Shown piece by piece: positions 1 to 36,952 of a DNA stretch of 36,952 nucleotides. The stretch is from Frankia alni (lineage in GTDB: Bacteria; Actinomycetota; Actinomycetes; Frankiales; Frankiaceae): positions 96,938 through 133,889 of the forward strand of contig JAMFSN010000116.1 of assembly GCA_026225295.1 (NCBI GenBank). The letters run 5' to 3'. Each line of letters begins with the position of its first letter. Position 1 is the first letter of the stretch. Below the pieces are notes generated by a model. That model was given only the letters and a program-made list of their open reading frames with translations, was not told the DNA's origin and ran no database searches. Position numbers and translations under genes: made by a program.

Positions 1-1561
1 GCGGCACCAGTCGCATCGCCTCTTCCAGCTCAGCCACGCCATCGGCCAGCGCCAGGTTGCGCAGCAGAGCACTGTGGGCGACCAGAACGAGCGCCGCCCG
101 TAACGGGTCGTTGAGCGCCGTCACCTCCTCGCGGGCCGCGAGCGCGAGTTTCAGCGCGCGGTGCCATTCGCCCGCGACCCGGGCGGTGTCGACCGCAAAC
201 TCCAGAACGGCCAGATGATCGAGGCCGGTGGTCGCGACGGCGTCGGGCACCTGGTCCCAGATCTCCAGCGCGCGCTCGAGATGCTGGTGGGCTTCGGCGT
301 AGGCGTAACTTTCGGCCGCTGCCCGGGCCGCCGTCACCAGGGCCGGCAGCGCCTTGGGCAGGTTGTGGGCGGACGACCAGTGGTAGGCGGCCGCCGCGGC
401 GGCCCGGGCTCCGCCGCCGGCCAGCCCCGGATCGGACTCGACCGCTTCGGCGTAGCGGCGGTGCAGATCGGCGTGCTCGCCCGGCAGCGCCTCCTCGTGC
501 AGCGCCTCCCGGACCAGGGCGTGCCGGAAGACGTAGGCGTCCACCTCGGTGTCGACCAGCAGCACGTTGCCGGCCACGGCCGGCCGGACCGCGTCCCACA
601 GCTCGTGATCGGGCCATTCGACAATGGCGGCCAGCAGTCGGTGCCCGACCCGCCGGCCCCCGGCGGCGGCGACCCGCAGCAGATCCTGGGTACGCGTCGG
701 CAGGGTTTCGACCCGCGCGACCAGCACGTCGCGCAGGGTGGGACTCAGCCCGTCGAGGCACCCGGTACGGGCGCTGGCCACCAGTTCCTCGACGAAGAAA
801 GCGTTGCCTTCGGTGCGGGAGTAAATGCTCTCCACCGTCCCGGCCGCGGGCGGTTCCCCGAGAATCGCCGCGATCTGCTCGGCCACCTCGCCCCGGACGA
901 AGCGCGCGAGTTCCCGTCGTTCGACCGACCGCAGCCGCTCCAACTCGCCCAGGAACGGGCGCAGCGGGTGACCGCGGTGCATCTCGTCGGACCGGTAGGT
1001 GGCCACCAGCACGACGCGGGAGGAGCTGAGGTTGCGGGCCAGGAAGCCGACCAGGTCCCGGGTCGACCGGTCGGCCCAGTGCAGGTCTTCCACGACCAGC
1101 AGCACCAGCCGCAGCTCCGACAGACCCTCGAGCAGGGCGAGGACCAGATCGAACAGCCGGCCGATGCCCGGACTCACCCCGTTGTCCCAGCCGGGCGCGG
1201 GCCGGGCCGCGTCCGCGAGTTCGGGCAGCAGCCGGGCGAGTTCGCCCCGCCGCCCGCTGACCAGGCGGTCGAGTTCGTCGACGCCGACCTGCCGCACCAG
1301 CCTCCGCAGCGCCTCGACGACCGGCGCGAGCGGCAGACCCTCGCCACCCATTTCAACGCAGCCACCGCACAGGACGAGACCGTCCTCAGCGGCGGCCCGG
1401 CCGGTCACCTCTTCGAGCAGGCGGGTCTTGCCGACGCCTGCCTCGCCACCGACCAGCACCACGGACGCCGTGCCGGCATCGGCTCGGCGGAAGGCGTCGT
1501 CGAACAGCGCGAGTTCGGCGGAGCGCCCGACGAACACGGGACTGCTGACGAGCTTCGGCAT
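1..1561 (-). CDS. LuxR-family ATP-binding transcriptional regulator, N-terminal part (cut by window edge)
   Basis: About 520 residues are visible; the C-terminus, where a LuxR helix-turn-helix is expected, lies outside the window. Reading from ATG 1561 the protein begins MPKLVSSPVFVGRSAEL. It has a Walker A motif GGEAGVGKT at about residues 38-46 and a Walker B-like LLVVEDLHWAD near residue 160. A sensor-like ATYRSDE follows, and then alpha-helical, TPR-like sequence. This order is typical of large LAL/MalT-type regulators that couple ATP and ligand binding to transcription. The start was chosen because VFVGR plus Walker A at this distance is the usual family N-terminus; the frame stays open further upstream through the 24-bp repeat, and no good ribosome-binding site decides it. 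Family call is firm; its target genes are unknown and the DNA-binding domain is inferred, not seen. Confidence 0.85.
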   Translation of the reverse strand, partial: MPKLVSSPVFVGRSAELALFDDAFRRADAGTASVVLVGGEAGVGKTRLLEEVTGRAAAEDGLVLCGGCVEMGGEGLPLAPVVEALRRLVRQVGVDELDRLVSGRRGELARLLPELADAARPAPGWDNGVSPGIGRLFDLVLALLEGLSELRLVLLVVEDLHWADRSTRDLVGFLARNLSSSRVVLVATYRSDEMHRGHPLRPFLGELERLRSVERRELARFVRGEVAEQIAAILGEPPAAGTVESIYSRTEGNAFFVEELVASARTGCLDGLSPTLRDVLVARVETLPTRTQDLLRVAAAGGRRVGHRLLAAIVEWPDHELWDAVRPAVAGNVLLVDTEVDAYVFRHALVREALHEEALPGEHADLHRRYAEAVESDPGLAGGGARAAAAAAYHWSSAHNLPKALPALVTAARAAAESYAYAEAHQHLERALEIWDQVPDAVATTGLDHLAVLEFAVDTARVAGEWHRALKLALAAREEVTALNDPLRAALVLVAHSALLRNLALADGVAELEEAMRLVP

Positions 1562-1605
1562 GTGTCCCAGTATCGGCGTCCGGTCGGACAGTTTCGAACC
1601 ATTTT

Positions 1606-1673
1606 CCGGGGGACCGGAGGTGTGATGGTCCGGGGGACCGGAGGTGTGATGGTCCGGGGGACCGGAGGTGTGG
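1606..1673. repeat. 24-bp tandem repeat, about 2.8 copies
   Basis: Two perfect copies of a 24-bp unit (CCGGGGGACCGGAGGTGTGA plus TGGT) occupy 1606-1629 and 1630-1653, and a third partial copy runs to about 1673. The repeat lies 45-112 nt upstream of the LuxR-family start. Each junction carries GGTCC-GGG-GGACC, so the leader RNA could form a row of small hairpins. The unit is a multiple of three and stays open in the frame of the downstream gene. Confidence 0.9.
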
Positions 1674-1749
1674 CCGTCGGGGGCACCCCGGGCGCCACGG
1701 CCCGAGCCACCCCCGACGTGATCGCTGGCCGGCGCGGTCGCCATCGCCG

Positions 1750-2067
1750 CTACCGGCGGACGCTCGCGAGGGCGGTCGGCTCGACCGGGTAGACCTCCCC
1801 GGGGTTCAGCCCGCCCGGCCGACGAACGGCCGGTGCGGGGACGGTTGACCCGGAGGCCGGCCGGGCCGGCTCCACGGTGTCGACCAGGCGACCCGGCAGG
1901 TTACCCAGCCGGCCCGCGGCCGCGGTGATCCGCCGCTGCCGACGTTCCTGCGAACGGCTCGGCGAGTGCTTGGCGACCTCGGCTGCCACCTGTGACTTTT
2001 CGGCGTCCCGCCGCCGTCCGTCCATCCGTGCGTGGGCCATCTCGGCCCGCATTGCTGACGAGAACAT
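1750..2067 (-). CDS. Unrecognised 105-aa basic protein
   Basis: I do not recognise a family. The start ATG at 2067 is chosen because GGAAGGACG lies just upstream at good spacing; the frame continues upstream to 2343, but that extension is Arg/Pro/Gly-rich in the manner of a GC shadow. The first half is rich in Arg, Lys, Ala and Glu and should be helical (DGRRRDAEKSQVAAEVAKHS). The second half is Pro/Gly/Val-rich and probably disordered. No signal peptide, membrane helix or cysteine is visible. It sits between the HAD gene and the LuxR-family regulator on the same strand, separated from each by about 190-290 nt, so shared transcription is possible but not shown. Confidence 0.55.
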   Translation of the reverse strand: MFSSAMRAEMAHARMDGRRRDAEKSQVAAEVAKHSPSRSQERRQRRITAAAGRLGNLPGRLVDTVEPARPASGSTVPAPAVRRPGGLNPGEVYPVEPTALASVRR

Positions 2068-2357
2068 TGTCGTCACGTCCTTCCGCTCTCGGTCTCCCAA
2101 GAATGGATCTCGGACGGGGGGTCCGGCATCGGTCAGGTGCCCGATTCGCGCCGGTCGGACCGCCCTATTCGGGGGCCGTCGACGCCTGACCGGGGCGTCG
2201 GAACGCCCGTTCCGGTCCGACCCGGCCTGCCGACGGCCGCTTCCCGTCCGACCCACCCCGGGCGTCGTCCTCAGCGCGTCCCCAGTGGTGGGACGGCCCG
2301 GCCGGCTGGACGATCGGCCACAACCGCCGGGGGCCACAACCACCGGGGGAGCGGCCC

Positions 2358-2945
2358 TCAGGTACGACCTTCCCGGTTCTGGGCCCGACCCATGGCCGGT
2401 TCATAGGGCAGCCAGTCGGCCAGCGTGACCGGAAAGCCCCGGCCGCGCAGGCGGGCCACCACTTCCGGGTCGTCGTCCACGACGATGTCGACCGGGCGGA
2501 CCCGGGACATCCGGACCAGTTCCTGGGTCTTGAAGATGCGGGCCGGGCTGCGGTCGGCGTCCGGGCGCATTCGCAGGTCGTCCGCGGCCAGGCCCTGGGC
2601 GGCGAACCACCGCAGGGTCAACGCCCGGGACCGCTCGGGCCGGCCGGTGAGCCACACCAGATCGTGGTCGGCCGCCAGCGTGCGGACCAGCGCGATGCCC
2701 TCCGGCAACGGCGGATCATCGGCCGCGGCCCGGAAGAAGCCGTCCCAGTCGGGCGGCTGGCGGCGCAGGAGGTGGAGCCGGTGGCGGACGTCCGCGACCA
2801 CGCCGTCGATGTCGAAGACCGCGACCGGGCGGGGACCGGAGCCCGACACCCCGGCCGACGCATGGGCCGACGCATGGGGCCCGACCGGCCCCGACGGAGC
2901 CTCCGACCGGTCCGATTCCGTCGGTGGCGACCCGTCGTCTGTCAC
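2358..2945 (-). CDS. HAD-superfamily hydrolase, polynucleotide kinase 3'-phosphatase-like
   Basis: A 195-aa protein with the HAD core. The nucleophile loop VFDIDGVVAD is at about residues 43-52, with the DxD Asp pair; WLTGRPE gives motif II and VDDDPEVV the distal acidic motif. The spacing and the sequence following the nucleophile (RHRLHLL) resemble the phosphatase half of phage/bacterial polynucleotide kinase (PseT-like), a family usually annotated only as hypothetical. The first 40 residues are Ser/Pro/His-rich and include a short HASA repeat; they are probably disordered or the true start lies later. It is transcribed divergently from the FtsK-like gene across a 219-bp gap. Substrate is unknown. 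It is not an OtsB-type trehalose phosphatase: the motifs and length do not fit. Confidence 0.78.
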   Translation of the reverse strand: MTDDGSPPTESDRSEAPSGPVGPHASAHASAGVSGSGPRPVAVFDIDGVVADVRHRLHLLRRQPPDWDGFFRAAADDPPLPEGIALVRTLAADHDLVWLTGRPERSRALTLRWFAAQGLAADDLRMRPDADRSPARIFKTQELVRMSRVRPVDIVVDDDPEVVARLRGRGFPVTLADWLPYEPAMGRAQNREGRT

Positions 2946-3164
2946 CGGTACAGCCTGCCATGGCCGCCCGACACGCCGAGGGACAAGAGGTGCGCCAGCA
3001 TCCGACCTGCGGCCTTCGGTACGGTGCGGGCGGAACGCCGGTCACGCGGTCAAAGCCGCCACAGTCGGGCGTTCGGACAGTTACCTTGGAATTACCGGGG
3101 GACCCTGGCGGGCCGGCGGCGGTACCCAGCCAGGACGATCCACTGGCCGCAGCGGGAGGTCGCG

Positions 3165-6143
3165 GTGCCGGGCACACGACGTGCGCGCGCCCTCGTTGCC
3201 GGCATTGCGGAGTCGATCGGTGGGGCGCTCACGCTCGCCGACCAGCTCGACGACCTGGCCGACCGGGTCGAGGGGCTCCCGGCCGGCGGCGGCCGGGGAG
3301 TCGGAGTCTCGCGGGCCCGTGGGCCGGGTGACCCCCGGTCCGCCGACCACCTCGGCGACGTGACCGGCACCGTCGCCGCGGCCACCGAACTGACCCGCGG
3401 CGCAACCCCCGGCCTGGCCGGCGCCCCGTGGACCTCGCCCCGCTGGCCGGACCCGCGGCCGCCGGGCGGGCCGGGCGACGGTGGCCGTCCCGAGTCGGCA
3501 GCGGTGATCCCCCCGGCGCTGTGGCGGGTCGGCCGGGTGGTCGTGCCGTCCGTTCCCGGGGCCACCGGCCCCCCCGACCAGCCATCGGGCCGGCTCGCGG
3601 TGCCGCTCGCCGTGCCGCTGCTCGACGGGACGAACCTGCTCGTCGAGGTGCCGGCGGCCCGCCGGCCGGAGGGCGTGGGGGTCATCCGCGGCCTGGTCAC
3701 CCGGCTGCTCGCCGCGGTCCCGGCCGGGATGCTGCGCCTGACCGTCTACGACCCGCACGAACTGGGGGCCGGCATCGCCGGGCTCGCGCCGCTGCGGGCG
3801 GCCGGGATCATGGACCCGACCCTCACCACCCGGGCCGCGCTCGAGACCGCCCTGGCCGACCTGTCCGAGGAGGTCGGACGGATCACCGCCGAGCGGCTCG
3901 GCGGGCGCTTCGCCTCACTGCGCGACCGGGCCGTCCGCGGCACCGCCCGGGGCGAGCCGTGGCGGGTCGTGGTGCTGCTCGGACGGCCGTCGCTGGCCGA
4001 CGACGCGGCGCGGGCCCTCGAGGCGATCGCCGCGTCCGGACCGGCCTGCGGAGTCTGCGTGCTGGCCCTCACCGAGACCGACACCCGCCGGGAACCCGGG
4101 CAGCGCGCCCCCCGGCGGCTGCCCCGCAGCGAATCGATCACCGCCTCCGCGACCGGCTGGACCTGCTCGCTCACCGGTTCGCTGGCCGTCGAACCCGACC
4201 CGCCGCCGCCGGCCGACCTGCCCGCCATCGTCGCCACCGCCGTCGCCGCGGAAGCCGCCCGCACCGCCGCCCGCCCGCTCGACCTGCGGCATCTGCTGCC
4301 GGCCCGGCTGTGGTCGGGTGACGCGGCGAACGGCCTGACCGTGGGCGTCGGCACCAGCACTGACGGCCCGGTGACCCTGACGTTCGACGACGACACGGTG
4401 CACGGGCTGGTCGGCGGGCAGGCCGGCGCGGGCAAGTCGACCCTGCTGCTCGACGTCGTCTACGGACTGGCCGCGCGCTACCCGCCCGACGAGCTGCGGA
4501 TGCATCTCCTGGACTTCAAGGAGGGCCTGGAATTCGCACAGTTCGCCCAGGTCGGTCCGGGCCGCCCGGACCGGCCGGCGTTCTACCTGCCGCACGCGGA
4601 CACCGTCGGGATGGACAGCGACCGGGAATTCGGGGTCGCCGTCCTGCGCGGAGTGCGCAGCCAGATGCAGCGGCGGGCGGTCACGATGCGCGAATACGGC
4701 GCCCGCGACCTCGCTGCGATGCGGGCCGCCGACCCGACCCGGGCCTGGCCCCGGGTGCTGGTCGTGATCGACGAGTTCCAGGTGATGTTGTCGCCGCTGG
4801 ACGCGGTGTCCCGGGAAGGGGTCGGCCACCTGGAGGCGATCGCCCGCCAGGGTCGGGCCTACGGGATCCACCTGTTGCTGGCCAGCCAGACCCTGTCGGG
4901 CATCGACGCCCTGGACGGACTGGCCGGTAAGCGGGGATCGATCTTCGGCCAGTTCGCGCTGCGGGTCGCCCTGCGGACCTCGATCGCCGAGTCGCGGGTG
5001 CTGCTGTCCACCGCGAACGAGGAGGCCGGCGGACTGGCCGGGGTCGGGCAGGCGATCGTGAACCGACGCAACGGGCATCCGACCGGCAACGAGCGGGTCC
5101 GGGTCGCCTACGCCGATCCCGACACGCTGACCGAGGTCCGGGGCGAACTGGCCCGGGCCGCGGCCCGGGAGATCGCGGGCGGCACCCGGGCCGGCTCGGT
5201 GATCCGGCCGCCGCGGGTCTTCGTCGGCCACGAACCGGCCATCCTGGACGCCAATCCGCTCTACCGGGCCCTGCTCGACGGCCAGAGCGTCGACCCGGAG
5301 CCGGTCGCCCTGCTCGGGGTGCCGCTCGACGTCGAGCCGGCCGCCGTCGGGGTTCGACTGTCGGCCCTGCCGGGTCGCAACCTGGCCGTGCTGGGGCCGG
5401 CCCGCCGGGAAGCGGTCGGGGCCCTGCAGGCGGCGGTCGCGTCCGCGGCGGCCGGGCTGGCCCCCGGTCAGCTGCGGGTCGACCTGGTGTGTGCCGACCC
5501 GGCGGCCGCCCTGGCCGTGGACGTCCTGGCCGAACGGGTGCACGGCAGCAACCAGGTCGCGGTGGTCAGTCCGGTCGCGGCCCTGCCGGAGCTGCTGCGC
5601 GCGTTGGCCGGGACGGTCCGCGACCGCGAGGGCGCCGCGACCGGGCACCCGCTCACCCCGACGGAGGCGCCGACGGGCCCGGACGAGGTAGACGTTGGGG
5701 GCGGCGGAGACGGCCGGATCCGGTTCATGGTGATCGTCGCGGCCGACTCGGCGCGGGCCGCCCTGGAGCTCAAGGACCCCGATACCCGCCGATCCGGGCT
5801 CGACGACCTGCGCTTCCTGACCCGGCGCGGGCCGTCGGTGGGCGTCCACGTGCTGGCCTGGTGGCGCAGCCCGGGGCGGGTCCTGGACGATCTGGGGCCG
5901 GCCCACCGCGACGACCTGGGAGCGTGGGTGGCGGTCGGGGTCCCGGCCAGCGATCTCTACAGCCTGGCCGGCAACCGACCGATCGCGGCCAGCCCGGGCC
6001 CGAACCGCGCGGTGCTGTTCGACCGGCATGGGGGAGCGGAGCCGCGCACGATCGTCCCGTTCGCGCCGCTCGAGCCGGGCGGTGGCCAGGCGGCCGTCGG
6101 CACCGGCGGCGGGGCCAGGGCCGCGGACCAGGCGAAGCCGTGA
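3165..6143 (+). CDS. Soluble FtsK/SpoIIIE (EccC-like) ATPase with three RecA-like repeats
   Basis: A 992-aa protein starting at GTG 3165, chosen because GGGAGG lies 5 nt upstream (3154-3159); the frame is open earlier but without gene-like sequence. A short helical N-terminus is followed by three repeats of the FtsK RecA-like fold. Repeat 1 (about 190-300: LRLTVYDPHEL, then RVVVLLGRPSL, then GVCVLAL) has no Walker A. Repeat 2 (about 380-670) is intact: GGQAGAGKST near 416-425, LRMHLLDFKEG, VLVVIDEFQVML near 528-539 and HLLLASQTL. Repeat 3 (about 690-975: LGPARREAVGALQAAV, LRVDLVCAD, FMVIVAADSA, GVHVLAWW) has lost Walker A. Three tandem ATPase modules recall EccC of type VII secretion, but there are no transmembrane helices here; they are in the next gene. 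The FtsK family moves DNA or proteins; which applies is unknown. Confidence 0.88.
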   Translation: MPGTRRARALVAGIAESIGGALTLADQLDDLADRVEGLPAGGGRGVGVSRARGPGDPRSADHLGDVTGTVAAATELTRGATPGLAGAPWTSPRWPDPRPPGGPGDGGRPESAAVIPPALWRVGRVVVPSVPGATGPPDQPSGRLAVPLAVPLLDGTNLLVEVPAARRPEGVGVIRGLVTRLLAAVPAGMLRLTVYDPHELGAGIAGLAPLRAAGIMDPTLTTRAALETALADLSEEVGRITAERLGGRFASLRDRAVRGTARGEPWRVVVLLGRPSLADDAARALEAIAASGPACGVCVLALTETDTRREPGQRAPRRLPRSESITASATGWTCSLTGSLAVEPDPPPPADLPAIVATAVAAEAARTAARPLDLRHLLPARLWSGDAANGLTVGVGTSTDGPVTLTFDDDTVHGLVGGQAGAGKSTLLLDVVYGLAARYPPDELRMHLLDFKEGLEFAQFAQVGPGRPDRPAFYLPHADTVGMDSDREFGVAVLRGVRSQMQRRAVTMREYGARDLAAMRAADPTRAWPRVLVVIDEFQVMLSPLDAVSREGVGHLEAIARQGRAYGIHLLLASQTLSGIDALDGLAGKRGSIFGQFALRVALRTSIAESRVLLSTANEEAGGLAGVGQAIVNRRNGHPTGNERVRVAYADPDTLTEVRGELARAAAREIAGGTRAGSVIRPPRVFVGHEPAILDANPLYRALLDGQSVDPEPVALLGVPLDVEPAAVGVRLSALPGRNLAVLGPARREAVGALQAAVASAAAGLAPGQLRVDLVCADPAAALAVDVLAERVHGSNQVAVVSPVAALPELLRALAGTVRDREGAATGHPLTPTEAPTGPDEVDVGGGGDGRIRFMVIVAADSARAALELKDPDTRRSGLDDLRFLTRRGPSVGVHVLAWWRSPGRVLDDLGPAHRDDLGAWVAVGVPASDLYSLAGNRPIAASPGPNRAVLFDRHGGAEPRTIVPFAPLEPGGGQAAVGTGGGARAADQAKP

Positions 6144-6937
6144 GCGGGCCGCGTCCGGGCACCCAGCTGACCGATCCGGCTCCGGACCCGGACCCGGACC
6201 CGCGCCGAGGATCGGTTCCCCCGGGTGGCGCCGCGTGGACCGGACCGTCCCAGGAGGTGGCGGTCGGGCCGCCGCCGCTGGTCGGCGCTCCGACCGATAT
6301 CGCCCAGCGGTACCGGGACCTGGTCGCCAACCTGGACGAGAACCGCCTGCGGGCGATCGGTGACCGGGTCGCCCGGGCCCGGGCCCACCGGGTCGCGGCC
6401 GACCGGATCCGGGACCGGGTCGCGGAGGTGTGGAAGGCGATCGCCGACCCGCTGGCCCGCTACGGCCTCACCGACCCGGAGGACACCCTGGAGGCGGCCC
6501 GGGAACCGGACGAGGTCGACCCGGCCGCCGCGCCGGCCCGCGCTCACGACCTGTGCATGCGGGCCATGACCCAGACCGCCGAGCTGCGGGCGGTGTCCGG
6601 GTCCGGCGGACCGCCACCGGCCCTGGTCACAGCGCTGAGCTGCATCCTGACCGCCGCCGCGGTGGTCGCCGCGCGGATCGCGGTCCGGATCCCGGGAGTC
6701 GGCTGCATCGCCGCGGCCGCGCTGGCCGTGGCCCTGGCGGTCGCCCTGGCCAGCAGCGGCGGGTCCCGGGCGGTGGTGCGCGCCGGGCTGCTGGGCGCCG
6801 GCCTGGCCGGGATCGCGGTCCTGGCCACCGCGACCGCGCACCCTCCCGATCCCTCCGGGGTGGTGGCCGCCGTCGTCGTGGTCGCCGTCGCCTTCCGCTT
6901 CGGTCTCGGCATCGGCGGGCGTCGTGCCAGAACCTGA
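6140..6937 (+). CDS. Membrane protein with helical cytoplasmic N-terminus and four C-terminal TM helices
   Basis: A 265-aa protein. GTG 6140 overlaps the TGA of the FtsK-like gene (GTGA), so the two are almost certainly translationally coupled. Residues 1-45 are Pro/Asp/Gly-rich. Residues about 50-130 form a charged helical region (DIAQRYRDLVANLDENRLR). From about 160 to the end there are four hydrophobic segments, beginning LVTALSCILTAAAVV, IAAAALAVALAVAL, LLGAGLAGIAVLA and VVAAVVVVAVAFRF. I recognise no named family. Because the ATPase next to it is soluble, this protein is a plausible membrane anchor or pore partner for it; that is inference from gene order and topology only. Confidence 0.75.
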   Translation: MSGPRPGTQLTDPAPDPDPDPRRGSVPPGGAAWTGPSQEVAVGPPPLVGAPTDIAQRYRDLVANLDENRLRAIGDRVARARAHRVAADRIRDRVAEVWKAIADPLARYGLTDPEDTLEAAREPDEVDPAAAPARAHDLCMRAMTQTAELRAVSGSGGPPPALVTALSCILTAAAVVAARIAVRIPGVGCIAAAALAVALAVALASSGGSRAVVRAGLLGAGLAGIAVLATATAHPPDPSGVVAAVVVVAVAFRFGLGIGGRRART

Positions 6938-7029
6938 GGGGCCGGGCGGGCGATGATCGGCGTACGTGGTGCACGGAACGGACACGACGTACCTGGAACC
7001 ATTCGGTGGAACGTCGGCGAGGAGCGGTT

Positions 7030-7293
7030 GTGGCCAGCACGATCTCGGACGTCAAGTCCCAGTTGGACGAGGCGTTCCTGCGCACAGAAGATGTCAACGG
7101 ACGACTGGCGGGAGCGCTGGTCACGATCGAGGAAGCCCAGGCGATCGTGATGGCCGCCACCGACGGCAGCAGCCACAGTTCCGTGGAGCAGCTCACCGCC
7201 GCCCTCGGTCACACCCGGGAGCGGATCGAGGAGGCCATCAGCGCCCTCAACTCGGCGGTCGAAGAAGTGCGCGGTTACAGCGCCGGGCTGTGA
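7030..7293 (+). CDS. 87-aa helical protein, DUF6244-like; possible partner of the FtsK-like ATPase
   Basis: Start GTG 7030 is supported by GAGGAG at 7019-7024. The 87 residues are almost all helix-forming with heptad-like spacing: a first helix (SDVKSQLDEAFLRTEDVNG), a break near ATDGSSH, and a second helix (EQLTAALGHTRERIEEAISA). The protein ends VRGYSAGL. Size and two-helix layout resemble WXG100 proteins, the substrates of EccC ATPases, but there is no WXG motif and no YxxxD/E tail. It also resembles short actinobacterial coiled-coil proteins that I recall as DUF6244; this needs a profile search. It follows the membrane protein by 92 bp on the same strand. Confidence 0.72.
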   Translation: MASTISDVKSQLDEAFLRTEDVNGRLAGALVTIEEAQAIVMAATDGSSHSSVEQLTAALGHTRERIEEAISALNSAVEEVRGYSAGL

Positions 7294-7417
7294 CCGCTTC
7301 CACTCCGCATCGGCCGGGTGGGGGTTTCCCAGGTGTTTGCCGGTGTTTCGCGGGCCGGGCCGGCCGGGGTCGACCCCACAAATGCTGCGTTGGCCTTTCG
7401 GGCTGACTAGAGTTGGC

Positions 7418-7440
7418 AAATGTCCAGAGTAAATGTCCAG
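7418..7440 (+). repeat. 10-bp direct repeat ahead of otsA
   Basis: AAATGTCCAG occurs at 7418-7427 and again at 7431-7440, separated by 3 nt. The pair sits 48-70 nt upstream of the chosen GTG start of the trehalose phosphate synthase gene, just after a TAGAGT that would fit an actinobacterial -10 element. It could be a regulator site or only a chance duplication. Confidence 0.5.
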
Positions 7441-7487
7441 GCGCAGCAGTCGGGGCGTTCCGGGGCGACGAGGAGGTCGGCGAAAGC

Positions 7488-9005
7488 GTGGCGGAGACCC
7501 TGTTCGACCTGCCGTTGGTGTTGTTGTCCAACCGGGGGCCGTTGACCTTCGACCGCGACTCCTCGGGGCGCACCGTGAGCCGCGGTTCGGGTGGGCTGGT
7601 GTCGGCGCTGGCCGGGCTGGCCGAGCATCTCGACGACCACGTCTGGGTCTGCGGCGCGGCCTCCGAGGAGGACGCGGCGGTCGCCCGGGAGAACACCGAC
7701 GGCCGGGTCGCCGTCCAGATGCACCCGTTTCCGCATGTCGTGGAGGGCGATCCGGACGGACCGGCGTTGCGGGTCCGGATCGTGGAGACCGATCCGGCCG
7801 CCTACGCGGACTTCTACGGGGTCTGGTCGAACCCCATCCTGTGGTTCATCCAGCACGGCCTCTACGGGCGGACCCTCTCCCCGGTGCTCACCCAGTCCGA
7901 CCACACCGCATTCGAAAGCGGTTATGCGGCGGTGAACCTGGCGTATGCCGACGCGGTGGTCGACGAGGTGCGGGCCCGCGGCGGGAAGGCCGTCGTACTC
8001 CTTCAGGACTATCATTTCTATCTCGTCGCCGAACATGTGCGGCGGCAGTGCCCGGATGTTGTTCTTACCCACTTCATTCATATTCCGTGGCCGAGCGCGG
8101 ACGATTGGCGGATTCTTCCCCCCGCCATTCGGGAGCGACTTCTCTACGGTCTGCTGGGCAGCGATGTGGTCGGTTTCCACACTCGTCGGTACGCCACCCA
8201 TTTCGTCCAGTCGGTCCAGGAACTGCTGGGCCTGCCGGTCGACCTGGACGAGCTGACCATCACGGTCGGCGACCGCACCGTCCGGGCCCGCTACTACCCG
8301 ATTTCGGTGGATCCCGCGGCCCTCGACTCGGTGGCCGGCAGTGCCGAGGTGGTCGAATACGCGGCCACGCTCGAGCAGTTCTTCCGGGACGAGGGCCGGC
8401 AGCTGGTCGTGCGGGTCGACCGGACCGATCCCAGCAAGAATGTCGTGCGGGGTTTCCTGGCTTTCGGGGCGCTGCTCGACCAGCATCCGGAGCTGGTCGG
8501 TCGGGTCGGGTTCCTCGCGCTGCTGCAGCCCTCCCGGACCGACGTGACGGAGTACGCCGACTACATCGCGTTGGTCGGCGCGGTCGTGGCCGAGATCAAC
8601 GCCCGGCACACCAAGGACGGCCGGCAGCCGATCGACCTGCGGATGGTCGAGGACTTCCCGCTCGCGGTGGCCGCCTACAAGGTCTGTGACGTCCTGATGG
8701 TGTCGGCCATCGCCGACGGCATGAACCTGGTGGCCAAAGAGGTCGCGGTCGTCAACCAGCGGGACGGGGTGCTGGCCCTGTCGGAGAACGTCGGCGCCCA
8801 CGAGGAACTCGGCGAGTTCGCCGTGACCCTGCACCCGTTCGACATCCAGCAGATGGCCGAGGCGCTGTACGAGGCGCTCACGATGCCGGCCCCCGACCGG
8901 CACCGGCGGATGCAGGCCGCCGGGGAGCAGGTCCGGACCTACGACGTCGCCCGGTGGCTCAACGATCAGATAGATGATCTGCGCCGACTTGCCGGTTTCG
9001 TCTGA
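7488..9005 (+). CDS. otsA: Trehalose-6-phosphate synthase (GT20 family)
   Basis: A 505-aa retaining glycosyltransferase expected to transfer glucose from a nucleotide sugar to glucose-6-phosphate, giving trehalose-6-phosphate for osmotic and stress protection. Visible signatures: LLSNRGP (12-18), the GSGGLVSAL loop (33-41), LLQDYHFYL, HIPWPSADDWRILP (about 198-211), RVDRTDPSKN (about 308-317, with the phosphate-binding Arg and Lys) and DGMNLVAKE (about 410-418). GTG 7488 is preferred because AGGAGG lies at 7471-7476; a TTG at 7413 is in frame but adds 25 unconserved residues. No otsB phosphatase is adjacent. Glucosylglycerol-phosphate synthases share this fold, so the acceptor is not proven. 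The 3' end overlaps the convergent channel gene by 47 bp. Confidence 0.9.
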   Translation: MAETLFDLPLVLLSNRGPLTFDRDSSGRTVSRGSGGLVSALAGLAEHLDDHVWVCGAASEEDAAVARENTDGRVAVQMHPFPHVVEGDPDGPALRVRIVETDPAAYADFYGVWSNPILWFIQHGLYGRTLSPVLTQSDHTAFESGYAAVNLAYADAVVDEVRARGGKAVVLLQDYHFYLVAEHVRRQCPDVVLTHFIHIPWPSADDWRILPPAIRERLLYGLLGSDVVGFHTRRYATHFVQSVQELLGLPVDLDELTITVGDRTVRARYYPISVDPAALDSVAGSAEVVEYAATLEQFFRDEGRQLVVRVDRTDPSKNVVRGFLAFGALLDQHPELVGRVGFLALLQPSRTDVTEYADYIALVGAVVAEINARHTKDGRQPIDLRMVEDFPLAVAAYKVCDVLMVSAIADGMNLVAKEVAVVNQRDGVLALSENVGAHEELGEFAVTLHPFDIQQMAEALYEALTMPAPDRHRRMQAAGEQVRTYDVARWLNDQIDDLRRLAGFV

Positions 9006-10839
9006 CCGTCTCGATGATCTGGGCGTAGGGCCCGACGATCAGCAGCTCGTCGTCGGCCCGCAGCCGGGTGTGCCGGGTCGGGTGGTAGTTCGCTCCGACG
9101 GCCAGCACCCGGGTACCGGTGGACAGCTCGACCAGGCTCGGTCCGTCGAGCCCCCCGCCTGCCGTGACGTGCATGCGGGCCACGATGAACGGGGTGTTCT
9201 CGACGTAGAAGGTGCTCACCACCTCGTAGTCGAGGGCGGCCCCGAGGAACCACGGGGTGGCCAGCGCGGCGTCGCTGCGGGCCGTGTGGATCGCGAACCG
9301 CCGTTCGACCTCGGCGGCCAGGTGGGTGTCGAAGACCCGCAGGACGACCCGCAGCTCCCGCAGCTTCTCCGCCCGGGGTCGGGTGTAGCTGCGCCCGCCC
9401 CCGCCCGACCGGGCCGCAGCGGCCCGCGCGGCATCGGCGTAGGTGGCCCGGGCCGACAGCACGGTCTCCAGATTCGCCACGTCATCGCTGGTCAGAGCAG
9501 CCAACGTGGCCGACCGGTCGAGTCCGGCCTCCAGCAGCGTGGACGGCACGGTCGCGTCGCCGAGGATGACCGGGACCCCCCGCTCGCGGGCCGCCGACAG
9601 GAACCGGTTGTTCTCGTCCCGTTCGATGACCACCACCTCGCGCCCGGCCGCGAGCAGGCCGTCCACGGTGGCCAGGCCGACCGCGCCCAGCCCGCACACG
9701 ATGACGTGGTCGTGGACGGCCGCCGTCCGACCGCGTCCCAGGGCCCGCTCGAGCCGCCGGCTGATGATGACGTTGGTGATGAAGGCGTACACGACCGCGA
9801 TGGACAACGCGCCGGCCAGCATCAGCCCGATCCCGAAGATCTGCAGCCAGTGGTCGGCGAAGCCGAAGTTGTAGTCGCCGTAGCCGACGGTGACCATGGT
9901 TTCGACCGTGAGGTAGAGACCGTCCAGCAGGTCGAATTTCGCCGGTGCCCCGGGGTTGTTGCTCCGGTAGGTCGCGGTCAGGACGACCGTGCTGGTGACG
10001 ATGATGGTCACGACGGCCAGCAGGGCGAGCCGGAACGGTCGGTCCAGCTCGTCGCCGACCGCGCCCAGCAGGTCCCGCAGCCACGCCCCGGGGCTACGCC
10101 GCCGCCGGGGGGGTGGCTGGAGCCGTTCCCCGTCGGATTTCGAGTTCAGGTCGGCCAGGGTCGCGCTGTCCTGTTCGCCCGCGACGACCACCCGGTTGTC
10201 GGCGAAGTCGGCGGGCCGGCCCAGCAGCGCGACGGTGTCGCCGGGGGCCAGCGGGGTGTCCCGACCGGGGCAGACCTCGGCCAGACGCTCCTCCCGGCGC
10301 CGCAGCGCCACCGGGGTGAGGCTGCCGAACAGCTGCCGGAACGTGCCCGGCGACGGGATCCGGGCATCGACGACCTCGAAGACCTCGCCGTTCATCCGGA
10401 AGGCGTGCATGACGTCGGAGCGCAGGCAGGCCTCCACGAAACCGGGGCCGGCCTTGCCGGCCAGGCTCAGGACCCGCACCGAGGGGAGCGCTCCGGCCAA
10501 CTGCTCGGCCAGCTGGGGGTTGGCCGAGCGGACGATCAGCCGCAGGTCCGGTGCGAGCTCGGCGACCAGCAGCGCGGTCTCCAGGTTGACCAGGTCGATG
10601 TCATGGCAGGCGATGACCGCGACGGCCCGCTCCAGGCCGGCGTCGGTCAACGCCTCGGCGCTGTGGGGGGCCTCCCGCAGGACCCGGATGCCCCACCGCT
10701 CGACCCGGCGGCCGAGCGCCGGCGCGATCCGGTCGTCGACCACCACCGAGGCCACTCCGGCCGCGTGCAACTGCTCGACCAGGCGAAACCCAAGGTGGCT
10801 CAGCCCGCAAACGATCACATGACCCGATGGCTCGTCCAC
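8959..10839 (-). CDS. K+ channel-like protein with RCK (TrkA-N) domains on both sides of the pore
   Basis: A 626-aa protein with an unusual order: RCK/TrkA-N domain 1 (about 5-230, starting HVIVCGLSHLG), TM1 (LALLAVVTIIVTSTVVL), pore helix and selectivity filter TVGYGDY near residue 315, TM2 (GIGLMLAGALSIAVVYAF), then RCK domain 2 (HDHVIVCGLGAVG) to the end. Most RCK channels carry the domains only after the pore. The first glycine motif is degenerate (GLSHLG) while the second is intact (GLGAVG), so only the second may bind a nucleotide well. Expected role: ligand-gated K+ flux at the cytoplasmic membrane. Start: GTG 10839 places the RCK strand near the N-terminus; a TTG at 10881 is an alternative. 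Confidence 0.88.
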   Translation of the reverse strand: MDEPSGHVIVCGLSHLGFRLVEQLHAAGVASVVVDDRIAPALGRRVERWGIRVLREAPHSAEALTDAGLERAVAVIACHDIDLVNLETALLVAELAPDLRLIVRSANPQLAEQLAGALPSVRVLSLAGKAGPGFVEACLRSDVMHAFRMNGEVFEVVDARIPSPGTFRQLFGSLTPVALRRREERLAEVCPGRDTPLAPGDTVALLGRPADFADNRVVVAGEQDSATLADLNSKSDGERLQPPPRRRRSPGAWLRDLLGAVGDELDRPFRLALLAVVTIIVTSTVVLTATYRSNNPGAPAKFDLLDGLYLTVETMVTVGYGDYNFGFADHWLQIFGIGLMLAGALSIAVVYAFITNVIISRRLERALGRGRTAAVHDHVIVCGLGAVGLATVDGLLAAGREVVVIERDENNRFLSAARERGVPVILGDATVPSTLLEAGLDRSATLAALTSDDVANLETVLSARATYADAARAAAARSGGGGRSYTRPRAEKLRELRVVLRVFDTHLAAEVERRFAIHTARSDAALATPWFLGAALDYEVVSTFYVENTPFIVARMHVTAGGGLDGPSLVELSTGTRVLAVGANYHPTRHTRLRADDELLIVGPYAQIIETVRRNRQVGADHLSDR

Positions 10840-10921
10840 TCCGGTGAGTCTGCCGCGCCTCGCGGGTAAGCTCTGCGTCAAGGATGTCAGCGACGTGTAA
10901 CAAGCGGCTGGAGGTCAGAAC

Positions 10922-11140
10922 GTGGCGAGTCAAAGCGGACGCCGGGTGGCAACTCCGGCTGCGCATCACCGGGCGAGCAAGGGCTCCTGGCTCTCGGTGT
11001 ACCTGATCATCGCCGGGTTCATCGTGGGCGCATTCGCCCTCATCGACCACAACCTGGTGCTCTGGGTCGTTACGGGCGTCCTGCTGGTCCTCGGGGCGAT
11101 TTTCGCGATCGCCACCGGCCTCATGGAGCAGGCCTACTAG
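10922..11140 (+). CDS. Small two-helix membrane protein, HGxxPAAW-like
   Basis: A 72-aa protein with start GTG 10922 behind GGAGG at 10910-10914. After a basic, polar N-terminus comes HHRASKGSW, then two hydrophobic helices (VYLIIAGFIVGAFALI and LWVVTGVLLVLGAIFAIA), and a short tail GLMEQAY. Size, position of the His and Trp before the first helix and two-helix layout resemble the small actinobacterial HGxxPAAW (DUF6704-type) proteins, whose function is unknown. It is divergent from the channel gene across 82 bp. Confidence 0.75.
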   Translation: MASQSGRRVATPAAHHRASKGSWLSVYLIIAGFIVGAFALIDHNLVLWVVTGVLLVLGAIFAIATGLMEQAY

Positions 11141-11222
11141 CTGACGGACGGGTCGGGCGGGTGAGTGCCCGGACGCGGTGAAGCGCCGGCCCGGCGGCCC
11201 GTTCGAGGGCCCGGGTCGGCCC

Positions 11223-11720
11223 TCAGAACGTGGTGAACGAGGCCAGGTGGGTCGTTCCCGGGCCGAGGTCCACCCAGCGGTGGGCGCCCGTCTCCAGAAC
11301 GGCCAGGGCAGCGGTCGGGAAGGTCGGCACCTCGTCCCGCTGAGCGGGATCGAGCAGCGCGACGGCCAAGGTGTGGATGCCCGGATTGTGGCCGACCAGC
11401 AGCACACTGGGCAGGCCGTCGTCGAGTTCGCGCAGGCGGGTCAGCAGCTCGGCCGGCTCGGCCAGGTAGAGCCGGTCCTCGGTCAGGACCGGCACGGTCG
11501 CCGGGAGCGCGGCGGCGATCCCGGCCACGGTCTGGCGGGTGCGGAGCGCGGACGAGCACAGCACGAGGTCCGGGGCGAGCTGGTGCTCGCGCAGGTGGTC
11601 GGCCAGCGCCGCGCAGGCCCGGTGACCCCGGCCGGCCAACGGACGGTGTTCATCGGCGGTCGTGCCCGAATGCTCGGATTTCGCGTGGCGCAGCAGAAAA
11701 ATGCGCCGTAGGTAGGTCAC
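11223..11720 (-). CDS. SixA-like histidine phosphatase (phosphoglycerate mutase fold)
   Basis: A 165-aa single-domain member of the histidine phosphatase superfamily. The catalytic RHG-type motif is present as LLRHAKSEH near the N-terminus, followed by SSALRTRQT, and the second catalytic His is in LVGHNPG. This short form matches SixA-type phosphohistidine phosphatases rather than the longer phosphoglycerate mutases. GTG 11720 (VTYLRRIFLLRHAK) is chosen because the motif then begins about 10 residues in, as in the family; an ATG at 11762 would add 14 unconserved residues. It is convergent with the small membrane protein gene. Actual substrate is not predictable. Confidence 0.85.
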   Translation of the reverse strand: MTYLRRIFLLRHAKSEHSGTTADEHRPLAGRGHRACAALADHLREHQLAPDLVLCSSALRTRQTVAGIAAALPATVPVLTEDRLYLAEPAELLTRLRELDDGLPSVLLVGHNPGIHTLAVALLDPAQRDEVPTFPTAALAVLETGAHRWVDLGPGTTHLASFTTF

Positions 11721-11896
11721 CCGGGAATCGTGCCACTGCCCGGGGCGGCGCGTGCAGCCCATCCGGGCGTGCGGCGGAGCTGGCCACGGGTTGACCGCTC
11801 GGGCCGTTCAGCCCGCCCGGACGAGAGCTGTCGCCGGACAGCGGCGCCGAACGGGTCCGACCGGCTGCTCCGGGCAGCCGGTCGGACGTACCGCCG

Positions 11897-11947
11897 TGGT
11901 TCGGTGGGACGGATGGTTCGGTGGGACGGATGGTTCGGTGGGACGGA
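11897..11947. repeat. 17-bp tandem repeat, three perfect copies
   Basis: The unit TGGTTCGGTGGGACGGA is repeated without mismatch at 11897-11913, 11914-11930 and 11931-11947. The array ends 7 bp from the whiB stop codon, so it would lie in the 3' untranslated region of whiB, inside the 233-bp stretch between whiB and the SixA-like gene that holds no coding sequence I can support. Confidence 0.95.
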
Positions 11948-11953
11948 TCCCGG

Positions 11954-12319
11954 TCAGGCGACCGGCAGGCCGGGCAACAGACGGTCGGCGAGCGCCAGAG
12001 CACCCTCGGGGGTCATCTGACCGCGCGGAACCAGGTGGGCCCGCTCGTCAGAAGTGAGTCCGCCCCAGACGCCGTGTTCCTCCTGGCGGAAGATCGCGGT
12101 GGCCAGACACGGCCGGCGGACCGGGCAGTCGGCACAGATGCGCCGGGCCCGTGCTTCCGCGGCGGCCCGGGCCTTGGTGTTGCGGCCGTCCGGCGGGAAG
12201 AAAGCATCCGGGTCGCCGTCGCGGCAGAGCGACTCCTGCCGCCAATACGCGGGCCAGCCTTCACCGAAGGGCTGCGGCGGAAGATCCCGCCCCGGAAGGA
12301 CGGGTACTCCCGCGCTCAT
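11954..12319 (-). CDS. WhiB-family iron-sulfur transcriptional regulator
   Basis: A 121-aa Wbl protein. The four cluster cysteines are at 32 (LCRDGDPDAFFP), 62 and 65 (ICADC) and 71 (PCLATA), and the GVWGG turn is at 83-87. Wbl proteins bind a [4Fe-4S] cluster and usually act by contacting the sigma factor. There is no AT-hook-like basic tail of the WhiB7 kind. ATG 12319 has a strong ribosome-binding site, GGAGGAG at 12323-12329. That site and the start lie inside the end of an upstream ORF whose TGA overlaps this ATG, so translation is probably coupled. Assignment to a specific Wbl class is not possible from this alone. Confidence 0.93.
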   Translation of the reverse strand: MSAGVPVLPGRDLPPQPFGEGWPAYWRQESLCRDGDPDAFFPPDGRNTKARAAAEARARRICADCPVRRPCLATAIFRQEEHGVWGGLTSDERAHLVPRGQMTPEGALALADRLLPGLPVA

Positions 12320-12420
12320 CGAACTCCTCCGAAAACGGTGCGGCGACTGCCGGAAGAAGGGGTGGGACCCGCGGACGGCGAGATGTTACCTGCGGGTAGA
12401 AAAATGGGGTGACTCGACAT
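12316..12420 (-). CDS. 34-codon upstream ORF coupled to whiB
   Basis: A short ORF starting at ATG 12420 with AGGAG at 12426-12430 (5 nt spacing) and ending at TGA 12316-12318, which overlaps the whiB ATG (ATGA). It encodes 34 residues beginning MSSHPIFLPAGNISPS and ending TVFGGVR. The peptide is unlikely to be a folded protein; a strong ribosome-binding site together with an exact stop/start overlap suggests that its translation controls whiB translation. Leader ORFs are known ahead of whiB7 in mycobacteria, but this gene does not look like whiB7. Confidence 0.6.
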   Translation of the reverse strand: MSSHPIFLPAGNISPSAGPTPSSGSRRTVFGGVR

Positions 12421-12899
12421 GAAATCTCCTGCGGGAGCACATGAGCGGTGGACACGGGCGGGTCGGCCCTGCTGCCGGGGGCCGGGCGCGTAAAAAACGC
12501 GCTCGGACGACCGGTTGACGGCCGGCTGAGACGTCGGGTCCCCACGCAACCCGAATACGCACTCATTTCCCTTTGTTCCGGGCGCCGACCGGACCTGAGG
12601 AAACGAACCCGTCTCGTCTCGTTAACCGGAAACGTAGCTGCCTCTCGACCGGATAGCAAGGGTTCCGGAACGGATGAGTCCATGTTCCACACCTTGTGTC
12701 CATCGAGGCTCCGCGGGGAAGATCAACGCCCGAAGGGCCCGTGCAGCAGGCACTTCGACGCGCCGAGGGGGAGGCCGGCCGGCGCGCGGCGCGCCCGATG
12801 CCGAGCGTCCCGCCCCGGTGGGTGATGTGGCCCACAGGTCAGGCGTGACCCACGCCCCGCTGACGACCCTCCCGGACCGTTCCGCGGGGGTGGGCGGAC
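12421..12899. other. 479-bp intergenic region upstream of the whiB leader ORF
   Basis: No coding sequence is supported here on either strand. It should contain the whiB promoter (minus strand) and the 3' end of the rhodanese transcript. The only clear structure is an inverted repeat at 12486-12502. ORFs that cross this region are Arg/Pro-rich and have no ribosome-binding sites. No SigR- or SigE-type promoter could be assigned with confidence. Confidence 0.6.
12486..12502. promoter_or_regulatory. Perfect inverted repeat with A5/U5 loop upstream of whiB
   Basis: GCGCGT-AAAAA-ACGCGC: a 6-bp perfect stem with a homopolymer loop, 66 bp upstream of the leader ORF start. On the whiB strand the loop is U5. 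It stands out in an otherwise GC-rich stretch and could be an operator or an RNA hairpin in the leader. Confidence 0.45.
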
Positions 12900-13301
12900 T
12901 CAGTTGGGCTGCTGGTCGCCGTTACCTGTCGGAAGCCCGGCGTCTTTCCAGGCCTGATATCCACCGATGACATCGGTGGCCCGGTGCAGACCGAGCGAGC
13001 GCAGCGCCGCCGCGGCCAGGCTGGAGGTGTAGCCCTCGGAGCACAGCACTATCACCCGCAGGTCATCGCCGGTGGCGATCGGCAGCCGGGCGTCGCTGGT
13101 GGGGTCGAACCGCCACTCCAGCACGTTGCGCTCGACCACCAGGGCGGCCGGCACCGATCCCTCGTCGGCCCGCTGGGCGGCCGGTCGGATGTCGACCAGG
13201 ACCGCCCCGCCCACCACCTCGGCCGCCGCCCGGTCGGGGGCCAGGCGGTCGAGACCGGCCCGGGCCTCGGCCAGCAGTGCGTCGATCCGACTGGTGGTCA
13301 C
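12900..13301 (-). CDS. Rhodanese-like sulfurtransferase
   Basis: A 133-aa single rhodanese domain. The substrate-site Cys is residue 87 in the loop LCSEGYTS; VLVDIRP near 34-40 and VIGGYQAWKDAGLP near the C-terminus are the other family hallmarks. It would carry sulfur as a persulfide. GTG 13301 overlaps the TGA of the cysteine dioxygenase gene by 4 nt (GTGA), so the two are cotranslated; this pairing suggests handling of cysteine-derived sulfur. The actual acceptor is unknown. Confidence 0.9.
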   Translation of the reverse strand: MTTSRIDALLAEARAGLDRLAPDRAAAEVVGGAVLVDIRPAAQRADEGSVPAALVVERNVLEWRFDPTSDARLPIATGDDLRVIVLCSEGYTSSLAAAALRSLGLHRATDVIGGYQAWKDAGLPTGNGDQQPN

Positions 13302-13900
13302 GACACCATCATGGCCCCGGCGGCCACCGCGGGGCCCCGGTCAACGGCCCGGACGAGAGCGTCGGGCCCGGTCGACCGGTCGGGACCAGCCTGTCCGGCG
13401 GACGGCTCCGGAGCCAGGCGCATCGGGAGCCCGGGCGGGGAGTAGGCGTGGATGCTGGTTGCCGGGCCGCCCCCCGCCCCGGAGACCTGGTGGATGTGGT
13501 GGGCGGGGAAACCGAGGGTACGGCCGGTCGGGTGCCAGCGCTGGAAGGTCGGCGACCACTCGGGCGAGTAGCCCTCCTCGGCCAGCGTTCCGTCCACCAC
13601 CGTCATTGCCCCCAGGGCACCGCCGTGGTCGTGGACCGGCGTGCTCTGGCCGGGGGTCCAGCCGATCAGCCACACCTCGACCACGCCGGACAGCACCAGG
13701 CGGGTGTACCAGCGGCCGGTCGGATCGTGGCGGACCAGTGGCCGCCACAGCTCGCGAGCGGTAGCCAGGCGGCTGGTCAGGGCGGTGAGCGCCCCCATGG
13801 GCAGGGTCCGCTGCCCGTCGTCCAGCAGCGCGTCCGGCACCAGTTCGGCCAGCCGCGCGGGAGTCGCGGCGGTCAGGAACGCGGGGTGAAGAAGGGGCAC
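13298..13900 (-). CDS. Cysteine dioxygenase
   Basis: A 200-aa cupin that should oxidise L-cysteine with O2 to cysteine sulfinate using a mononuclear Fe(II). Ligand residues are visible: His90 and His92 (PVHDHGGALGAM) and His137 (HHIHQVSG). SIHAYSPP near 149-156 supplies the His/Tyr of the active site. The Cys of the mammalian Cys-Tyr crosslink is absent, as usual in bacteria. GTG 13900 has GGAGA about 7 nt upstream. It is the first full gene after a Cys-terminated leader peptide and is coupled to the rhodanese gene. The C-terminal 40 residues are Ala/Gly-rich and poorly conserved. Confidence 0.92.
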   Translation of the reverse strand: MPLLHPAFLTAATPARLAELVPDALLDDGQRTLPMGALTALTSRLATARELWRPLVRHDPTGRWYTRLVLSGVVEVWLIGWTPGQSTPVHDHGGALGAMTVVDGTLAEEGYSPEWSPTFQRWHPTGRTLGFPAHHIHQVSGAGGGPATSIHAYSPPGLPMRLAPEPSAGQAGPDRSTGPDALVRAVDRGPAVAAGAMMVS

Positions 13901-13952
13901 GGCGGTCTCCGACGACGATGTCGTGTGCGGGCGGCGCGAGAGCGTGCTCGGA

Positions 13953-14063
13953 CGTGACCGGGGCCCGGCTGGAGGTCGTGCGCGCGGGCGGCTGGGCGCC
14001 CCGCGCCGATGGTCACGTCCGCGTCAACAGGCGCTGGTCACGCCCCGGGTCAGGTCGGTCACG
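13953..14063 (-). promoter_or_regulatory. Putative cysteine-responsive attenuator (three-to-one alternative pairing)
   Basis: On the mRNA (minus) strand CGTGACC occurs three times, at 14063-14057 and 14042-14036 inside the leader ORF and at 14017-14011 just after its stop. The single complementary GGTCACG lies downstream at 13959-13953. The last pair extends to a perfect 10-bp stem, GGACGTGACC with GGTCACGTCC (14020-14011 and 13959-13950), with a 51-nt loop. The three donors compete for one acceptor, so ribosome position on the leader could choose the fold. No U-tract follows, so control of ribosome access or Rho is as likely as intrinsic termination. Confidence 0.55.
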
Positions 14064-14119
14064 CGGTCCGCGTGCAGGTGGACGCCCGTCGAGAGACCCA
14101 CCGGTGAGCCGTCCATCAT
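14024..14119 (-). CDS. 31-aa leader peptide ending in Cys-stop, ahead of the cysteine dioxygenase operon
   Basis: ATG 14119 (or the adjacent ATG 14116) opens a 31-codon ORF that closes at 14024, 123 nt before the cysteine dioxygenase start. The C-terminal part reads RVTDLTRGVTSAC followed by TGA. This matches the pattern of the short leader peptides found before sulfur-metabolism genes in Streptomyces and relatives, which carry a D-L-x-R-x-x-S-A-x-C-like ending. Its position before a cysteine-degrading enzyme fits a cysteine-sensing role. The ribosome-binding site is weak. The peptide is too short for standard gene callers. Confidence 0.65.
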   Translation of the reverse strand: MMDGSPVGLSTGVHLHADRVTDLTRGVTSAC

Positions 14120-14275
14120 CCGCACGCCGCGATGGTAGCGGCTCCCGCCCAGGCTTGTCACCTTAGTCGATCGGGAATGTTCGACAAGGGTGGATTTCGG
14201 TCGGCAATCGGAACGACATCACCGGATGACGAGATCACGGTATCTTTCCAGGACCCTGTCCCGGGAGGTGCCCGC

Positions 14276-16087
14276 GTGGGCCAGCCGACCGGCCTGCCGC
14301 CGGCCGCCCGAACGGCGGATCCGCCGCTTCCCGCGGCGTTCGTCGACCCGCGTCCGGAGGCCGACCGCCGCCCGGGTCCGACCAGCGGCCCGGACGCCGG
14401 GGCCGGCCCGGATGATCTGCTCGACCTGCTGCGACGGTCCGGCGGCGAACACGACTCCCGCTCACCGATCCGCGATCTGCTCGACGCCGTCTCGACCACC
14501 GTCGACGAGGCGGACCTGGCCGTGGTGCTGCGTCAGATCGTCAGCGCCGGCTGCGCATTGGTCGGGGCCGGCCGGGGAGCCCTCGCGGTCGAGGGCCCGG
14601 ACGGCCGGACGGCCCGGTTCGTGACGGTCGGGCTCGACCCCGAAGCCGCCGCCGCGCTGGGTCCACGGGTCACCGACCCCGGGCTCCACCGGATGGAGCA
14701 GCCCGCGCCGGGCTGTCCGACGCCCGGGCGACCCGGGTCCGGTCGGGCGGCGGGCCGGCCGGTCACCGGACGCCCCCTGCCGCCCGGCCATCCGCCGGTC
14801 ACAACCTTCCTGCTCGCCCCGGTCACCGCCCACGGTCGCCCGTCCGGTTCCCTCTACCTGGGGGACAAGCGGGCCGGCGGGCCGTTCACCGCGGACGACG
14901 AGGCAACCGCGCGGGCCCTGGCGGCGATCGCCGCCTTCGCCATCGACAACGTCGCCCGCTACGAGGAGACCCGCCGCCGGCAGGCGTGGTTGGCGGCCGG
15001 CGCCGAGATCACCACGGCGCTGCTGTCGGTCGATTCCCCGGGCGACGCGCTGGCCCTGGTGGCCCGCCGGGCCCGCCAGGTCGTGGGGGCCGACCTGGCC
15101 GCGATCGTGGTGCCGCTCCCCGCCGACCCGGGCACGCTGGTGATCTCCGTCGCCGACGGAACGAGCGCGGACGCGCTGCGCGGGTTGCGGATCCCGGCCG
15201 TCGGATCGCGGTACGCGCAGATCCTGGACACCGGCCGGGCGGCGTTCATCCCGGCCGCCGACGGGCCCGATGCTCCGTTGTTCGGCGGCGCGACCGGCGC
15301 GGTCCGGATCGGTCCGGCGATGGTGCTGCCGTTGGTCGCCGCGGGCCGGTGCGGGGGAGCGCTGGTGGTCGGATCGCACCGCGGCCGGCCCCCGTTCGCC
15401 TCCCTCGACCTGGAGATGGCGGGCGCGTTCGCCGGCCACGCGGCTCTCGCGCTGCACCTGTCGCGGGCCCAGCGGGAACGCGAGCGGCTGGCCGTCTTCG
15501 AGGACCGCGACCGGATCGCCCGTGACCTGCACGACGTCGTCATCCAGCGAGTCTTCGCGACCGGCCTGCAGCTGTCGGCCGTGGTGCGCTCGGTGGACGG
15601 CGAAGCGGCCGGGCGGATCTCCTCCGCCATTGCCGAGCTCGACCGCACGATGGACGACGTCCGGCGGGCGATCTTCTCCTTGAAGACCCAGACCGGCGAC
15701 GGGCCGGGTCTGAGCGAGCAGATCGTCGACATCGCCGCCCGGACCACCGACTGGCTGGGCGTCGCACCCGACGTCCGGCTGGAGGGACCCGTCGACCTGG
15801 GGGTCCCGGAATCCGTCCGGGCCCACCTCATCGCGGCGTTGCGCGAGACCCTGTCCAACATCGCCCGGCACGCCCGGGCGACCCGGATCGGGGTGCTCGT
15901 GCGGGTCACCCACGACCGGGTGCTCATCGAGGTGCGCGACAACGGCTGCGGGCCGGGCGGCGGATCCCGGACCAGCGGACTGGCCAACCTGCGGCGACGG
16001 GCTGCCGATCTCCGCGGGCAGATGGAGTACGGGCCGGGCCTCGACGGGACCGGTACCACGGTCACGTGGTGGGTCCCGATCAGCTGA
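14276..16087 (+). CDS. DevS/DosS-like GAF-domain sensor histidine kinase
   Basis: A 603-aa soluble kinase. GTG 14276 is preceded by GGGAGG at 14263-14268. A Pro/Asp-rich N-terminus leads to two GAF-type domains (about 70-225 and 240-390), then the HisKA_3 dimerisation helix with phospho-acceptor His419 in RDRIARDLHDVVIQRVF. The HATPase domain follows (N-box TLSNIARHARA, G1 box VRDNGCGPG) to the end. This layout and the kinase core match DevS/DosS of mycobacteria, where a GAF-bound heme senses O2, NO and CO. Whether the first GAF has a heme His cannot be told by eye. The response regulator is convergent, not downstream. Confidence 0.88.
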   Translation: MGQPTGLPPAARTADPPLPAAFVDPRPEADRRPGPTSGPDAGAGPDDLLDLLRRSGGEHDSRSPIRDLLDAVSTTVDEADLAVVLRQIVSAGCALVGAGRGALAVEGPDGRTARFVTVGLDPEAAAALGPRVTDPGLHRMEQPAPGCPTPGRPGSGRAAGRPVTGRPLPPGHPPVTTFLLAPVTAHGRPSGSLYLGDKRAGGPFTADDEATARALAAIAAFAIDNVARYEETRRRQAWLAAGAEITTALLSVDSPGDALALVARRARQVVGADLAAIVVPLPADPGTLVISVADGTSADALRGLRIPAVGSRYAQILDTGRAAFIPAADGPDAPLFGGATGAVRIGPAMVLPLVAAGRCGGALVVGSHRGRPPFASLDLEMAGAFAGHAALALHLSRAQRERERLAVFEDRDRIARDLHDVVIQRVFATGLQLSAVVRSVDGEAAGRISSAIAELDRTMDDVRRAIFSLKTQTGDGPGLSEQIVDIAARTTDWLGVAPDVRLEGPVDLGVPESVRAHLIAALRETLSNIARHARATRIGVLVRVTHDRVLIEVRDNGCGPGGGSRTSGLANLRRRAADLRGQMEYGPGLDGTGTTVTWWVPIS

Positions 16088-16092
16088 CCCGG

Positions 16093-16108
16093 CCCCGCCG
16101 CGGCGGGG
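16093..16108. terminator. 16-bp perfect palindrome between convergent devS- and devR-like genes
   Basis: CCCCGCCGCGGCGGGG fills the 21-bp space between the devS-like stop (16085-16087) and the devR-like stop (16109-16111). It can form a strong hairpin on both strands, so it may act as a bidirectional terminator. There is no U-tract, and the hairpin would have almost no loop unless the inner pairs open. Confidence 0.5.
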
Positions 16109-16849
16109 TCAGGCCCGCAGTTTGGTGGCGAACACCGCCGCCTGGGTACGGCTCTCCAGACCCAGCTTGGCCAGCAGGCTCGACACGTAATTCTTGACGG
16201 TCTTCTCGGCCAGGTACATCTTGCCGGCGATCTGCCGGTTGGTCAGTCCGTCGGCGATCAACGCGAGGATGCGCCGTTCCTGGTCGGTGAGGTCGGACAA
16301 CGCCTCCAACCCGGACAGCTGGGCGGGTCGCTCCGCACCGTTCGGGCTCCGGGGCCGCGTGGACGGCTCGGTGCGGTCGTCCATCAACGACTCGCCGGCC
16401 GCGATCCGCCGCAGGGCATCGACGAGCGCCGTGCCCCGGATGTGCTTGATGAGATAGCCCGCCGCCCCCGCGCGCCGGGCGGTCGCGAACGCCTCGTCGT
16501 CCTCGAAGGACGTGAGGATCAGGCACGCGATGGACGGATCGGTGGCCCGCACGGTGCGGCATACCTCGATGCCGGTTCCATCCGGCAGCCGGGCGTCGAG
16601 CACCGCGACGGTGGGCCGCAGGCGCAGGATGCCGGCCAGCCCGTCCCGCGCTTCAGCCGCCTCACCCACCACCACGATCCCGGGTTCGCTGGTCAGCACG
16701 TCCCGCAGTCCGCGCCGGACCAGCTCGTGGTCGTCGAGGAGGAACACCCGGATCGGCGCGGCGGCCGGGGAGGCAGGCACCGTCCCCGGGTCTTCGATCG
16801 GGCGAGCGGGAACCGCGGCCGGCTGCGCTTCGATCACCCTCCAGAGCAT
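16109..16849 (-). CDS. devR: DevR/DosR-like response regulator (NarL/LuxR family)
   Basis: A 246-aa protein. The receiver domain begins IRVFLLDDHELVRRGL (acidic pair 39-40), has its phospho-acceptor Asp85 in VAVLDARLPDG and the conserved Lys in GYLIKHIRG. The output domain is LTDQERRILALIADGLTNRQ, then MYLAEKTVKNYVSSLL and RTQAAVFATKL, which is nearly the same as the DNA-binding end of mycobacterial DevR. An N-terminal extension of about 30 residues is Ala/Pro-rich. ATG 16849 lies 5 nt after the stop of the MFS gene, indicating coupling. The partner kinase is the convergent devS-like gene. I saw no DosR-box palindrome in the window. Confidence 0.85.
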   Translation of the reverse strand: MLWRVIEAQPAAVPARPIEDPGTVPASPAAAPIRVFLLDDHELVRRGLRDVLTSEPGIVVVGEAAEARDGLAGILRLRPTVAVLDARLPDGTGIEVCRTVRATDPSIACLILTSFEDDEAFATARRAGAAGYLIKHIRGTALVDALRRIAAGESLMDDRTEPSTRPRSPNGAERPAQLSGLEALSDLTDQERRILALIADGLTNRQIAGKMYLAEKTVKNYVSSLLAKLGLESRTQAAVFATKLRA

Positions 16850-16854
16850 AGCGG

Positions 16855-18045
16855 TCACGGTTTCGCGCGGGTGGCCATGTCGGACGCGGCGATCACCGCC
16901 GCGAGCGCCCCGCAGCCGGCCACCACGACGAAGCCGGCCCGGGGGGTGGCCGCGTCGATGAGCCGTCCGGCCAGCGGCGAGCCGATCGCCACGCCGGTGG
17001 CGATCGCGGTGACCAGCCAGGCGAAGCCCTCGGTGCGGGCGGCCGGGGGCACCAGCCGTTCGATCAGGCCGTACCCGTTGATGAGGGCCGGCGCGATGGC
17101 CAGGCCGGAGACCACGGCCAGGGGCATCATCACCAGCACCCCGGGGGCCAGCAGCGGGAGACAGAGCCCGAGGGCCAGGCACCCGGCGGTCAGGCGGAAG
17201 CGCACCTCGAGGACCCGGCGGTGCGACCGGGCTCCGTAGGCCAGGCCGCCGGCACCCGAGCCGAGCGCCACCAGACCCAGCAGCGCCCCGCCGAGGGCGC
17301 CCGCGCCGTGGGCCCGGCTGAACGCGACCATCGACACGTCGAGGCCGCCGAACGCGGCGCCGGTGGCCAGGAACGTGAGGACCAATCGGCGGGTGGCCGG
17401 TTCCCGCAGCATCCGGATCCGGGTGCCCCCGCCACCCCGGGTCGGACCGGGGTCGGTCGAGTGCTGACGGACCAGGGCCACCACCCCGACGGCGCCGAAG
17501 CTGGCCGAAGCGGCCAGCCCGGCCACCGGGGACACGGTCGCGGCCAGCACGGTGATGATCGTCGGTCCGAGGATGAAGACCAGCTCGTCGATGGCGGATT
17601 CGAGCGCGAGCGCGGACCCGAGCAGCGGATCATCGCCCAGCTGGGCGGTCCACCGGGACCGCACGCAGGCGCCGACCGGCGGCATGGCCGCGCCGCAGGC
17701 CGCCGCGGCGAGGAACCACAGCGGCTCGGGGGCACCGGCCCGCACCGCGCCGATCAGCCCGACGATCGCGGCGAGGTGCACCGTCAGGCAGGTGAGCAGG
17801 ACCCGGGCCTGGCCGAGCCGGTCGAGCGCCCGGCCGACCAGGGGCGCCCCGACCGCTTCGGACAGCGCCGCGCCGGCGGCGACCGCCCCGGCGATGCCGT
17901 AGGAGCCGGTCCGCGCCTGGACCAGCAGGATCGTGCCGATGCCGACCATCGCGATCGGTAGTCGACCGACGAACGCCGCGACGACGAAGCCGGGCGCGCC
18001 GGGCGTGGCCAGCGCCCGTCGATAAGGGGAGGTCATGAGGTACAC
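16855..18045 (-). CDS. Major facilitator superfamily transporter
   Basis: A 396-aa membrane protein with about 12 hydrophobic segments arranged as two halves around a basic loop (VRQHSTDPGPTRGGGGTRIR). The loop after TM2, GRALDRLGQARVLL, is the MFS motif A. Drug or metabolite efflux is the usual role; no substrate can be inferred. GTG 18045 and ATG 18036 are both possible starts, neither with a strong ribosome-binding site. It is followed by the devR-like gene after 5 nt, so the transporter and the regulator are probably one transcript. Confidence 0.85.
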   Translation of the reverse strand: MYLMTSPYRRALATPGAPGFVVAAFVGRLPIAMVGIGTILLVQARTGSYGIAGAVAAGAALSEAVGAPLVGRALDRLGQARVLLTCLTVHLAAIVGLIGAVRAGAPEPLWFLAAAACGAAMPPVGACVRSRWTAQLGDDPLLGSALALESAIDELVFILGPTIITVLAATVSPVAGLAASASFGAVGVVALVRQHSTDPGPTRGGGGTRIRMLREPATRRLVLTFLATGAAFGGLDVSMVAFSRAHGAGALGGALLGLVALGSGAGGLAYGARSHRRVLEVRFRLTAGCLALGLCLPLLAPGVLVMMPLAVVSGLAIAPALINGYGLIERLVPPAARTEGFAWLVTAIATGVAIGSPLAGRLIDAATPRAGFVVVAGCGALAAVIAASDMATRAKP

Positions 18046-18130
18046 CGAGCATCACCCGGGACGAACCTGGGGCGCCACCGATTTTTCGTCCGGCCCGGGG
18101 ACCACCGGCCGGGCGGACCCGCGCCGGGCG

Positions 18131-19054
18131 TCAGTCCTGGCCCGGTCCGGGTCGGCTCCGAAAGACGTCGCCCCGGGGCGCGGAGTGGCGGCCGGCGGCG
18201 GTCGTCGGGCGCGCGGGGAGCCGGATATGCCGGATCCACGGGTGGGACGGCGGGCCCGGGTGATGGTCGGGCCCGGCGGCCCGCAGTCGCTTCACGAACG
18301 GCAGGGTCAGCAGCAGCCCGAACAGGAACCCGGCGACGTGCGCGCCGTACGCGACGCTGCCCCCGTCGGCCACCCCCACCCCGGACACGTACAGGTACTG
18401 CAGCAGAAACCAGGACCCGAGCACGATCCAGGCCGGCAGCCAGAACGGCAGGAAGAACAGGAACGTCAGAACGCCGATGACCTTGGCGCGGGGGAAGATG
18501 ACCATGTAGGAACCCAGGACTCCGGCGATCGCCCCGGACGCGCCGATCAACGTCGTGGGGGAATGGCCTTCGAACAACGCGAACGAGTACGTCGCGACAT
18601 AGCCGCACAGCAGATAGAAGCCGAGATAACGCAGCCGGCCCATCCGGTCTTCGATGTTGTTGCCGAACACCCCGAGAAACAACATGTTGCCCAGCAGATG
18701 CAGCCAGCTACCGTGCAGAAACATCGACGTCAGCACCGAGAGAAACGGGATCTTGGTGAAGGACGGGGGTTCCTGGGCCACGCAGGCAAGCTGCCCGGTG
18801 GCGGTCGGGACGACCTGACCGGAGGGCACGACCTGCGTGGCCTGGTTGGACAGCAGCTCCTTCGGGATCGCCGCCCAGTGGTCGAAGAAGCGCTGCTGCT
18901 CGCACACCGTCCGGGGTTTCGCGGTCTGGATCCCACCGATGGACGAGACGACCGGCTCGAAGAATACGAAGACCACCACATTCACCGCGATGAGCGCCCA
19001 GGTGACGTACGGCCGCCTGGCCAGCGGGTTGATGTCGTGAATGGGCAGGACCAC
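18131..19054 (-). CDS. Rhomboid-family intramembrane serine protease
   Basis: A 307-aa membrane protein. The catalytic Ser is residue 173 in IGASGAIAG and the His is in YGAHVAGF; HLLGNMLFLGVFGNNIED gives the oxyanion Asn helix. Six to seven hydrophobic segments are seen, with a long loop after TM1 carrying two Cys (TVCEQQRFF and GQLACVAQ) that could form a disulfide outside the membrane. The C-terminal tail is His/Pro/Arg-rich. GTG 19054 is used because AGGA lies about 8 nt upstream and it places TM1 near the start. It is divergent from bioA across 135 bp. Substrates are unknown. Confidence 0.9.
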   Translation of the reverse strand: MVLPIHDINPLARRPYVTWALIAVNVVVFVFFEPVVSSIGGIQTAKPRTVCEQQRFFDHWAAIPKELLSNQATQVVPSGQVVPTATGQLACVAQEPPSFTKIPFLSVLTSMFLHGSWLHLLGNMLFLGVFGNNIEDRMGRLRYLGFYLLCGYVATYSFALFEGHSPTTLIGASGAIAGVLGSYMVIFPRAKVIGVLTFLFFLPFWLPAWIVLGSWFLLQYLYVSGVGVADGGSVAYGAHVAGFLFGLLLTLPFVKRLRAAGPDHHPGPPSHPWIRHIRLPARPTTAAGRHSAPRGDVFRSRPGPGQD

Positions 19055-19189
19055 AGATACATCCTGCCCTGTCCCACCGGTCGGGTCGCGGCACGGGTGG
19101 CCGGCGGGCCGGGTCGCGACGACGTCGACCGCGGCGGCCCCGCGGCGTGCGGCCCCGCGCCGGGTGACCGGTCCACATAACGTGAGCCG

Positions 19190-20476
19190 GTGGACGCATC
19201 GCGGGACCTGCTGGCCGACGATCGGGCCTTCGTCTGGCACCCCTATTCGTCGGTGCGGGACCCGCTGCCGGTCTACCCGGTCGCTTCGGCGGCGGGCAAT
19301 CGGCTGACCCTGACCGACGGGCGCGAACTCATCGACGGCATGTCGTCGTGGTGGGCGGCGATCCACGGCTACGCCCACCCGGTGCTCGACGAGGCCGTAC
19401 GCGACCAGCTCGGCCGGATGGCCCACGTGATGTTCGGGGGCCTCACCCACGAGCCGGCCGTCACTTTGGCCCGGAGCCTGGTCGAGCTCACCCCCGCTCC
19501 GTTGACCAAGGTCTTTTTCAGCGACTCGGGCTCGGTGGCGGTCGAGGTGGCGATCAAGATGGCGCTGCAGTACTGGCAGGGCCGCGGCCGACCGGCCCGC
19601 AACCGGCTGCTGACCGTGCGGCGGGGCTATCACGGCGACACGTCCGGCGCGATGGCCGTGTGCGATCCCGAGACCGGGATGCATCACCTGTTCGCGGGCC
19701 TGCTGCCCCGGCAGATCTTCGCTCCCCGGCCGACGCCCGGCTTCGGCGCGACGTTCACCGACGCCGACATCGCCGGCCTCGCCGACCTGCTCGAACGGCA
19801 CCGCGACGAGCTGGCGGCGGTCATCTGCGAACCGGTGGTCCAGGGGACCGGCGCGATGAACTTCTACGCCCCGGCCTGGCTGAGCCGGCTGCGGGAGCTG
19901 TGCGACGCCCACGACGTCCTGCTCATCGCGGACGAGATCGCCACCGGATTCGGCCGGTCGGGGGAGCTGTTCGGCTGCGACCACGCGGGCGTGAGCCCCG
20001 ACATCATGTGCGTCGGCAAGGCGATGACCGGCGGCTACCTGTCGATGGCCGCGACGTTGTGCACCGCGGCGGTGGCCGACGGAATCTGCGCTTCGGAGGC
20101 CGGCGCGTTCATGCACGGCCCGACCTTCATGGCCAATCCACTGGCCGCCGCGGTCGCCGAGGCCAACATCGGGCTGCTGCGGTCCGGCGCCTGGCGCGAC
20201 GATGTGGCCCGGCTGGCCCGCGGCCTGGCCGCGGGACTGGCCCCGGCCCGGGACCGGCCCGGGGTGGCCGACGTCCGGGTGCTGGGCGCGATCGGGGTGA
20301 TCGAGACCCACGAGCCCGTGGATATGCGGGTGATCCAACCTCTGCTGGTCGAACTCGGGGTGTGGGTCCGGCCCTTCGGCCGCCTGGTGTACGCGATGCC
20401 GCCGTACCTCACCGGGGACGATGACCTGGCCGTCCTGACCGCGGCGATGGTCGAGGCGGTCGCCCGCACCACCTGA
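19190..20476 (+). CDS. bioA: Adenosylmethionine-8-amino-7-oxononanoate aminotransferase
   Basis: A 428-aa PLP enzyme of biotin synthesis that converts 7-keto-8-aminopelargonate to 7,8-diaminopelargonate with S-adenosylmethionine as amino donor. Family features: [12 protein letters not shown] near the N-terminus, [57 protein letters not shown] and the PLP Lys277 in [10 protein letters not shown]. The GTG 19190 start matches the family's N-terminus. No other bio genes and no BirA operator are visible nearby, so it is a detached pathway member. The next gene is 287 bp downstream. Confidence 0.93.
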
Positions 20477-20604
20477 ACAACCACCCCGTCCCACCCACCG
20501 TCACCGTCCCGTGGCTGGAGTGGCTGGAGTGGCGGGGTCAGCGGGCGGTCGGGCGCGCGCCGGGGCTGCCGGCTCGGCTAAGTGACCGGCGAACCGGGCC
20601 GTTC

Positions 20605-20632
20605 TCGTCACTCCTGGGTCGGAGAGTGACGA
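20605..20632. promoter_or_regulatory. 9-bp perfect inverted repeat between bioA and the diguanylate cyclase gene
   Basis: TCGTCACTC at 20605-20613 and GAGTGACGA at 20624-20632 are perfectly complementary with a 10-nt loop. It lies 128 bp after bioA. With no U-tract it could be a weak terminator for bioA or an operator for the downstream gene. Confidence 0.5.
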
Positions 20633-20651
20633 ACTGGTTGCGGAAAGGCAC

Positions 20652-20671
20652 ACGAAGTTCGTACTCTTCGT
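20652..20671. promoter_or_regulatory. 6-bp inverted repeat upstream of the diguanylate cyclase gene
   Basis: ACGAAG (20652-20657) and CTTCGT (20666-20671) flank an 8-nt spacer in the least GC-rich part of this gap, 93-112 bp upstream of the ATG. It is a candidate operator; the evidence is only its symmetry and place. Confidence 0.35.
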
Positions 20672-20763
20672 TCACATCGCAACACTGTGGGTAGCGGTCA
20701 GATCGGGTCCAAGCCCCCCGCCGGGATCTGGTCGGCCGCGCCGGGACGAAGGGCTACGTCCAG

Positions 20764-22113
20764 ATGATGCTGCGCATTGCCGTTCCCCCTCTCTTACGCC
20801 GGGTGACGTTTCGGGTGCGGATGGCGCGGACCGGAGTCACGGCCCGATGGCGGATCACCCGCGAACTGCCCCCGCAGGCCGTCGGGTACGTCGTCGGGGT
20901 CGATGTCGCCTTCCTGGGGGCCACCGGGATCGCCGCGGTGGTGGCGGTGAAGGCCGGGATCCGGACGACCGATGTGCTCACCTTCGTGGCCTTCGGCGGA
21001 CTCGGTTGGGTCGCCCGGCGGTTGGCCCCCCGGGTCGGGGCCGCCCGGGGCCGCGCGGACCAGCCACAACGTGACCTGCTGTCGGCATGGACCCTCCCCG
21101 TGGCTCTCCTGCTGCCCCCGCTGTACGCCGCGGTCCTGCACCTGCCGCTCTACCTACGGCCGTACGGGGACGCGCGCAACGCGCCGCTACACAAGCAGTT
21201 CTTCAACGCGGCCGCGCTCGGGTTGTCCGGATTATGTGCATCTGTTACCCACGCGGCGCTCGCTCCCGTGCACGGAACGTACACGACGGTGACGTTCTCG
21301 AGCTCATACGTGCAGGTCATGGCCCTGTTCGGCGCGTCGGCGGCCTACCATCTGGTCAATCGATTGATCATGTTCGGAGTTATGCGATGCGTCGCCCCGA
21401 CGACCGCGCCTCAGGCGTTCGGCGGCCGGGACGCCTGGACGGTCGACGTCACCGAGATGTGCTCCGGGATCGCCGTCGCGGTGCTCTGGGCGACCAGCCC
21501 GCTGCTGATGTTGGCCGCCCTACCGCCGGTGGTCTCCCTGCAGCGCAGCATCCTGCACGCCGATCTGCTGCATGCCGCGCGCACCGACGCCAAGACCAGC
21601 CTGGCCAACCCGGCCCACTGGCGGGAAGTCGCCGAACAGGAGATACGGCGGGCCCGAAGGTGCGCGGAACCGGTCTCGGTCCTCCTCGTCGACATCGACC
21701 ATTTCAAGGACGTCAATGACCGCCACGGGCATCTGGTCGGGGACGAGGTGCTCGTCACGGTGGCCGACGTGCTGCGCAGTTCGGCCCGGCCGCACGACCT
21801 GGTCGGCCGGTTCGGGGGCGAGGAATTCGTGGTTCTGCTGGCCGGGGCCGATCTGGACGGCGCGGCCCGGGCCGCCGAACGCATCCGGGGACACGTCGCC
21901 GCCCAGTACTGCCACATCGCGGGGATCGCGCCGCTGGCGGTGACGGTGTCGGTCGGGGTCGCGACGGCCACCGGTTCCACCAGTGACCTGCCCGGTCTCC
22001 TGGAAGATGCCGACGCGGCGCTGTACCGGGCCAAGCGGGAAGGGCGTAACCGGGTGCGATTGGCCGGCGCCGACGGTCAGCTCACCGGCGGCGCGGCGGC
22101 CTGGACGGTCTGA
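20764..22113 (+). CDS. Membrane-anchored diguanylate cyclase (GGDEF domain)
   Basis: A 449-aa protein. Residues 1-270 contain about six hydrophobic segments (for example [15 protein letters not shown] and [17 protein letters not shown]) that I cannot assign to a named sensor family. The C-terminal GGDEF domain has the active-site GGEEF at 351-355, [14 protein letters not shown] for metal and substrate binding, and an inhibitory I-site RPHD at 342-345 exactly five residues before it. It should make c-di-GMP from two GTP, with product feedback. There is no EAL domain. ATG 20764 is followed by a second ATG, which is equally possible. Its 3' end overlaps the convergent folD by 37 bp. Confidence 0.92.
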
Positions 22114-22907
22114 CGCAGCAGCAGCATCGTGGTTACCGGCCCGACCCCGCCCGGTACCGGCGTCAACGCGCCCGCCACCGGCTCGACGGCGGCCGCGTCG
22201 ACGTCTCCGAGCACCCCGGTCTCGGTGTAGTTGGTGCCGACGTCGATGACGACCGCCCCGGGCCGGACGAAGCTCGCGTCCACCAGGCCCGCCCGGCCGA
22301 CCGCCGCGACCAGCACGTCGGCCGACCGGGCGACGTCGGCCAGGTCGAGGGTGCGTGAGTGGCAGACGGTGACCGTGGCGTCCTCGGCCAGCAGCAGCAG
22401 CGCCGCCGGCTTGCCGACCACCGGGCTACGGCCCAGCACCACCGCGCGGGCCCCGGCCAGCTTCACGTCGGCCCGCCGCAGAATCTCCAGCACGGCCGCG
22501 GCGGTGGCCGGCGCGAAGGCCGGCAGCCCGAGCGCCAGGCGACCCAGGCTTTCCGGGTTCATCCCATCGACGTCCTTGCCGACCGGGATGTGGGCCCCGG
22601 CGTCGGTCGCGCTCGTCCCGGCCGGCAGGGGCGTCTGCACGAGGATGCCGTGCACCGTGTCGTCCGCGGCGAGCTGGTCGATCAGGCTGGTCAGGGTGCC
22701 GGGCGGCGGTTCGTGCACGTCGCAGCGCACCCCGACCTTCGCCGCGTTGCGCTCGATCACCCTGACGTAGGAGCGGGCGGCACCGTCGTCGGTCGGAACG
22801 ACGACGGCCAGCGTCGGCTCGACGCCGGCCGCCCGCAGGCGGTCGACGTCGGCGACGACCGTGGCGCTGATGTCCGCGGCCATGGCCCGGCCGTCGAGCC
22901 GGGTCAT
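22077..22907 (-). CDS. folD: FolD-type methylene-tetrahydrofolate dehydrogenase lacking the cyclohydrolase lysine
   Basis: A 276-aa FolD-family protein of one-carbon metabolism. [11 protein letters not shown] (Gln91), GKDVDGMNP (111-115), the Rossmann segment [12 protein letters not shown] and the closing [12 protein letters not shown] are all kept. The catalytic motif is altered: in FolD a Tyr is followed four residues later by the Lys needed for cyclohydrolase activity (E. coli Tyr50/Lys54, human Tyr52/Lys56). Here Tyr47 is followed by Ile51 ([12 protein letters not shown]). The dehydrogenase should survive and the cyclohydrolase should not. ATG 22907 overlaps the stop of the stand-alone cyclohydrolase gene by 4 nt, which would supply the missing activity. 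Confidence 0.9.
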
Positions 22908-23530
22908 GACCCGATCCTCTGCTCGACCGTGCGCACGATGCCGGCGGCCACGTCGTCCGCGGCCCGGTGGACGTCGAGGGCGGCGGCGGTCGCGGCCCGC
23001 AGCTCCGGATCGGTCATCGAGGCGAGGTTGATCCGGACGTTGATCACGGCGCTCTGGAGGGCGGCGCGGGCGCTGGCCGCCGCGACCGCGACATCGGACA
23101 GCACGTTGACGTTGGAGCCGTCGAGGATCTCCCCGCTCATGCGGACCACCGCGGCGGCCAGCTCGGCGGTCCGCAGCGGCACGTCCGCCGCTCCGACCAA
23201 CGCCTTCTGGATGGCGGCGGTGCGGGCGGCCCGGTCGGCATCGGTCTGCTTGGGAAGCTGGTAGGCGTCGGTGACGGCCGCGAAGGCGGCCGCGTCGTCA
23301 TCGGCGAGGGTCAGCGCCCGGTGCCGGGCCCCCTCCGCCTCGCCGCGGACCCGGATCATCGTCGCCTCGTGCTCGGCGTAGCGGGGCTTGCCGATCGTCA
23401 GGTTGCACACCATGCTGACCAACGCCGCGCCGAGCGCCGCGTTCAGGGCCGCCGCGGCACCGCCGCCCGGGGCCGGGGCCGCCGAAGCGAGCGCGGTGAG
23501 GAAACCGTCCAGCGTGCCGTCCTCGTCCAT
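22904..23530 (-). CDS. fchA: Methenyltetrahydrofolate cyclohydrolase (FTCD_C/FchA type)
   Basis: A 208-aa helical protein of the formiminotransferase-cyclodeaminase C-terminal family. The hallmark N-terminal region is clear: [20 protein letters not shown], then [40 protein letters not shown] is the second conserved block. Length equals that of free-standing FchA cyclohydrolases. Start ATG 23530 is supported by AAGGA in GGAAGGAACGT. It overlaps folD (ATGA), and the FolD encoded there has lost its own cyclohydrolase lysine. Cyclodeaminase activity is an alternative, but no histidine-degradation gene is nearby. Confidence 0.88.
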
Positions 23531-23586
23531 ACGTTCCTTCCACCCGCCGCCATACGTCTGTTCCCACCTGCCGCCCCGGGCCGACG

Positions 23587-24813
23587 TTAGCAAGATTTAC
23601 CAGCCCCGGCCGTCGCGCGGCGGGCGGGGACCATCGTGGGCTTCGACCCCGGGGCGCGCGGGACCGGGGCGCGGCGGGAGCGGGGCCGGCCGGCGACGAT
23701 CAGGCTGGCCGGCGTCCGCCGGGCCACCCACACGATCGCGCCCGAGATCGGCAGCGTGACGACCACCGCCAGGACCGTCGACAGCGGGGCGGCCAGCCCC
23801 GGCAGGACCCGCAGCACCTCGTTCAGGACCGCCGGGTGGACCAGGTAGACGCCGAAGGAGATCTCCGAGGCGAGCACGACGAACGCGTCCCCCCGGCCCC
23901 CGGGCCGGCGGCGGCGGGCCCACATCGAGCCGACCGCGTACAGCCCCACCACCATCGCCGGCGCCCACACGATCATGACCGGCTGGAACACCCCGGACGC
24001 CGTGAATGGGGCCTGACCGGCCCGGATGAGCAGCGCGTAGGACAGCGTGGCGATCGCCCCGCCGCCGGCGGCGACAGCCAGCGCCCGACCCGGTCGGTCA
24101 CCGACCCGGGCCTGGAAGCCGCGCAGGTGGACGGCCGCGAGCGCGCCGATGATGACCCACAGCTGGTAGGTCAGGAGCAGCACGTGGGCGTGGGTGCGGG
24201 CCACGCCCCACAGCCCGGGGCGGGGCGGTCCGTACTGGATTTCGACCAGGAGCGCGGTCTGGAGGGCGACGCTCGCCGCCAGCAGCAGCCCGTGATGCCC
24301 CTCGGTGCGGCGCACCAGCTTCAGGATGACCGGGAAGAACAGGTAGACCTGCAGGGTCACCAGCAGGAAGTACAGGTGGTAGTAGGCGTCCCCGGTGATC
24401 AGCAACCAGCCGAGCCGACCGGCCGCGTCGAGCTGGCCGTCGTCCCGGGCGACCTGGCGGAGCTGACCCACGCCGTAGAACACCGACCAGGCCACGTAGG
24501 GCACGCCGACCAGCAGGAACCGTCGCCGCCAGAAGGTCGTGGCCACCGGCGGCCGCCGGTAGTAGGTGTGGAACAGCACGAACGCGGTCAGGAAGAAGAA
24601 CGCCTCGCGGGTGAAGTGCAGCAGGTTCAGCGTGCCGTTGGCGGTCAGGCTGGTGGCGCTGGTCGTCGCGCCGGTGGCGTGGACGAAGACGACGGCCACG
24701 AACGTCAGCATCCGGAACAGGTCGATCTGGTACAGGTGCCCGCTGGTCAGGGACCGGGTGGCGGCCGCGGCCGGCTGGCCGGGCCGCGGGTCGACCGTCG
24801 AAGGGACCGTCAC
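23587..24813 (-). CDS. Acyltransferase family 3 membrane protein
   Basis: A 408-aa protein with about ten membrane helices. It has the acyltransferase-3 hallmarks: YQIDLFRMLTFVAVVFVHAT with the catalytic-type His in TM1, FFFLTAFVLFHTY, and FWRRRFLLVGVPYVAWSVFY. These proteins move acyl groups to extracytoplasmic sugars, lipids or peptidoglycan. The C-terminal 40 residues are basic and Pro-rich. GTG 24813 overlaps the stop of the CoA ligase gene by 4 nt, so an acyl-CoA made by that enzyme might be its donor; this is inference. The cyclohydrolase gene follows after 56 nt. Confidence 0.85.
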   Translation of the reverse strand: MTVPSTVDPRPGQPAAAATRSLTSGHLYQIDLFRMLTFVAVVFVHATGATTSATSLTANGTLNLLHFTREAFFFLTAFVLFHTYYRRPPVATTFWRRRFLLVGVPYVAWSVFYGVGQLRQVARDDGQLDAAGRLGWLLITGDAYYHLYFLLVTLQVYLFFPVILKLVRRTEGHHGLLLAASVALQTALLVEIQYGPPRPGLWGVARTHAHVLLLTYQLWVIIGALAAVHLRGFQARVGDRPGRALAVAAGGGAIATLSYALLIRAGQAPFTASGVFQPVMIVWAPAMVVGLYAVGSMWARRRRPGGRGDAFVVLASEISFGVYLVHPAVLNEVLRVLPGLAAPLSTVLAVVVTLPISGAIVWVARRTPASLIVAGRPRSRRAPVPRAPGSKPTMVPARRATAGAGKSC

Positions 24814-26396
24814 GCCGCGGCCGGGCCGGGCCGGGCGGCGGCCGCGCGGCGCAGGACCTTCCCCGTCGGTCCGGTCGGCAGGGCGTCGACCACCTCGATG
24901 GCCACCGGCCGCTTGAAGCGGTCCAGCCGCGCCGCGCAGACCGCCACCAGCTCGGCCACCAGCGGCGGACGGGTCGGCTCGCCCCGATCCCGAGCGGCGC
25001 CGACCGCCGGGCGGCTCCCGGCCGGTTGGACCGGTGTCGGTCGGACCGGTGTCGGTCGGATCAGGGCCACCGGGATCTCACCCAGGACCGGATCGGGGCG
25101 CCCGATCACGATCGCGTCGGCGACCCCCGGATGCTCGAGCAGAACTTCCTCGATTTCCCGCGGGAAGATCTTCTCCCCACCCCGGTTGATCACGTCGTCC
25201 GCCCGGCCGGCCAGGTAGAGATAGCCGTCGGCGTCGCGGCGACCGAGATCCCCGGTGTCGAGCCAGCCGTCGGCATCGAACCGGTCGGCGCACCGGCCGC
25301 CGACGTAGCTCCCGACGATGCCGCCGCCCCGGATCTGGATCCGGCCGACCGCCCCGGCCGCCAGCTCCTGGCCGTCCGGGCCCAGCACCCGCAGCTGCGC
25401 GCCGACCGGCAGACCGACGGAGCCGGGACGGCGCTCGCCGACCAGCGGGTTGGCGGTGATCTGGCTCGCGGCCTCAGTCATGCCGTAGGTCTCCAGGACC
25501 CGCAGGCCGGTGACGCTTTCGAACCGCCGCAGGACCGGTACCGGGAGCGGCGCGGACGCCGACCGGACGAACCGCACGTTCGCCACCCCGGCGGCGGCCG
25601 GCCGCTCCGGTGCGGCGGCGCCCGGCGTATCGGCGGCGGCCGGGTGGTCGGCGGCCAGGATGGCGAGAATCGCCGGCACCGCGTTGACCCAGGTGATGCC
25701 GGCGGCGCCCAGCAGATCCCAGAACCCCCGCCGGTGGAACCGGTCGTCCAGCACCAGGCCGGCGCCGGCCGCGAGCGTCGACAGCAGCCCGACGACTTCG
25801 GCGTTCACGTGGAACAAGGGAAGCGGGTTGTAGCCGTTGTCGGCCGCGGTCAGTCGGTGGTGACGCGCCACGGCGGCCGCCGTGTGCACCAGGTGGCCCT
25901 CGGTGAGCAGGATCTGTTTCGGGGTCCCCGTGGTACCGGAGCTGGACAGCAGCACACCGCCGGTCGGCCGGCCCTCGCCCGCCCGCCGATCGGGGACGAC
26001 CGGCTCCGGCGGCCCGGCGGTCGGACATCGGGGCGACAGCCGCCGCAGCGCGCGGTCGGCCGGCAGGTCATGGTCGGCGATGGCCGCCGTCGGCGCCGCC
26101 CGGTCGAGCGCCCGGGCCAGTTCCACGGTCGGCGCCGACGGGCTGAGCGGTACCGCGACCCGACCGCCGGCCACGATGCCGAGGTAGGCCAGGGCGAAGT
26201 CGAGCGGGTCGGCGACGACCAGGGCCACCCGCTCGCCGGGACCGACCCGGGCCCGGGTCAGTGCGCCGCGCCACCGCCCGACGGCCGCCGCGAGTTCGCC
26301 GTACGTCACGGTCCGCGGTCCGCGCGCCTCCCGCAGGTACATCCGTCCGGGGGAGTTCCGGGCCCGTTCATCGACCCAGTTGCTGAGGGAGTCCAC
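24810..26396 (-). CDS. AMP-forming acyl-CoA synthetase, resembling oxalyl-CoA synthetase (AAE3) types
   Basis: A 528-aa adenylate-forming enzyme. Motifs in order: P-loop LLSSSGTTGTPKQI, PLFHVNAEVVGLLSTLAAGA, AVPAILAIL, RFVRSASAPLP, YGMTEAASQITANPL, DGWLDTGDLG, LAGRADDVINRGGEKIFP and the catalytic Lys in PTGPTGKVLR. The last motif activates the acyl-AMP. The MTEA-to-NPL segment and RSASAPL resemble oxalate-CoA ligases of the AAE3/Pcs60 group, but the acid is not proven. A Pro/Arg-rich stretch with a 15-bp repeat lies in the C-terminal domain. GTG 26396 begins the first gene of a four-gene minus-strand unit ending with folD. Confidence 0.87.
   Translation of the reverse strand: MDSLSNWVDERARNSPGRMYLREARGPRTVTYGELAAAVGRWRGALTRARVGPGERVALVVADPLDFALAYLGIVAGGRVAVPLSPSAPTVELARALDRAAPTAAIADHDLPADRALRRLSPRCPTAGPPEPVVPDRRAGEGRPTGGVLLSSSGTTGTPKQILLTEGHLVHTAAAVARHHRLTAADNGYNPLPLFHVNAEVVGLLSTLAAGAGLVLDDRFHRRGFWDLLGAAGITWVNAVPAILAILAADHPAAADTPGAAAPERPAAAGVANVRFVRSASAPLPVPVLRRFESVTGLRVLETYGMTEAASQITANPLVGERRPGSVGLPVGAQLRVLGPDGQELAAGAVGRIQIRGGGIVGSYVGGRCADRFDADGWLDTGDLGRRDADGYLYLAGRADDVINRGGEKIFPREIEEVLLEHPGVADAIVIGRPDPVLGEIPVALIRPTPVRPTPVQPAGSRPAVGAARDRGEPTRPPLVAELVAVCAARLDRFKRPVAIEVVDALPTGPTGKVLRRAAAARPGPAAA
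25028..25060. repeat. 15-bp tandem repeat inside the CoA ligase gene
   Basis: GGACCGGTGTCGGTC at 25028-25042 is repeated exactly at 25043-25057 and followed by GGA. On the coding strand it produces an in-frame RPTPVRPTPV duplication in a linker of the C-terminal domain, where length change should be tolerated. Confidence 0.85.
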
Positions 26397-26624
26397 GGGC
26401 CGTCACGCTGGTCGGGCCGGGTAAGAACGGCCTGCGGGAACGATGAGAATTCGATGAAAACCCCCGGCGCCGCGGGTGCCCGGCCCGCTGGGAATGCAGG
26501 TCCGGGTCTTACCGGTGGCCAAGCCCGGCTTAACGCCCGGTTCATGCGCCCGTACCAAGGTCAGCTGTGAGCCGGGCGCCCCCGCGACCGGCCGGGTCCC
26601 CCGACCGCACGTCAAGGAGGCTCG

Positions 26625-27449
26625 ATGCTTTCGAACGCCCTCTCCCTACCGCCCCGCGATGCCAAGCCCCGCGATCGTGGCCTCACGATGGTCATCGACA
26701 GCGGCCTGCCGACCAGCTATTTCTCCGACGCGCTGACCAGCGTCGCCGAACATGTGGATCTGGTGAAGTTCGGGTGGGGGACCAGCCTGGTGACGCCCGG
26801 GCTACCGGCCAAGATCGAAACCCTCCGGGCCCTCGGCATTGACTTCTTCTTCGGCGGCACCCTGTTCGAAAAGCACATCGCCCAGGGCCGGTTCGACGAC
26901 TACCGCGAGCTGTGCCGCCGCGTCGGATGCACCCACGTCGAGGTGTCGGACGGCACGATCGACCTGGCCAGCAATGACAAGGGCGCGTACATCCGCAAAC
27001 TGGCCGACGACTTCACGGTCCTGTCCGAGGTGGGCTACAAGGACGGGGACCGCAGCGAGCGGCTCTCGCCGTCGCGATGGGTGGAGTTCATCGAGTCCGA
27101 CCTCGAGGCCGGCGCCAGTCTGGTGATCACCGAGGCCCGGGAGAGCGGCACGAGCGGCATCTGCCGCCCGGACGGGCGCCTGCGGATCGGCCTGATCGAG
27201 GACATCCTCACCTCCGGCATCCCGGTCGACCGCCTGCTCTTCGAAGCACCCGGCAAGACGCTGCAGTCCCACTTCATCGGGCGGGTCGGACCGTGGGCCA
27301 ACCTCGGCAACATCGCGATCACCGACGTCATCGGCCTGGAGACACTGCGCCTGGGTCTGCGGTCGGACACCTTCACCTGCTTCGACGAGCACCCGGTCAC
27401 CCCGGCCGCGGCGCCGGACGCCGGTCAGCCCCGCGTCCGGGCCGCCTAG
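26625..27449 (+). CDS. comA: Phosphosulfolactate synthase (ComA)-family protein
   Basis: A 274-aa TIM-barrel protein. ComA adds sulfite to phosphoenolpyruvate to make (R)-phosphosulfolactate, first step to coenzyme M in methanogens; bacterial homologues occur in Bacillus (YitD) and in coenzyme M-making Xanthobacter. Family blocks are clear: RGLTMVIDSGLP, VDLVKFGWGTSLV, FFFGGTLFEKHIAQG, HVEVSDGTIDL, VLSEVGYKDG, LVITEARESGTSGI and LLFEAPGKTLQ. ATG 26625 has a near-ideal ribosome-binding site, AAGGAGG at 26614-26620. No ComB phosphatase or ComC dehydrogenase is in the window. It is first in a three-gene unit with a VOC and an MDMPI-fold protein, divergent from the CoA ligase. The product in this host is uncertain. 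Confidence 0.88.
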   Translation: MLSNALSLPPRDAKPRDRGLTMVIDSGLPTSYFSDALTSVAEHVDLVKFGWGTSLVTPGLPAKIETLRALGIDFFFGGTLFEKHIAQGRFDDYRELCRRVGCTHVEVSDGTIDLASNDKGAYIRKLADDFTVLSEVGYKDGDRSERLSPSRWVEFIESDLEAGASLVITEARESGTSGICRPDGRLRIGLIEDILTSGIPVDRLLFEAPGKTLQSHFIGRVGPWANLGNIAITDVIGLETLRLGLRSDTFTCFDEHPVTPAAAPDAGQPRVRAA

Positions 27450-27460
27450 GACGGCGCCCG

Positions 27461-27862
27461 GTGCGCACCGGTCAGGACGCTTTCCACCTGGCGATCCCGG
27501 CCCGGGATCTGGACGCCGCTTACGACTTCTACGTGACCGGCCTGGGCTGCAAGCTGGCCCGTCGCTACCCCGACCGGATCACCCTGGACTTCTTCGGCGA
27601 CCAGGTCGTCTGCCATCTCGACCCCGACCACGACCCGGGCGAGCCACGGCTGTATCCGCGCCATTTCGGCGTCACCTTTCAGGCCGCGGAAGACTTCCAC
27701 AACCTTCTGCGGCTCATCGAGCTGCGCAAGCTGCCGGTATTCCAGGGCGAGTCGCCGCGGTTCGCCGGTCTGGTCGAAGAACACCGGACCGTGGTCCTGC
27801 GCGACCCGTCCGGCAACCTGCTGGAGTTCAAGCACTACCGCGATCCACGGATGATGTACTAG
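27461..27862 (+). CDS. VOC-family (glyoxalase/dioxygenase fold) protein
   Basis: A 133-aa two-module VOC protein starting at GTG 27461, 11 nt after the comA-like stop. Probable metal ligands are the His of DAFHLAIPARD, the His of PRHFGVTF and the Glu of NLLEFKHY. QVVCHLDPDHD and PVFQGESPRF complete the pattern of the VOC subgroup often named glyoxalase/extradiol dioxygenase-related. Its tight spacing to the ComA-like gene and to the next gene (5 nt) suggests action on the same, unknown, metabolite. Confidence 0.83.
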   Translation: MRTGQDAFHLAIPARDLDAAYDFYVTGLGCKLARRYPDRITLDFFGDQVVCHLDPDHDPGEPRLYPRHFGVTFQAAEDFHNLLRLIELRKLPVFQGESPRFAGLVEEHRTVVLRDPSGNLLEFKHYRDPRMMY

Positions 27863-27867
27863 CCGCG

Positions 27868-28527
27868 ATGAGGGAAGCAGAGGCCCTGTTCGCCGCCGGC
27901 ACCGTCGCGGCCGACGTACTCGGGCGGGACGAAACAGCCCGGCAGTGGGACCAACCGAGCTGCCTGACCGGCTACACGGTCGGCGGCCTGGTCGGCCACC
28001 TGCTGGCCGCCGTCCGGCGGGCCGGCGACCTGCTCACCGAGGCGGCGCCCGGGGCCGGGGCCCCGGTCCTCGACCTGGCCGGCTTCTACGGACCGAACCG
28101 GGCCGGCCGACGTCCCGAGTCCGAACCCGACGGAGCAGGGCTGCACGAACTGCTGCGGACGGTCGGCGAGCAGGAGGGATCCGGCGGCCCGGCCGCGGTC
28201 GCGGCCGGCTTCCGGTCCGCGCTGGCCGCGCTGGCCGCCCGCCTGCCCGGCGTTCCCCCCGACCGGTTGGTGCCGGTACTCACCGTGCCCGGCGCCTACA
28301 CGACCCTCGCTGCCTACCTGGCCTCGCGGGTCGTGGAACTGGTTGTCCACACCGACGATCTGGTGGTCAGCGTCGGACTGGAACCGGTCGGGCTGCCACC
28401 CGAAGCTGCGCCGGTGTTCTTCGAGACGATGGTGACGCTGGCCCGGGCCCGGTCCGGGGACGTGTCGGTGATCCGCGCGTTCACCCGGACCGGCCGGGCC
28501 CCGGCGGACGTGCTGCGCGTCCTGTAG
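27868..28527 (+). CDS. MDMPI/DinB-fold metal-binding protein (maleylpyruvate isomerase N-terminal family)
   Basis: A 219-aa helical bundle. CLTGYTVGGLVGHLLAAVRRA supplies the first metal-type His and VVELVVHTDDLVVSVG the Glu and second His, as in mycothiol-dependent maleylpyruvate isomerases. This fits an actinobacterial thiol-linked enzyme. It begins 5 nt after the VOC stop, so comA-like, VOC and this gene form one unit. The C-terminal domain of the true isomerase is not recognisable, so the reaction is open: thiol transfer to or from a sulfonate-pathway intermediate would be one guess. Confidence 0.8.
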   Translation: MREAEALFAAGTVAADVLGRDETARQWDQPSCLTGYTVGGLVGHLLAAVRRAGDLLTEAAPGAGAPVLDLAGFYGPNRAGRRPESEPDGAGLHELLRTVGEQEGSGGPAAVAAGFRSALAALAARLPGVPPDRLVPVLTVPGAYTTLAAYLASRVVELVVHTDDLVVSVGLEPVGLPPEAAPVFFETMVTLARARSGDVSVIRAFTRTGRAPADVLRVL

Positions 28528-28606
28528 CAGGCCGCGGGCCCGGCCCCCGATCATGGAACGTCACACGATCGGCGGTGTCCCGCCCGCGGCCGACCACAAT
28601 GACGGC

Positions 28607-29077
28607 ATGACCGCTCCGACCCCACCGCCCGCCACTCCGGCCGACGCGCCGCCGCCCCAGGTCTGGCCGACCCTGCGGGCCCGCGACGCCCGTGCCCTCA
28701 TCCGCTTCTACGTCGAAGCATTCGGCTTCGAGGAGACCGTCGTCTGGGGCTCGGAACCGGACGGGGGCGGCGAGTTCGTCGTCCATGCCCAGCCGTCCTG
28801 GCCGCTCGGTGGCGGCATCATGCTGGGCTCCGCCCCGGCGCCCGGCGCGCCGGGCGGCCCCGAAGGGGACGCCTGGTCGCTCGAGCCGGGGACCTTCGGC
28901 GCCTACGTGGTGACCGACGCACCGGATGCGCTGTTCGCCCAGGCTACGGTGGCGGGAGCGACGGTTCTGCACGAGCCGCACGAGACCGGCTACGGTTCCC
29001 GCGACTTCGCCGTGACCGACCCGGAAGGCAACCGGTGGTCCTTCGGTACCTACCGCGGCGAGCCCCGTACCGCCTGA
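28607..29077 (+). CDS. VOC-family protein (glyoxalase/bleomycin-resistance type)
   Basis: A 156-aa protein. After a Pro-rich lead, LRARDARALIRFYVEAFGFE is the first VOC beta-alpha unit; GAYVVTDAPDALFAQATVAG and DFAVTDPEGNRWSFGTY form the second. ATG 28607 is used because an upstream in-frame ATG at 28553 adds unconserved residues. The 80-bp gap from the MDMPI-fold gene means cotranscription is possible but not compelling. Ligand unknown. Confidence 0.83.
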   Translation: MTAPTPPPATPADAPPPQVWPTLRARDARALIRFYVEAFGFEETVVWGSEPDGGGEFVVHAQPSWPLGGGIMLGSAPAPGAPGGPEGDAWSLEPGTFGAYVVTDAPDALFAQATVAGATVLHEPHETGYGSRDFAVTDPEGNRWSFGTYRGEPRTA

Positions 29078-29110
29078 GGGCCGGCGATCCGGGGGCCGGC
29101 GAAGCGGCCG

Positions 29111-30874
29111 TCAGGACAGGCGCTCCTGCGCCAGCCGGGCGGCCATCGCGCCTTCCCCGACGGCGTTGCGGACCCGTTTGACCGATCCGCTCCGCACGTC
29201 ACCGACCGCGTAGAGACCTGGTCGGCTGGTCTCGAGCGCCGACGGCCGCCAGGGGGCCCGGTCGGCGGCCGACGAACCCCGCCGGGCCCGCGACGAACGC
29301 CGGACCCGGGGCGGCTGGGCGGCCGGTCCGGTCCGGACGAAACCGTGTTTGTCCAGGGCGACCTGGTCGCCGAGCCAACCGGTGCCCGGCACGGCGCCGA
29401 TGAAGACGAACAGGGCGCGGGCGTCGAGTTCGCTGCGACGCCCGGTCGCCCGGTCCTCGATGATGATTTCCTGCAGCCGCCCGTCCCCGCGGACCTCCCG
29501 CGCCTCGGCACCGAGCTGGATGTCCACCGCCGGGTGCCGTTCGATCCGGTCGACGAGGTAGCGGGACATGCTGGCCCCCAGCTCGCCGCCCCGGACGACG
29601 AGTCGCACGACGGGGCACCGCTCGGCCAGGAACAGGGCGGCCTGCCCGGCGGAGTCACCCCCGCCCACGATCACCACCGGCTGACCGGCGCACAGTTGGG
29701 CCTCGGCCTCCGTGGCCGCGTAGAACACGCTCGCGCCTTCGAACTGCTCGAGGCAGGGCACGGCCAGGCGCCGATAGCGGGCCCCGGTGGCCAGGACCAC
29801 CGCCCGGGCCCAGATGCGATCCCCGTTGCGGAGCCTCAGGACGTGACAGCCGTCGCAGTCCTCGAGGCCGGTCGCCTCGGTCGGCAGACTGACCCGCGCC
29901 CCGCACCGCTCGGCCTGCCGACCCGCGCGTTCGGCCAGGTCAACGCCCGAAATCCCGGACGGGAAGCCGAGGTAGTCGTCGATGCGGGCGGTGGTCGCGG
30001 CCTGTCCCCCCCGGGCCACGGTTTCCAGCAGGACCGTCCCGAGCCCTTCGGAGGCGCCGTACACGGAAGCGGCCAGACCGCCGGGCCCGGCGCCGACGAC
30101 CACCAGGTCGTGCGGGGTCGTCCCGTTCACCGGTCCGGAGCCGAGCACCCGGGGGCAGCCGACCACCCGGCCCAGCTGCCCGTCGTCCGGATTGCGCAGG
30201 ACCGACGTTCCCCGCCAGACGACCAGCGGAGTCTCGTCAGTCCGGACGCCCAGGGCCCGCAGCAGCCCCTCCGCGGCCCGGTCCTCCTCGAGATCGACCC
30301 ACAGGTGGGCCAGCCCGTGGCGGTCGGCGAACTCCCGGAGCCGGCGGGTGCCGGGGGAGAAGCGGGACCCGACGATGCGCAGGGACGCCCCCAGGCCGGT
30401 CAGCACCCACTGCCGCACCAGCAGGGAGCGCATGATCAGGTCCCCGAGGGCCCGGTTGCCGGCCGTGGCCGCGGACAGCCGGGTGACGGGAACCGCGAGC
30501 ACCGCGCCCGGGGTCAGCATCACGGCGGTGAACAGCGCCGGGTCCCCGGCGACCAGGCCCAGCTCACCCACCAGCCGCCGTGGGCCGTGCACATCATCGA
30601 CGCGCTCATCGGGGGTGCCGTACCCGGCGGTGATGCCGATCTTCCCGTCGAGCAGGACCAGCAGCTCGTCGCTCGGTTCGCCGGACCGGTAGAGGACTTC
30701 GTCCGGGGCGGCGTAGCGCCGGACGCCCAGCCCGCCGAGTTCCGCGATCTGGGCCGTGGACAGCCGGGGGCAGCCGCCGTAGGCGTCCGGTGTTTCGGTG
30801 GCGGTCACCCCGGGCCGCCCGGCGGTCGCGGCGGCACCCGGGCTCCCTCCTCGCGCATCGGTTGCAGCGGTCAT
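29111..30874 (-). CDS. Cyclic-nucleotide-binding-like / thioredoxin-fold / thioredoxin reductase-like flavoprotein
   Basis: A 587-aa three-part protein. Residues about 35-165 form a CNB-like domain (VLYRSGEPSDELLVLLDGKI, GELGLVAGDPALFTAV), but the phosphate-binding Arg of true cAMP sites is missing. Residues about 165-240 form a glutaredoxin/thioredoxin-like segment (LRIVGSRFSPGTRRLREFAD). The rest is a TrxR-type FAD/NADPH module: VVVGAGPGGLAAS, GGQAATTARIDDYLGFP, VVIVGGGDSAGQAA and GLYAVGDVRSGSVKRV. The redox CxxC expected between the NADPH segments is replaced by YAATEAEAQLC, so it should not reduce thioredoxin in the normal way. ATG 30874 has GGAGG upstream. Confidence 0.9.
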   Translation of the reverse strand: MTAATDARGGSPGAAATAGRPGVTATETPDAYGGCPRLSTAQIAELGGLGVRRYAAPDEVLYRSGEPSDELLVLLDGKIGITAGYGTPDERVDDVHGPRRLVGELGLVAGDPALFTAVMLTPGAVLAVPVTRLSAATAGNRALGDLIMRSLLVRQWVLTGLGASLRIVGSRFSPGTRRLREFADRHGLAHLWVDLEEDRAAEGLLRALGVRTDETPLVVWRGTSVLRNPDDGQLGRVVGCPRVLGSGPVNGTTPHDLVVVGAGPGGLAASVYGASEGLGTVLLETVARGGQAATTARIDDYLGFPSGISGVDLAERAGRQAERCGARVSLPTEATGLEDCDGCHVLRLRNGDRIWARAVVLATGARYRRLAVPCLEQFEGASVFYAATEAEAQLCAGQPVVIVGGGDSAGQAALFLAERCPVVRLVVRGGELGASMSRYLVDRIERHPAVDIQLGAEAREVRGDGRLQEIIIEDRATGRRSELDARALFVFIGAVPGTGWLGDQVALDKHGFVRTGPAAQPPRVRRSSRARRGSSAADRAPWRPSALETSRPGLYAVGDVRSGSVKRVRNAVGEGAMAARLAQERLS

Positions 30875-30920
30875 GGGCGGCCTCCGGGTCGGGCTCGGCT
30901 GTAGAAACCGATAGATACCC

Positions 30921-30954
30921 GTCCGGACGATCGTTACACTGTGTTGATGTATCA
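30921..30954. promoter_or_regulatory. Cluster of four short palindromes upstream of the flavoprotein gene
   Basis: Within 34 bp there are GTCCGGAC (30921-30928), ACGATCGT (30927-30934), ACACTGTGT (30936-30944) and TGAT-GT-ATCA (30945-30954). They lie 47-80 bp upstream of the flavoprotein ATG in a gap that is less GC-rich than its surroundings, where its promoter is expected. Which palindrome, if any, binds a regulator is unknown. Confidence 0.4.
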
Positions 30955-30967
30955 GACCTCACGGTAG

Positions 30968-31759
30968 TTAGACCGGCGGCGTCCAGACATACGGAGTGGT
31001 CGTCGTGAGGGCCCGGAAACCGAGCCGCTGCAGGATCGGCCGGCTCTCAGCGGACGCGTCGACCTGCAGGTAGCGGACCCCTCGGGCGGCCGCCGACCGG
31101 GCCCGCCGGATGACGAGGGCCCGGTAGACGCCACGGCCCCGCCAGTCCGGGAGGGTCGAGCCACCCCACAGACCGGCGAAGTCGGTCCCGGCTACGACTA
31201 TCAGCCAGGCCGCGGCCACGAACCGGTCACCAGCCTCGGCCACCAGGACCAGGGGACCGTCGGTGGTTCCGGGCCGGAGGGCGATCAGCTCATCAACCAG
31301 CCAGCCCCGGTCGTCACCCCAGATCTCCGATTCCAGCGCGCCGACCCGACGCAGGTCGGCCTCGTCGCTCACCGACCGGATGGCCACCCCGGCGGGCTGA
31401 GGCAGATCCGTCCCGGCCAGCTCCCGGGCCGAGGCGACAACGACGGTTTCCGGCGGCTCGGGAACGAACCCGGCCGCGGCGAGCCGGTCGGGGAGATCGA
31501 CCGGCCGGTCGTGCCCCCGGGTCTTCCACTCGACCGCCTCGCCGCGGGCGGCGAAGAAGTCGCGTTGCCGGGCGATCAGGGCGTCCACGGCCGGGCCGTC
31601 CAACCCGAGGTCGGGCGGAGAACTGACAAACCCCCGGTGGTGGCCCACAACCCGGGCGACCGGCCCGTCCCGTTCGAGGTGGACCCCGGCCGGGAGGCCG
31701 GACCGCTCGGCCCCTCGCAATTGATCGTCGTATGCGGCCAGAAGATCGGTGGTAAGCAT
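30968..31759 (-). CDS. GNAT-family N-acetyltransferase
   Basis: A 263-aa protein whose C-terminal half is a GNAT domain: acetyl-CoA loop LPDWRGRGVYRALVIRRA, then RYLQVDASAESRPILQRLGF. The N-terminal half is less conserved and may bind the acceptor. ATG 31759 is preferred to a TTG at 31795. Acceptor unknown; it lies downstream of another GNAT gene on the same strand, 181 bp away. Confidence 0.85.
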   Translation of the reverse strand: MLTTDLLAAYDDQLRGAERSGLPAGVHLERDGPVARVVGHHRGFVSSPPDLGLDGPAVDALIARQRDFFAARGEAVEWKTRGHDRPVDLPDRLAAAGFVPEPPETVVVASARELAGTDLPQPAGVAIRSVSDEADLRRVGALESEIWGDDRGWLVDELIALRPGTTDGPLVLVAEAGDRFVAAAWLIVVAGTDFAGLWGGSTLPDWRGRGVYRALVIRRARSAAARGVRYLQVDASAESRPILQRLGFRALTTTTPYVWTPPV

Positions 31760-31940
31760 CGGGGACAGCACATCACCATCCCGGCCGGCCGCCAAACGAA
31801 TTTCCGGAATGAGCGGAATGAAACGTGCGCTTCAGTTCTGACCCGCGCCGTGGTGGGGCCGATCGCATGGACGACGACCCGAGAAGCCACCACCGGAGCG
31901 TCTATTGGGGACGACCCCGGGCGCTGTCGACCACCGGGCG

Positions 31941-32528
31941 CTATGGCCCGATCCCGGGCCGGTCGTCGGCGAGCACGGCGTGCAGGTGCAGGTCGTGCCA
32001 GCCATCGCGGTGCAGCCCGGACCCGCGCCGGGTGCCCTCGTAGAGGTACCCGGCGCGGGTGGCGACCCGGCAGGAAGCGGCGTTGGCGACCGAATGGTGA
32101 ACCTCCAGCCGGTGGAACCCGCCGGTCGTGAACATCCAGCGGGACGCGGCCCGCAGCGCCCGGACGGCGACCTGGCCGCCGCGGGCGCCGGGCACGGTCC
32201 AGTACGCCGCCTCCGCGTAGCCGTCGTCGAGGCTGACCATCCTGAAGCCCACCCGGCCGACGAGCTCGCCGGCCCGGGTGACCGCCCACCCGGCACCGGT
32301 CTCGGCCATCCACCGCGCGGCCCAGGACGTCACCCAGTCGCGGGCCTCGGTTTCGGTCATCGAGCGGACGTGCCAGCGCTGGATCTCGGGATCCCGGTAC
32401 GCCTCGACCACCGCCGACGCGTCCGCGAGGCGCCACGGCCGTACGGTCAGCTCATCGACCAGCAGGGTCGGTTGTTCCTGTTTGCGCAGCCGGCCGGCCG
32501 GGACGGCCGGCTCCGTCAGCGCGGGCAC
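31941..32528 (-). CDS. GNAT-family N-acetyltransferase, RimJ/RimL type
   Basis: A 195-aa GNAT protein. LTVRPWRLADASAVVEAY opens the domain, GYAEAAYWTVPGARGGQVAV is the acetyl-CoA loop, and LEVHHSVANAASCRVATRAG is the RimJ/L-type beta4-helix region; GYLYEGTRR follows. GTG 32528 removes 44 unconserved residues of an open upstream frame. It follows the MDR reductase gene by 67 nt on the same strand and may be cotranscribed with it. Confidence 0.85.
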   Translation of the reverse strand: MPALTEPAVPAGRLRKQEQPTLLVDELTVRPWRLADASAVVEAYRDPEIQRWHVRSMTETEARDWVTSWAARWMAETGAGWAVTRAGELVGRVGFRMVSLDDGYAEAAYWTVPGARGGQVAVRALRAASRWMFTTGGFHRLEVHHSVANAASCRVATRAGYLYEGTRRGSGLHRDGWHDLHLHAVLADDRPGIGP

Positions 32529-32595
32529 GCCCCCAGTATGGCGGCGCGGATCGTTCGTCGGCGCCGCGACGAACAAGATTGCCGGCCGACCCGGG

Positions 32596-33555
32596 TCAGG
32601 GCGTGATGACGATGCGTCGCGCCGTGCGGCCGGCGTCGGCCCACGCCCGTTCGACGTCACGCAGGGGAGTGGGCCGCGCGTCGACGTCGAAGGTGCCCTT
32701 GGTGATCTCCTCGGCGAGCCCGGGCAGCTCGGCGACGATCTCGCGGGCGCTGACCGAGCCCTGTCCGCTGCCGACGATCTGGAGGCGGGCGGCCCGCAGC
32801 GCGGCGGACGGGATCGCCGCGGTGGGGCCGGCCACGGAACCGATTTCGATCCAGGTCAGCGGCCGGCCCTCGTCGGCGCGGCCGGTGACGACCGCGGCCA
32901 TCGCGGCGGCGGTGGGTTCGCCCCACAGGTAGTCGATCACGACGTCGACCTCGGCGGCGGCCCGGCCGAGCCGCTCGGCCACGGAACGGGGATCCCCGTC
33001 GAGCGGCACGGTGTCCGTCGCGCCGAGCGCCACCAGCGCGGGCAGCCGGTCGGCCCCCCGCGCGGCGGCGATGATCTGGCCGGCGCCGAACAGCTTCACG
33101 ACCTGGACGGCCATCCGGCCGGCGTTCCCGGTGGCCCCGAGGACCATGACATTCTGCCCGGGTCGGAACACCACCCGTTGACGCAACGCGACCCAGGACG
33201 ACATCGCCGGGTTCATCGCGGCGGCCACCGCAACCGGATCGGTGTCCGCCGGCAGGACAACGCTGCGCCGGGTGTCGATGACGGTCTGCTCGGCCATCGA
33301 GCCCATCGCGGTGTCGGGCAGGACGAAGTAGCGCAACTGTCCGTCGGCATCCCGGCCGACGCCGTCGATGCCCGGCACCAGGGGCAGTTCGTCGGTGCTG
33401 GTGTAGTGCGACCCGTTGGCCTGGGACCGGACCCGCGGATGGAGCCCGGCCGCGACCACGTCGACGACGATCTCGTCCTCGTCATCCGGCTTGGGGACGG
33501 GAAATTCCTCGTAGCGGGGCGCGGCGTCGAACGAGGACACAACAGCGGCTTTCAT
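32596..33555 (-). CDS. MDR-family NADPH:quinone oxidoreductase-like enzyme
   Basis: A 319-aa medium-chain reductase without catalytic-zinc cysteines, so of the quinone/enal reductase kind. VLGATGNAGRMAVQVVKLFGA is the nucleotide-binding segment and AAGLHPRVRSQANG replaces the zinc-site region. ATG 33555 is supported by GGAGG six nt upstream. It is divergent from a MarR regulator, with a 38-bp palindrome beginning 21 bp from this start, so it is probably the main target of that regulator and answers to a reactive or quinone-like compound. Confidence 0.88.
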   Translation of the reverse strand: MKAAVVSSFDAAPRYEEFPVPKPDDEDEIVVDVVAAGLHPRVRSQANGSHYTSTDELPLVPGIDGVGRDADGQLRYFVLPDTAMGSMAEQTVIDTRRSVVLPADTDPVAVAAAMNPAMSSWVALRQRVVFRPGQNVMVLGATGNAGRMAVQVVKLFGAGQIIAAARGADRLPALVALGATDTVPLDGDPRSVAERLGRAAAEVDVVIDYLWGEPTAAAMAAVVTGRADEGRPLTWIEIGSVAGPTAAIPSAALRAARLQIVGSGQGSVSAREIVAELPGLAEEITKGTFDVDARPTPLRDVERAWADAGRTARRIVITP

Positions 33556-33575
33556 CGGAGCCTCCACTCAATCTA

Positions 33576-33613
33576 GTTCGTAGTATCAACTAAAATTAGT
33601 TGGTACTACGAAC
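33576..33613. promoter_or_regulatory. 38-bp near-perfect palindromic operator between MDR reductase and marR-type genes
   Basis: Arms of 18 bp (33576-33593 and 33596-33613) match at 17 of 18 positions around a central AA. Each arm also holds a smaller palindrome, AGT-N4-ACT, centred 16 bp apart (33582-33591 and 33598-33607), so two regulator dimers could bind. It is AT-richer than the genes on both sides and lies exactly where a MarR operator is expected. Confidence 0.88.
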
Positions 33614-33628
33614 CGAGTCAAGTAGGAT
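33600..33628 (+). promoter_or_regulatory. Predicted promoter of the marR-type gene
   Basis: TTGGTA (33600-33605) and TAGGAT (33623-33628) are spaced by 17 nt. The -35 element lies inside the palindrome, so a bound regulator would block it. The start of transcription would fall at about 33635, the GTG itself, which suggests a leaderless mRNA. Confidence 0.5.
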
Positions 33629-33634
33629 CCAGCC

Positions 33635-34087
33635 GTGGTGATCTCAGAACCGGGCGCCCCGACCGGCGCGGACGAGTCGGGCGACCTGGTCGACCTGCTC
33701 GTGCAGTCCGCCTTCATGACCATGGCGGTGCTGAACAAGGTGGGCGCCGACAACGACCTGTCGCTCACCCAGTTGCGGGTCCTGGCGATCCTGCGGGACC
33801 GGCGGCTGCGCATGACCGCGCTGGCCAACTACCTGGGCCTGGAGAAGTCGACCATGAGCGGGCTCGTCGACCGCGCCGCGCGGCGCGGACTGCTGGAACG
33901 AGGCCCCAACGCCGACGACGGCCGGGCCGTGGACGTGTTCCTCAGTCCGGCCGGGGTCGAACTGGCCGACCGTCTCTACGCCCACGTCGGGCGATCGCTG
34001 GCCACGATGACCAGCCAGTTGGCCCCCACCGAGCAACGTCACCTCCGGACGCTGCTGGAACGGATGCTCGGTCCCCCCCGGGCCTGA
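33635..34087 (+). CDS. MarR-family transcriptional regulator
   Basis: A 150-aa winged-helix regulator. LSLTQLRVLAILRDRRLRMT begins the DNA-binding part, LANYLGLEKSTMSGLVDRAA is the recognition helix region and RGPNADDGRAVDVFLSPAG the wing. Flanking helices form the dimer. GTG 33635 or GTG 33638 can start it. It is divergent from the MDR reductase across the 38-bp palindrome and probably represses both genes, as is common in this family. No obvious redox Cys is present, so it likely senses a ligand rather than oxidation. Confidence 0.92.
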   Translation: MVISEPGAPTGADESGDLVDLLVQSAFMTMAVLNKVGADNDLSLTQLRVLAILRDRRLRMTALANYLGLEKSTMSGLVDRAARRGLLERGPNADDGRAVDVFLSPAGVELADRLYAHVGRSLATMTSQLAPTEQRHLRTLLERMLGPPRA

Positions 34088-34190
34088 GCCTCGGTGCCGG
34101 ACCGGCGGGGAGACGAGGCGAGGCCGGGGGAGAACGGTCACCTGGCCGGACGGCCGAACCTCGCCCAGGTGGTCGATGCAATTCCAGCGA

Positions 34191-35018
34191 TCACCTGGTG
34201 AACACGTCGCGCCGGAAGCCTCCTTCGGCGTTGATGGTCTGTCCGGTGATGAGCTGGCTGCCGGGTGCGGCCAACCAGGCGACGATGTCGGCGGTCTCGG
34301 CCGGGGTGGTCCACCGACGGCCCGGGAAAGCAGCGGCAACCCGGCGGCGCAGGTCGGCGTCGGCATAGCCGGTGTCGACCGGTCCGGGGTTCAGGCAGTT
34401 GACGGTGATCCCTCGATCAGCGAGGGCATCGGCGAGGCTAGCGGTGACCTGCTGGACGGCGCCTTTGGTGGCGACGTAGGGGAGTTCATCGGCCATCGGA
34501 CCGAGGTGCTGACCGCTGGTGAACAGCAGGATCCGCCCGCCCGGGCGGGCGTCGTCGTGGTGGGCGGCGTAGGCCTTCGCGAGGAGCAGGGGTGCGCGAG
34601 TATTCACCGCCCAGCTGAGGTCGAGTTCAGCGGCGGTGAGGTCGGGCAGTGTCTGGGAGCTGCTGCGGGCATGGTTGATGACCAGGATGTCGAGGGCGCC
34701 GAACCGGTCGACAGTGTGGCGTACAAGGAGATCCGGAGCGTCGGGAGCGGCCAGGTCGAGCTCGATGTGGTCGAGGGTCGGGCCGGCTCCGCCGAGCCCG
34801 TCGACAGCGGCTGCGGGTCCGCCGGGGTCGGCGCCCCAGGGCTGCTCGACGTCATGCGCGGTCCAGGACTGGAGCATGACGGACGCCCCCTCCGCGAGCA
34901 GGCGCGCGGCGATCGCGTAGCCGATGCCGACGCGGCGACTTGCGCCGGTGACCAGCCCGACGCGTCCGGACAGCCGGCCTTGGTCCCTGCCGGCCACGGG
35001 GTCAGTTCTGGACGTCAT
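34191..35018 (-). CDS. Short-chain dehydrogenase/reductase (FabG-like)
   Basis: A 275-aa SDR. VGLVTGASRRVGIGYAIA is the NAD(P) glycine motif, and DILVINHARSSS carries an NHA variant of the usual NNAG. The catalytic Ser is in LLFTSGQHLG, YVATK gives the Tyr and Lys, and NCLNPGPVDTGY follows. ATG 35018 shares one base with the TGA of the methyltransferase gene (TGATG), so the pair is coupled. Codon use is less GC-extreme than in the genes to the left, hinting at a different origin. Substrate unknown. Confidence 0.88.
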   Translation of the reverse strand: MTSRTDPVAGRDQGRLSGRVGLVTGASRRVGIGYAIAARLLAEGASVMLQSWTAHDVEQPWGADPGGPAAAVDGLGGAGPTLDHIELDLAAPDAPDLLVRHTVDRFGALDILVINHARSSSQTLPDLTAAELDLSWAVNTRAPLLLAKAYAAHHDDARPGGRILLFTSGQHLGPMADELPYVATKGAVQQVTASLADALADRGITVNCLNPGPVDTGYADADLRRRVAAAFPGRRWTTPAETADIVAWLAAPGSQLITGQTINAEGGFRRDVFTR

Positions 35019-35974
35019 CAGGGTGTCCTGCCCCAGGCGACCGCCGTAGCGAACGCGAGATCGAAGAACGTCGGGTCCGCGAGGTGGACCGCGGCCCGGT
35101 CCAAGGTCTCGGCCGACGCCAGACCGAGTTCGAGGATGCGGGAGCGCATGCGGGACAGTGTCAGCGCCCAGCACAGGGCCGAGGCGTTGCCGCCGCCCGT
35201 GACCGGGAGGTGAACGGTGGAGCCGACGTCACGGAACCCCCTGGTCAGGAGCGGTCGAGGGAAACTACGGGCCCAGGTGGAATCAGTGCCGATCGTCGTG
35301 GCGAGAGCTCGCTCGATGCTGATCATCGTGTCCCGAAAGGCTGGATGGGACGACGAAGCGAGGGGAAAGGCGGCGATCGACTCGATGACGATCGTCCCAG
35401 CTGGTCGTAGCCACGTGCTGAGGCAGTCGAGGACGTGCTCGCGTTCCCGCAGGTGCTCGAGGACGAACCGGGCATGGATGAGATCGAACGGGCCGCCGGC
35501 CGGTGGCGGGTCGCAGGTGATGTCGTGCGCCAGAACCGACAGCCGCGGGCCGGCGATGCGGGCCAGCAGGTGAACGTCAATGTCAGTAGCCACGACCTCG
35601 CCCGGACCGGCGCGGTCGGAGCCGGCGACCCGGTCGGCCAACCAGGTGGCGATCGACCCACCGCCGGCGCCGATCTCCAGACAGCGCCATCCGGCCGCGA
35701 CGCCGAGGTCGTCGAACGTGCGGACTGTCGCGGGATCGCAGACGGCCGCCATGGCGGCGAGCCGCGACTCCTCGGTGTCTGAGACACCGCCGAGGAGGCC
35801 GTCGCCATAGCGAGCCCGGTGCGAGTCCTCCACGCCACCCCCGTCGCCTTCGGCGGGGAGGTAGACATCACAGATCAAGATGTCCCGTCTCAGTCTCAGT
35901 CGAGCGCTTTCCCCCGGCCCGGGCGCCGGAACCGGACCGGTGTGCCATTCACCATCCGAGAAGTCAAGCAGCAT
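35018..35974 (-). CDS. Class I SAM-dependent methyltransferase
   Basis: About 318 residues from ATG 35974. WRCLEIGAGGGSIATWLADRV is SAM motif I, VVATDIDVHLL gives the acidic residue of motif II, and FDLIHARFVLEHLRERE is motif IV/post-I. The start is uncertain: homologues usually begin close to the TEESRLAAM segment, so a later TTG in ILICDV is possible, and a GTG at 36016 is also in frame. It is coupled to the SDR gene through TGATG; both may modify one small molecule. Confidence 0.82.
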   Translation of the reverse strand: MLLDFSDGEWHTGPVPAPGPGESARLRLRRDILICDVYLPAEGDGGGVEDSHRARYGDGLLGGVSDTEESRLAAMAAVCDPATVRTFDDLGVAAGWRCLEIGAGGGSIATWLADRVAGSDRAGPGEVVATDIDVHLLARIAGPRLSVLAHDITCDPPPAGGPFDLIHARFVLEHLREREHVLDCLSTWLRPAGTIVIESIAAFPLASSSHPAFRDTMISIERALATTIGTDSTWARSFPRPLLTRGFRDVGSTVHLPVTGGGNASALCWALTLSRMRSRILELGLASAETLDRAAVHLADPTFFDLAFATAVAWGRTP

Positions 35975-36196
35975 GAGCCTGTCGCGTTCCAGGCAGGACT
36001 CGAATTCGACCCGCACTGCCGGACATCCTGCCTGACCAGGGGAGTCATGTCTCAGTCGCAGCGATCCGATTCACATTCACAGTACGAAGAACCATTCCCG
36101 CACCCGTCCGCGGCCGTACCCGCGGTCACGAACGGCCAGCCCGGCCAGTCTCGCCAGTCACCGCGGACACCCGCCGAGAGGCGGTCTGGCTCCATC

Positions 36197-36645
36197 GTGA
36201 GGCAGGACCCGTACGCCGCCACGATGCTTCTGATGGTCGGGCTCCCCGGAGCCGGCAAAACCACCCGGGCCAAAGAGCTCGCCACGGCGAACCGAGCGCT
36301 ACGACTGACCCCGGATCATTGGATGATCCCGCTGTTCGGCGATCCGATGGCCAACGGCAAGCGGTTCGCGCTGGAAGGGCGGCTCATCTCGGTTGCCCTG
36401 CAGGCGCTGCGGCTGGGGACCAGCGTCGTGCTCGACTACGGGCTCTGGGGTCGCGATGAACGGTCGGCGCTGCGGTGGCTGGCTCACTCAACATGAGCGA
36501 GGCCGACGTGGACGCGTGGCGGGCGCAGTTCCAGGTGCCTGACGCCGCCGAACTCGACAGTGGTGAGATCCCCAGCCCGCCGACGGGGTGGCCGGGCTGG
36601 CCGGAGTGGGCAGCAGACCACTGGCCCTCGTGCACCGACAGCTAA
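36197..36645 (+). pseudogene. P-loop ATP-binding protein (kinase-like), broken by an internal deletion and frameshift
   Basis: The first frame reads TMLLMVGLPGAGKTTRAKEL (Walker A), LTPDHWMIPLFGDP, LEGRLISVALQALRLGTSVV and GLWGRDERSALRWLAHS, then stops at 36494-36496. The family's C-terminal part continues at once in another frame, 36493-36645: MSEADVDAWRAQFQVPDAAE and GWPGWPEWAADHWPS. From memory of intact relatives, the missing middle is roughly 35-40 codons containing a VYLPV-type strand and an Arg-rich lid. So a short deletion with a frame change inactivated the gene. GTG 36197 is a guess at the start; ATG 36224 is an alternative. Confidence 0.75.
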
Positions 36646-36687
36646 TCCGGCTGTCCTGCCCAGCAGCGTCAGGCGAACCTCCCACCT

Positions 36688-36715
36688 ACTTGACATAATG
36701 TAGCTTATCGGCGAC
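36688..36715. other. Xer/dif-like 28-bp sequence
   Basis: ACTTGACATAA, TGTAGC, TTATCGGCGAC: an 11-6-11 layout with ATAA and TTAT facing a 6-bp centre, as in XerC/XerD core sites. It is a short AT-rich island in a 193-bp non-coding gap between the broken ATP-binding gene and the RibD_C-like gene. A plain promoter is the main alternative: TTGACA is at 36690-36695, but no good -10 follows at 17 nt. Confidence 0.35.
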
Positions 36716-36838
36716 TAGGGGAGAGGGGGCTGCCCTTCCAGCCAGCCGACCGGGACTCGAATTCGAGGCCAGCTCGGAACACAGCGCCACGAGATCCTTG
36801 GGCGGCTTTAAGCCCTGCGCCGATCCGACGTCGGGCGC

Positions 36839-36952
36839 TCAGCGCTTGGTCTCGTACCTGGTCAGGACCACGCCGTCGGGAAACGCCCGGGTCTCCACCA
36901 GGTTCAGGTTCACCCAGTTGTCCAGGGCCGTAAAGAACGGCGTGCCGCGACC
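36839..36952 (-). CDS. RibD_C/dihydrofolate reductase-like protein, C-terminal end (cut by window edge)
   Basis: Only the last 37 codons are in the window; the stop is TGA at 36839-36841. They read GRGTPFFTALDNWVNLNLVE and then TRAFPDGVVLTRYETKR, which is the typical end of actinobacterial DHFR/RibD_C-fold reductases (GxGxPLF followed by two strands). The rest of the gene lies to the right. Confidence 0.75.
   Translation of the reverse strand, partial: GRGTPFFTALDNWVNLNLVETRAFPDGVVLTRYETKR

Follow-up and report, generated by a model that had tools for sequence, protein, structure and literature searches.

Is the short ORF that ends in a cysteine codon upstream of a cysteine dioxygenase gene in Frankia alni a regulatory leader, and if so, how would a ribosome translating it set the expression of the enzyme? 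The locus lies in a 36,952-nt stretch of contig JAMFSN010000116.1, referred to here as the window. The ORF reported in the original prediction is present on the minus strand, reading 31 codons from ATG 14119 to T-S-A-C and a stop codon (14026-14024), and the distance from this stop to GTG 13900 of the dioxygenase gene is 123 nt, as had been stated (Table 1). The identity of the two downstream genes is clear from profile searches. The dioxygenase matches CDO_I (PF05995) with 52 bits against a cut-off of 23 (E 8e-14), and its metal-ligand motif, HDH together with SIHAYSPP, aligns to solved cysteine dioxygenases (8qfl and others). Its closest named relatives are from Frankia, Parafrankia, and Pseudofrankia, and we accordingly treat the window as Frankiaceae DNA. 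The rhodanese gene matches the PF00581 profile with 41 bits. Slightly downstream of the rhodanese gene, an ORF on the minus strand (11954-12319) resembles a WhiB-type iron-sulfur regulator in its cysteine pattern (C..CxxC..C).

Table 1 Features of the leader and the dioxygenase-rhodanese operon (positions in the window).
Feature	Positions	Strand	Remarks
-35 hexamer GTGACA	14156-14161	minus	Consensus scan
-10 hexamer TACCAT	14132-14137	minus	18-nt spacer to -35; ends 6 nt before GTG start
Leader peptide ORF	14024-14125	minus	GTG start, 33 codons + TGA; product MRMMDGSPVGLSTGVHLHADRVTDLTRGVTSAC; probably leaderless
Conserved core LHxDRVTDLxRxxxxxC	14027-14077	minus	Invariant residues among 22 distinct peptides
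Invariant TGT (UGU) Cys codon	14027-14029	minus	In the window adjoins the TGA stop directly
Untranslated spacer, leader to dioxygenase	13901-14023	minus	123 nt; without terminator-like site or second -10
Stem 5' arm GGACGTGACC (third CGTGACC copy)	14011-14020	minus	Present; not conserved, chance-level
Stem 3' arm GGTCACGTCC	13950-13959	minus	Present; not conserved, chance-level
Dioxygenase Shine-Dalgarno GGAG	13907-13910	minus	6 nt 5' of GTG; read from sequence
Cysteine dioxygenase type I, 200 aa	13298-13900	minus	PF05995 (CDO_I) match
Rhodanese-domain sulfurtransferase, 133 aa	12900-13301	minus	PF00581; start overlaps dioxygenase stop

The promoter of the operon is predicted to lie directly in front of the leader. 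A consensus scan of 13850-14260 gives a single promoter-like site, whose -35 and -10 hexamers match at 9 of 12 positions, with an expectation of 0.0 from shuffles. Its TACCAT box ends six nucleotides 5' of GTG 14125. Therefore, the leader more likely starts at GTG 14125 than at ATG 14119, which would give a peptide of 33 residues; the location of the ORF stands as originally predicted, and its start codon probably does not. In addition, each of the 26 Frankiaceae loci compared has a TANNNT box that ends 6-7 nt upstream of the start codon of the leader, a match seen at 0.7% of random upstream positions. Because the -10 box is so close to the start codon in every locus, the leader mRNA is almost certainly leaderless in Frankiaceae, the transcript start being predicted from promoter spacing. 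Between the leader and the dioxygenase gene of the window, the same scan detects no promoter-like site; TA dinucleotides are missing from this spacer, which leaves no room for a second TANNNT box. No terminator-like site is found in 13850-14260, and we reject a classical trp-type transcription attenuator on the lack of an intrinsic terminator in this interval. On the plus strand, the longest ORF form of a divergent GAF/histidine kinase gene (ATG 14132) begins inside the leader -10 box; the true start of this gene probably lies downstream.

To assess conservation, we translate the upstream DNA of the non-identical Frankiaceae dioxygenase loci with enough upstream sequence (n = 26). As the original prediction required, a leader ORF with a Cys codon is found upstream of the dioxygenase gene in 26/26 loci. 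Every one contains the core LHxDRVTD[L/H]xxxxxxxC, in which the Cys is located nine residues past the second Asp. In an alignment of the 22 distinct leader peptides, residues L, H, D, R, V, T, D, and C are invariant, and the N-terminus and the tail beyond the Cys vary, as does the total length, which is free. The third codon positions of the invariant residues vary among the 26 loci while the peptide remains constant. The window leader and those of most Frankiaceae relatives contain one Cys. A search with a leader profile gives strong matches, usually one per genome, in 31 of the 34 other family genomes covered; outside the family, all of its matches are weak. The gene context is equally constant, with the rhodanese gene downstream of the dioxygenase gene in 26/26 loci. 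The spacer between leader and dioxygenase, in comparison, ranges in length from about 124 nt in the window, the shortest, to 703 nt, and its RNA is richer in C than in G in every locus (mean C-G 0.105 vs 0.030 upstream). The spacers of four Pseudofrankia-type loci carry an inverted repeat, TTCTCGAC...GTCGAGAA, about 170-200 nt past the leader stop, which is possibly an operator, a terminator, or a separate signal. Judged from these sequences, the leader peptide very probably controls the dioxygenase operon.

How the control would be exerted is a separate matter. The original prediction proposed a switch in which three CGTGACC segments of the leader mRNA compete for one GGTCACG, the position of the ribosome picking the fold. 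The copies are present at 14063-14057, 14042-14036, and 14017-14011, with the single GGTCACG at 13959-13953, and the last copy does form a perfect 10-bp stem (GGACGTGACC/GGTCACGTCC), or 11 bp with a flanking C-G pair. However, shuffling the leader with dinucleotides preserved yields a perfect stem of 10 bp or longer in 17% of the sequences and a 7-mer in three copies plus its complement in 5.5%, and the window leader folds slightly worse than its shuffles (z +0.75). Nor is the pairing found in relatives. The first CGTGACC corresponds to the codons of the conserved R-V-T; relatives have neither copies 2 and 3 nor the GGTCACG partner, and downstream complements to the DRVTDL codons are not above chance in them; in several, these codons pair inside the ORF instead. 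Being at chance level in shuffles and not conserved, the alternative-pairing attenuator is rejected, and we consider a switch of this kind very unlikely. The peptide, the gene context, the promoter spacing, and the TGT codon are far beyond chance; the repeats are not.

Other RNA structure is seen in parts of the family. In many Frankia and Parafrankia leaders, the DRVTDL codons pair with the GTC-AGC/ACC codons preceding the Cys codon, and the resulting in-ORF hairpin is more stable than in synonymous recodings (mean z -1.00, SE 0.24; many near -2 to -2.8). The window leader lacks this hairpin (synonymous-codon z +0.33). Directly past the leader stop, Frankiaceae sequences show a weak dip in folding z (mean z -0.87, SE 0.17), indicating slightly more structure, which is not seen in the window (z -0.25). 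RNA alignments made clade by clade give mixed results (z -2.9 to +1.5), and a search of 13200-14400 against Rfam returns no family match at E up to 5.

Ahead of sulfur-assimilation genes, cysteine leaders are known to act in starvation. The original prediction assigned the window leader to peptides of the DLxR...SAxC type that precede sulfur genes, and we find that it belongs with the kind described by the NCBIfam model NF042934 (cis_reg_atten, 'putative leader peptide'), as a divergent subclass. NF042934 (curated cut-off 27 bits) matches neither the window leader nor any other Frankiaceae dioxygenase leader tested, even at E values as high as 10; it recognises most of the general leaders tested, as well as a dioxygenase leader of the family labelled Streptomyces-type (37.1 bits). 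Alignment of the Frankiaceae subclass with the general class by hhalign gives an E value of 1.4e-5 and a probability of 80%. Both are short ORFs upstream of sulfur genes, with a DLxR...C C-terminus of the same spacing and a TGT codon. They differ before the D-L-x-R: of the NF042934 motif H-[VI]-D-L-x-R-x-x-S-A-x-C, the window leader has D-L-x-R and the final Cys but lacks the class-invariant His two residues before the Asp. Counted from the second Asp, the subclass has its own invariant residues, H at -6 and DRVT at -4 to -1 (D-4, R-3, V-2, T-1), whereas the general class has H at -2. On sequence comparison, the Frankiaceae dioxygenase leader is thus best described as a divergent subclass of a known actinobacterial leader kind.

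The general class is widespread. A DNA pattern for H-x-D-L-x-R-x-x-[S/T/C]-A-x-C, with either Cys codon permitted, matches in 65 of 148 genomes of the class, and the reversed pattern matches almost none. Among the genes that follow are those for sulfite/nitrite reductase, PAPS reductase, luciferase-type monooxygenases, flavin reductase, a PLP-dependent enzyme, transporters, and TauE. The genome from which the window is taken has at least six more cysteine leaders, on six contigs, with targets that include sulfite reductase, transporter genes, and a luciferase-type monooxygenase, and it gives 8 profile matches to NF042934. Elsewhere, divergent PAPS-reductase-like and sulfite-reductase-like genes are each preceded by a cysteine leader, the two leaders lying on opposite strands no more than about 200 nt apart.

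The mycobacterial polycysteine leaders form a second point of comparison. They are reportedly responsible for cysteine-responsive attenuation, in work attributed to Canestrari et al. 2020 (Mol Microbiol 114:93). PMC13236596 cites Canestrari et al. 2020 on polycysteine leader attenuation. Leaders of the Ms5788A/Ms4527A type (NCBIfam families) resemble the window leader in being leaderless, in having Cys codons near the ORF end with TGT at the aligned position, and in lying upstream of cysteine-metabolism genes; by -10 spacing, from which the transcript start is predicted, all 26 Frankiaceae leaders share the first of these features. They differ in having a run of Cys, whereas the window leader has a single Cys and a degradative dioxygenase as its target. 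The window leader and most of its relatives lack a cluster of two or more Cys codons at the end of the ORF. In mycobacteria, leaderless cysteine-rich uORFs have been detected by ribosome profiling (PMC4633059). Seliverstov et al. 2005 described leaders of biosynthetic cys/cbs operons in Mycobacterium, Propionibacterium, and Bifidobacterium in which Cys codons occur in runs; these leaders are without terminators, and Rho-dependent control was suggested for them (PMC1262725); Frankia and the dioxygenase are not mentioned there.

The codon used for the conserved cysteine is nearly fixed. The Cys at the motif end is encoded by TGT in 26/26 Frankiaceae dioxygenase leaders, and the final Cys by TGT in 118 of 119 general leaders (HVD/HID forms, identical sequences removed), these tallies being of distinct sequences rather than independent events. 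Other two-fold codons of the same leaders serve as an internal control. The remaining Cys codons within the general-leader motifs are 27 TGC vs 3 TGT, and the neighbouring two-fold codons are ordinary (CAC 91 : CAT 28; GAC 88 : GAT 31). In a scan of mixed Ms5788A/NF042934 loci, polycysteine leaders included, the aligned Cys is TGT in 24/24 leader matches; the two TGC cases are unrelated ORFs. As a baseline of codon usage, taken from the window and the loci compared, TGT is used for 2 of the 53 Cys residues encoded by neighbouring Frankia ORFs and for 11 of the 59 encoded by window ORFs. The near-invariance of TGT amid TGC usage thus argues that the Cys codon itself is under selection, and decoding of UGU is likely the sensing step. 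The literature searched contains no earlier report of a UGU rule. In these high-GC genomes generally, TGT nearly always encodes the sensing Cys, and TGC encodes most other Cys residues of the leaders. A different codon is used in uORFC-8-2, located before cysS in Rhodobacterales, which has tandem Cys codons, two stems, and an intrinsic terminator (PMC8632094). It resembles the present leaders in ribosome-mediated attenuation through Cys codons in a uORF, but in these alphaproteobacteria the codons are mostly UGC, in contrast to UGU in the actinobacterial leaders.

These data also bear on whether the product could be a small protein acting in trans, with operon membership its sole link to the dioxygenase. 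Selection is indeed largely at the peptide level. The freedom of length and N-terminus, with the C-terminal core alone kept, argues against such a protein, as do the invariant TGT, which would have no protein-level meaning, and the recurrence of a related motif ahead of many unrelated sulfur genes. We regard this explanation as highly improbable.

Dioxygenase leaders are not confined to the Frankiaceae subclass. In the Streptomyces-type family (f18; the label is inferred from gene content and leader sequence), 13/13 dioxygenase genes of one type have a cysteine leader (MTDTCVRLWRRVHMDLVRYAGCVCRPSC), all with TGT. Leaders with TGT also precede dioxygenase genes in families f17 (two genomes), f19 (two genomes), and f40 (one genome), and in a single basal genome from the family of the window the dioxygenase gene is preceded by a cysteine leader outside the subclass, again with TGT. 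We find nothing on dioxygenase leaders in the literature searched.

The Streptomyces-type leaders offer a clue to the sign of the response. At the 13 loci, complementarity to the Shine-Dalgarno sequence of the dioxygenase gene (CAGGACGG) is found in the RNA right after the TGT (CCGTCCTG), and in one diverged leader AGGTCCTG is compensated by a new CAGGACCT adjoining its Shine-Dalgarno sequence. A ribosome waiting at the TGT would, in this model, cover most of the anti-Shine-Dalgarno sequence. Because that sequence would lie within the footprint of the paused ribosome, a pause is expected to turn expression on in the Streptomyces-type leaders. In one genome of this type, the leader-dioxygenase spacer carries an uninterrupted run of over 30 C.

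No such geometry is seen in Frankiaceae. Near the Cys codon, the pairing of Frankiaceae leaders with their own Shine-Dalgarno sequence is 4.81 bp vs 4.62 bp for swapped controls, and 29 general leaders give 4.62 vs 4.72 bp. In the window, the complementarity between the Shine-Dalgarno sequence and the RNA around the Cys codon is no greater than in swapped controls. Attenuators of the polycysteine type are expected to have an RNA structure that hides the downstream ribosome-binding site until a paused ribosome opens it; the predicted fold of the window leader buries the dioxygenase Shine-Dalgarno sequence, but this fold has z +0.75, and leaders pair as well with swapped Shine-Dalgarno sequences as with their own. 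Found in the Streptomyces-type dioxygenase leaders only, an anti-Shine-Dalgarno sequence is rejected as the general coupling. For Frankiaceae, the same sign, with a pause turning expression on, is moderately favoured by analogy. Under the usual starvation-pause reading, this is the opposite of the sign in the original prediction, in which the dioxygenase is on only when cysteine is plentiful.

Taken together, we consider the following mechanism probable, as read from the sequences. The promoter at 14161-14132 would transcribe the dioxygenase-rhodanese operon into a leaderless mRNA that opens with a short regulatory ORF. On reaching the single UGU, the ribosome would carry the nascent chain LHxDRVTDLxRxxxxx, and it would pause there when cysteinyl-tRNA is limiting, since UGU is a Cys codon that is read by wobble and seldom used, and the nascent chain probably makes the step more sensitive. 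The expression of the downstream genes would then depend on whether the ribosome is paused or released. In Frankiaceae, candidate routes for transmitting the pause are masking of the ribosome-binding site and Rho-dependent termination in the untranslated spacer; the Rho route is possible given the excess of C over G in the spacer. This mechanism builds on peptide conservation, the leaderless promoter, the invariant UGU, the dioxygenase/rhodanese linkage, and kinship to sulfur-assimilation leaders, which are established computationally; from them we infer that ribosomes translate the leader and pause at UGU, and that the outcome depends on cysteine. Several points count against it. A pause caused by scarcity of Cys-tRNA would induce the dioxygenase in shortage, an odd arrangement metabolically for an enzyme that degrades cysteine. 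No conserved RNA switch is found between leader and dioxygenase, the spacer length is variable, and the subclass escapes NF042934. Moreover, the conservation of the peptide could reflect nascent-chain arrest in response to a signal other than Cys-tRNA charging.

This last point leads to the alternative of an arrest peptide. In Escherichia coli, tnaC encodes a conserved nascent peptide with a single critical residue before a degradative operon. By a similar logic, abundant cysteine or another sulfur signal would arrest the ribosome at or after the Cys, block Rho termination, and induce the dioxygenase. Such an arrest through LHxDRVTD on abundant cysteine would give the sign that fits a degradative gene, and it comes nearest to the logic of the original prediction. 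The leader has a single Cys rather than a run and, unlike sulfur-assimilation leaders, a long invariant stretch before it; the spacers have C over G in 26/26 loci and there is no intrinsic terminator. With tnaC it has in common the single critical residue, the degradative operon, and possibly Rho dependence, but not sequence, and arrest by a free amino acid is a feature of tnaC. The C-terminal motif and the UGU rule, however, recur in the leaders of genes for biosynthesis and uptake, which are expected to sense starvation; the selection of UGU points to codon decoding as the sensing step, and the geometry of the Streptomyces-type dioxygenase leaders makes a pause the ON state. We therefore judge an arrest peptide unlikely, and the pause at UGU under limiting cysteinyl-tRNA is the reading we prefer. 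A further, rather doubtful scheme would be a single, very large actinobacterial class whose sensor is one UGU, read while a conserved nascent chain occupies the ribosome tunnel, and in which the LHxDRVTD of the Frankiaceae branch reverses the sign, so that degradation is on when cysteine is plentiful and assimilation is on when it is scarce.

Cysteine leaders of distinct sequence forms thus stand before cysteine dioxygenase genes in at least five actinobacterial families. The combination of DLxR-x5-TGT with a leaderless start offers a simple search rule for leaders that NF042934 misses. The near-invariant UGU in genomes that use UGC is a clue that decoding of a wobble codon, aided by the nascent chain, may be the sensing step. 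For these bacteria, the leaders raise the question of whether one ribosomal sensor serves both the synthesis and the destruction of cysteine, and with what sign.
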